Part shown: positions 1 to 43,376 of the stretch, one piece after another
Numbering within the stretch: the stretch's first letter is position 1
How the letters are laid out: every line of letters begins with the position of its first letter
Origin: Lachnospiraceae bacterium
Lineage (GTDB): Bacteria > Bacillota > Clostridia > Lachnospirales > Lachnospiraceae
Assembly: GCA_021772075.1 (NCBI GenBank)
Contig: JAETNQ010000034.1
Location: forward strand, 1-43,376
Reading direction: 5' to 3'
DNA length: 43,376 nucleotides
Notes under the pieces: model-generated
The model's input: only the letters and a program-made list of their open reading frames with translations
What the model was told of the DNA's origin: nothing
Database searches by the model: none
Translations under genes and position numbers: made by a program

Positions 1-100
1 ATTTCCGAACCGGAGATGCAAGAGAAAAACTGATATCACTGTATCCTACAAGCATAACTTCCACCCCTTAAATGGGGTGACGGTTATGTTGAATATCAAC
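1..100 (+). mobile_element. Possible right end of an IS605/TnpB-type element, truncated by window edge
   Basis: Two adjacent hairpins are visible. One spans 53-88, with outer arms CATAAC/GTTATG and inner arms CACCCC/GGGGTG. The second is at 88-100 (GTTGA-ATA-TCAAC). An open frame from the window edge ends in TAA at 69-71, inside the first hairpin. A reading frame that ends within a hairpin, followed by a short terminal hairpin, resembles the right end and guide-RNA region of IS200/IS605 TnpB elements. No transposase motif is inside the window, so this is inference. It could equally be an ordinary transcript end. From 101 to 218 nothing else is recognised. Confidence 0.3.
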
Positions 101-218
101 GGTACAGTACACTAGTGGCAAAACACAGGATCATCCATTTATGTCTGCTCTAGGCTGTCGGCGTCAAAATCCGCCTGTTCTCTTCCACATACCAGACCCT
201 CCCTCTGCAATCTAAAAA

Positions 219-1883
219 TCACTCCAGTTCATATATGCTCCACAGCCCCCTTTTTGCGATCAGCTTCCTGCTTTCCAGATTTGGATTGCCCTCCTTGAGC
301 ATATCCAGATTCTCCTCCTGCATCTCGTGGTCCGCCGCATAAACGATCACCTTATCGCTGCCGCAGATCGTTTCATCCGTAATTTTCTCCGGGTTCTCCT
401 GGCTGGCAAAATATACTCTGTCATATTGCATCAATTCCTGGGAGCGCCACCAGACATGGTACGGCGTCGCGTCGTTATAGAAAACAATGACCGGCGCATG
501 CCTGTTTTCCCGGGCATAGGCTACATCAGCCCTGTCTTCTTCATAAAGGAAAATCACCTTCCCGGATGCCAGTCCATAAACATTTCCCAGAAGAAGCAAT
601 ACTAAGAAAACAATCGCGCCTCCCTTGAAAACTTTGGCAAAACTGCTGCCTCCTTCCCTGCAAAACAGCCATGCGGCCCGGTTCCAAAGCTCATACACAG
701 CCGCCATTACCAGAAACAGCAGAATGCCATAAATCGGATGCTGGTACCGGTTGGAAGTCTCATAAAGCAAAAGCGCCGTTTTCGACACCGTCAAAAAATA
801 ACCGGCCGACGCAAACAGCAGCAGGAAATATGGAACCGCCTCGATACGGGATTCCCCGCCGTTTCTTCCCGTTTCCGCCCCTTCCCCTGCCTTTTTCTTT
901 TTTACTGCCGCCGCACATGCCAAAACGGCGATCAGGATCAGCCAGAACCACAAATAACCATTGAACAAATATTCATTCACCAATCCGGCAAAAAATCCCA
1001 GCCTTCCCCAAGTATTCGCGCTGTCCAGGAATTCGGAAACCGCCCCCGTTCCCCGGTATCCCCTGAAAATGTGGGAAAGGCAGGCCGGATAGCTGGCTGC
1101 GGCGAGCAATAAGGACCCTCCGCAAACCGCCCCGTAAAGGATGCAGTCTTTCAGCTTCCTGTTTTTCCATAGATTCCAAAAACAAAACCCGGCTCCCATA
1201 AAAAACAGAAAAATAATATAATAATACTGGGTCAGGAAGCCGAGATAATTCACCGCCATCAACGGAAGCAAAAATGATTTCTTATTTCCTCCGTTCTCCA
1301 GCGCCGCCCTCACATGGAGGCAGGCACAGAGCAGCACGAATACCGCCAGCCACTCGTACATCCGGATAAACATCACGCCGGAAACTGCGGCCGCATTGCA
1401 TCCATATACCGCCGCGACGGCAAAAGCCAGTTTTTTATTCCTCCCTCCGGCCATAAAGGCCAGCCAGGAGAGCAGAGCAAAATGAATGGCAAAAGCGGCG
1501 ATATTCACGCCAATGCCCAGCCATTTGCTGAATACCCCGGGGAACAGGGAACAGGCCGTATGCAGAAGAAAATAAAAAAAGGGCGGATGCACGTCCCATG
1601 ACTGCACTTCGGCCACCAAGCCATAACGGAAACCTTCTCCTTCCAGTACAACAAACTCATTCCGGAAAGAATCCCTCTCCACCCATTCCCTGTCCGGTTC
1701 AAATAAGCCGGCGGTACGGTTAGTGGAATAATAAGAATAATATTCGTCCTCATGAAATCCCGCTTTCCGGTTCCCGAAATAAACCAGCAGCAATATTTGC
1801 AGGCATAACAAAGCAAGAAAGGCGGCTGACCAAAACCGCCCCTTCTGAAACGCATCGTTTTTTATCATTGTTTTTTCCGTCAT
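219..1883 (-). CDS. GT39/GT83-like membrane glycosyltransferase (GT-C fold)
   Basis: This 554-residue integral membrane protein begins with one transmembrane segment (about 18-37). An acidic loop with the motif HEDEYYSYY follows, then DVHPPFFYFLLH. The acidic first loop and the HPP motif are typical of GT-C enzymes such as PMT, ArnT and other GT39/GT83 members, which move a sugar from a polyprenyl-phosphate donor on the outer membrane face. About ten more hydrophobic segments follow, with a soluble C-terminal tail. It is the last gene of the polysaccharide cluster in view, 40 bases after a GT2 gene. The GtrB-like protein at 13956-14885 could make its lipid-linked donor. Family is fairly certain; substrate is unknown. 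Confidence 0.8.
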   Translation of the reverse strand: MTEKTMIKNDAFQKGRFWSAAFLALLCLQILLLVYFGNRKAGFHEDEYYSYYSTNRTAGLFEPDREWVERDSFRNEFVVLEGEGFRYGLVAEVQSWDVHPPFFYFLLHTACSLFPGVFSKWLGIGVNIAAFAIHFALLSWLAFMAGGRNKKLAFAVAAVYGCNAAAVSGVMFIRMYEWLAVFVLLCACLHVRAALENGGNKKSFLLPLMAVNYLGFLTQYYYIIFLFFMGAGFCFWNLWKNRKLKDCILYGAVCGGSLLLAAASYPACLSHIFRGYRGTGAVSEFLDSANTWGRLGFFAGLVNEYLFNGYLWFWLILIAVLACAAAVKKKKAGEGAETGRNGGESRIEAVPYFLLLFASAGYFLTVSKTALLLYETSNRYQHPIYGILLFLVMAAVYELWNRAAWLFCREGGSSFAKVFKGGAIVFLVLLLLGNVYGLASGKVIFLYEEDRADVAYARENRHAPVIVFYNDATPYHVWWRSQELMQYDRVYFASQENPEKITDETICGSDKVIVYAADHEMQEENLDMLKEGNPNLESRKLIAKRGLWSIYELE

Positions 1884-1923
1884 TTGTCATCGATCCCTCA
1901 TTTCCCAACGGCTTTTTGCCCAA

Positions 1924-2934
1924 TTACCTCGTTCCGGCGCCCGGTTCGCCGGACAACCTCATTTTCCAGCTATGGATCCGCCGCACCGTCTTCGGGGCAG
2001 CCGTCAGCAGCAGCAGGTATCCTTTATTCTTGGGAGTCAAAAATGGATTTTGAATCGTATCCCTTATATGCTTCCTTAAATATTTTTTCACCGACCGGTA
2101 AAAATCATCCTCTTTTTTCATTTTTTCCACCGGAATATGAAGCATATAATCCAGCCTTTGGTAAAGCCCGAACCGGACCGCCTCCCGGCGCAGCGCCGGA
2201 TACCTTTCCTCCACAATCCGTTCCGCCATATCCGCGTTGTCCACAATATCCATAAAAACGCGGGAAAATTCCTTTTTCGTTTTCTTTCTCGTATTGCTTC
2301 CCGTCCGGTAAAACACGTGGTAATCCTGCTCCGGCAGAATCGCAATTCGATCGGTTTCCCCAAGCATCTCCACCAAAAGATGGAAGTCTTCATTCAGCAC
2401 CCCTTCCGGGAACCGGTGCTTTTCGAACAATTTCCTTTCTGTCAGCTTCGTACAGTAGGAGCAGTCCCCTCTATGGAGCAGCAGCTCCCGCATAAAATTT
2501 TCCCCGCTGCATAAATAAGTCTCCTTTGGCGGCTCGCAGACATCGGGAAGACGGTTCCCGGATTCATCGATTTCATCCCGGGAGATCTGGGCAATGGAAA
2601 CCCCCGTTTCCCTGATACACTCCATCAGCCGTTCATACATCTTCGGCCCGATATAATCGTCGCTGTCCACAAACCCCAGATACTTCCCTTGCGCCTTGCC
2701 GATCCCCATATTCCTCGCGGAAGAAGATCCTCCGTTCGGCTTATGGAATACCCGGATCCTCCCATCCTCCTTAGCCAGCTCGTCCGCCAGTTTTTCCGTT
2801 CCGTCATCGGAACCGTCGTCCACCAGCAGGATTTCCAGATTCGAATATGTTTGCCTGCAAATGGACTCCACGCATCTTCTGAGACAATCCTGAATATTAT
2901 AGATTGGTACGATTACGCTGATTAAATCCTGCAT
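1924..2934 (-). CDS. Glycosyltransferase family 2 protein
   Basis: This 336-residue GT-A fold enzyme carries the N-terminal signature SVIVPIYN, then LLVDDGSDDGT, and the metal-binding block FVDSDDYI near residue 93. These are classic GT2 nucleotide-sugar binding motifs. The C-terminal half is a helical region of the kind common in capsule transferases. No membrane segment is seen, so it probably works at the cytoplasmic face, adding one sugar to the lipid-linked repeat unit. It starts 27 bases after the stop of the chemoreceptor gene, with GGGGAG upstream, and is probably co-transcribed with it. Donor and acceptor cannot be predicted. Confidence 0.88.
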   Translation of the reverse strand: MQDLISVIVPIYNIQDCLRRCVESICRQTYSNLEILLVDDGSDDGTEKLADELAKEDGRIRVFHKPNGGSSSARNMGIGKAQGKYLGFVDSDDYIGPKMYERLMECIRETGVSIAQISRDEIDESGNRLPDVCEPPKETYLCSGENFMRELLLHRGDCSYCTKLTERKLFEKHRFPEGVLNEDFHLLVEMLGETDRIAILPEQDYHVFYRTGSNTRKKTKKEFSRVFMDIVDNADMAERIVEERYPALRREAVRFGLYQRLDYMLHIPVEKMKKEDDFYRSVKKYLRKHIRDTIQNPFLTPKNKGYLLLLTAAPKTVRRIHSWKMRLSGEPGAGTR

Positions 2935-2961
2935 ACTCCCCGCCCTTCATCCGTCTTCCGC

Positions 2962-4998
2962 CTATATATGAAAGAATTCTATCATCTCATTCAAAGTAGC
3001 TGCCTGTGCCGAAAGTTCTTCGCTGGAAGCGGCACTTTCTTCCGACATCGCCGAGTTATCATTTACTACGCTGGATATCTGGTCGAGTCCTTTTTCCACC
3101 TCTGCCAGACTGTCTTTCTGGCGATCTGCAATGGATGACAATTCATGAATGGAATCCGTCAGATGCACGACTCCCTCTACCGATTCCGAAAGCCGGTCAG
3201 CCGCGCTGCCGACCAAATTCATCCCGCGCTTCACGGCATTCATGGAATTCTGGATCAGTTCCGTGGATTTCTGCACCGCAAGAACGCTTTCCCTGGAAAG
3301 ATTTCCCACTTCATTGGCAACCACGGAAAAACCTTTTCCCATTTCTCCAGCTCTTGCCGCCTCAATCGACGCATTAAGGGAAAGAAGATTGGTCTGATCC
3401 GCAATTTCTTCTATGTTCGCAATAATCGCGCTGATTGCGTTGGAGCATTCATTAATTTCTTCCATCGCGTTTACCAGCTGCTTCATCTCCTGGTTGCTGC
3501 ATTCAATATTGTTTTTCACGCCGCCGGCATCTGCTGCGGCATTTTTTGCATATTCCGCATTTTTACGAACCTGCCCGGATATATCCGTAACAGTGGCCAG
3601 CAGTTCCTCCACAGCCGTCGCCTGGTTCACCGCGCCTTCCGCAAGCGCCTGGGCCGCCTGGGCGATCTGCCCCGCCCCTCCGGTCACCTGGGTCGCCGTA
3701 GCATCAATTCCCTCAATAGTTTCCACCAGCCTGCCGGAAAGGTTTTCCATCCCCTCTTTTATTTTGCCGAACTCTCCTGCATAGTCCTGCTTTAAAACAT
3801 AGTGGAGATTCCCGTTCCCGATCTCGCCCAGTATTTCAGCAATCTCATCAATATATTCTATGTATTTTTTCAAACGCTGCACGGTCTTATCCATCGACAC
3901 TGCCACCTCGCCGATCTCATCATTGGAAGAAATCCTGACTTCCACGTCCAGCTCTCCTCCGGCTATCTTATCTGCCGCGCCATGCAGCTCATGTATAGGA
4001 CGCACAATCCCCATAGCGATCTGCGCAATCAATACACACAGCACACCAATAATAACAGCAAAAAGCAAAATGCTACTCCCCGCCAATTTATAAACAGGCA
4101 GATGATATTCCAGACTAGGCATACCGCTTAGAACTACCCACTGGCTATCCCCCGCCCGCGTCATATACCCGTAATTTTTCGTTCCCATGTACCGGTATTC
4201 GTAAGCCCCGTACTGTTCCTCCGCAAATCCTTTCTTTATTTCTTCCGCAATTTCCAGATCCCGGAGAGGCATATGCAACGCCTCCTGGTCATCCGTATAC
4301 ATAACCGTTCCTTCCTTTGTCAGCAAAAGCAGGAAACCGGTATTGCCCAGCTTCTGCGCCTCCATCATATCCGTCACCGCTCCCAGGGAAAGATCCAGCG
4401 CCGCAACGCCCGTCATTTCCCCCGAAGCATTAAATACCGGGGAAACAATGCTGGACACCATTTCGCCGGTGGAACTGTTTTTATAAGGTTCCGTCACTAT
4501 CGTTGTTTTTGCCTCCAGCACCTGGTCATACCAGCTCCTTGAAGCAATATCCCATTCGCCGATCTCGCTGATATAGCCGCTGTCTTCTATACACTGGCTG
4601 GAATCCACATCTGCCGCCCACATAACCAGAATGTTCTTTTCGTCTGTTTTATGCATGTTTTCCATTGTCGCAATAACAGAAGCATACTGGGGCGCTTCCG
4701 ATATCTTCTCTCCCGGTTCCAGCCCGGCAAACAGCTCTGCCAATTCCTGGTTGGCCCCCAGCTGCCTTCCTATTTCCATATACTTCGTAAAATACTCGCT
4801 GATCTGGCAGGATGCATTCATGGAACTGTCTTTAATATTCTGGTTATTGAGATTCTGAATCTGGCCGCCAGCTATCATGGAAATCAAAATACCTGCAATA
4901 ACCAGCCCCGCTACTGTCGGGGTAATCGTCCTCGCCAGCATTTTCTTTTTGATCGACTCCCGTTTTCCACTTACTTCCTTCCACATTCCCTTACCCAT
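2962..4998 (-). CDS. Methyl-accepting chemotaxis protein with dCache sensor
   Basis: This 678-residue chemoreceptor has TM1 at about 25-45, an extracytoplasmic double-Cache domain at about 50-300, TM2 at about 305-328, HAMP at about 330-385 and a signalling domain to the C terminus. The hairpin tip reads [20 protein letters not shown], the conserved CheA/CheW contact. In the sensor, R154, W156, Y157, Y172 and D202 are spaced much like the published dCache amino-acid-binding signature, so an amino-acid ligand is inferred. The ribosome site GGAGG lies 7 bases before ATG. The gene sits between glycosyltransferases but has its own promoter (5061-5089). Receptor identity is very sure; ligand is tentative. 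Confidence 0.95.
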
Positions 4999-5025
4999 TA
5001 TATTTCCTCCTTCTTCCTCCGCATT

Positions 5026-5039
5026 CCGCAGCCCTGCGG
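5026..5039 (-). other. Leader hairpin of chemoreceptor mRNA
   Basis: CCGCA-GCCC-TGCGG forms a short GC-rich hairpin in the predicted 5' leader of the chemoreceptor gene, between the promoter and the GGAGG ribosome site. No U-tract follows, so it is not a terminator. It may stabilise the transcript. Confidence 0.4.
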
Positions 5040-5060
5040 CGGCTCCGTATCTCTCTATAT

Positions 5061-5089
5061 AGTATAGCGCATCCCCGGTTTTTGGTCAA
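5061..5089 (-). promoter_or_regulatory. Sigma-A-type promoter of dCache chemoreceptor gene
   Basis: On the minus strand TTGACC (-35) and TATACT (-10) are separated by 17 bases, giving a start near 5054 and a leader of about 56 bases. This makes the receptor and the two downstream glycosyltransferases independent of the upstream polysaccharide promoter. No sigma-28-like motif was found here, although many chemoreceptor genes use one. Confidence 0.7.
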
Positions 5090-5146
5090 ACATACTGCCT
5101 CAGACAACGCCGCTTTTCCATTGTATATACTTGCCGCCCGCAGCAA

Positions 5147-6337
5147 TCACGGCATCCCCGCAGCCGCTCTTCCGGGCTGCAGTATGCCGGCCTTGCTCAA
5201 AGGTCCCTCTTCGGCGGGGAAAATCCGGCCGCTTTCCATCCACCGGCCGCAAAAACGAAGCAGTTCCTCCGCCGCATGTTCCGCATTCCACAGACCTGTA
5301 ATAGTATCATAAGCTGCCTTTCCTAATTTTTCCATCCGTTTCCTGTCGGACACCAGCCCCTTTACCAGCCCGGCAAACTCCTCATAAGAATCCTTATGGT
5401 AAATTAAGCCGTTCTTTCCGTTCTCGATCAAAAAAGGAACCGCTCCGGCCTCGCCGCTGGCAACTACGGCACACCCGCTGTTCATGGCCTCGTTCACGAC
5501 AGCCCCCCATCCTTCCAGATGATTGCTGGTAAACAGGTGGATATGGCATTTTTCCATAATATGCCGCACGTTCCCCGGTTCCATATAGCCATAAAACGTA
5601 AAATATTCCTCCAGACCCTTCTCCCTGACCATTCCTTTGATATCCGCTTCCAGTTCTCCGCCTCCTGCCATATGGATATGAAACGGTTCCCCCGCCTTTT
5701 CCAGATCTTCCCCGATCCTGACCGCGAATTCCGGGTGCTTCAGGGGCATAAACCGTCCCGCCCAGACAATATGCACCCTTCCGTCTTTTTCCTTCAATGA
5801 CCGGAATTCCTCCTCCGTATAGCGCACCGTCTCCGGGAAATAACCGAATTTCAGCATTTTCCCCGGATATGCCCTCACGATATGGAAATCCGATGCCACA
5901 TAAGCTCCGGCACACAACAGACAAACCTGTTTGTTACGGAACCTCGTATGATCTTTATATTTTTTCCAAAGCCCCTTGGGGGAAATCGCCTTCCACTGTC
6001 CTTCCCGGTACAGCCTTTCGCTCAGGCGCAAAGACAATTTTCCGCTTTTCTCCCTTTTTTCTATGATATCTGTCACATCCAGCAAATCTTCCCTGCGGAT
6101 CCATCCGAATATGGCGATATCGCTTTCCAGCATCTTCTTCCGGCAAATTTCTTCTTCCTCATAAATGCAGCGTACATAAGGAGGCCGCCCGTCTCCTCCC
6201 CATCCCATAGCCAGCCGTTCCTCTTCCATCGGCTCCGTCTGGATAAAGCAATACCCCTCTCCCAGCTTCCGGTAACAGGCATCCGAAAAAGGAATCTGAT
6301 GATGGTTGATATAATTGGATACAAAAGTAATCGTCAT
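5147..6337 (-). CDS. Glycosyltransferase family 4 (GT-B fold)
   Basis: This 396-residue enzyme shows the C-terminal GT4 donor-binding features: VWAGRFMPLKHPEFAVR near residue 195, then HIHLFTSNHLEGWGAVVNEAMNSGCAVVAS, which includes the glutamate-containing EX7E-like motif (E-G-W-G-xxx-NEAM). The N-terminal domain opens with TFVSNYINHHQIPFS, a typical acceptor-side beginning. No membrane helix is seen. The ATG overlaps the TGA of the preceding GT4 gene by four bases, indicating translational coupling and joint work on one repeat unit. Sugar specificity is unknown. Confidence 0.88.
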   Translation of the reverse strand: MTITFVSNYINHHQIPFSDACYRKLGEGYCFIQTEPMEEERLAMGWGGDGRPPYVRCIYEEEEICRKKMLESDIAIFGWIRREDLLDVTDIIEKREKSGKLSLRLSERLYREGQWKAISPKGLWKKYKDHTRFRNKQVCLLCAGAYVASDFHIVRAYPGKMLKFGYFPETVRYTEEEFRSLKEKDGRVHIVWAGRFMPLKHPEFAVRIGEDLEKAGEPFHIHMAGGGELEADIKGMVREKGLEEYFTFYGYMEPGNVRHIMEKCHIHLFTSNHLEGWGAVVNEAMNSGCAVVASGEAGAVPFLIENGKNGLIYHKDSYEEFAGLVKGLVSDRKRMEKLGKAAYDTITGLWNAEHAAEELLRFCGRWMESGRIFPAEEGPLSKAGILQPGRAAAGMP

Positions 6338-7674
6338 TGCACAATCTCCTCATAGATCGCCAGCAGCCGCTCAAAATTCCGTTCCCCGTCATGGGCCGCC
6401 AGCGCCCTGGTCCTCGCCGCCTCCGCCCTTTGGAGCGTTTTTTCCTTTTCCTCCCATGTCCGAATCACGCAGCGTGCCAGCATCTCCACATTTCCGGCCT
6501 CGTACAGCAGCCCTTCCTTTCCGTCTTCCATCATGCTCGGAATCCCCCCGGTATCCGCCGCTACTGCGGGTACTCCCAGAAGCATCGCTTCTCCCAGGGA
6601 GTTAGGGGAATTTTCCAGCGAAGAGGGGCAAATAAACATGCTGCTTTTCAAAAGCCTCTCCTTCATCCCATCGGCCGAAAGCTTTCCCAGCGCCTTTACA
6701 TGTCCCTCCAGGCCCAGCGTTCCGATCAGCTCCAGAAGATATTTTCCATAAGAGGACAGCTTGATTTTATCTTTGACAGAATCCTTCCTCATCACATCGG
6801 CTCCTGCCACATACACGCATGCCCGGGGGTAATGGCGCAAAATTTCCGGCAAAGCCCTCAGCACATAGTGGAAGCCCTTCAGCGGATAATCCCCCTGGCT
6901 TAAAAAAATACTGTACGGCGCACAATCCTCCGCCTTCCATCTCCCGCTGTAAAATACGGGGCGCATCGTTTCATTCATAAAATGATACGTCGCCTTCCCG
7001 TTTATTTTCTCCGTCTCCCTGCGGTCAAATTCCGTCCGCCCCGTAATGTGCGCCGTTTTGCCCAGCGCTTCTTTTTCCCGTTCCCCCCGTATCCTGAATT
7101 TCTCCTGTTGTTGGGGAATACTGTCTTTCCGCAGCCAGTCCCGGAATGTTTTTCTTCGGATGACCCGCTCCGGCAGATCGGCCATATAAGCCTCCGCACA
7201 GGCAAAACAAAGCCCCTGTATCCCGACCAGCGTCCGTTCCGGCCTCCCGAACGCCCTGACCATAGCCAGCGTATGGGGGAATTCCGTCCCGAAAATATGC
7301 ACCATATCCGGCTTAAAATCTTCCAAAATTTCTTTCAGCCGCCCTTCCAGCCTGTCGTCATATACTTCCGGAGCTGCAAGATTTTCCACGAAACCATAGC
7401 AAAGGCTGCCGCTTTCTTCCAATCGGAATCCCCCTGCCTTTCCCTGCCGCTCCACGGCGTCCGCCGTCTTTTCGTCCATAGGAAAGCAGATTCCCAGTTC
7501 TATCCCTGCCCCGGCTTGGCCGGTTGAGTCATTTCCGCTGCCTGCGGCCCGCTCTTTTGCCCGGCAGATCCTTTCATATATTCCCGTCAGCCATCCTTCC
7601 CGGTTGCTGTAAGGCAGTTCCAGCTCCCGGGCAATCGCTGGAAGCATAATGTTGCATAACCATAATATTCTCAT
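6334..7674 (-). CDS. Glycosyltransferase family 4 (GT-B fold)
   Basis: This 446-residue protein begins RILWLCNIMLPAIA. Its C-terminal GT4 domain includes LSQGDYPLKGFHYVLRAL, then FICPSSLENSPNSLGEAMLLGVPAVAAD, containing the conserved E-N-S-P-N-S-L-G-E-A motif that binds the donor phosphate and ribose. It probably adds a hexose to the undecaprenyl-linked intermediate in the cytoplasm. It lies 48 bases after a GT2 gene and overlaps the next GT4 gene by four bases. The sugar donor cannot be read from sequence. Confidence 0.88.
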   Translation of the reverse strand: MRILWLCNIMLPAIARELELPYSNREGWLTGIYERICRAKERAAGSGNDSTGQAGAGIELGICFPMDEKTADAVERQGKAGGFRLEESGSLCYGFVENLAAPEVYDDRLEGRLKEILEDFKPDMVHIFGTEFPHTLAMVRAFGRPERTLVGIQGLCFACAEAYMADLPERVIRRKTFRDWLRKDSIPQQQEKFRIRGEREKEALGKTAHITGRTEFDRRETEKINGKATYHFMNETMRPVFYSGRWKAEDCAPYSIFLSQGDYPLKGFHYVLRALPEILRHYPRACVYVAGADVMRKDSVKDKIKLSSYGKYLLELIGTLGLEGHVKALGKLSADGMKERLLKSSMFICPSSLENSPNSLGEAMLLGVPAVAADTGGIPSMMEDGKEGLLYEAGNVEMLARCVIRTWEEKEKTLQRAEAARTRALAAHDGERNFERLLAIYEEIVQ

Positions 7675-7722
7675 CGCTTTGTCCAGTCCTTCCCATCGGC
7701 AGCCTATAAGGCCGCTGTATCG

Positions 7723-8538
7723 TTACCGCCTGTACAGGCTTCTCTTCAGCTGCTGGTAAATATGGGCCGTCGCCTTATTTTCCGCCAGCCGGGTGCGCAG
7801 CCGCGACAATGTCAGCAGCATTGCCGCCCTATATTTGAAAATCTGCCCGGCAGACATATATTTTTCCGTAATTTCCTTATGCTCCGCCGCCGATACCCGG
7901 CGGTTCTCCTTTGTCTCCGAAAAACCTCCGCCCTCATAATCCGCGATCAGGAAGGGCATATAAACCGTTCTTGCCCCTCCCCGGAAAAAACACCAGAGAA
8001 AATGTTCATAGTCCGCCCTTACCTTATATTTCACGTCAAACTTCTTTTCCTTCATCAAAGGGTTCCCATAAAAACAAGCCTGATGGCACGGCACGTTCCG
8101 GTAACAGCCGAAGGCATCCATGGACGGGTTGGACATGACCCGCTCCCCGGTCAGGCGTTCATAAATATCCCCATAAAAAATATAACGCCCGGCGTCCCCC
8201 CCCGCTCCTTCTTTATTCCGCGAAACCTTCCCGATCTCGTTTCCCACCCGTTGCAGCACATCCTTATCGTAAAAAACATCCCCGCAGTTCAGAAAATAAA
8301 TATATTCTCCCCCTGCCTGTTCCACCGCCTGGTTCATCCCGTCATAAATACCCTTGTCCTTCTTCCGGAAAACCTGTATCCGCCCGTCTTCCGGCAGTCC
8401 GTCCAGACAGCCGTCCGAGGACATTCCGTCTTTTATGATGACCTCATAATCCCCGCAAGTCTGCATCAGGATGCTTTCCACCGTCCTCTTTAATTTATTC
8501 CCTGCATTCAGGCAGACTACAATGATACTGAACTTCAC
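7723..8538 (-). CDS. Glycosyltransferase family 2 (WcaA/WcaE-like)
   Basis: This 271-residue enzyme opens with FSIIVVCLNAGNKLKRTV. It then shows IKDGMSSDG and the block KKDKGIYDGMNQAVEQAGG, followed by YIYFLNCGDVFY. The KGIYDxMN sequence and the asparagine-cysteine-glycine-aspartate at the usual DxD position match the small GT2 group around colanic-acid WcaE and related capsule enzymes. The start is GTG at 8536-8538, chosen because AGGAGG sits 7 bases upstream and no better ATG exists. The polymerase-like gene stops just 10 bases before. Cytoplasmic; donor unknown. Confidence 0.86.
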   Translation of the reverse strand: MKFSIIVVCLNAGNKLKRTVESILMQTCGDYEVIIKDGMSSDGCLDGLPEDGRIQVFRKKDKGIYDGMNQAVEQAGGEYIYFLNCGDVFYDKDVLQRVGNEIGKVSRNKEGAGGDAGRYIFYGDIYERLTGERVMSNPSMDAFGCYRNVPCHQACFYGNPLMKEKKFDVKYKVRADYEHFLWCFFRGGARTVYMPFLIADYEGGGFSETKENRRVSAAEHKEITEKYMSAGQIFKYRAAMLLTLSRLRTRLAENKATAHIYQQLKRSLYRR

Positions 8539-8548
8539 CGCGCACCTC

Positions 8549-9676
8549 CTAATTCACATCCGACAAAATCGGCACCATATCATGGAACATAAAAGTCTGG
8601 TAAGGCAGCACCCGGATTCCGTCGTTCCCGGCCCGCAGGAGATAAAGAACGAAATACCCTGCCGCCGCCAGCCCGATCGCCGCGCTCCAGAACCTCCTCT
8701 GCCTCTTATCCCCGATCTTCGCCAGCACCGCCGGAATAAACAGGATCTGCGTCACATTCAGATAATAGCCGATCCGCGTAATGATCGGCAGAAACGAGCA
8801 GCATGTGTACAGCACAAGCGCCCCCAGATTGCAGAAAAAATAAAACCGGTTCCTCCTGCTCCCCTCCACCGCCTGTTTAAAATACAAGAGAGAAAATACA
8901 AGCACCCCCAGGCACCGGAGAATATTGAACCAGCTGATCCCGCCCTCCAGATATTCCGTATCCTCATAGGACGGATATAAAAAAACAACCGCCTTTAAAT
9001 AAAAATCCTGCAGAAAGAAAAACGTAGTGCAAAATAAAGCCATCAGCCCCATCTGCCATTTTTTCCATGCCAGCGAGGCGAGAAAATAAAGGGGGATCGC
9101 CACCAGCATAGACTTATGGAACAAGGAGCCGAGCAGGACAAGCAGGATAAACTTGCCCCATTCCCCCTTCAGTACATATTTTATGGAATACAACGCCAGC
9201 GCCAGCGCCAGATAATACCGCACCGTATTAAACGTGGAAAAATAAAACCCGAATGCCATAAACAGAAAGAAGCTCCACCCAAAACTGTCGCTCTGCTCAT
9301 ACATCGCTTTCAAAAACAGCCAAAGGGTAAAAAAAGCGAATACCGCGAACACCAGCAGGAAATTTTCGCCCCCCGCCAGCCGGTACACCGCTGCCACCAG
9401 CAGATTAAACCCTGCCTCGGTGGGGACATATTCATATGCGCCGCAGGCGATCAGATGCATGAACTCCACATATTTTGCATAATCGTTCCCCACATTCATA
9501 CGGCATGCGGACAAAGCAAACAAGACGATAAAAACCGTAAACAGGCACAATCCGTTACGGACCTGCCGCCGGCTTCCCCGGACTTCCCGATATCCTGTTC
9601 CCCCTCCTGCCGGCGCCGTTTCCACCAACGCCGCCAGCGCCGCTGTTCCTGCCGCTATCATCACATATAAAACCAT
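8549..9676 (-). CDS. EpsG-family membrane protein (probable Wzy-type polysaccharide polymerase)
   Basis: This 375-residue protein has about ten hydrophobic segments and the EpsG-family signature in its first third: MNVGNDYAKYVEFMH near residue 60, then PTEAGFNLLVAAVYRL near 83. Family members are thought to polymerise lipid-linked repeat units on the outer face of the membrane. The position, in the middle of glycosyltransferases and downstream of a chain-length regulator, fits. It is the only polymerase candidate in the window. A different transport or modification role is possible because EpsG proteins are poorly characterised. Confidence 0.82.
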   Translation of the reverse strand: MVLYVMIAAGTAALAALVETAPAGGGTGYREVRGSRRQVRNGLCLFTVFIVLFALSACRMNVGNDYAKYVEFMHLIACGAYEYVPTEAGFNLLVAAVYRLAGGENFLLVFAVFAFFTLWLFLKAMYEQSDSFGWSFFLFMAFGFYFSTFNTVRYYLALALALYSIKYVLKGEWGKFILLVLLGSLFHKSMLVAIPLYFLASLAWKKWQMGLMALFCTTFFFLQDFYLKAVVFLYPSYEDTEYLEGGISWFNILRCLGVLVFSLLYFKQAVEGSRRNRFYFFCNLGALVLYTCCSFLPIITRIGYYLNVTQILFIPAVLAKIGDKRQRRFWSAAIGLAAAGYFVLYLLRAGNDGIRVLPYQTFMFHDMVPILSDVN

Positions 9677-9698
9677 ACGTTCCCTTCCCGCCGCGCCC

Positions 9699-10481
9699 TC
9701 ACCGCGCCTTTCCTATGCGGATTCCTTCCGCCATAAGCCCATAAGCCCGCTTCCATTCCATTTCCCCGCACATCTCTTCCTTGTGCGCCCATAAAAACCG
9801 AAGGGCAAAGGGAACTGCCATTCTGCCATACAAAAAATGATACAGCACCCCCCTGTCCCTGAAAAACTTATCATTGTATCCGTGGAACCATGTGGACTCC
9901 CTTTCTTTCTCTTCCCCGATCACCTCCGGCGAAGCCATAATCTTAAGCCCCTGCCGCAGACAGTCCCGCAGAAAAAGGCTGTCTTCCCCGTTGCTATATC
10001 TGGCTCCCCCTCCGAATAAAAGGGAAAAGCCCACATTCGCCCGGTGCAGGGACTCCGTTCTGGCCGCGATGCTGTAAGCCGGATATCTGCCGTAATTATA
10101 CCAATGAACGCGCTTCTTTGCTTCATTCCAATAAGTCCTTCTGGAAGGAGCTACTTTTACATTGAAAAGTATCATATCCATTTCTTTGTTTTCAGCGAAA
10201 GCCTCTTCTATCTTTTTTTCGTAGCCGTCTTCATATACGATATCCTCATCGGCAAACACGGAAATCTCCCCATCCGCCCGCATCAATGCGTTGTTGCGGG
10301 AAAGGCCGACCCCCCGCTCCGGAAAGCTGTAACACCGGATCTTATGGGATCCCCGTTCATACTCCTCATAACCGAAAACGCCGCATTGGTTGACAATCAC
10401 CGCATCCGTCCTTATATTCATCCGTTCCGCCAACGTCCGCACATCCTGGCCAACTGCGGATACCAACATCTGTATCTTCAT
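9699..10481 (-). CDS. Glycosyltransferase family 2-like protein
   Basis: This 260-residue protein starts MKIQMLVSAVGQDV. It contains RGVGLSRNNALMRADGEISVFADEDIVYEDGY, where A-D-E-D-I supplies a DxD metal-binding motif in the GT2 position. The rest resembles small family-2 capsule transferases. The start at 10481 follows GGGGG by five bases. In-frame ATGs at 10493 and 10517 are possible, but the upstream residues are glycine/proline-rich and unlike the family. The gene follows a large hairpin-rich element (10531-10640), so its expression may be shaped by that structure. Sugar and linkage are unknown. Confidence 0.78.
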   Translation of the reverse strand: MKIQMLVSAVGQDVRTLAERMNIRTDAVIVNQCGVFGYEEYERGSHKIRCYSFPERGVGLSRNNALMRADGEISVFADEDIVYEDGYEKKIEEAFAENKEMDMILFNVKVAPSRRTYWNEAKKRVHWYNYGRYPAYSIAARTESLHRANVGFSLLFGGGARYSNGEDSLFLRDCLRQGLKIMASPEVIGEEKERESTWFHGYNDKFFRDRGVLYHFLYGRMAVPFALRFLWAHKEEMCGEMEWKRAYGLMAEGIRIGKAR

Positions 10482-10530
10482 ACTAACCCCCATGCCGCCT
10501 CCCGGCGGCACAAACACAAACCATCAACTG

Positions 10531-10640
10531 GAAGAACGCCGTATTTCTGGCGTTCTTCGGTGTGAGAAGACTTGCGAAGCAAGTCTAGAACTTCTTGACG
10601 AAGCACCCACTGGTGCAAGTCTTAGAAGTTCTTCTCACAC
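10531..10640. repeat. Compound palindromic element: hairpin plus perfect three-way junction
   Basis: A 10-bp perfect hairpin (10531-10540 with 10549-10558, 8-base loop) is followed one base later by a three-way junction. P1 pairs GTGTGAGA (10560-10567) with TCTCACAC (10633-10640). P2 pairs AGACTTGC with GCAAGTCT (10568-10586), with a GAA loop. P3 (10587-10632) pairs AGAACTTCT with AGAAGTTCT, then GAC/GTC, then GCACC/GGTGC around CACT. The three stems abut with no unpaired base. No U-tract follows on the transcribed minus strand, so it is not a simple terminator. It sits between the Wzz-like gene and a GT2 gene. It may be a REP/MITE-like dispersed repeat or a structured mRNA element. Confidence 0.8.
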
Positions 10641-10653
10641 TAACCTCCACACG

Positions 10654-11736
10654 TTATTTCGAACGCTTATAATACATCCTCAAAAAATCTTCCTTCGCAT
10701 CCACGATCACCGCGCCAAAAATCTTACAGTCCTGTTTCCTCAGATTTCCTATCAGCCGCTCCATCGCTTTCCCATTCTTCCCCCCGAAGCGCACCGCCAC
10801 CAATACACCGTCCGCTTCGCGCAGCCTGTCATATGCTTCCCCGTCCTCCGGCATCCCGCCGTCCAGAAGCTGTATCTGTTCGGAACGTCCATCCCCCGCC
10901 CCCTCTTTTTTCTCCGCCAGCCGTTCGATCCTCTTCGCTGCCTTTTCCGCATCTTCCTCCGCATCCGCGCTCACAAGGGCTACCTTTTTCATATCCCTGC
11001 CAAGATAGCAGTAATTCGCCAAAAATTCCTCGTCAAACCCCTCTGCCAGCTTTCCATTCCCTTCTGCCAGGATTCCTGCCGCCGGTATTCCATAACGTTT
11101 TTCCACATCCGCCGCCACGTACACGGAATCATCCATTACATAATAAAAAGCCGCCGCCGCAACCGCAGCAAACAAGGCAATGACAGCCCCTGTCGCCGCG
11201 GCCCGCAGCGTACGGTTATCCCACAGGATCTGCTTCGGTTCCGAAGTACTGTAGATTTCAATGCTTTCAAACAGCGGATCCGTCTCCCCCAGATGGATGA
11301 GGGCCGCCTGGGTTGCTTCCATAATCTGCGCCGACAGCTCCGGCCTGTCCGTTGTAATCGTCACCGTCAGCAGCCTGATATCGGATAAAATCTCCGCTTT
11401 TGTCGCCCGGATGACCGTCTCCCTGTCCATCTCCGGCGGAAGCTTTTCCATCGTATAATTTAAAATCGGATCCGTCGCCATCAGATCGTTCCACGTATAC
11501 CCATTATAGGCGAGTTCATTAAAGTCTTCCGGATCGCAGTTGAAATGCAGATATATTTTCGATACCGCCTCATATTCCCTCTGGGACGCAGACAACAAAT
11601 GAACCGACAAATAAATGCCGCCCCCAAGCGCTGCTCCGGCGCAGGCTGCTCCGATAAAAAACCATATTTTTTTCCAGACCAGCCAGAGAACCCTCTTCCC
11701 GTCGATCCCCTCCTGCATAAATCTCTCGTTTTCCAT
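10654..11736 (-). CDS. Wzz/YveK-like chain-length protein with degenerate BY-kinase tail
   Basis: This 360-residue protein has a first membrane helix at about 25-47, an extracytoplasmic Wzz-type domain to about 180, a second helix at about 187-207, and a cytoplasmic tail. The tail follows the layout of the CpsD/YwqD tyrosine kinase (KKVALVSADAEEDAEKAAKR, then DGVLVAVRFGGKNGKAMERL), but the Walker A sequence GxGKS/T is missing and no DxPP-like Walker A' is visible. Only two tyrosines remain near the C terminus (MYYKRSK). It probably sets polymer length or scaffolds export without kinase activity. It follows the wcaJ-like gene by 3 bases. Wzz assignment is firm; pseudokinase origin is inference. 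Confidence 0.8.
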   Translation of the reverse strand: MENERFMQEGIDGKRVLWLVWKKIWFFIGAACAGAALGGGIYLSVHLLSASQREYEAVSKIYLHFNCDPEDFNELAYNGYTWNDLMATDPILNYTMEKLPPEMDRETVIRATKAEILSDIRLLTVTITTDRPELSAQIMEATQAALIHLGETDPLFESIEIYSTSEPKQILWDNRTLRAAATGAVIALFAAVAAAAFYYVMDDSVYVAADVEKRYGIPAAGILAEGNGKLAEGFDEEFLANYCYLGRDMKKVALVSADAEEDAEKAAKRIERLAEKKEGAGDGRSEQIQLLDGGMPEDGEAYDRLREADGVLVAVRFGGKNGKAMERLIGNLRKQDCKIFGAVIVDAKEDFLRMYYKRSK

Positions 11737-11739
11737 TCC

Positions 11740-13125
11740 TTATTTATCCTCTTCCTGCCTCATTGCCGTTATCTGGCTGCTGTCAATCCCTTCCGTGCTT
11801 TCCGGCTTAAATAAAATCTTCAGCGTCAGCAGCATCAGCTTAATATCCAGCCACACCGTGTAATTTTCTATATATGCCAGATCCAGCTTCAGCTTATCAT
11901 ACGGCGTGGTGTTGTATTTTCCATATACCTGCGCATAACCGGCCAATCCTGCCTTTACTTTCATCCGGAATACAAATTCCGGCATATCCTCTACGTATTG
12001 GGCGATGATCTCCGGCCGCTCCGGCCTGGGCCCGATAAAAGACATCTCCCCTTTTAAAATATTGAACAGCTGGGGCAGCTCGTCGATCCGTACCGCCCTT
12101 ATAAACTTGCCCACCGGCGTGATTCTGGAATCGTTTTTTGCCGCCAGCCGGGCCACTCCGTCCTTCTCCGCATCCACCCGCATGCTGCGGAATTTCATGA
12201 TATAAAACTCCTTCTGATCCTTCGTGCAGCGTATCTGTTTATACAGCACAGGACCTCCGTCGTACAATTTAATCACAATCGCCGTCACCAGCATAACCGG
12301 GGACGCTATGATCGTCAGCAGAAGCGCGCACACGATATCGACCAGCCGTTTCACCGCCCTTTGCTCTACCCGGAGGGAATATTCCCTTGTCAAAAAAATC
12401 GGCGTATCAAACAAATGCATTTTCTCCGATCCCTGGACAAGCACATCGGGAATCTTCGGCATCATATATACGCGGATCGATTTCCCGTAACAGAACTTCA
12501 GCAGCTTGTTCCTGTCCAAAGTAGGGATGTCCCATAAGACGATCGCATCGTAGTCCCCCTGCACCTCTTCTTCGATGGCGGCCACCCCTTCTTTGATATT
12601 CATGCACCGCGTCACTTTATACTTATCCTTCCTCGTGGCAAATTTGCCGAGAATATCATCGATCGAGCGCTCCCCGTAGATAAGAAGCATCCTTCTGGGC
12701 GGGAAAAATTTCCGATAAAATATATCGCACATATAAGTCCAGATACCGGAAACCACAAGCTGAACCGCCAGCACCCCAAGGATCGGGCCTATAGGCGCGA
12801 TCCAGTTTCTGAGCAGCGATATTTGTATATACGAGATCACATTCACCGCCAGCAGGGAAAAAACCTGGGAAAAATAAACCTCAAACGGCTTTAAATATCC
12901 TATTTTCAATCCCCCATAAGTATTTTCAAAAAAGAAAAGAAGCACGAAATAAATGCCAAGCGTCAGGCGGTGCCCCCATGAATAAAAATTCACCTTACCG
13001 AATTGGGCCAGATAAGGATAATAAATTTCCATCCAGGCATATACGTATACCGCCATCTGCATGCAAAGCCCCAGCAGGGACAGAAGCAGCACGACCGCTC
13101 TTTTCTTTGATTCCATCTGTTTCAC
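11740..13125 (-). CDS. Exopolysaccharide polyprenyl glycosylphosphotransferase (WcaJ/CpsE type)
   Basis: This 461-residue initiating enzyme transfers a sugar-1-phosphate from UDP-sugar to undecaprenyl phosphate. The N-terminal half has four or five hydrophobic segments and a Rossmann-like CoA-binding-3 region. The C-terminal catalytic domain (about 255-450) shows KRLVDIVCALLLTIIASPVM, then MKFRSM, VRIDELPQLFNILKGEMSFIGPRPERPE and KAGLAGYAQVYGKYNT, all hallmarks of bacterial sugar transferases. The start is GTG at 13123-13125, five bases after GAGGAG; the ATG three codons in is less well spaced. It precedes the Wzz-like gene, matching usual cluster order. The first sugar is probably glucose or galactose, not certain. 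Confidence 0.93.
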   Translation of the reverse strand: MKQMESKKRAVVLLLSLLGLCMQMAVYVYAWMEIYYPYLAQFGKVNFYSWGHRLTLGIYFVLLFFFENTYGGLKIGYLKPFEVYFSQVFSLLAVNVISYIQISLLRNWIAPIGPILGVLAVQLVVSGIWTYMCDIFYRKFFPPRRMLLIYGERSIDDILGKFATRKDKYKVTRCMNIKEGVAAIEEEVQGDYDAIVLWDIPTLDRNKLLKFCYGKSIRVYMMPKIPDVLVQGSEKMHLFDTPIFLTREYSLRVEQRAVKRLVDIVCALLLTIIASPVMLVTAIVIKLYDGGPVLYKQIRCTKDQKEFYIMKFRSMRVDAEKDGVARLAAKNDSRITPVGKFIRAVRIDELPQLFNILKGEMSFIGPRPERPEIIAQYVEDMPEFVFRMKVKAGLAGYAQVYGKYNTTPYDKLKLDLAYIENYTVWLDIKLMLLTLKILFKPESTEGIDSSQITAMRQEEDK

Positions 13126-13140
13126 TTTTGCTCCTCTTTC

Positions 13141-13905
13141 CTATATCCGCCGTAATACTGCCCGTACTGCCCACCCTATGAAATTCCATATGCTTGTGTG
13201 CAGCGGCAGTTTTTCCACATTCCTGTATAGATTCCAAATCCTTTGGATTGCCTTGAACTTATTGGACGAAAGCGACCCCTCCGGCCTGCGGTACACGACA
13301 TATTCCTTATCCAGCCCATAAGCCGTATATCCGCTGCGCAGTATCTTCCACCAAGTAGCCGTATCCTCGCTCGGAACATCAGGCATTTTAATCATATCCT
13401 TGCTTATTTTCGTCATGTCGAACATGACCGTACTCGTAAAAATAACGGTTCTCGACAACGCTTCCTTATAGGTAAGGGTTTCCGGCACCGCGACCCACTG
13501 ATCCGTCTCATAGCCTTCCTCGTCCGCAAATTCATAGGCCGTAAAGCCGAATGCCGCCCCCTTCTCCTCCATAAACTCCAGTTCTTTTTCCAGTTTTTCC
13601 GGCCTCCATATATCGTCCGCATCGAGAAAAGCGATATACCTTCCCTTCGCATGGTCCACGCCGGTATTCCTGGCTCTGGCCGCGCCTTCGTTCTTTTCTT
13701 TTACGATCAGCCGTATCCTCTCATCCTCCAGACACCATTTTTGGATCTTCTCCCTTCCGTCATCCGTCGATCCGTCGTCCACCAGAATCAGCTCCCAGCA
13801 GCCATAAGTCTGGCTCCTCACTGTCCCGATCGTCTCGTCGATAAATTTCCCTGCATTAAATACCGGAATAATTACGCTTACCAGCCTGTCCTCGTTTCGT
13901 TCCAT
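13141..13905 (-). CDS. Glycosyltransferase family 2 protein
   Basis: This 254-residue protein is close to the compact capsule GT2 group. It reads SVIIPVFNAGKFIDETI, LILVDDGSTDDG, KNEGAARARNTGVDHAKG and YIAFLDADDIWRPEKLE, where D-A-D-D is the metal-binding motif and the following W-R-P-E-K-L is typical of this subgroup. It has no clear membrane span, so it acts on the cytoplasmic side. The ribosome site GGAGCGAAGG abuts ATG. It sits between the GtrB-like gene and the initiating transferase gene. It probably adds the second or a later sugar. Confidence 0.9.
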   Translation of the reverse strand: MERNEDRLVSVIIPVFNAGKFIDETIGTVRSQTYGCWELILVDDGSTDDGREKIQKWCLEDERIRLIVKEKNEGAARARNTGVDHAKGRYIAFLDADDIWRPEKLEKELEFMEEKGAAFGFTAYEFADEEGYETDQWVAVPETLTYKEALSRTVIFTSTVMFDMTKISKDMIKMPDVPSEDTATWWKILRSGYTAYGLDKEYVVYRRPEGSLSSNKFKAIQRIWNLYRNVEKLPLHTSIWNFIGWAVRAVLRRI

Positions 13906-13955
13906 CCTTCGCTCCGTTTCCCAGGAGTATTCCCCTGTTTTTACACATCATTTGT

Positions 13956-14885
13956 TTATATTTCCTCTTTTATTAAATAAATAGGACGTTTTTTTACTTC
14001 CATATAAGTTTTTGACAAATATTGCCCTGCTATACCCAAACAGAAAAGCTGAATGCCGCTGCACAGCAAAATAATACATACCAGAGAAGGCCAGCCGGAA
14101 GTCGGATCGCCGAACAACAGCTTTCTTACAATGATGAAGACTATCATCAGGCATGCGAACACGCAAAACAAAACCCCCATAAAAGATGCAATCGCCAAAG
14201 GTATGGTAGAAAATGCCGTGATCCCGTCAATGGAATATAAAAACAGCTTCCAGAAAGACCACTTCGTCTCCCCCTTTTTCCTCTCGATATTTTCGTATTC
14301 CAGCCACTTCGTCTCATAGCCTACCCAGCCGAAAATCCCTTTCGTAAAGCGGTTATACTCCGCCATCGCCAGAATGGAGTCCACCACCTGCCTTTTCATC
14401 AGCCGGTAATCCCTGGCTCCGTCCACGATTTCCGTCTTCGATATTTTGTTCATAAGACGGTAAAACATTCTGGCAAAAAAGGAACGGATAGGCGGTTCCC
14501 CTTTTCTGGATACCCTTCTTGTCGCCACCGAATCATATCCTTCGTCCATATACCGGAACATCTCCGGCAGCAGGGCGGGCGGATCCTGCAGATCGCAGTC
14601 CATCAGCACCGCATAATCCCCTTTCGCCTTTTGCAGGCCTGCATAAATAGCGGCTTCTTTCCCGAAATTCCTGGAAAAAGATACAAGGCGGACCCTCTTA
14701 TCCTTTCCCGCCAGCTCCTTTACTTTTTCTACCGTCCGGTCTTTCGATCCGTCATCAATATATATGACTTCCACATCCAGTTCCCTCTGCCGGAAAAATG
14801 TTTCGTTCTTCATCAATTCCTCATAAAAATCAAAAACATTTTCTTCCTCGTTATAGCTGGGAACTATTACACTCAGCAGTTCCAT
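13956..14885 (-). CDS. GtrB/DPM1-like polyprenyl-phosphate glycosyltransferase
   Basis: This 309-residue GT2 enzyme reads SVIVPSYNEEENV, DDGSKDRTVEKV and LMDCDLQDPPALLPEM, with D-C-D as DxD. It ends with two membrane helices at about 230-255 and 265-290. Proteins of this shape (GtrB, YkcC, CsbB, dolichol-phosphate mannose synthase) make a polyprenyl-phosphate monosaccharide that a GT-C enzyme later uses outside the cell. The window contains two GT-C-like proteins (219-1883 and 19740-21419) that could be partners. It is the first gene of the polysaccharide operon, with an extended -10 promoter and a leader hairpin. A small GtrA-type flippase is not seen. Confidence 0.9.
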   Translation of the reverse strand: MELLSVIVPSYNEEENVFDFYEELMKNETFFRQRELDVEVIYIDDGSKDRTVEKVKELAGKDKRVRLVSFSRNFGKEAAIYAGLQKAKGDYAVLMDCDLQDPPALLPEMFRYMDEGYDSVATRRVSRKGEPPIRSFFARMFYRLMNKISKTEIVDGARDYRLMKRQVVDSILAMAEYNRFTKGIFGWVGYETKWLEYENIERKKGETKWSFWKLFLYSIDGITAFSTIPLAIASFMGVLFCVFACLMIVFIIVRKLLFGDPTSGWPSLVCIILLCSGIQLFCLGIAGQYLSKTYMEVKKRPIYLIKEEI

Positions 14886-14895
14886 GATACAACCT

Positions 14896-14929
14896 CTCTG
14901 TATTATTTTCTTTCCATTTATATACAGAG
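14896..14929 (-). promoter_or_regulatory. Leader inverted repeat abutting ribosome site of polysaccharide operon
   Basis: In the mRNA CTCTGTAT and ATACAGAG (8-bp perfect arms, 18 bases apart) can pair just before the GtrB-like start codon. The downstream arm touches the AGAGAGG ribosome site, so folding could limit initiation. The structure could also be a protein or RNA target. Seen in sequence; function is inference. Confidence 0.4.
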
Positions 14930-14932
14930 TTT

Positions 14933-14941
14933 ATTCTATCA
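14933..14941 (-). promoter_or_regulatory. Extended -10 promoter of exopolysaccharide operon
   Basis: The minus strand reads TGATAGAAT, an extended -10 element (TGn before TAGAAT). No good -35 is found 17 bases upstream, which suggests reliance on an activator or on the TG extension. It lies just after the terminator of the Spo0A-like gene, so the operon has its own start. Confidence 0.5.
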
Positions 14942-14976
14942 CATTTTTGGGAAAAAGCATACACGGAATTTTACGC

Positions 14977-15023
14977 AAAAAAAGAACGCTTGCTTCCGCC
15001 CGTTTTTGCTCCTGCAATCGTTC
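14977..15023 (-). terminator. Rho-independent terminator of the Spo0A-like gene
   Basis: On the minus strand GAACGATTGC pairs with GCAAGCGTTC (one A/G mismatch) around a 20-base loop and is followed by seven T residues. It separates the Spo0A-like gene from the polysaccharide operon. Confidence 0.75.
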
Positions 15024-15093
15024 TCTTTCATCATCCTTTATTTTATTCCTGCTCGGGGAAAAAACGGCTTCCAAGAAACTGCCACCCGCAGCG

Positions 15094-15474
15094 CTACCCT
15101 GTCTCCAACCGTATCCTGTCCGCGATCTGCGCAATATACTCGCTGTTTGTCGGCCTGCTGTTGCCAGTAAGGAGAGAATATCCGAACAAATCCTCAAATG
15201 TATCCGCATTCCCCCTCGCCCAGGACACCTCGATCGCATTCCTGATCGCCCGCTCCACCTTTTGCTCCGTCGTCTTAAACCGCTTGGCTATCTCCGGATA
15301 TAAAAGCTTTGTCACGCTTCCGACCACTTCCATATCCTCCTCTGCCAGCAAGATCGCCGTCCTTAAATAATGATATCCCTTTAAATGCGCCGGAACGCCC
15401 ATATCCAGCATAAATTCCGTTATATATTCCATCAGTCCTAACTCTTCCGCCCGTTCCAATTCCATCGTTTGCAC
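15094..15474 (-). CDS. Stand-alone Spo0A C-terminal DNA-binding protein
   Basis: This 126-residue protein aligns, from memory, along the effector domain of Spo0A: VPAHLKGYHYLRTAI, GSVTKLLYPEIAKRF, VERAIRNAIEVSWARGN, then RPTNSEYIAQIADRIRLE. Full-length Spo0A is about 265 residues with a receiver domain; here the receiver is absent and only about 25 residues precede the DNA-binding domain. The recognition helix differs from Bacillus (TASR is TEQK, and H before the second A-I-E is N). The alanine matching Spo0A A257, needed for activation, is kept. The GTG start at 15474 is preferred: AAAGGGGG lies 7 bases upstream, and an ATG at 15507 would fall almost at the transcript start. It probably regulates transcription without phosphorylation. 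Confidence 0.85.
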   Translation of the reverse strand: MQTMELERAEELGLMEYITEFMLDMGVPAHLKGYHYLRTAILLAEEDMEVVGSVTKLLYPEIAKRFKTTEQKVERAIRNAIEVSWARGNADTFEDLFGYSLLTGNSRPTNSEYIAQIADRIRLETG

Positions 15475-15518
15475 CAAAATTCCCCCTTTACATACAAAAT
15501 TATCCACGCTTCCCCTGC

Positions 15519-15548
15519 ATCATACCATAGTTCCCCTTCTATTGTAAA
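15519..15548 (-). promoter_or_regulatory. Sigma-A-type promoter of Spo0A-like gene
   Basis: On the minus strand TTTACA and TATGAT are separated by 18 bases, predicting a start near 15512 and a leader of about 38 bases to the GTG codon at 15474. This supports the shorter protein. Confidence 0.6.
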
Positions 15549-15564
15549 TTGTAATCCATCGCGG

Positions 15565-15577
15565 TTTTCTGACAAAT
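15565..15577 (-). promoter_or_regulatory. Spo0A-box-like site
   Basis: The minus strand reads ATTTGTCAGAAAA, differing at one base from the Spo0A box TTTGTCRAA. It is centred about 25 bases upstream of the -35 of the Spo0A-like gene, a usual place for an activator site. It may be autoregulatory or serve full-length Spo0A. Confidence 0.4.
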
Positions 15578-15680
15578 AAGGATATTTTATGAAAATATAT
15601 TTTTTATATAATCTTATCAATATTTATCTTTCTTTTTTTGTGGTTTTTACCTTTTCCTAATAGTCAGACCATCAAAAAGG

Positions 15681-15709
15681 TTGTATAATTTTCACAAAAG
15701 GATTATAAT
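15681..15709 (+). promoter_or_regulatory. Sigma-A-type promoter of 4HB-type chemoreceptor gene
   Basis: TTGTAT and a perfect TATAAT are separated by 17 bases, predicting a start near 15716 and a 74-base leader. Confidence 0.7.
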
Positions 15710-15789
15710 GAGTTTATTGAAAAAATATGAACATTGTTTAGGGATCTGTCCATAGATTGGATTCTAAAAACAGGGAGGAGAAAGATAAA

Positions 15790-17490
15790 ATGTTCAACAA
15801 AGAAAAAATTGAAAAAAGACTTACGAAATCTTTTGTAATGGTTTCAGCTATTTCGGCAATAGCGGCAATAGCAGGTTTGATTGCGGTGATCGTTATTTCC
15901 AACAGGTATTCTTATGCATTAAAAAATTTCGGTTTTGCACAGGGCGATATCGGAAAAGCCTTATTCACATTTGCAGATTCCAGGTCATCCCTCCGGGCTA
16001 CGATTGGTTATGATGACGAAGATGCGATAGCGACTGTCGTAGAGCAGCATAAACAAAACAAAACGCAGTTTGAGGAATATTTCGCAGACATAGAAAATAC
16101 CATCGTATCCGAAGACGGACGGAAAACCTATGACGAAATCAAAGCATTGTTGGACGAATATTGGGCGTTGGACCAGAGGATTATGGATCTCGGCGCGACT
16201 ACGGACAGGGAAGCGTGCAGGCAGGCGCAGGATTTGGCTTTAAGCGAACTGGCAGGCCAATACAATAATATTTATACAAGGCTGGAAGAGCTTTTGACAG
16301 TGAAAGTCAATGAAGGAAATGCTCTTTCTTCTACCCTCCGGATATTATCGATCATATTGCTGGTGGCAATCGTGGCTGCCGTTGTTATCGGCATAGCCGT
16401 TTCTACAAAAATCGGTAAGAGTATTGCAAAAGGAATCTCACAGCCTTTGGTCGACTTGGGAAGCAGACTGAGCGCATTGGCGGCAGGAGATTTCTCCGCT
16501 CCGTTCCCTGTCGTTGAAACAGAAGACGAAGTCGCGGTAATGGTAAGGGAAGCAAGGGAAATGTCGGATAAACTAAATGAAATAATTAATGATACCAGTT
16601 ATCTTTTAGGCGAGATGGCTGCGGGCAACTATGCGGTATCTTCCTCCATGCGGGATAGATATACCGGTGATTTTGAGAAACTGATAGATGCCATGAAGGG
16701 TTTGAGAGACCAGATGACAACTACCTTGCGTTCTATTGCGGAAGCATCGAACCAGGTATCGGCCGGGGCAACCAATCTGGCGGAATCCGCCCAGAACCTT
16801 GCAGAAGGCGCAACGGACCAGGCGGGCGCAGTAGAAGAACTACAGGCAACAATCGTAAATATTACGGACACAATGGCACGAAGCGCAGAAAATGCGGAAG
16901 GAGCCTATATACAAACCAAAAAATGCGCGGATGAAGCGGATAACAGCCGTGAAGGCATGAATACCGTTGTTTCTGCTATGAAAAAGATTGATGATACTTC
17001 CAAAAAAATTGGAAATATTATTTCCGAGATCGAATCCATCGCATCCCAGACAAACCTGTTGTCCCTGAATGCATCTATAGAAGCGGCAAGAGCCGGGGAA
17101 GCCGGACGCGGTTTTGCCGTAGTTGCGGACCAGATCAGGCAGCTTGCGGAACAAAGCGCAAAAGCGGCAGTGGATACGAGAGGGCTGATCGAAGGGTCTT
17201 TGCAGGAAATCGAGGGAGGAAACCGTGCGGTAGAAAGCGCATCGAACTCCATTGAGGTTGTTGTGGATGGAATTAAGCAGATTGCCGATGTTTCCAAGAA
17301 TCTGAGCGTTATGATCGGGGACCAGAACGAAACCATGCATCAGGCAGAGCAAGGGGTCAGCCAGATTTCCGAGGTAGTACAGAACAATTCCGCAACCGCG
17401 GAAGAAACTTCCGCCACCAGCCAGGAATTATCCGCTCAGGCCGTAACCTTGGACGAGCTGGTAGGACAGTTTAAACTAATGGATGAATAA
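15790..17490 (+). CDS. Methyl-accepting chemotaxis protein, four-helix-bundle-type sensor
   Basis: This 566-residue receptor has TM1 at about 20-42, a helical extracytoplasmic domain of about 140 residues resembling a four-helix-bundle (4HB_MCP) sensor, TM2 at about 183-203, HAMP, and a long signalling hairpin whose tip reads [20 protein letters not shown]. It passes ligand binding to CheA/CheW and the flagellar motor. The start at 15790 is preferred because GGGAGGAG lies 9 bases upstream; an in-frame TTG at 15757 precedes that site. It is the only plus-strand gene between two minus-strand operons, divergent from the Spo0A-like gene and convergent with manC. Its ligand cannot be guessed. Confidence 0.95.
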
Positions 17491-17521
17491 GGCATATACG
17501 GATCTGCCGGGATAATGAAAG

Positions 17522-17579
17522 ATAAAAAATAAAGTGCGTAAGTTACTTCCGACAAAACTTACCGCACTTTATTTTTTAT
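17522..17579. terminator. Bidirectional terminator between chemoreceptor and manC
   Basis: Perfect 17-base arms (17522-17538 and 17563-17579) continue inward as TAAGT/ACTTA with one bulge, giving about 22 pairs. A-rich and T-rich edges on both sides let it stop transcription from either strand. The convergent gene arrangement fits. Confidence 0.85.
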
Positions 17580-17595
17580 ATCAAGATCCTTCTTT

Positions 17596-18702
17596 TTACA
17601 AATACCTGTCTTTCCCCTTTTCCTGCAGGATCTCCACTACCTTTTTTACCTCCTGGGCTCTCGCTTTATCGCATACAAGCACGGCATCCTCCGTTTCCAC
17701 GATAATAATATCCTCCAGGCCGATCGTCGCTATCAGCTTATCTTTTCCATAAGCGATGCAGTTTTTGGAACCGATGTGGATCTGTTCCCCATAAACCACA
17801 TTGTTATTCTCATCCGTTTCATACAGCGTATCCAGTGCATCCCAGCTTCCCACATCGCTCCATCCGAAGTCGCCATCCAGCATAATCACCTGGTCCGCCC
17901 TTTCCATGATTCCGTAATCTATCGAAATCTTAGGGATCGTCGGATACACTCTCTCGATGGTCTCCTTTTCTTTCTCCGTTCCAATCGCTTCTTCTATTTC
18001 CATCAGGCATCCGTACACATCGGGAAGAAGATTTTCGAAATATTTCATAATCACCGAAGTTTTCCATATAAACATCCCGCTGTTCCAAAGGTAGCAGCCC
18101 TGCTCCACATAGGATTTCGCAATGGGCAGGCTGGGTTTTTCCACAAAATCCGACACCGGATAAGCCGTGATCCTCTTCTGGCTCACGCCTCCGATTCTAT
18201 GGGCGATCTCGCTCATCCGCTTATCATACTTGATATATCCGTACCCTGTGGCAGGTTCCGTAGGCTTGATTCCAACCGTCACCAGCTTGTCTTCTTTCTC
18301 TGCCAGATCCATGGCAAAATCCATCACTTCCTGATAAGCGTCCTTGTCCTTCACATAATGATCCGAAGGCAGTACGCACATAATACTGTCCCCGTATTTT
18401 TTTCTTATAGCCACCGCCGCATAGCCGATACAAGCCGCCGTATTTCTCGCCGCCGGTTCCGCCAGTATCCTGTCCCCTGCCAGTCTCCCGGAAGTCACCT
18501 CATCCATCAGCCCCGCCTGACTGGCATTTGTTACAATATAAATATTTTCCTTCGGCACATTCCCCGCGATCCTGTCGATCGTCTCATTCACTAATGCATC
18601 TCTTCCCGTCAGATTTAAAAACTGTTTCGGCATCTCCCTGCGGCTCAACGGCCAAAACCGTGTTCCCCCGCCCCCTGCCATGATTACGCCGTATCTGTTC
18701 AT
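17596..18702 (-). CDS. manC: Mannose-1-phosphate guanylyltransferase
   Basis: This 368-residue enzyme makes GDP-mannose from mannose-1-phosphate and GTP. The N terminus reads GVIMAGGGGTRFWPLSRREMPKQFLNL, the nucleotidyltransferase signature with the catalytic arginine and lysine. Later blocks include AEPAARNTAACIGYAA, VLPSDHYV, FVEKPS and WNSGMFIW, all typical of ManC/RfbM. The C-terminal phosphomannose-isomerase domain of the 470-residue bifunctional form is absent. It is the last gene of the sugar-nucleotide operon and ends at a strong bidirectional terminator. GDP-mannose would feed the fucose synthase upstream and possibly a mannosyltransferase. Confidence 0.95.
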   Translation of the reverse strand: MNRYGVIMAGGGGTRFWPLSRREMPKQFLNLTGRDALVNETIDRIAGNVPKENIYIVTNASQAGLMDEVTSGRLAGDRILAEPAARNTAACIGYAAVAIRKKYGDSIMCVLPSDHYVKDKDAYQEVMDFAMDLAEKEDKLVTVGIKPTEPATGYGYIKYDKRMSEIAHRIGGVSQKRITAYPVSDFVEKPSLPIAKSYVEQGCYLWNSGMFIWKTSVIMKYFENLLPDVYGCLMEIEEAIGTEKEKETIERVYPTIPKISIDYGIMERADQVIMLDGDFGWSDVGSWDALDTLYETDENNNVVYGEQIHIGSKNCIAYGKDKLIATIGLEDIIIVETEDAVLVCDKARAQEVKKVVEILQEKGKDRYL

Positions 18703-18753
18703 CCTATCCCTATACCTCTCTTTCCGGTCTTCTCTTTTTCGTCCATCACCGTT

Positions 18754-19704
18754 TTATCTTCCGTTCATCCTCGCCGTATCGATATTTTCCCGGAACCAGT
18801 CATAAGCCAGGCGCACTCCTTCCTCCAGCTCAACCTTGTGTCTCCATCCCATATTATGCAGTTTGTCCACATTCGTCAGCTTCCTCGGCGTTCCATCCGG
18901 CATATCTTTGTTCCAGACAATCTCTCCCTCGAATCCTACCGTGCGGCATACCGTTTCCGCCAGTTCTTTAATGGTTATTTCCTTGCCCGTTCCTATATTC
19001 ACATGTTGTTCCCCGCTGTAATTCTCCAGCAGGAATACACAGGCATCCGCCATATCATCCACATATAAAAACTCCCGCAACACTTTTCCTGTCCCCCACA
19101 ACTCCACCGAATCGGCTCCGTTTACTTTCGCCTCATGGAATTTCCGTATCATTGCCGGCAGCACATGGGAATCTTTCAAATCATAATTATCATATGGGCC
19201 ATACAAATTCGTAGGCATACAGCTTATGAAATCATCCCCATACTGCCGCTTGAAAAATTTGCACATTTCAAGCCCCGCTATCTTCGCAATCGCATAAGCC
19301 TCGTTCGTTTCCTCCAAAGCTCCCGTCAACAATGCATCCTCCGGTATCGGCTGCGGCGCCATGCGGGGATATATACAAGTGCTTCCTAAAAACAGAAGTT
19401 TCTTTACTTTATAATCATGACAGCATTTAATCACATTGCACTGCACCTGCATATTATCGTAAGCAAACTCTGCAGGCTTCGTATTGTTCGCGTTAATGCC
19501 CCCTACCTTCGCTGCCGCCAATACGACCACGTCCGGCCTTTCCTTTTCAAAGAAATCCCTTACCGCCGCTTGTTCCAAAAGATCCAGCTCCTTATGGGTT
19601 CTGCCGATAATATTCGTATATCCCCGGGCTTTCAGGCTCCTTACGATCGCGCTGCCCACCAGCCCTCTGTGTCCAGCCACATAAATTTTATCCGACTTAT
19701 TCAT
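18754..19704 (-). CDS. fcl: GDP-L-fucose synthase
   Basis: This 316-residue SDR enzyme epimerises and reduces GDP-4-keto-6-deoxymannose to GDP-L-fucose with NADPH. Visible are the nucleotide-binding [10 protein letters not shown], the catalytic serine in FLGSTCIYP, the Y-x3-K pair in [10 protein letters not shown], and family blocks AAAKVGGI and [11 protein letters not shown]. The start at 19704 (MNKSDKIYV) is chosen over an ATG at 19743 because the family begins close to the glycine motif and AAGGAG lies between the two. Its substrate is made by Gmd, which is not in this window. It sits between a membrane protein gene and manC in one operon. Confidence 0.94.
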
Positions 19705-19739
19705 AATTGCAATTTCGCTCCTTTCGCAGAAAAAATTTA

Positions 19740-21419
19740 TCATTCTATACTCATAAATCCATCTTCAAGCCCTGTCCCCCTGAATTTTATTCCAGCCTTG
19801 GACGGCGAAGAAGGAAATGCCTCATATCCTGTCCTGTCCCCTTCCACCGGACAATAAAACTTCACCCCTTCTATCCAATATTCTTCCACTTCATAATTCT
19901 CATAGTCCTTCTGGGCAAAAAAATATTCCGCCGAATACCCTGACGCCGTTTCCTTTCCCCATGCCCAGAATTTATACAGTCCCGCAAAAACCAGCACAAT
20001 ATAAATACCGCGCCAGAAATATCTGCCCCACCGCTCTTCTTTGACCAGCCACAGCGCCAATCCTCCGAAGGTCAATGGTGCGGCCAGCCATACATAGACG
20101 CATCCATAACGGATCAAAGGCGCCGAAAACATCCAGAACAAAAAGGACAAATTTACTGTCACTGCCGCCAGCATCATATCTCTCTGCCTGTCCCGCCGCT
20201 TCACCGCCCCGGCCGCCAAAGCGGCAAAAGATATCGGGACTGCGCCCAGCCCGGCCAGTATAAACAGCCTGTCCAGCGCCGTCTGGGAGGCAAACCAGCT
20301 TCCCATCCATTTCCCCGCCGGCTCTCCATACCGGGAGACATCATAAATGCCCCGTCCCCACACCTGTATCTCTTTCGCGTCATAATCCGCTATTTCCTTT
20401 GGGATCTTCCAATCCACCGGAAACAGGTCAACGGCAGTAAAAGGATATACCAGCCATCCCGAAATCAGCACATTCCGTACAAGAAAGGGAAGAAGAATGA
20501 TTATGCCCAGTCCGAGAAACCCCGCCACTCCTTTTCCATTCCTTTCTTTCACCAGCATCCCGGCCGGTTTCACCGCCAAAAGCACGATGAAAGCCGCCGA
20601 CAGCTTCAAGCTCACCGCATAAACGCCGAGCAGCGCCAGCAAAGCATAGGGCAGCCATTCCTTCTCCCCTTCTTCCGCCAGCTCCAAATAACGGATGATA
20701 AGATAAAATACCGTCAATACCATAAAATAATCCGAAGCCGGAGATATCATCTCGTCAAAAATAACCATAAGATAGTATATCCCCATCAGACGCGCAATAT
20801 CAGCCAAAAGAAGCCGCTTTCTTTTCCATGCCTTTACGACCTCGCTGCATGTGCCTGCCAGCAGCAGCGCAAAAAAACCGGCAGCGCAATGGTAAGACTG
20901 TCCTCCCAAAAAAGAAAAACTATACAAAGCGGACAAGCAAAAAGCGGAACTGTTATACGCCAGCCTGCAATGCAGATTGCCCAGCCCTTCCACCACGCCG
21001 TATTCCTCTATCCAGCGAATGCTTTGCGCATGATAAAGCCCCGTATCATAATGAATTATCCCTCTGGATGTTCCATAAGCAAATAAAAGAAACAGAAAAA
21101 CATAAAATATCTTCTTTCCCCCGCTTATGCCTATGCCCTGCTCTTTTACAAGCTTCCACAGCTTTTCCCGGAACACCGCTGCCGTTGTCATGCAGACGAG
21201 CACCAGCAGCAAGTTCGCAAGCAGCCCCACCTTATAAAACAAACTGAAAAACTGGGCATACACTGTCACTGTTACAAGCCCTGCCATCACATAGCCAACC
21301 GGTTTTATTTTCCGGCATCCTTCCCGGCCGAATGCGCGGCCGACCGCCTCCAGAACCAAAAAACCGACGATATATGCGCTCAGCAGCATATATAGAAAAA
21401 CCAGACAAACCGAAAGCAT
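19740..21419 (-). CDS. Large polytopic membrane protein, GT-C-like (LIC_10190-type)
   Basis: This 559-residue protein has about twelve hydrophobic segments. After two or three helices it has the loop [31 protein letters not shown], and then [12 protein letters not shown]. The acidic loop with HYDTGLYH resembles GT-C glycosyltransferases and matches the LIC_10190 family often found in O-antigen and capsule loci. Its activity is not established. It may add or transfer a sugar from a polyprenyl-phosphate donor outside the cell. The operon context (fcl, manC, rfbD) supports a glycan role. A short soluble tail follows the last helix. Confidence 0.65.
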
Positions 21420-21438
21420 ACGCCCTCCCTTTCGCTGT

Positions 21439-21891
21439 TTAAAGATACATGAATACCGCCACCAGAATACCGAGCAGCGCCCCTATCAGCACTTGAAGGG
21501 GAGTATGCCCCACAAACTCTTTCAGCCTGTCTTCCACACTCATCTCCTTGCCCATCTTCACAAACGTTTCGATCATTTCATTCAATACCTTTGCCTGGAT
21601 CCCTGTTTCCCGCCTTACACCCATGGCATCGTACATGACTACGATAGCAAATATAGCTGCTATGGCAAACTGGAAACTTCCTCCCCCGTATTCCATTCCT
21701 GCAGCAGTCGCCAAGGCGCATACGGTGGCCGAATGGGAGCTTGGCATTCCCCCGCTTCCTACCAGCCGTTCTGCCACAAACTTCCGGTTAAACCACATGT
21801 GGATCGCCGTTTTTAATATTTGCGCCACAAGCCAGCCGCAGACTGCCGCCATGAAAACATGATTTCCGATCAAATCGCTCAAAAAATCCAT
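21439..21891 (-). CDS. Divergent PAP2 family protein (DUF212, YuiD-like)
   Basis: This 150-residue membrane protein contains GSGGMPSSHSATVCALATAAG, the PSxSH-like phosphatase motif of the PAP2 superfamily, and VMYDAMGVRRETGIQAKVLN, the second conserved block with D and R. It has about four membrane helices. The family is named divergent PAP2; its substrate is not settled, but a lipid or polyprenyl pyrophosphate is plausible. Its place in a sugar-nucleotide operon suggests recycling of undecaprenyl pyrophosphate, which is inference. It ends 19 bases before the large membrane protein gene. Confidence 0.85.
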   Translation of the reverse strand: MDFLSDLIGNHVFMAAVCGWLVAQILKTAIHMWFNRKFVAERLVGSGGMPSSHSATVCALATAAGMEYGGGSFQFAIAAIFAIVVMYDAMGVRRETGIQAKVLNEMIETFVKMGKEMSVEDRLKEFVGHTPLQVLIGALLGILVAVFMYL

Positions 21892-21917
21892 TTTCCAAAT
21901 CCTTCAATACCTTTTCT

Positions 21918-22772
21918 CTAATCGTTTTTTAAATATGCCGCAATCGCATCATGCCAATCTGCAAATTCGAAATCAGTAGTCAGACGCAGCATATAATTAT
22001 CCAATACGGAATATGCCGGCCGAGGCGCGGAAGCCGGGTTATCTTTCTCATATTCCTGGGTAGTGATCGCCTCCACCTCTGTTTTCTTTCCCGCCAGCCG
22101 GAAGATCTCTTCCGTAAAATCTGCCCAACTGCAAGAACCCTCGCAGGTTCCGTGAAATATTCCATAATTATCCGTCGGCAGCAGATAAGCAATCGCCTTC
22201 GCCAGTTCATCCGCGCTGGTAGGCGTTCCCATCTGGTCTTTTACCACCCTCACCTTATCGTGGGTTTCCGACAGGCGGAGCATCGTCTTTACAAAGTTTT
22301 TTCCTTCCCCATACAGCCATGCGGTACGTACGATAAAATAGTTTTTTGCGAAATCCCTGACAAAGTTTTCCCCTGCCAGCTTAGACCCTCCATATACGCC
22401 CAACGGGCTCGTAGCGTCAAATTCCACATAAGGCCTGTCCCCGTTTCCTGCAAACACATAATCCGTAGATACCTGCATCAGCTTTGCCCCCGCCTCCGTC
22501 GCCGCTATGCTCAGATTGCGCGGGCCGATCGCGTTGATGCGATACGCATTGTCCACATCGGTCTCACAGGCATTTACATTTGTATGGGCAGCGCAGTTAA
22601 TAATGGCATAAGGCTTTATCTCCCGCACAAACCCAAGCACTTTACCAATATCCGTAATATCCAGTTCTTCCACATCTGTATTCACAAGCTCAATTTCTCT
22701 GTTTCCTTCATACAGCTTATTTATAGCAATACCCAACTGTCCTCTGCAACCGGTTACTATTATTTTTTTCAT
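21918..22772 (-). CDS. rfbD: dTDP-4-dehydrorhamnose reductase
   Basis: This 284-residue SDR enzyme makes dTDP-L-rhamnose. It begins KKIIVTGCRGQLGIAI, followed by ELDITDIGKV, NCAAHTNVNACE, VSTDYVFAG, and the catalytic Y-x3-K in SPLGVYGGSKLAGE; then RTAWLYG and QMGTPTSADELA, all RfbD hallmarks. The start at 22772 has AGGAGGG ten bases upstream; in-frame upstream ATGs add 40 residues unlike the family and overlap the promoter. It heads the sugar-nucleotide operon. RfbA, RfbB and RfbC are not in this window and must be elsewhere if rhamnose is made. Confidence 0.94.
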   Translation of the reverse strand: MKKIIVTGCRGQLGIAINKLYEGNREIELVNTDVEELDITDIGKVLGFVREIKPYAIINCAAHTNVNACETDVDNAYRINAIGPRNLSIAATEAGAKLMQVSTDYVFAGNGDRPYVEFDATSPLGVYGGSKLAGENFVRDFAKNYFIVRTAWLYGEGKNFVKTMLRLSETHDKVRVVKDQMGTPTSADELAKAIAYLLPTDNYGIFHGTCEGSCSWADFTEEIFRLAGKKTEVEAITTQEYEKDNPASAPRPAYSVLDNYMLRLTTDFEFADWHDAIAAYLKND

Positions 22773-22812
22773 CAGCCTGCGGCCCTCCTGATTTTTCCTT
22801 TTTAATATTCTT

Positions 22813-22841
22813 ATCATACATCCCCTGCCTTTTTTGTGCAA
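22813..22841 (-). promoter_or_regulatory. Sigma-A-type promoter of rfbD operon
   Basis: On the minus strand TTGCAC and TATGAT are separated by 17 bases, predicting a start near 22806, about 34 bases before the rfbD codon. The operon rfbD-PAP2-membrane protein-fcl-manC has small gaps and no internal terminator. Confidence 0.65.
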
Positions 22842-22943
22842 GAAATATTTATCATTTACCATCCTGCTATTTTTCCATTTTATTTGTAGCAATATTGTTA
22901 TAAATTCTTAAGATTTTTGTTTATATTTTTCTGCGCCAGTCTA

Positions 22944-22972
22944 GTGACTATCCTGATTTATTATGATATAAT
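22944..22972 (+). promoter_or_regulatory. Sigma-A-type promoter of DUF3048 lipoprotein gene
   Basis: GTGACT and a perfect TATAAT are separated by 17 bases, giving a start near 22979 and a leader of about 97 bases. Confidence 0.65.
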
Positions 22973-22993
22973 TGCGTTTGTGGTCTTATATTA

Positions 22994-23026
22994 CCTTTTG
23001 TCAAAGGATACCTTTTACAAAGGATA
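22994..23026 (+). repeat. Tandem near-palindromic repeat in leader, Spo0A-box-like
   Basis: Two copies abut: CCTTTTGTCAAAGGATA (22994-23010) and CCTTTTACAAAGGATA (23011-23026). Each is itself palindromic (CCTTT...AAAGG). The first copy contains TTTTGTCAAA, a perfect match to the Spo0A box core. They lie at about +15 to +48, where a bound protein would act as a roadblock repressor; RNA hairpins are the alternative. Confidence 0.6.
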
Positions 23027-23075
23027 CGTAATTAAATGATAGGAATACCATTATTTATGAAAGCGAGGATTACTC

Positions 23076-24260
23076 ATGAAACGATTACAAGCGCTTCTTC
23101 TTCTGAGCCTTGCCTCCGCCTTTTTACTTTTCGGATGCGGCAAGAAGGAAGAAGCTGAAGAACAACCTGTTGTTTCGCAGGTTATTGAAAAGCAACCAGA
23201 ATTGGAAGAAACAAATGATACCACTGAACCGGCTACAGAAGAAACTCCCGCGGATGACGAAGCGCCGCCAAAAGAAGGCATGGTAAGAAGTACTCTGACC
23301 AATGAATGGATCGAAGGCGACCTGAAAGATGCCCGTCCTATTGCCATCATGGTTCCCAACGATTCCTCCGCCCTGCCCCACTACAATCTTTCGAAAGCGG
23401 ATATTCTTTATGAATGCCCCGTAGAAGGAAACATTACAAGAAGCATGGCCGTCATTAAAGATTGGGAAGGCTTAGACCGTATCGGCAATGTAAGAAGCTG
23501 CCGCGATTATTTCGTTTACTGGTCCTTTGAATGGGACTCCATATATCTGCATTTCGGCGGTCCTTATTATATCAATGAAATCATTGAACGGAAAGACACA
23601 GACCACATCACCGGATGCGCTTACGGCGACAAGAGAACCGACGGCATGTATGAAGGAACCTTCTACCGTTCCACCGACAAGAAAGCCCCTCAGAATGCTT
23701 ACGCCAGCGCGGAAGGCATTAATAAAGGAATTGATAAATTAGGAATTTCCAAGACATACAGGGATGGATATTACAACGCCGACCATTTCAAATTCGCTTC
23801 CTCCAAGGAACCGAATACCTTGGAAAAATACAGCGATGCCATTACAGCAAAAGAAATCGATATGGCATCCGCTTATCCGATTACCAAGACTTCTTTTACC
23901 TACAACGAAAACGACGGTTTATATTACCGTTATATGTATGGCAACCCGGATGTAGACGCTGCTAACGACAGCCAGCAGCTGGCATTCAAGAACGTTCTTG
24001 TCCAGTTTACATACCACGAAGTAAGGGATGCCAAAGGATACCTGATTTTCCAGGTACATGACACCACAAGGGACGGCTATTATTTTACAAACGGAAAAGG
24101 CATCCATGTCACATGGAAGAAGAGCACGGATTACGAGCCTACGAAATATTACGACGATGACGGAAACGAAATCGAAGTGAATACCGGCAAAACGATGATC
24201 TGCATCGTGGAAGACGGCGATTCCTTCAAAGCGGATGGCGCGACCCTGAAAGCAAAGTAA
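23076..24260 (+). CDS. DUF3048 domain lipoprotein (YerB-like)
   Basis: This 394-residue secreted lipoprotein has a signal peptide ending in the lipobox LLFGC, with Cys21 as the acylation site. An acidic, glutamate-rich linker follows to about residue 70. The DUF3048 domain then starts with LKDARPIAIMVPNDSSALPHYNLSKADILYECPVEGNITR and includes GNVRSCRDYFVYWSFEWDSIYLHFGGP, the characteristic blocks of YerB. Its biochemical role is unknown; it should be anchored on the outer face of the membrane. It stands alone on the plus strand, with its own promoter and a terminator at 24304-24350, and the leader carries operator-like repeats. Family call is firm. Confidence 0.9.
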   Translation: MKRLQALLLLSLASAFLLFGCGKKEEAEEQPVVSQVIEKQPELEETNDTTEPATEETPADDEAPPKEGMVRSTLTNEWIEGDLKDARPIAIMVPNDSSALPHYNLSKADILYECPVEGNITRSMAVIKDWEGLDRIGNVRSCRDYFVYWSFEWDSIYLHFGGPYYINEIIERKDTDHITGCAYGDKRTDGMYEGTFYRSTDKKAPQNAYASAEGINKGIDKLGISKTYRDGYYNADHFKFASSKEPNTLEKYSDAITAKEIDMASAYPITKTSFTYNENDGLYYRYMYGNPDVDAANDSQQLAFKNVLVQFTYHEVRDAKGYLIFQVHDTTRDGYYFTNGKGIHVTWKKSTDYEPTKYYDDDGNEIEVNTGKTMICIVEDGDSFKADGATLKAK

Positions 24261-24303
24261 AAAAATAAACTGTTGAAATTATTTTTACAGTATAAAAAAT
24301 ATT

Positions 24304-24350
24304 CCGGTTCTTAATGCACCAAAGCATGCATTAGGAACCGGATTTTTATT
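24304..24350. terminator. Bidirectional terminator between lipoprotein gene and leuA
   Basis: CCGGTTC plus TAATGCA pair with TGCATTA plus GAACCGG around a short loop, followed by ATTTTTATT on the plus strand. On the minus strand a T-rich run also follows (ATATTTTTTATA). The genes are convergent. Confidence 0.85.
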
Positions 24351-24362
24351 CTGGCATGATCA

Positions 24363-26057
24363 TTAGAACTTCTTTCCATATTGCTGCCCGATGCCAAGGC
24401 GGTTAACCGCAGAAAAAATAGCCCGGACAGACGCTCTTGTAATATTGGAACTTACCCCTACGCCATAAGTCACGCTTCCATTGTCCACGTCCAGCAAATG
24501 GATATATGCCGCCGCCTGGGAATTGGAACCGCTCTGAAGGGCATGCTCTTCATAATCCAGAATCTTCATCTCTTCTCCGGTCACTTCCTGAAGCCCCCGT
24601 TTTACGGCATCGATCGGGCCGTTGCCCACTGCCTCGAAACTTTTTTCAACCCCATGATCCGTATAAATGACAACTACCCTTGTATCAAACTCGGATGTCG
24701 TCTCGTCGCTCAGATCGTCTACCCGCAGCTTTTTGAAATGGATCGGCTCCTTGCGGTCCAGATATTCCTTCCGGAACTGCTGCATAATCTCATCCGGGGA
24801 TACCTCTCCTTGTTGTTCCGATATACTCTGAATCACATTGGCAAACTCCCTGTGCATTCCTTTCGGCAGCTTGAAGCCAAAATAAGTATCCATAATAAAT
24901 GCAACGCCGCCTTTCCCCGACTGGGAGTTGATTCTGACAATCGGCTCATATTCCCTGCCGATATCCGAAGGATCAACAGGCAGATAAGGCACCTGCCATA
25001 TCTTGCTCCCCCTTTCGCGCATCGCCTTTACACCCTTATTAATAGCGTCCTGGTGGGAGCCTGAGAAAGCGGTAAACACCAGCTTGCCCGCATATGGATG
25101 CCGGGGATGGATCGGTATTTTGCAGCATCTCTCATATATTTCAATAATATCATTGATTTTTTCTATGTTCAGCTTTGGATCAATCCCTTGGGAAAACATG
25201 TTATAAGCAATGTTCAGGATATCCACATTACCAGTTCTCTCTCCATTGCCAAACAATGTTCCTTCTACCCTGTCCGCCCCCGCGAGAAGGGAAAGCTCCG
25301 CGCTCGCCACGCCGGTTCCCCTGTCATTATGGGGATGTACGCTCAGAATAATGCTTTCTCTGTCTTTAAAATGCCGGTTCATCCATTCGATCTGGTCCGC
25401 ATATACATTCGGCGTCGTCATTTCCACCGTGGACGGCAGATTAATGATCATTGGATTCTCCGCATCAGGCCCCCATGTTTCCTGGACAGCCGTGCATATC
25501 TCCAATGCAAAGTCCAATTCTGTCCCTGTAAAGCTCTCCGGAGAATATTCCAGGATAATCTTTCCCGGAAATTTTTCTGCCCGTTCCTTGACCCATTTGG
25601 TGCCTTGTACGGCTATATCGATAATTTCCTTCCGGCTCATGCCAAATACCACATCTCTTTGAAGCGTCGAAGTGGAATTATAAATATGCACGATCGCCTG
25701 GCTGCATCCCTTGATGGACTCAAAGGTTCTTTCAATCTGTTCCTCCCTGCACTGTGTCAGCACCTGGACGCAGACATCTTCCGGTATCATCTTCCGATCC
25801 ACAAGCTGGCGCAGAAAATCATATTCGATCTGGCTCGCCGCCGGAAATCCTATTTCGATTTCCCGGAAGCCCAGTTTAATCAAATATTGGAACATCTCAA
25901 TTTTTTCATGCACCACCATCGGGTCGATCAAAGCCTGGTTCCCATCCCGCAGATCCACGCTGCACCATACAGGCGCTTTCTCTATTTCCTTTTCCGGCCA
26001 TTTCCGTTCCGGATAGTCTACGACCGGATTTCGTTTATATCTCTCATAATTCAGCAT
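24363..26057 (-). CDS. leuA: 2-isopropylmalate synthase
   Basis: This 564-residue enzyme condenses acetyl-CoA with 2-oxoisovalerate, the first committed step of leucine synthesis. It has VDLRDGNQALIDPM near residue 33, then EIEIGFPAASQIEYDFLR and the metal-binding HPHNDRGTG; a C-terminal regulatory LeuA dimer domain covers about the last 110 residues. The D-G-N-Q-A-L form and the length match the actinobacterial and fungal group (TIGR00970-like), not the shorter E. coli LeuA. The start at 26057 is set by GGGAGG eight bases upstream. No leader peptide or T-box is evident. Transcription may enter by read-through from the HPr gene. Confidence 0.95.
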   Translation of the reverse strand: MLNYERYKRNPVVDYPERKWPEKEIEKAPVWCSVDLRDGNQALIDPMVVHEKIEMFQYLIKLGFREIEIGFPAASQIEYDFLRQLVDRKMIPEDVCVQVLTQCREEQIERTFESIKGCSQAIVHIYNSTSTLQRDVVFGMSRKEIIDIAVQGTKWVKERAEKFPGKIILEYSPESFTGTELDFALEICTAVQETWGPDAENPMIINLPSTVEMTTPNVYADQIEWMNRHFKDRESIILSVHPHNDRGTGVASAELSLLAGADRVEGTLFGNGERTGNVDILNIAYNMFSQGIDPKLNIEKINDIIEIYERCCKIPIHPRHPYAGKLVFTAFSGSHQDAINKGVKAMRERGSKIWQVPYLPVDPSDIGREYEPIVRINSQSGKGGVAFIMDTYFGFKLPKGMHREFANVIQSISEQQGEVSPDEIMQQFRKEYLDRKEPIHFKKLRVDDLSDETTSEFDTRVVVIYTDHGVEKSFEAVGNGPIDAVKRGLQEVTGEEMKILDYEEHALQSGSNSQAAAYIHLLDVDNGSVTYGVGVSSNITRASVRAIFSAVNRLGIGQQYGKKF

Positions 26058-26086
26058 AATTGATTCCTCCCATCTCTGTACGCCAA

Positions 26087-26115
26087 ATGCCGGCATGCTT
26101 TGCGAGCCGGCTCGC
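26087..26115. repeat. GCCGGC palindromes upstream of leuA
   Basis: ATGCCGGCAT (26087-26096) and GCGAGCCGGCTCGC (26102-26115) are perfect palindromes. They share the GCCGGC core with the terminator arms at 26127-26145, so four copies lie within about 60 bases. They could form alternative hairpins in the transcript reading toward leuA. Confidence 0.55.
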
Positions 26116-26122
26116 CGAATTG

Positions 26123-26145
26123 AAAAGCCGGCTCAAAGAGCCGGC
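26123..26145 (-). terminator. Terminator of HPr gene
   Basis: On the minus strand GCCGGCTC and GAGCCGGC form an 8-bp perfect hairpin with a TTT loop, followed by TTTTC. It lies 37 bases after the HPr stop. The short T-run may allow read-through to leuA. Confidence 0.65.
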
Positions 26146-26181
26146 CAGCTTCTACTATCTTTGTTTTCCCCCAAACAGCGA

Positions 26182-26445
26182 TCACTCCCCAAGGCCGCTT
26201 TCAATTGCATGAACCAACGCTTTCAAAGCCTCTTCTTCATCCTCGCCTTCACAAACAAATTCCACCTCATCGCCGCATTTTACACACGCACCAAGTACAC
26301 TCAGCACGCTCTTCGCATTTGCCGTGTTCTCTTTAAATGTAAATGTGATTAATGATTTAAACTGCATTGCTTCTTTGCATAGAATGCCTGCAGGCCTTAG
26401 ATGCAGCCCAGTGGGGTTTTTTATCATTACCTTTTGGCTTACCAT
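26182..26445 (-). CDS. ptsH: HPr phosphocarrier protein
   Basis: This 87-residue cytoplasmic protein reads VMIKNPTGLHLRPAG, with His15 as the site phosphorylated by enzyme I, and NAKSVLSVLG, with Ser46 at the place used by HPr kinase in Firmicutes catabolite control. Both residues are present, unlike in Crh, which lacks His15. The length is the usual 85-90. It has its own promoter (26515-26543) and terminator and is not next to ptsI. A dedicated HPr variant for a regulatory pathway is possible, but general PTS phosphotransfer is the simplest reading. Confidence 0.92.
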   Translation of the reverse strand: MVSQKVMIKNPTGLHLRPAGILCKEAMQFKSLITFTFKENTANAKSVLSVLGACVKCGDEVEFVCEGEDEEEALKALVHAIESGLGE

Positions 26446-26514
26446 ACCCTCTTCTCCTTCACTGTATATGCCTTTGTTTTATATTGATCTATCTGCTGCA
26501 TATACTCTTCTTTT

Positions 26515-26543
26515 ACTATACCACCTTTTTCACCTCTTGTGAA
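26515..26543 (-). promoter_or_regulatory. Sigma-A-type promoter of HPr gene, with overlapping palindrome
   Basis: On the minus strand TTCACA and TATAGT are separated by 17 bases. The -35 lies within TTCAC-AAGAG-GTGAA (26529-26543), a 5-bp inverted repeat that could be an operator. The start is near 26508, with a leader of about 63 bases. Confidence 0.65.
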
Positions 26544-26570
26544 GCCTTCTTGTTAAGTAAAAATGTGCTT

Positions 26571-27920
26571 TTAAAGCATAATATTCTGAATCAGCTCCGC
26601 CAGCTTTTTGGCCTCTTCATCGATCTGCTTTTTATCCTTTCCCTCTATCATGACGCGAACCTTCGGCTCTGTTCCCGAAGGGCGGATCAACACTCTTCCT
26701 TCGCCCGCAAACTTGCTGTCCAGCTTGGAAATCGCCTCCGCAATTTCCGGGTACTCCATATAACGCTCTTTTTTATGGTTAGGAACTTTCGCATTGACAA
26801 GCGCCTGGGGCATGACCTCCATTACTTTGGATAACTCCGATAAAGATTCCTTGGTTTCCACCATGACTTGCAGAAGATGCAGCGCGCTCAGCAGCCCGTC
26901 GCCGGTCGTATTCTCATCCAGAAAAATAATATGGCCCGACTGTTCTCCGCCAAGGCTGGCTCCAATCTCTTTCATCCGTTCCAGGACATAACGGTCGCCT
27001 ACTTTCGTCTGTTCTATCTTAATGCCGTTTTTATCCCCCATTAAAAAGAATCCAAGATTACTCATTACCGTAGCGATAATCATATCGCCCTTCAGTTTTC
27101 CCTGATTCTTCATATGAACGCCGACAATAGCCATGATCTGGTCTCCATCAATAATATTTCCCATTTCGTCTACTGCCAGCAGTCTGTCCGCATCGCCGTC
27201 AAATGCCAGGCCGATATCCGCTTTCTCATATACTACTCTCGCCTGCAGCTCTTCCATATGAGTGGAACCGCAGTTGGCGTTGATGTTCGTCCCATCCGGA
27301 CTGTTATGGATAGCCACAATCTCCCCGCCCAGTTCTTTCAATGCTTCAATGGAAGTATAATAAGATGCGCCCTCCGCACAGTCAACTACGATCTTCAGCC
27401 CCCTCAGATCGATGTTTACCGCTTTCATCGAATGATTAATATATTCCTCCCTTGCATCCGTACGGTATTTTACCTTTCCCACGCTGGCGCCGGTAGGAAA
27501 CTTCACATCCTTCATTCCATTCCTGATCAGTTCCTCAATCTCATCTTCCAATTCATCGGGCAGCTTATACCCATCCCCGTCAAAAAACTTGATACCGTTA
27601 AACTCTACAGGATTATGGGAAGCGGAAACCACTACTCCTGCATCCACTTTATATTTTCTTGTCAGATATGCGATTGCCGGTGTAGGAAGCACCCCAACAT
27701 ATACGCAGTTAGCTCCTACCGAACAGGCTCCCGCCATTAATGCGTTTGCCAGCATATCGCTGGAAATCCTCGTATCGCAGCCCACCATAATCGTCGGTTT
27801 ATGCTCCTTTTCCTTGGTCAGCACATATGCGCCGGCCTGGCCCAGCTGCATAGCCAGCAATGGCGTCAATTCTTCATTTGCAACTCCTCTTACTCCATCA
27901 GTACCAAATAATCTGCCCAT
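26571..27920 (-). CDS. glmM: Phosphoglucosamine mutase
   Basis: This 449-residue enzyme converts glucosamine-6-phosphate to glucosamine-1-phosphate for UDP-GlcNAc and peptidoglycan. Visible motifs are FGTDGVRGVAN at the N terminus, the phosphoserine loop VVVSASHNPVEFNGIKFF (near residue 100), the metal loop FDGDADR (near 240), EQSGHI and the phosphate-binding RPSGTEPKVRV near the C terminus. It follows cdaR by 69 bases in the conserved cdaA-cdaR-glmM order; in other Firmicutes GlmM binds and inhibits CdaA. The ATG has a GGGAGC upstream. Confidence 0.97.
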   Translation of the reverse strand: MGRLFGTDGVRGVANEELTPLLAMQLGQAGAYVLTKEKEHKPTIMVGCDTRISSDMLANALMAGACSVGANCVYVGVLPTPAIAYLTRKYKVDAGVVVSASHNPVEFNGIKFFDGDGYKLPDELEDEIEELIRNGMKDVKFPTGASVGKVKYRTDAREEYINHSMKAVNIDLRGLKIVVDCAEGASYYTSIEALKELGGEIVAIHNSPDGTNINANCGSTHMEELQARVVYEKADIGLAFDGDADRLLAVDEMGNIIDGDQIMAIVGVHMKNQGKLKGDMIIATVMSNLGFFLMGDKNGIKIEQTKVGDRYVLERMKEIGASLGGEQSGHIIFLDENTTGDGLLSALHLLQVMVETKESLSELSKVMEVMPQALVNAKVPNHKKERYMEYPEIAEAISKLDSKFAGEGRVLIRPSGTEPKVRVMIEGKDKKQIDEEAKKLAELIQNIML

Positions 27921-27989
27921 ATAAGCGCTCCCTTCTGCTCCCTCTTTGTTGTCTGCTGCCCAATTCTGCGGAAATTTATTTCCTTTTAC

Positions 27990-29270
27990 TTAATCATCCC
28001 GTTCCCGTATATTAAGCCTTACCGTTATATTTTCGCGCAGGCTCACGGTATCCGGCAGATTAAACGAAAGGTTTACATCATAATATCCTTCTCCCAGTTC
28101 TTCTATCACGCCTGTTTCCAGCAGCCGGTTAATATCGACCACTCCTCTGATCTGGCTTGCATCCAGAGCGTTGACCTCCTCCGCCAGCCCTCTTACCTGT
28201 ATAGGGAATTCCTCTTCATAAGTGGAAATGACTCCTTCATATTGTTCCGGAAGGTTTTCAATCACGATATTGCTTTCCGAAATAGTAATGCTCCTCGTGA
28301 CCTCCTGTTCCACCTTTACTGTCACGGATACATTCCCGTCAAACTCCGCATCAGCCATCTCCACGCTTCCCGAGAGATAAGGCCGGATGTCCACCGTTGT
28401 TGTCACGTCCCCGGTCGCCCCGGAAATGTCAATCTCCGTATCCGGTATTTCAATCACCGATAAATTCCTTAATACGCTTCCTTTTCCCGCAAGCAGAACA
28501 CTCTCGGGCGAACTGTTTACAACGCCTGTCGCCCGGTATCCGTTAGCCGGCGTTCCTGAAGCCGCAAACCGGAGAGGTATCGATTTTGTTCCAAGAATCT
28601 CCACATTGACGCCTACTGTGCTGATATTCATGGTCAGCTTATCCTTTGGCACCTCTTTGCCATCGGCATCATACAGTTTTATTTCCGCATTTGTTCCAAT
28701 ATCTCCGGTAAACCCGGTAATTCCCACATTCACTTCAGCCGTTTCGATCATGGAAATCACCGACTCAGGCCCCGACACCCTCACCAGGTTCTGATCCGTC
28801 GTTACATCCCCTATGATATAACCTTCCTGCAAAGTTCCTGATGTTTCAGCCTTCAGAGGAATAGAAATGCTTTTACGGTCTTCCACTCTCAGCTTTACCA
28901 CGCTGGAACTCGCCCTGATGCTGTCCAAACTTTCATTATACTGCACTGTGGACAGTTCGATCGGAATCGTATTGTCCGCAGTCAGCTTATTCATATCCGC
29001 AATGGCAACAAGATCGCCGCCGCTTATATTGCTCATTACCGTTTTCGGCCCTGTAATCGCCACATAATCGAGTACATCGGAATCATCCAATACCTCATAC
29101 ATTTTTCCCTGGCTGGTAAGAACCTCTCCGTTGATAATCGTCACCCTGACATTGTTCACCCTATGGGTAGTTGCAGGATTGTTTATATTGGTTACAAGAA
29201 GCCATAAAAGAGCGGCAAAAAGAACGGAGCCTATTTTCAGCCCAAGATTTTCAGTCAGCTTCTTTTTCAT
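27990..29270 (-). CDS. cdaR: YbbR-domain regulator of diadenylate cyclase
   Basis: This 426-residue protein has one N-terminal membrane helix (about 10-26, SVLFAALLWLLVTN) and then four YbbR-like repeats outside the cell, recognisable by motifs such as LQEGYIIGDVTTDQNLVRVSGPESVI and ANGYRATGVVNSSPESVLLAGK. CdaR regulates the membrane cyclase CdaA, probably through the helix region. Its start overlaps the end of cdaA by 20 bases, showing coupling. The C terminus is short and charged. Family assignment is firm; direction of regulation here is not visible. Confidence 0.93.
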   Translation of the reverse strand: MKKKLTENLGLKIGSVLFAALLWLLVTNINNPATTHRVNNVRVTIINGEVLTSQGKMYEVLDDSDVLDYVAITGPKTVMSNISGGDLVAIADMNKLTADNTIPIELSTVQYNESLDSIRASSSVVKLRVEDRKSISIPLKAETSGTLQEGYIIGDVTTDQNLVRVSGPESVISMIETAEVNVGITGFTGDIGTNAEIKLYDADGKEVPKDKLTMNISTVGVNVEILGTKSIPLRFAASGTPANGYRATGVVNSSPESVLLAGKGSVLRNLSVIEIPDTEIDISGATGDVTTTVDIRPYLSGSVEMADAEFDGNVSVTVKVEQEVTRSITISESNIVIENLPEQYEGVISTYEEEFPIQVRGLAEEVNALDASQIRGVVDINRLLETGVIEELGEGYYDVNLSFNLPDTVSLRENITVRLNIRERDD

Positions 29271-30123
29271 TCTTTTCCCTTCCCTTCCAAAGCTTGCGTC
29301 GTTTTCCTTCCGCCGGTTTTCCCTGGATCTCGCGCAGCCTTTCTTTCAATGTATCCCCATCCAGGTTCCTTTCCAGATTCCCTTCATAAGCAATGCTGAT
29401 CCTTCCTGTTTCCTCGGACACGATCACCGTCATGGAATCCGTCACTTCCGAAATCCCCACGCCGGCCCTGTGCCTTGTTCCCAGTTCTTTGCTTAATAGC
29501 ATATTATCGGACAGCGGCAGATAACATGTAGCGGAAGTCACCCTGTTTCCGCGTATAATAACAGCGCCGTCATGCAACGGCGTATTATGTTCAAAAATAT
29601 TGATCAAAAGCTGGCTGGTGACGACGCCGTCAATATCGATCCCTGTTCTTTCGTACTCGGCCAAAGGCTGCGATTTCTGAATTACAATCAACGCCCCTGT
29701 CTTTACCTTTCCCATTTCTACACAGGCTTTTGTAATCTCATTGATCGTACGGTCGGAAAAAAGACCGGATTCCGACTTCCCGGAATCAAAAGGCAGCAGC
29801 GAAGCAATGAAATTTTTCCTGCCCAGTTCCTCCATCGCTTTCCGCAGTTCCGGCTGCAGGATCACAATGATTGCCGTAGACGCTATACTGACCATATTCT
29901 CAGCAATCCATAGAATTGTCTCCATATCAAAAATCGCTGCTATCAGCCAGAATATGGCAATTACAATAACACCCTTCAGCAACGACCACGCTTTTGTATT
30001 TTTTACCCACACCAAAATACTGTACACAACGAAGGAAAGTATAATGATCTCCGCAATGTCAGTCCATCGGATGTCCGGCATACGCCTGAAATATGTGTCC
30101 ATAAATTCTTGAATCTGCTGCAT
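29251..30123 (-). CDS. cdaA: Diadenylate cyclase CdaA
   Basis: This 290-residue membrane enzyme makes c-di-AMP from two ATP. Three hydrophobic helices lie at about 18-95, followed by a DAC domain with NTPLHDGAVIIRGNRVTSA (the DGA motif) and LGTRHRAGVGISE (the RHR motif), both needed for catalysis. The C terminus is lysine and glutamate rich. The ATG at 30123 is preferred; a TTG two codons upstream adds little. It overlaps cdaR and lies 62 bases after the unknown membrane-protein gene, so it is probably part of the longer recD2-to-glmM run. Confidence 0.96.
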   Translation of the reverse strand: MQQIQEFMDTYFRRMPDIRWTDIAEIIILSFVVYSILVWVKNTKAWSLLKGVIVIAIFWLIAAIFDMETILWIAENMVSIASTAIIVILQPELRKAMEELGRKNFIASLLPFDSGKSESGLFSDRTINEITKACVEMGKVKTGALIVIQKSQPLAEYERTGIDIDGVVTSQLLINIFEHNTPLHDGAVIIRGNRVTSATCYLPLSDNMLLSKELGTRHRAGVGISEVTDSMTVIVSEETGRISIAYEGNLERNLDGDTLKERLREIQGKPAEGKRRKLWKGREKNEKEAD

Positions 30124-30185
30124 TTCCAATCATTCCAGTCTTAATATATTATCATTTTATCATCATCATTCTATACAGGCTCCGC

Positions 30186-31163
30186 TCATTGGCCTGTCTT
30201 TTTCCCCTCTGTGCTCTTTTGGGAAGAACGCGCTTTCTTCTGCTGATTAATTTTCTTCACTTTGCGTTCCGGCGTGGAAACCGTCACCTTTGGAACCGCT
30301 TTTACATAATAGTAATACTCATCATCCTCAAACTGCACTTTTTCCGTCCGGCCATAGTCCACATTAAATGCAAAAAACTGTATGACTGCCGCGATCAACG
30401 CCGCCGCCGCCGTACTAAGAATCACTCCTCCAATGGCCACATTCGTATCGAACATCAGATCGCCCACCAGGAGAAGCATAATATTTACCAAAGATCCGGC
30501 CACAATGGCAATCGTCCATGAATGATCGACGGAAAGCCGCCGGATCAGATACACAAGAACCAGCGTAATCGCAAAGGCAGCCGCCGTAACCACCATAGTA
30601 CGGTTATCCAGCATACCGTCGATAATAAACCGGAACTTGGCAGTAATCTCATCCGCTTCCATAGATATGAGCGTCGTCGTGCTTTCATTCACATAAGCGA
30701 TCAAATAATATACCACGGTTCCGCAGGCCACTGACACCGCAGAAGCCGGAGAACCAAGAAGCCCCATCACAATCGGGATTACATAAGGTATACGCATCCA
30801 GAAACATATGGGAGTCAGCAATACCACAACCGTATCCTTCGGCGAAAAGCGGAAATAGAGCAAAAACATAAGCAAAAATGCCGCCAGCACGACCACCGCG
30901 CACTCCAAGGATAAGGCATATACATGCAGCAGCACAAACGCCGCCGCGACAATAATAATAAAATTCATCGGCATAAAGGAACACATCAGCGCTGCAATGA
31001 GTACGATCGTCATCCTATCGATTTTTTCCATAAACCCAAGCCTTCCGTTAATCAGCATCAGGCTTGTGAATGCAAGTAAAAACTTCCAGAGAGGCACGAG
31101 ATAAACTTCATATCTCCCATAGAATTTTTTTAAATATTGTTTCGCAACAAGTAGTGATGTCAT
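30186..31163 (-). CDS. Conserved polytopic membrane protein of unknown function
   Basis: This 325-residue protein has about eight to ten hydrophobic helices between residues 20 and 275, many alanine- and valine-rich, then a soluble C-terminal tail ending in a lysine-rich stretch (about 295-325). I do not recognise the family, and no catalytic motif is visible. It lies between a small membrane protein and cdaA in the same direction, so a role with the c-di-AMP membrane module is conceivable. The ribosome site AAGGAAG precedes ATG, and a short hairpin lies just upstream (31177-31194). The stop codon sits inside a weak inverted repeat ACAGGC/GCCTGT. Confidence 0.75.
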   Translation of the reverse strand: MTSLLVAKQYLKKFYGRYEVYLVPLWKFLLAFTSLMLINGRLGFMEKIDRMTIVLIAALMCSFMPMNFIIIVAAAFVLLHVYALSLECAVVVLAAFLLMFLLYFRFSPKDTVVVLLTPICFWMRIPYVIPIVMGLLGSPASAVSVACGTVVYYLIAYVNESTTTLISMEADEITAKFRFIIDGMLDNRTMVVTAAAFAITLVLVYLIRRLSVDHSWTIAIVAGSLVNIMLLLVGDLMFDTNVAIGGVILSTAAAALIAAVIQFFAFNVDYGRTEKVQFEDDEYYYYVKAVPKVTVSTPERKVKKINQQKKARSSQKSTEGKKTGQ

Positions 31164-31176
31164 AGTAACTTCCTTT

Positions 31177-31194
31177 CAGGGCATTTCGGCCCTG
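31177..31194 (-). other. Intergenic hairpin before unknown membrane-protein gene
   Basis: CAGGGC-CGAAAT-GCCCTG is a 6-bp hairpin directly upstream of the AAGGAAG ribosome site. No U-tract follows on the minus strand, so it is probably a stability or processing element rather than a terminator. Confidence 0.4.
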
Positions 31195-31196
31195 TT

Positions 31197-31586
31197 TTAT
31201 GTTTTATCATACATGCTGGCAAGCCTGCGCAAATTATTCATATACAGCCTTACGCCGTTTCTTGCTTTGGCATACCGATAGCAATATACCGCATAAGAAA
31301 TTACGGAATATATTCCTATTGCAAGTAAATATTTCATCAAAACGGACTTACCGAATTCCATCAGATCCATTTTATAAATGTCCATCATGAAAAATTCGAA
31401 ATCATAAAAAATATACATTCCGAATACCACTCCGAACGCAATGGTGCCGCAGACAAAAGATTTCAATACCTGCAGCCATACATAATCCCCCCGGAAATAA
31501 TTCATAATCAAATTATTCTTCTTTCCTTCGTTCTCCTCATAAGATGCCATCTTTGTCATCAAAATGATTCTTTCCTGATTCAACAT
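31197..31586 (-). CDS. Small membrane protein of unknown function
   Basis: This 129-residue protein has two clear membrane helices, at about 41-62 (VCGTIAFGVVFGMYIFYDF) and 88-105 (YLLAIGIYSVISYAVYC). A charged N terminus and a basic tail (YRYAKARNGVRLYMNNLRRL) flank them. I do not recognise a family. It lies 13 bases after the YvyF-like gene and 33 before the next membrane protein, suggesting one operon. The two unknown membrane proteins may work together. The start follows GGAGAAG. Confidence 0.7.
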   Translation of the reverse strand: MLNQERIILMTKMASYEENEGKKNNLIMNYFRGDYVWLQVLKSFVCGTIAFGVVFGMYIFYDFEFFMMDIYKMDLMEFGKSVLMKYLLAIGIYSVISYAVYCYRYAKARNGVRLYMNNLRRLASMYDKT

Positions 31587-31599
31587 AAAACCGCTTCTC

Positions 31600-32007
31600 C
31601 TAGTGATCCAAAAAACGCATTTTAGGATTATCCTTCGATTCCTTCGGCTTCTGAACCGTCACCGTAGCTTTCTTATATGCGCTTTGCAGATTATGCGTCA
31701 TGTCATTCTTGCATTTTTCGCAGAAACGCCCGCTGCGGATCGGGGATCCGCATTTCTCACAGTTTATCAGTACCTGGGAATCCGATGAGAATTCCAAACG
31801 TTCCTCTCTCAGCCACTGCTTAATCTGCTGGGTGGAAACCTCGCATTCCTCGGATACTTCCTGAATGCCGCATCCTTGGTGCTCGTATACGTATTTCTTT
31901 ACCTCTTGGAACTTTTCTTCCAAATCTTCTCTGCACCGCGGGCATACTACAGGTCCCATCGCATAGTTAAACATTCTTCCGCATTTTTTACAATTACGTA
32001 CATCCAT
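31600..32007 (-). CDS. YvyF-like flagellar-operon zinc-ribbon protein
   Basis: This 135-residue protein opens with NCKKCGRMFNYAMGPVVCPRCREDL and ends with NCEKCGSPIRSGRFCEKCKNDM, two CxxC-x-CxxC zinc ribbons around a helix-turn-helix-like middle (about 40-75). This layout matches the TIGR03826/YvyF flagellar-operon proteins of Firmicutes, whose exact role is unclear. The start at 32007 (GGGAGGG, seven bases upstream) is chosen over an ATG at 32055 that overlaps comF. It lies 16 bases after comF, an order also seen in other Clostridia and Bacilli, where comF and yvyF are linked. Confidence 0.85.
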   Translation of the reverse strand: MDVRNCKKCGRMFNYAMGPVVCPRCREDLEEKFQEVKKYVYEHQGCGIQEVSEECEVSTQQIKQWLREERLEFSSDSQVLINCEKCGSPIRSGRFCEKCKNDMTHNLQSAYKKATVTVQKPKESKDNPKMRFLDH

Positions 32008-32023
32008 ATATAAACCCTCCCAT

Positions 32024-32743
32024 TCATTGTCCCCGGCCGATTGCCAGCGCCGCATAGTAAATATTTTTTATCCCAGCCATCCGCAATGTGGCAGTCATAG
32101 CGTCAACCGTACTTCCTGTTGTGTATATATCATCAATAATTACAATCGTACTTAATTTTACATCATTTTTCAGAATTTTAAAAGCCTTTTTCAAATTATT
32201 TTGTCTTTGTCTATCATCCAAACCTTTTTGCGGCGTAGTTTTCTTCCTTCGCGCCACGATATCACAGCGTACCGGCACCCCTGTCCTGACGGAAATCTCC
32301 TTCGCCAACAATTCGGCTTGGTTATATCCCCTCTGTCTCTTCCTGGACGGATGGACAGGCACCGGCACCAGCGCCTCCGCCCCCCATTGTTTTATCCTCC
32401 TTTCCAGCTTCCAAGCCATGCACCTCCCGAAAAAAACGGCATATTCCTGCCTTCCCTCATACTTGAAGCGGTAAACGGAAGGCGCGATATCGCGGTATTT
32501 AAAAACACTGATCCCCTGTTTGTACAAATGTTTTTTCGTTCTACAGTCAAAGCAATATTCATCCTCTTCTTCCAAAGGTTTCCCGCATTTCATGCATACC
32601 GGCCCGCTGATCGGTTTTATCTGTTTCAGGCATCCTCCGCAGATATCTCCCGCCCGGAATGGAATGATATGATCGCAAATCGGGCATCTTGGGGGGAACG
32701 CCAGATCCAGGATCGTTTCTGCTATTCCATATTTTTTCTTCAT
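32024..32743 (-). CDS. comF: ComF family phosphoribosyltransferase-like protein
   Basis: This 239-residue protein has N-terminal zinc-binding pairs (PRCPICDH, CGGCLKQ, CMKCGKP, CFDCRT) and a phosphoribosyltransferase domain with VPVHPSRKRQRGYNQAELLA and the PRPP-binding IVIIDDIYTTGSTVDAM. ComF assists single-stranded DNA handling in natural transformation with ComFA and DprA; outside transformation its role is unclear. It is 30 bases downstream of recD2, consistent with a DNA-processing link. GGAGG precedes ATG. No comFA is in the window. Confidence 0.93.
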   Translation of the reverse strand: MKKKYGIAETILDLAFPPRCPICDHIIPFRAGDICGGCLKQIKPISGPVCMKCGKPLEEEDEYCFDCRTKKHLYKQGISVFKYRDIAPSVYRFKYEGRQEYAVFFGRCMAWKLERRIKQWGAEALVPVPVHPSRKRQRGYNQAELLAKEISVRTGVPVRCDIVARRKKTTPQKGLDDRQRQNNLKKAFKILKNDVKLSTIVIIDDIYTTGSTVDAMTATLRMAGIKNIYYAALAIGRGQ

Positions 32744-32773
32744 TTTCCTCCGTCATGTTTCTCCGGGCAGGAG

Positions 32774-35020
32774 TTACATACGATCCGGCAATATCATTTC
32801 CCTGATCCTGTCGCACAGGCTGGTATACCTTTCATTCTGGCTCTCATTGGCAATCATATCCCCGACCATCTGTCTGCTGCCAAGAATTGTGACACAGTAC
32901 TTTGCGCGTGTCACTCCCGTATATAAAAGATTCCGGTTCATCAGCATTTTCGGCCCGGACAGCAAAGGCATAATCACAGCCGGATATTCGCTGCCCTGGG
33001 ATTTATGGATCGTCACTGCATAGGCCAGCTCGATCTCATCCAGCTGCTGAAAGGGATACGCCACCCGCCGGCATTCATCAAATTCCACCACCAGTTCTTG
33101 GGAAAACTCATTGATTTCCCGCACGATCCCTATATCCCCGTTAAACACACCCAGCCCTTTATCCACCGGAATGCCGTACTTGCTCACGACTTCCCATTCC
33201 ATCTGGTAATTGTTCTTTATCTGCATCACTTTATCCCCTACGCGGAACAACCCGCCGCCATAAGGATGCTCTTCTTTGGATGCATCCGGAGGATTCAAAT
33301 ACTGCTGCAAAATTCCGTTTAATGTTTCCACTCCCAGACTTCCCTTCCTCATAGGAGTCAGCACTTGTATATCGTAGCTTCCCGCATGGACATAAGGGGG
33401 AAGCTTTTCCCGGATCAGCTGGATCATATGCTTATAAATCACATTGACATCGTTTCTTTCCAGAAAAAAGAAATCCATGCTTTTATTATCCAACGCAATG
33501 TTTTTTCCTTCGTGAATCCGATGGGCGTTCACCACAATATCGCTTTCTTCCGCCTGACGGAAAATCTTTTGCAGCATTACCATGGGAAAGCACCGGCTGT
33601 CAATCAAATCTTTCAGCACCTGCCCGGGGCCTACCGAAGGCAGCTGGTTGATATCCCCTGCCATGACCAGCCTGGTTCCCGGCATAATCGCTTTCAGCAA
33701 TGCCTGGAACAAATGGATATCTACCATAGACATCTCATCAATAATAATAACGTCCGCTTCCAACGGATTTTCTTCATTTCTTTCAAATTTGGCCAGCCGT
33801 TTTTCTTCTACGGAAGCCCCGTTCAATTCCAGCATCCTGTGAATAGTCTTCGCTTCATATCCGGTCGCTTCTGTCATCCGCTTAGCCGCCCGCCCCGTCG
33901 GAGCCGCCAGGAAAATGTCCATTCCTTCTTCTGCAAAATATCCTATGATGGTATTGATCGTTGTGGTCTTTCCTGTTCCGGGGCCGCCGGTCAAAATCAT
34001 AATCCCGTTTTTTATGCTTTCCTGTACCGCGCGCCTTTGCAGCTCATCCAACCGGATTCCCTGTGTTTCCTCCAGCATGCCAATACGCTGTTGGACGCGT
34101 TTTTCCCCGGATGCTTCCCACTCATTATCCGGCATTACGGAAATATTCAGGTCATGCAGCATTTTCGCGCAGTTTAATTCCTCATAATAAGCGGAAGCGG
34201 CGTATATCCTTTTTCCCCCGGCCAGCTTTACCACAATCTTCTTTTCCATCGCCAGGTTAGAGATCTGGGGTTCTATCCCTTCTTTATCAACTTCCAGCAG
34301 CCATTTACACTTTTCTAACAATATGTTTTCCGGCAAATAGATATTCCCCTCTGCCATTGCCTGAGCCAAAGCATATAAAATACCGCTTCTGATACGGTAG
34401 TCGGAATCCATATGGATCCCCGCCTTACGGGCGATCTCATCGGCGGCCTTAAAACCAATACCGCCCACATCCTCCGCCAGCCGGTATGGATTTTCCCTCA
34501 TGACGCCATAAATTTCCTCGCCATAAGTATTATATATCCTGACCGCCATCGTATCGGATATTCCATACTTCTGCAGAAACACCATAGCGCTGCGCATATC
34601 CTTTTTTTCTTCCATCCTGACCGCGATTTCCCTCGCCTTTTTTTCGCTGATCCCCTTGATTTCAGCAAGCCGCTCCGGTTCTTCCTCAATGATCCGAAAA
34701 GTATCCTTCCCGAATTTTTTTATAATCCGCGATGCCAGTGCCGCGCCGATTCCCTTGATCGCCCCGGAAGCAAGATATCTTTCCATGCCGGCCTCGTCAT
34801 CCGGCTCCACCACGCGATAACTTTCTGCTTTAAGCTGTATGCCATATAGGGGGTGTTCCGTATAATTGCCGGACACCTCCAAAGTTTCCCCTTGGTCCAC
34901 CGTCCGGAAATTCCCTACACATACGATCTCTTCCTCTCCATCCACCAAGTTCATAACAGTATAGCCGTTATCATCGTTGCGGTAAATGATATGCTCCACA
35001 TAACCTTTTACCTGTTCCAT
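32774..35020 (-). CDS. recD2: RecD2-family SF1B DNA helicase
   Basis: This 748-residue helicase has an N-terminal OB-like segment, tandem helix-hairpin-helix motifs (about 85-205, with IKGIGAALASRIIKKFG and IKGISEKKAREIAV), then the ATPase core: Walker A GGPGTGKTTTI near residue 345, Walker B VIIDEMSM, QKIFRQ, and the C-terminal HKSQGSEYPAVIMPL. This is RecD2, which unwinds DNA 5' to 3' without RecBC. Length is normal. It heads the run recD2-comF-YvyF-like. The AT-rich palindrome and terminator at 35043-35131 lie just upstream. Confidence 0.95.
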   Translation of the reverse strand: MEQVKGYVEHIIYRNDDNGYTVMNLVDGEEEIVCVGNFRTVDQGETLEVSGNYTEHPLYGIQLKAESYRVVEPDDEAGMERYLASGAIKGIGAALASRIIKKFGKDTFRIIEEEPERLAEIKGISEKKAREIAVRMEEKKDMRSAMVFLQKYGISDTMAVRIYNTYGEEIYGVMRENPYRLAEDVGGIGFKAADEIARKAGIHMDSDYRIRSGILYALAQAMAEGNIYLPENILLEKCKWLLEVDKEGIEPQISNLAMEKKIVVKLAGGKRIYAASAYYEELNCAKMLHDLNISVMPDNEWEASGEKRVQQRIGMLEETQGIRLDELQRRAVQESIKNGIMILTGGPGTGKTTTINTIIGYFAEEGMDIFLAAPTGRAAKRMTEATGYEAKTIHRMLELNGASVEEKRLAKFERNEENPLEADVIIIDEMSMVDIHLFQALLKAIMPGTRLVMAGDINQLPSVGPGQVLKDLIDSRCFPMVMLQKIFRQAEESDIVVNAHRIHEGKNIALDNKSMDFFFLERNDVNVIYKHMIQLIREKLPPYVHAGSYDIQVLTPMRKGSLGVETLNGILQQYLNPPDASKEEHPYGGGLFRVGDKVMQIKNNYQMEWEVVSKYGIPVDKGLGVFNGDIGIVREINEFSQELVVEFDECRRVAYPFQQLDEIELAYAVTIHKSQGSEYPAVIMPLLSGPKMLMNRNLLYTGVTRAKYCVTILGSRQMVGDMIANESQNERYTSLCDRIREMILPDRM

Positions 35021-35042
35021 TTTCCCGTTTTCCTATAATACC

Positions 35043-35070
35043 AAAAGGCTGCCTGAACAAGCAGCCTTTT
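35043..35070. terminator. Terminator between rod-binding protein gene and recD2
   Basis: AAAAGGCTGC and GCAGCCTTTT form a 10-bp hairpin with an 8-base loop. On the minus strand the T-run is only four bases before GG, so termination may be partial. Confidence 0.65.
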
Positions 35071-35090
35071 TATGTATGCCAACATCATTG

Positions 35091-35131
35091 ATACTATATA
35101 CGGTATATAATATATATACGGTATATAGTAT
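35091..35131. repeat. AT-rich palindrome with internal direct repeat upstream of recD2
   Basis: ATACTATATAC (35091-35101) is inverted as GTATATAGTAT (35121-35131). Inside, TATATACGGTATATA occurs twice (35095-35109 and 35113-35127), 18 bases apart. It may be a protein-binding site, a promoter region or an unwinding element. Confidence 0.6.
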
Positions 35132-35142
35132 ATATACTAATA

Positions 35143-35493
35143 TTACAAATTATAGTTGCGCTTCATCTGCTCATAAAGCATCTGTGCCAGTCCAAGGCCT
35201 TCCCTCTCCGTCGAAGTATTCGCCAGTTCCTGCAATGCATTATCCTTAAAAAAATCTACCAGCGTATCATTGGGGTTGGATTCCCCGTCGCTGAAAACAT
35301 CCACTGTTTTCTGCATTTCTTTGAACATCTGCTCTACAAAATAAGCCTCAAACTCTTTACAGACCGCCAGAAGTTCATCATCCGAAGACTGCGTATAATC
35401 TTTTTTTCTGATCTGCCCGTCCAATTTGGAAGATGTCGCCTGCGACGATATATAATTGGCATATGCCGCCGAAACACCGTTGCCTATATCCAT
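35143..35493 (-). CDS. Rod-binding protein (FlgJ N-terminal-like)
   Basis: This 116-residue protein contains LLAVCKEFEAYFVEQMFKEMQKTV and DFFKDNALQELANTSTEREGLGLAQMLYEQM, the FlgJ rod-binding domain that caps or assembles the flagellar rod. The muramidase domain of proteobacterial FlgJ is absent, as usual in Firmicutes. The ATG at 35493 follows GGAGGACAGATA; an ATG at 35535 adds residues before the ribosome site. It follows flgG by 72 bases and closes the mbl-flgF-flgG run. Confidence 0.9.
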   Translation of the reverse strand: MDIGNGVSAAYANYISSQATSSKLDGQIRKKDYTQSSDDELLAVCKEFEAYFVEQMFKEMQKTVDVFSDGESNPNDTLVDFFKDNALQELANTSTEREGLGLAQMLYEQMKRNYNL

Positions 35494-35565
35494 TATCTGT
35501 CCTCCGTTTCCCGCCTGGTTCAGGCGAAAGCACATTCTCAGCTATCCGATTATGCCTCCGGCCTC

Positions 35566-36384
35566 TTACCGTTTCAGGTTATTCGCCTGCTGCATCATCT
35601 CGTCGGTGGTCGTAATCGCTTTGGAATTCATTTCATATGCGCGCTGTGCCACAATCAGGTTTACCATTTCATCTGCCACCTTCACGTTGGAGCCTTCCAG
35701 ATATCCCTGTACCAGTTTGCTCCGGCGCACATTCGGGTTCGTCGCTTCATTAATCACCGCCCCGCTGGCTGCCGTAGCCGCATATAAGGTATCCCCCTGG
35801 CGTTCCAGCCCCGACGGATTCCTGAACTGGAAAGCTCCTATTGTCATTCCAAGGGACTGGGGATTATTGTTTTCATCGGGATACATCAGCGTGCCGTCAG
35901 CGCTGATCGTTATTCTGCTGGTAACAAAATCGCCCGCCAGCTGGATCGGCTGGTTTGCCGTGCTCAATACCGGAAGTCCGTCAGAAGTCGTCAGCATAAG
36001 CCGGTTTGTTCCCCCTGTCGCCCATGTGAAATCGCCGTTTCTCGTATAATTAATTTCCCCGTTCGCATTGCGGACTGCAAAAAAACCATCGCCCTCGATC
36101 GCAAATGCGGTCTTGCTTTCCGAAGCGAGCAGACTGCCCTGGCCAAAAAGCTGATTAATAGAAGCCGTCCTTACGCCCAGCCCGACCTGGGACGTTACCG
36201 GTTTCGGATCGCCGTTGGCAGTCGTCGTAGCCGTTTGCAGCGTCTGGTATAATAACGATTTGAATTGTGCGACCTGGGACTTGTATCCGGCGGAATTTAC
36301 ATTTGCCAAATTATTTGCAATCGTATCCACGTTTGTCTGTTGTGCATTCATCCCTGTCGCCGCAGACCATAAACTTCTAACCAT
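35566..36384 (-). CDS. flgG: Flagellar basal-body distal rod protein FlgG (FlhP-like)
   Basis: This 272-residue rod protein starts MVRSLWSAATGMNAQQTNVDTIANNLANVNSAGYK, the N-terminal rod signature, and ends with NVKVADEMVNLIVAQRAYEMNSKAITTTDEMMQQANNL, the C-terminal rod/hook signature. It is exported by the flagellar type III system and stacks with FlgF in the rod. AGGAGGG lies upstream, and flgF ends 13 bases before. It corresponds to FlhP in the Bacillus mbl-flhO-flhP group. Confidence 0.93.
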   Translation of the reverse strand: MVRSLWSAATGMNAQQTNVDTIANNLANVNSAGYKSQVAQFKSLLYQTLQTATTTANGDPKPVTSQVGLGVRTASINQLFGQGSLLASESKTAFAIEGDGFFAVRNANGEINYTRNGDFTWATGGTNRLMLTTSDGLPVLSTANQPIQLAGDFVTSRITISADGTLMYPDENNNPQSLGMTIGAFQFRNPSGLERQGDTLYAATAASGAVINEATNPNVRRSKLVQGYLEGSNVKVADEMVNLIVAQRAYEMNSKAITTTDEMMQQANNLKR

Positions 36385-36397
36385 AATTTAAACCCTC

Positions 36398-37180
36398 CTA
36401 TAACCTGCCGATCTGAGTAACGGCAGTCTCCAATGTGCTGTCATACGTCTGGATTACTTTCTGATTCGTTTCATAAGCCCTTGATATATTAATCATGTTT
36501 ACCATTTCTGTTACTACCGAAATATTGGAACTCTCCAGATATCCTTGGTATACCTTTGCCTCGGCATCCTGGAAAGTCGCCCCTTCCACCGGCTGGTAAT
36601 AATTCTCCCCATACTTTTCCAGATAATTATAATCCCGGAAATCCCGGATGCCGATCTGGGCAACCGGCGTATTATCGTCCCCCTGCATAATATTGCCGCT
36701 GGTATCTATCCTGACATCCAGCAGGGGATCCAAGCGTATCCTGGCATTATTAGCGCCCATCACGTAATCGCCGTCATGCGTCACCAGATATCCCTGCGTA
36801 TCCATCCGAAAGCTCCCGTCCCTCGTGTACTTAAGAGAACTCTCATTATTCCTGTTAGTATAAGACACAACAAAAAATCCCGGCCCTGACAATGCCAGGT
36901 CAAAGGCATTCTCCGTTCCCTTGATCGGCCCTTGGGAATAATCCGTATAGCCCTCCCCGATTTTCACGCCCAGATTATTCACGCCGAGCTGCCTCGTCAG
37001 CCTGGCCGTTTCCGATGTATCCTTCAGCTTATAGGCCAGCACATCGTTAAATGCCTGGCTGGTAGCCCCTTCCTTCTTATAGCCGTTGGTGTTCGCATTT
37101 GCCAGGTTGTTCGTCATGACATCCATCCTGTGCTGCTCGTTCAACATACCTGTATATGCGGTATATAACCCCTTAAGCAT
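36398..37180 (-). CDS. flgF: Flagellar basal-body rod protein FlgF (FlhO-like)
   Basis: This 260-residue rod protein starts MLKGLYTAYTGMLNEQHRMDVMTNNLANANTNGYKKEG and closes with SNISVVTEMVNMINISRAYETNQKVIQTYDSTLETAV, both rod-family ends. The middle contains ALSGPGFFVVSYTNRN. It is exported without a cleavable signal peptide and helps form the proximal or distal rod. GGAGGAG precedes ATG. It sits 23 bases after mbl, matching the Bacillus order mbl-flhO-flhP. Confidence 0.92.
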   Translation of the reverse strand: MLKGLYTAYTGMLNEQHRMDVMTNNLANANTNGYKKEGATSQAFNDVLAYKLKDTSETARLTRQLGVNNLGVKIGEGYTDYSQGPIKGTENAFDLALSGPGFFVVSYTNRNNESSLKYTRDGSFRMDTQGYLVTHDGDYVMGANNARIRLDPLLDVRIDTSGNIMQGDDNTPVAQIGIRDFRDYNYLEKYGENYYQPVEGATFQDAEAKVYQGYLESSNISVVTEMVNMINISRAYETNQKVIQTYDSTLETAVTQIGRL

Positions 37181-37203
37181 TTTTCTCCTCCTCTTTTCCG
37201 CCT

Positions 37204-38196
37204 CTATTCCTCCCGGTATCCTGCCAGGAACTCCACGTACTTGCCGGTTCCGATAGCTACTGCAGTCGTCGGCTCCTCCGCAGTCATTGTATTGATCCCC
37301 GTCTTGGATTCAATGAGATCCTCCAGCCCTCTCAGCATGCTCCCTCCTCCGGTCAGGACGATTCCCCTGTCCGCGATGTCTGCAGCCAGCTCCGGCGGAG
37401 TCTTCTCCAATACGCTATGGATAGTCTCTACGATCTGTGCCGTCGTCTCCCTGAGGGCTTCCTCGGTTTCTTCTGAAGAAACCTTAACGGTCCTTGGCAG
37501 CCCGGTGACAAGGTTACGCCCCCTCACATCCATATAATCAACCTCGCTTCGCTTGAAGGCAGATCCGATTTTTATTTTCAAATCCTCCGCTGTTCTTTCC
37601 CCGATCAACAGATTATGTTTTTTTCTCATATAGCGAATGAGCGCTTCATCAAAATCATCCCCGGCAATCTTAATGGACGCGCTGACAACCGTTCCTCCCA
37701 ATGAAATAACCGCAATATCGGAAGTGCCTCCCCCAATATCGACGATCATATTGCCGCACGGCTTATATATATCAATCCCGGCTCCTATCGCTGCCGCAAT
37801 CGGTTCCTCAATAATAAATACATCTCTGGCTCCTGCCTGCTCCGTAGCATCCTGAACGGCTTTTCTTTCCACTTCCGTCACTCCGCTCGGTACGCAGACC
37901 GCAATCCTCGGCTTGCGGAACGTCTTTTTCCCGATCGCCTTCTGGATAAAATATTTCATCATTTTTTCCGTCGTTTCATAATCGGAAATAACTCCCTGGC
38001 GCAAAGGCCGGATGGCTACGATGTTTCCCGGCGTCCTTCCAAGCATCAGCCTGGCTTCCTCGCCGATCGCCTTAATCTTATCCGTATCCCTGTCAAACGC
38101 CACAACGGAAGGTTCTTTCAATACTACCCCTTTTCCTCTTATATATACTAAAATGCTTGCTGTGCCCAAATCAATTCCGATATCCGTATATTGCAT
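37204..38196 (-). CDS. mbl: MreB/Mbl-family actin-like cytoskeletal protein
   Basis: This 330-residue protein shows DIGIDLGTASILVYIRGKGVVLKEPSVVA (phosphate 1), IIEEPIAAAIGAGI, NMIVDIGGGTSDIAVISLGG (phosphate 2), LLIGERTAEDLKIKIGSAF and RGIVLTGGGSMLRGL (adenosine). It polymerises on the membrane and steers lateral cell-wall synthesis. Linkage to flgF/flgG favours Mbl over MreB or MreBH. The start at 38196 follows AAAGGGG; the ATG at 38238 adds 14 residues not seen in the family. Promoters at 38285-38312 and 38357-38382 lie upstream. Confidence 0.93.
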   Translation of the reverse strand: MQYTDIGIDLGTASILVYIRGKGVVLKEPSVVAFDRDTDKIKAIGEEARLMLGRTPGNIVAIRPLRQGVISDYETTEKMMKYFIQKAIGKKTFRKPRIAVCVPSGVTEVERKAVQDATEQAGARDVFIIEEPIAAAIGAGIDIYKPCGNMIVDIGGGTSDIAVISLGGTVVSASIKIAGDDFDEALIRYMRKKHNLLIGERTAEDLKIKIGSAFKRSEVDYMDVRGRNLVTGLPRTVKVSSEETEEALRETTAQIVETIHSVLEKTPPELAADIADRGIVLTGGGSMLRGLEDLIESKTGINTMTAEEPTTAVAIGTGKYVEFLAGYREE

Positions 38197-38284
38197 GGTA
38201 AGCCCCTTTCTTTCTATAGTTGTATTTTTGCTGAACATCTATTTTAATATTTTCCATTTGTCCATAAACTAAACACGCAAAACC

Positions 38285-38312
38285 ATTATAACCTAAAGAA
38301 AGAGTTTTTCAA
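38285..38312 (-). promoter_or_regulatory. Sigma-A-type promoter of mbl operon
   Basis: On the minus strand TTGAAA and TATAAT are separated by 16 bases, predicting a start near 38278 and a leader of about 80 bases to mbl. Confidence 0.7.
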
Positions 38313-38356
38313 AGAGGTTTCTTGAATTTTTTTAAAAGATTAATATTTCTAAATAC

Positions 38357-38382
38357 ATCGGTTTCTTTTCCCTAAAACTTTA
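38357..38382 (-). promoter_or_regulatory. Sigma-28 (SigD/FliA)-like promoter upstream of mbl-flgF-flgG
   Basis: The minus strand reads TAAAGTTT, then after 16 bases from TAAA, ACCGATGT. This is one base from the GCCGAT core of the motility sigma factor, and spacing is close to the usual 15. It would add flagella-linked transcription to the housekeeping promoter downstream. Confidence 0.5.
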
Positions 38383-38409
38383 GCCTTTCCTCCCATTTTC
38401 CTGATTTTG

Positions 38410-41289
38410 CTATTGCTGCTTTTCCGGCGTCCTCTGTTTTTCGAGCATTTTCTTCACATATGCCCCCGTATAGGACTTGTCATTCCCGGCAACTTCTTCC
38501 GGCGTTCCGCTGGCAATCACGGTTCCCCCTCTGTCCCCGCCTTCCGGCCCGATATCGATAATATAATCCGCCGTTTTTATCACATCCAGGTTATGCTCTA
38601 TTACTACCACCGTATTGCCGCCGTCCGCCAGCCTGTGCAATATTTCCGTCAGCTTATGGACATCCGCAAAATGGAGGCCCGTAGTCGGCTCGTCCAGAAT
38701 ATAAATCGTCTTCCCCGTGCTCCGTTTGCTTAATTCCGCAGCCAGCTTAATCCTTTGGGCTTCCCCGCCGGATAATGTGGTGGAAGGCTGCCCCAGTTTG
38801 ATATATGACAGTCCCACATCGTTCAACGTCTCTATTTTCCGCCGGATGGAAGGTACATTTTCAAAAAAACCTACTGCTTCCTCTACTGTCATATCCAGCA
38901 CGTCATAAATACTTTTTCCTTTATATTTTACCTCCAAAGTTTCCCTGTTGTACCTCTTTCCCCCGCATACTTCGCAAGGGACATAAACATCGGGCAGGAA
39001 GTGCATCTCGATTTTAATAATGCCGTCACCGCTGCAAGCCTCGCATCTGCCTCCCTTTACATTAAAACTGAAGCGGCCCTTCTTATAGCCTTTCGCCTTG
39101 GCATCCGCCGTAGCGGCGAACAGATCCCTGATCTGGTCGAACACGCCGGTATAGGTGGCCGGATTGGAACGGGGCGTCCTTCCGATGGGGGATTGGTCGA
39201 TGTCTATCACTTTGTCCAGCTGCTCGATTCCTTTGATTCCCCCGTGTCTGCCGGGGATCGTCCTCGCCCGGTTCAGTTCTTTTGCCAGGCGTTTATATAG
39301 AATTTCATTTACCAAAGAACTTTTTCCCGAACCAGAAACTCCCGTCACGCAGGTCAGCACTCCAAGAGGAAATTCCACATCGATATTCTTCAGATTATTT
39401 TCTGCTGCTTTCAGCACCGTCAGCTTTCCGGTCGGCTTCCTCCTCTTTTCGGGAACCGGAATCTGCCGCCTGCCGCTGAGATACTGCCCTGTTATGGATT
39501 CGGGCACGGCCATGATCTCCTCCGCCGTCCCCGCAGCCACCACCTCTCCCCCATGGGATCCTGCCCCCGGGCCGATATCCACGACATAATCCGCCGCCAG
39601 CATCGTATCTTCATCATGCTCCACGACAATCAACGTATTTCCCATATCTTTCAAATTTCTCAGCGTATTCAGCAGCTTGTCATTGTCCCTCTGGTGCAGG
39701 CCGATGCTCGGCTCGTCCAAAATATAACATACTCCCACAAGACCGGAACCTATCTGGGTTGCCAGGCGGATCCTCTGTGCTTCCCCTCCGGACAGAGTCC
39801 CCGTCGCCCTTGCCAGGGAAAGGTAGTCCAGCCCCACATCGATTAAAAATCCTACTCTTGCCCGGATTTCCTTCAGCACTTGTTTGCCGATAAGCTGTTG
39901 CTGCCTGGTCAGCTCCATCTCCTTCAAAAATCCATGAAGCTTCCCGATAGACATAGATGTTATTTCAAAGATATTCTTATCACATACCGTAACAGCCAGC
40001 GATTCTCTTTTCAGGCGCATTCCCTTGCAAAGCCTGCATGGCGTAATATGCATAAAGGATTCGTACTCCTGCTTCATAACGTCCGAAGAGGTCTCCCGGT
40101 AACGGCGCTCCACATTCTTTATCAGCCCTTCAAAGGCAACCGGATAGATTCCCTGCCCTCTCTGTCCTTTATAGTATACCGTAACTTCTTTCCCTTTTGT
40201 CCCATGCAGGATAACATCCGTCACTTTGTCCGGATATTCCTCAAAGGGAGTATCTAGGTCAAATCCATATTCTTTTCCAAGCGCAAGCAGAATAGCATTG
40301 GTAAAGCTGGAAGGATCGTTACAGGACTGCCATCCCATAACAGCAACCGCCCCCTCATTGATGCTGAGCCTTTTATCAGGAATCATCAGATCCACATCGA
40401 ATTCCATTTTATATCCAAGGCCGAAACAGTCCGGGCAGGCGCCGAAAGGATTATTAAAGGAAAAACTTCTCGGTTCGATCTCACTGATGCTGACGCCGCA
40501 GTCCGGGCAGGAAAAGCTCTGGCTGAAGTTCACAGTCTCCCCGCCTATGACATCCACAACCAAAAGCCCCTCTGCCAGAGCCAATACATTTTCAACGGAG
40601 TCCGTCAGCCTCCGTTCGATCCCGTCCTTAACTACCAGACGGTCCACCACGATTTCGATATTATGCTTGATATTTTTATCCAATTTAATTTCTTCCGACA
40701 GTTCATAAAGGCTCCCGTCCACGCGGACACGCACATATCCGCTCTTTTTTGCGCGTTCAAGCACCTTTGCGTGTTCGCCTTTCCTTCCTCTGACAACAGG
40801 GGCAAGAAGCTGGATTTTAGTTCCTTCCGGCATTGCCATGATCTGGTCTGTCATCTGGTCTACCGACTGTTTTTTAATTTCACGCCCGCAGGACGGGCAA
40901 TGGGGAATACCGATCCTGGCATATAACAGCCTGAAATAATCATAGATTTCCGTCACCGTGCCCACTGTGGATCTCGGATTGCGGTTCGTCGATTTCTGGT
41001 CGATGGAAATGGCCGGGGAAAGCCCTTCTATTTTTTCTACATTCGGCTTTTCCATCTGGCCGAGGAACTGCCTGGCATAAGAAGATAAAGACTCCATATA
41101 GCGCCGCTGTCCTTCCGCATAAATGGTATCAAATGCCAAAGAAGACTTCCCGGAACCGGACAGTCCGGTAAGAACCACAAATTCATTCCTCGGTATATCC
41201 ACATCAATGTTCTTCAAGTTATGTTCATTCGCCCCGCGTATTTTAATGTATTCCCTGCGGGGCAGCATTTTCTTATTCGTCTCTTCCAT
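38410..41289 (-). CDS. uvrA: Excinuclease ABC subunit A
   Basis: This 959-residue DNA-damage sensor has two ABC ATPase modules: [20 protein letters not shown] and [15 protein letters not shown] Walker A motifs, two [15 protein letters not shown] signatures, and zinc-binding cysteines ([30 protein letters not shown]). It forms UvrA2B for nucleotide excision repair. The start at 41289 is set by GAGG six bases upstream; an ATG at 41299 overlapping the uvrB stop is an alternative. Coupled to uvrB. No terminator is visible between its stop and the mbl promoters. Confidence 0.97.
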
Positions 41290-41297
41290 GTCCTTCC

Positions 41298-43283
41298 TCA
41301 TTTCCGCTCTGCCAGCTGTTTCTTTAATTCCGCCATCTTATCCCGAAGTTCCGCCGCCGCTTCAAAGTTCAGGTCTGCTGCCGCCTGCTTCATCTTTTTC
41401 TGGATCTTTCCGATCAATTTTTCCAGTTCCTCATCGCTCATGGACTCAGGATCTTTCTCAAAATTCGCCTCTTCCTTAGCGATCACTTTGGAAATGCTGA
41501 TCAGCTCCCGCACCGCTTTCTTTATCGTCTGCGGGGTAATTCCATGTTCCTCGTTATATTTATTTTGTATCTCGCGCCTTCTGTTCGTCTCTGTTATAGC
41601 CGCCTGCATGGAATCCGTCATATTATCGGCATACATGACCACCCTGCCTTCCGCATTCCTGGCAGCACGCCCGATCGTCTGGATCAGCGAAGTCTCCGAA
41701 CGCAGAAATCCTTCCTTATCCGCATCCAATATGGCCACCAGCGATATCTCCGGAATATCCAGCCCTTCCCTCAACAGGTTGATCCCTACCAGCACATCGA
41801 ATACATCCAGCCGCATATCCCTGATAATCTCGGCTCTTTCCAATGTATCGATATCCGAATGAAGATATTTGACCCGGATCCCTACTTCTTTCATATAATC
41901 GGTCAAATCTTCAGCCATTCTCTTTGTCAACGTCGTTACCAATACCTTATTATGCTTTTCCGTCTCCTTACGGACCTCGCTGACCAAATCGTCGATCTGC
42001 CCTTCCACCGGGCGCACGGCCACCTCCGGATCCAGAAGCCCCGTAGGGCGGATGATCTGTTCCGTCCGCAGCAGTTCATGATCCTTTTCGTATTCGGCAG
42101 GAGTTGCCGAAACAAACAGCAGCTGGTCGATATGCTCCTCAAACTCCTGGAAATTCAAAGGCCGGTTATCCAGCGCGGACGGAAGGCGGAAGCCATAATC
42201 CACCAGCGTATTCTTCCGGGAACGGTCCCCGGCGAACATCCCCCTGATCTGCGGGATTGTCATATGGGACTCGTCAATAATAATTAAATAGTCGTCTTTA
42301 AAATAATCCATCAAAGTAAGAGGCGTCGCCCCCTCCTGCATTCCATTCAAATGCCGGGAATAGTTCTCAATGCCGGAGCAAAATCCTGTCTCCCTCAGCA
42401 TTTCGATATCAAAGTTCGTCCTTTCGGAAATCCTCTGCGCTTCCAGCAGCTTGTCCTCTCCTTTAAAGAAACGCACTCTTGCTTCCAATTCTGTCTCTAT
42501 ATTTTTGCACGCCGCATTAATTTTATCCTGGGATACTACATAATGGGAAGCCGGAAATATAGAAATATGTTCCAGCACCGCATGCACCTGGCCGGTCAAT
42601 GGATCGATTTCCGCGATCCGGTCTATTTCATCCCCGAAAAACTCCACCCGTATGAGATAGTCCCCGCCCTGTGCCGGATAAATTTCCACCACATCTCCCC
42701 GCACACGAAAACATCCTCTGCCCAGATCCATATCGTTCCTGTCATATTGGATATCGATCAGTTCCCGGATCACCGAATCCCTGTCTTTGATCATTCCCGG
42801 ACGCAGAGATACGATCATCTCCTGGTAATCATCCGGGCTTCCCAAACCATATATGCAGGATACGCTGGCCACGACCACCACATCCCGCCTCTCCGTCAGG
42901 GACGCCGTCGCCGACAGCCGCAGTTTCTCGATCTCCTCATTGATGGAAGAATCTTTCGCTATATAGGTATCCGAAGACGGCACGTAAGCCTCCGGCTGGT
43001 AATAATCGTAGTAGGACACAAAATATTCCACCGCATTCTCCGGGAAGAACTCCTTGAATTCTCCGTAGAGCTGCGCCGCCAACGTCTTATTATGGGCGAT
43101 TACGAGTGTCGGTTTCTGCAAGGCTTGTATCACATTTGCCATCGTGAACGTCTTGCCGGAACCCGTAACCCCTAGTAAAGTCTGGAATTGGTTGCCCTCC
43201 TGAAAGCCTTTGACCAACTCTGCGATTGCCTGCGGCTGGTCGCCTGTGGGCTTGTATGGAGCATGTAATTTGAACTCTGGCAT
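41298..43283 (-). CDS. uvrB: Excinuclease ABC subunit B
   Basis: This 661-residue helicase-like protein verifies lesions and loads UvrC. It begins [17 protein letters not shown] and has Walker [16 protein letters not shown], the beta-hairpin region [67 protein letters not shown], and a C-terminal UVR coiled coil ([17 protein letters not shown]). GGAGG lies eight bases before ATG. It is first of the uvrBA pair; phased repeats upstream (43332-43363) may regulate it. Confidence 0.98.
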
Positions 43284-43331
43284 ATGAAAACCTCCAATTT
43301 GTGACCGAAAAAAGTTCGCCTATTCGCCCGA

Positions 43332-43363
43332 AATTCGTGTAATTTGATTTTCAATTCGTGTAA
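43332..43363 (-). promoter_or_regulatory. Phased direct repeats upstream of uvrB, possible operator/promoter
   Basis: AATTCGTGTAA occurs at 43332-43342 and 43353-43363, exactly 21 bases apart (two helical turns). On the minus strand the copies read TTACACGAATT; TTTACA followed 17 bases later by TACACG could act as -35/-10, so the repeats overlap a possible promoter. No typical LexA box (GAAC-N4-GTTC) is present. Confidence 0.5.
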
Positions 43364-43376
43364 AATGGACTTGCAA

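Follow-up and report, generated by a model that had tools for sequence, protein, structure and literature searches.

The palindromic unit and its flanking genes

The window (the whole stretch of 43,376 nucleotides that was analysed, from a Lachnospiraceae genome designated G000) carries a palindromic patch between two minus-strand genes: an upstream gene for a 360-residue protein with no Pfam match at E 0.001, and a downstream gene for a family 2 glycosyltransferase (Table 1). A perfect 10-bp hairpin (HP1) can be read directly in the sequence, next to a three-way junction whose stems P1, P2 and P3 abut without an unpaired base. A preliminary description of this DNA had claimed exactly these features, and its coordinates proved correct to the base; RNAfold of positions 10520-10660 returned the hairpin plus the gapless junction as both the minimum-energy and the centroid structure. 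Folding of the same segment gave -62.2 kcal/mol as RNA (z -8.1) and -39 as DNA (z -8.9), values reached by 0/200 shuffles in either case. With z about -8, and with 36 matches in the same genome (see below), the assertion that such tiling is unlikely by chance is upheld.

The extent originally proposed, 10531-10640, is the core of the repeat; the full unit is longer and is best read on the minus strand, which is the sense strand of both flanking genes. Its ends are those common to full units and tandem arrays in the same genome and in relatives. The core segment 10519-10642 scores 142.1 bits with the covariance model described below, in whose alignment the window copy is itself included.

Table 1. 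Features of the window copy and its surroundings, listed in sense order where the strand is given as minus.
Feature	Position	Strand	Basis or remark
Upstream gene, 360 aa	10654-11736	-	stop 11 bases ahead of the unit
Upstream TAA stop, then CGTGTGGAGGTTAG	10640-10656	-	direct reading, in part interpreted
Whole repeat unit	10483-10642	-	(T)TAG at 5' end through terminal TTAG at 3' end
5' TAG	10640-10642	-	last base forms a pair at the end of P1
P1, 5' strand in sense orientation	10633-10640	-	alignment A1
P3	10587-10632		9-bp outer helix, asymmetric internal loop, 5-bp inner helix, tetraloop
P2, optional hairpin arm	10568-10586		plus-strand apex GCGAAGC not conserved
P1, 3' strand in sense orientation	10560-10567	-	folding and alignment A1
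HP1, 10-bp hairpin, 3' of junction in sense orientation	10531-10558		alignment A1 and other-genus matches
Terminal hairpin, plus strand TGCCGCC-TCCC-GGCGGCA	10493-10510		different terminal hairpin in other copies
GGGGG, Shine-Dalgarno-like	10487-10491	-	5 bases ahead of glycosyltransferase ATG 10479-10481
Terminal TTAG	10483-10486	-	start of next unit in arrays
Downstream glycosyltransferase family 2 gene	9699-10481	-	sequence reading; start partly interpreted

The TAG at the 5' end of the window copy is not the stop codon of the upstream gene. Positions 10640-10656 resemble a nearly deleted further unit, with a TAACGTG start and a GGAGGTTAG end; that is, the stretch TAA CGTGTGGAGG TTAG between the upstream stop and the window unit looks like two unit ends from which the middle has been lost. 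At the other side, the glycosyltransferase probably starts at ATG 10481, behind the GGGGG; the listed start, GTG 10517, falls within the element and is less likely. No terminator-like T run was found after the window copy, where the combination of a G+C-rich hairpin and a T run is thus missing; the element is, as first described, not a classical terminator, no U-tract following it.

Copies in the genus and the family

The preliminary description had proposed searching the same genome and its relatives for copies. With the 141 bases that had been folded (10520-10660) as query, 36 DNA matches were found in its own genome, the window copy included, and 10/41 genomes of the relatives search (again counting its own) had matches. 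A covariance model, R1, was built from 42 chosen copies and matched in 12 of the 16 genomes of the genus, with none in the other four. The richest were G012 (102 matches), G004 (95), G000 (39), G015 (37), G013 (29) and G003 (15), and the poorer ones G009 (7), G014 (5), G002 (4), G001 (3), G008 (1) and G011 (1); all of these counts are approximate, as palindromic copies can be hit on both strands and at most 150 candidates were scored per genome. A family-wide sample of one genome per genus gave matches at E 1e-4 or better in 21/299 genomes, own included, which is probably a lower bound given the stricter filters and the 11 candidates scored per genome. Judged by sequence, the copies are a repeat family of gut bacteria of the Lachnospiraceae.

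Diverged copies were seen in another genus (G019) at L044 494-590 and L050 1461-1557; in the latter the inner P3 motif is preserved, and a tRNA gene lies immediately ahead of the copy. Plasmid and phage collections gave no match in either, and an origin from plasmids or phages was rejected. A collection of viral contigs gave five pattern hits, of which only L297 holds model hits: two tandem copies (9464-9746) that close a contig of 10.5 kb, catalogued as viral, which could be a prophage edge or host DNA.

The 338 R1 matches in the genus include some palindromic cross-strand hits. For placement, 173 hits were fetched. Fifteen of them, each with E above 1e-5, were discarded because they were partial, overlapping or cross-strand; the 158 retained comprise 65 in G012, 36 in G000, 22 each in G015 and G004, 5 in G013, 3 each in G003 and G009, and 1 each in G001 and G002.

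In sense order a full unit opens with (T)TAG, P1 (eight pairs, counted from the G of TAG) and P3 with its asymmetric internal loop, and closes with optional arms, CG, HP1, a linker, the terminal hairpin, GGRGG and TTAG. The optional arms lie inside the P3 junction and between P3 and P1, and the terminal hairpin is of more than one sequence type. In tandem arrays the next unit begins at the terminal TTAG of the previous one. TAG starts 136 of the 155 copies that have flanking sequence, and the preceding base is T in 97 and G in 41 of the 155.

The P2 region is occupied in 26/42 aligned copies and the arm is missing from 16/42. Its apex differs by copy and by strand (GAA, TTT, AAA, AAC and others), and some copies have the triloop of the window's P2 on the opposite strand. 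The idea of a conserved, exceptionally stable single-stranded mini-hairpin d(GCGAAGC) therefore falls.

A short pattern search found a GGRGG-type tail in 83/158 copies (a few of the 83 look fortuitous) and none in the other 75. An ATG follows 4-6 bases on in 17 of the 83, including L031, which looks fortuitous; the window tail, GGGGG TTAGT ATG, has the ATG spacing of those 17. Another unit start follows the tail in 31 of the 83. Four G012 loci (L066, L068, L072 and L075) hold chimeras, the 5' half belonging to one subtype and the 3' half to another, in which P3 pairs incompletely; this suggests recombination between copies.

Covariation of the fold

The preliminary description suggested selection for the fold and proposed a covariance analysis of the copies. 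Alignment A1 comprises 42 copies chosen from 70 located; near-duplicates were left out, as were odd copies (chimeras L066, L068, L075 and one L072 unit, together with L088, L091, L094, L095 and L097). Standard pairs occupy 98.7% of its 1580 pair cells, a somewhat flattering figure because the odd copies, which the analyses of model hits include, were omitted. Both sides have changed in 21/40 pairs, and so the helices covary through compensatory changes in many copies, as selection for the fold predicts. Versions of the structure slid along A1 gave pairing of only 37-51%. Four of five measures were reached by 0/500 shuffles of A1; the fifth, the number of further pair types, was 35 against a shuffled mean of 41.9 and was reached by all 500.

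P1 is paired in 100% of its A1 cells, with double changes in 6/8 pairs, and HP1 in 98.8%. The third base of the initial stop triplet joins the helix, G with C or, in a few TAA copies, A with U; this pair (3-105) was GC in 40 of the 42 copies, AU in one and GU in one.

Two alignments fitted to the model gave the same picture. In the first, made from all 158 hits after removal of identical rows and with chimeras included, pairing was seen in 5306/5434 cells (5196 Watson-Crick, 110 G-U, 79 A-C and 49 other). Fourteen hits from other genera, also aligned by fitting to the model, were paired in 96.3% of 456 cells, with double changes in 33/39 pairs and in all 10 pairs of HP1; 0/500 shuffles reached the observed value on any of the five measures.

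The ratio of G-U to A-C was 10:12 on A1 and 85:37 cells outside P3c on the model-based alignments, which favour G-U; by these counts an RNA role of the sense strand has weak support. The near-perfect Watson-Crick pairing may reflect selection on DNA, or young copies.

Placement at stop codons

Gene contexts were taken from a small custom codon-usage gene caller, which called 36 genes in the window. The 158 hits minus 22 array followers and 10 without a called gene before them (3 were both) gave 129 lead copies. Of these, 119 lie behind a same-strand gene, 9 are flanked by divergent genes and 1 falls within an open frame.

In 48/119 copies (40%) the first triplet of the element is itself the in-frame stop of the upstream gene, and in 19/119 the gene ends in TGA at element positions 6-8. 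The stop lies immediately before the element or overlaps it by up to 2 bases in 15/119 copies, and 1-12 bases before it in 6/119; overall, then, 88/119 (74%) have the stop no more than 8 bases inside or 12 bases before the element. The upstream gene reads further into the element in 6/119, and the stop is 13-100 bases upstream in 14/119 and beyond 100 bases in 11/119.

The null came from TA sites around 181 gene ends, drawn from the window and from 20 syntenic stretches. When these sites are pooled, 7.1% belong to a stop codon and 17.1% are no more than 12 bases away from one; when each gene end is weighted equally, the values are 20.7% and 38.2%, and the excess at stop codons is therefore about twofold, not sixfold. 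Binomial probabilities for 48/119 and 88/119 were 2e-24 and 4e-42 against the pooled null and 9e-7 and 2e-15 against the weighted one; all are too small because copies share history, but the excess stands under both nulls.

The element is in sense orientation in 96/96 co-directional gene pairs, including the 20 pairs in which it lies more than 12 bases from the stop. As annotated here, the family is phased to stop codons, has a fixed sense orientation and lies mostly between co-directional genes. A chance fold or an intrinsic terminator, which has nothing in its favour beyond the hairpins themselves, is refuted by z about -8, the covariation and the missing U-tract, as well as by the gene context: of the 112 lead copies with a same-strand gene on the upstream side and any called gene on the downstream side, 96 are followed by a co-directional gene. 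We give it practically no credence.

In other genera, the 11 best loci include 9 with an open frame of at least 121 codons upstream, and in 8 of the 9 this frame stops within the first eight bases of the element or directly before it. Copies in other genera are found at rpsE (L284), rpsH (L288 and L289, in two genera), rpsK (L290), yajC (L287) and a class II aldolase gene (L283). Some copies stand in ribosomal protein operons, and insertions there must be close to harmless or useful.

Occupied and empty sites

The sites of 22 copies from the window's genome were sought in the sister species G015, 4 through syntenic stretches and 18 through upstream flanks; copies in L015, L030, L032, L034, L256 and the window were left out of this test. 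Three sites gave no match and one (L025) was too divergent, leaving 18 comparable sites, of which 15 lacked the element and 3 were occupied. The query had omitted L016, L023, L026 and L028, whose occupation in G015 was known beforehand; with these four added back, 15/22 comparable sites are empty. At L024 and L027, both among the empty sites, only the upstream flank could be aligned. As a control, the model was run on the fetched G015 stretches and found two of the occupied copies and no hits at empty sites; the third occupied copy was seen separately.

Of the 15 empty sites, 8 have the insertion point precisely at the native stop codon and 2 just after it, while in 3 the point falls within the last two codons and in 2 it is intergenic. 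A TA is present at the insertion point in 11/15 and absent in 4/15. Comparison of the junctions for target duplication left the right side ambiguous, with TTAG at both ends and intergenic flanks that diverge fast. At the L029 site, about 90 bases of the target between the stop and the downstream gene were not found. Possible microhomologies (GATGAT and CCGGGAG) were noted at the ragged side of insertions.

Where orthologous sites are both occupied and paralogs exist in both genomes (eight pairs), the orthologs share an identity of 0.58-0.74, against 0.76-1.00 for the best paralogs; the best of many paralogs is a yardstick that favours paralogs, and the margin is small for G013. Two further occupied pairs, with G001 (0.70 and 0.77), have a paralog in one genome only. 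The low identity of orthologs reflects either repeated insertion into the same stop codon or homogenisation. At a G015 site (L271) orthologous to that of L033, an unlike element occupies the same stop codon, its P1-P3 domain reading as one long hairpin without the inner P3 motif.

Since 15/22 sites are empty in a sister species, the element is or was mobile, and the structured mRNA spacer offered in the preliminary description is not supported as a plainly inherited feature. A fuller version of that idea, in which an old cis-acting mRNA element is inherited at operon junctions and homogenised by gene conversion, would agree with the sites that are occupied in several species, with the rpsH stop codon being occupied in two genera and with the sense orientation of all copies in co-directional pairs. 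Set against the empty sites, the range of 0 to 102 model matches within one genus and the tandem arrays, we consider it quite improbable.

The search for a mobilising enzyme

The preliminary description had pointed to recognition of single-stranded DNA by a Y1-type transposase and to a TnpA-REP (RAYT) gene as the partner to look for. Insertion of the unit 3' of (T)TAG by a Y1 (HUH) transposase that recognises its hairpins as single strands, in the manner of IS200/IS605 enzymes, would account for the TAG-tagged end at the hairpin foot, for TTAG at both ends and at array junctions, and for the lack of a clear target duplication. Matches to Y1_Tnp (PF01797) were indeed obtained in 13/16 genomes of the genus, but that of the window's own genome is a broken fragment, and none was found in G012, which is 92% complete and richest in model matches (102). 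Of 43 Y1 loci, 19 were scanned for four short element motifs, and only L160 has any; among these 19, no Y1 gene is bounded by the element. With a unit length and tag also unlike those of REPs, mobilisation of this REP/RAYT type appears unlikely, and the expected partnership was not borne out.

Two Y1 loci may be described further. L160 (G009) has an IS200/IS605-type transposase gene about 1 kb from a decayed copy and not bounded by it (333-459, 1429-1893). The region 1223-1432 of L035 is a relic of a Y1 transposase gene in the window's own genome, beside a transposase-like frame.

A different route would be copy-out through an antisense RNA, with a nicked stop-codon site providing the 3' end from which reverse transcription starts; the RNA 3' end (CTCACACTA) would be fixed and the 5' end truncated and joined by microhomology. 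Such a route would fit the single orientation of copies, an exact sense 5' end with a ragged sense 3' end (75/158 have no tail), the possible microhomologies and the roughly 90 bp of target not found at one site. The ragged ends may, however, be later decay, and intergenic divergence hides junctions; moreover, RVT_1, which has matches in 10/16 genomes, was not found in G012 or G009, and we hold this route to be improbable. DDE_3, a marker of IS630 in the search for the IS630/mariner-type partner with matching ends that a TA-target MITE would have, has matches in 5/16 genomes and was not found in G012 or G004, the two richest. As Y1_Tnp, RVT_1 and DDE_3 each gave no match in G012, all three were rejected as common partners: any of them could be the common mobiliser only if it disappeared once the family had spread or lies in missing sequence.

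Comparison with known repeats and RNAs

No description of the family was found in the openly licensed literature searched, and no Rfam family reached its gathering score in the window. At four loci of the genus searched at E 5, only RsaA overlapped a copy (L088); with E 0.63 and 26.3 bits against a gathering score of 50, this was taken as chance. Eleven other-genus loci searched at E 1 had nothing over the copies. TwoAYGGAY RNA (RF01731) occurs near copies in two genomes, at L088 1883-2049 (minus strand, 119 bits) and L291 1199-1363 (minus strand, 105 bits). The bcr repeats of the Bacillus cereus group are likewise Firmicute interspersed repeats with a conserved predicted fold.

The label REP/MITE-like is right insofar as this is a repeat family with many copies, but the definitions of REP and MITE that were tested do not describe it. 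In passages of PMC3733652, a REP is a palindrome of 20-40 bp tagged by GTAG or CGTC. The present family resembles the REP/RAYT system described there in being palindromic, in its many copies, in the tag at the hairpin foot and in the location of some copies near gene 3' ends; it differs in its unit of 100-160 bp, in having T more often than G before the TAG, and in that no RAYT association was found. When REP length, the GTAG tag and, in the genomes and Y1 loci searched, a RAYT partner were each tested, the family fitted on none of the three. The stop codon is, in addition, often part of the element here, whereas in the REPs covered in passages of PMC12306157 it lies upstream of the repeat. 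As for MITEs, the whole unit has no terminal inverted repeats: it runs from TAGTGTGAG on the left to GGRGGTTAG on the right, and the sequence that mirrors the left end lies in the interior.

Closer in size are ERIC/IRU/RU-1, Correia/NEMIS and RUP, which, as portrayed in parts of PMC2229807, are of some 100-200 bp, highly base-paired when transcribed, inserted at TA, often co-transcribed and without a protein of their own. By those descriptions the present family is set apart by covarying arms that are swapped in and out, by its fixed orientation and by its docking at stop codons. BOX, RUP and SPRITE of Streptococcus pneumoniae are also small interspersed repeats with predicted secondary structure, and BOX, compared here by its published boxA-boxB-boxC architecture only, forms modular, variable arrays as our family does; in the portions of PMC3049150 that bear on them, all three are over-represented between convergent genes, in contrast to the mostly co-directional, stop-phased copies seen here.

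Interpretation

We conclude that the patch in the window is probably one copy of a small (about 100-160 bp), non-coding, non-autonomous mobile repeat family of the Lachnospiraceae. The conclusion is built on the fold, the family, the fixed orientation, the docking at stop codons and the empty sites, each of which was demonstrated at the level of sequence. In outline, a mobilising enzyme would insert the unit after a TA dinucleotide, with an exact sense 5' end and a ragged other end. Where this happens at the 3' end of a gene, the first bases of the unit would restore a stop, either TAG or, in a different frame, TGA, and the next gene would receive a ribosome-binding site (GGRGG) from any unit whose 3' end is intact; sense insertions at gene 3' ends would then survive because neither neighbour is damaged.

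Recognition by the mobiliser, in the form of RNA or of single-stranded DNA, would be one reason for the fold to persist. Alternatively or in addition, it may be kept as a co-transcribed cleavage or stability element of mRNA; ERIC and NEMIS/Correia are described in PMC3049150 and PMC2229807 as acting through RNase E or RNase III to change how stable an mRNA is. According to PMC12306157, REPs that lie no more than 15 nt from a stop codon stall ribosomes and lower translation; by analogy, the terminating ribosome would be expected to slow at the long helix, which begins with the final base of the stop codon.

A more far-reaching version of the mobile-repeat reading couples insertion to transcription or translation: the element would enter expressed genes only in sense, at the UA of a stop codon, by an RNA- or transcription-dependent route, carrying its own stops and ribosome-binding site. 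We regard this as unlikely; if true, it would make the family a new class of mobile element, one that spreads through operons, those of ribosomal proteins included, while leaving them unbroken.

Small palindromic repeats occur in many bacteria; what is unusual about this family is the combination of a stop-phased position, sense orientation between co-directional genes, swapped covarying arms and presence in ribosomal protein operons. It is worth annotating, since two genomes of this gut genus have about 100 R1 matches apiece. The copies also amount to a natural experiment on how strong mRNA structure at a stop codon affects termination, ribosome release and intergenic processing, and equally on how an insertion inside an operon can be neutral. 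The mobiliser, if found, may reveal a mechanism of site choice not seen before.
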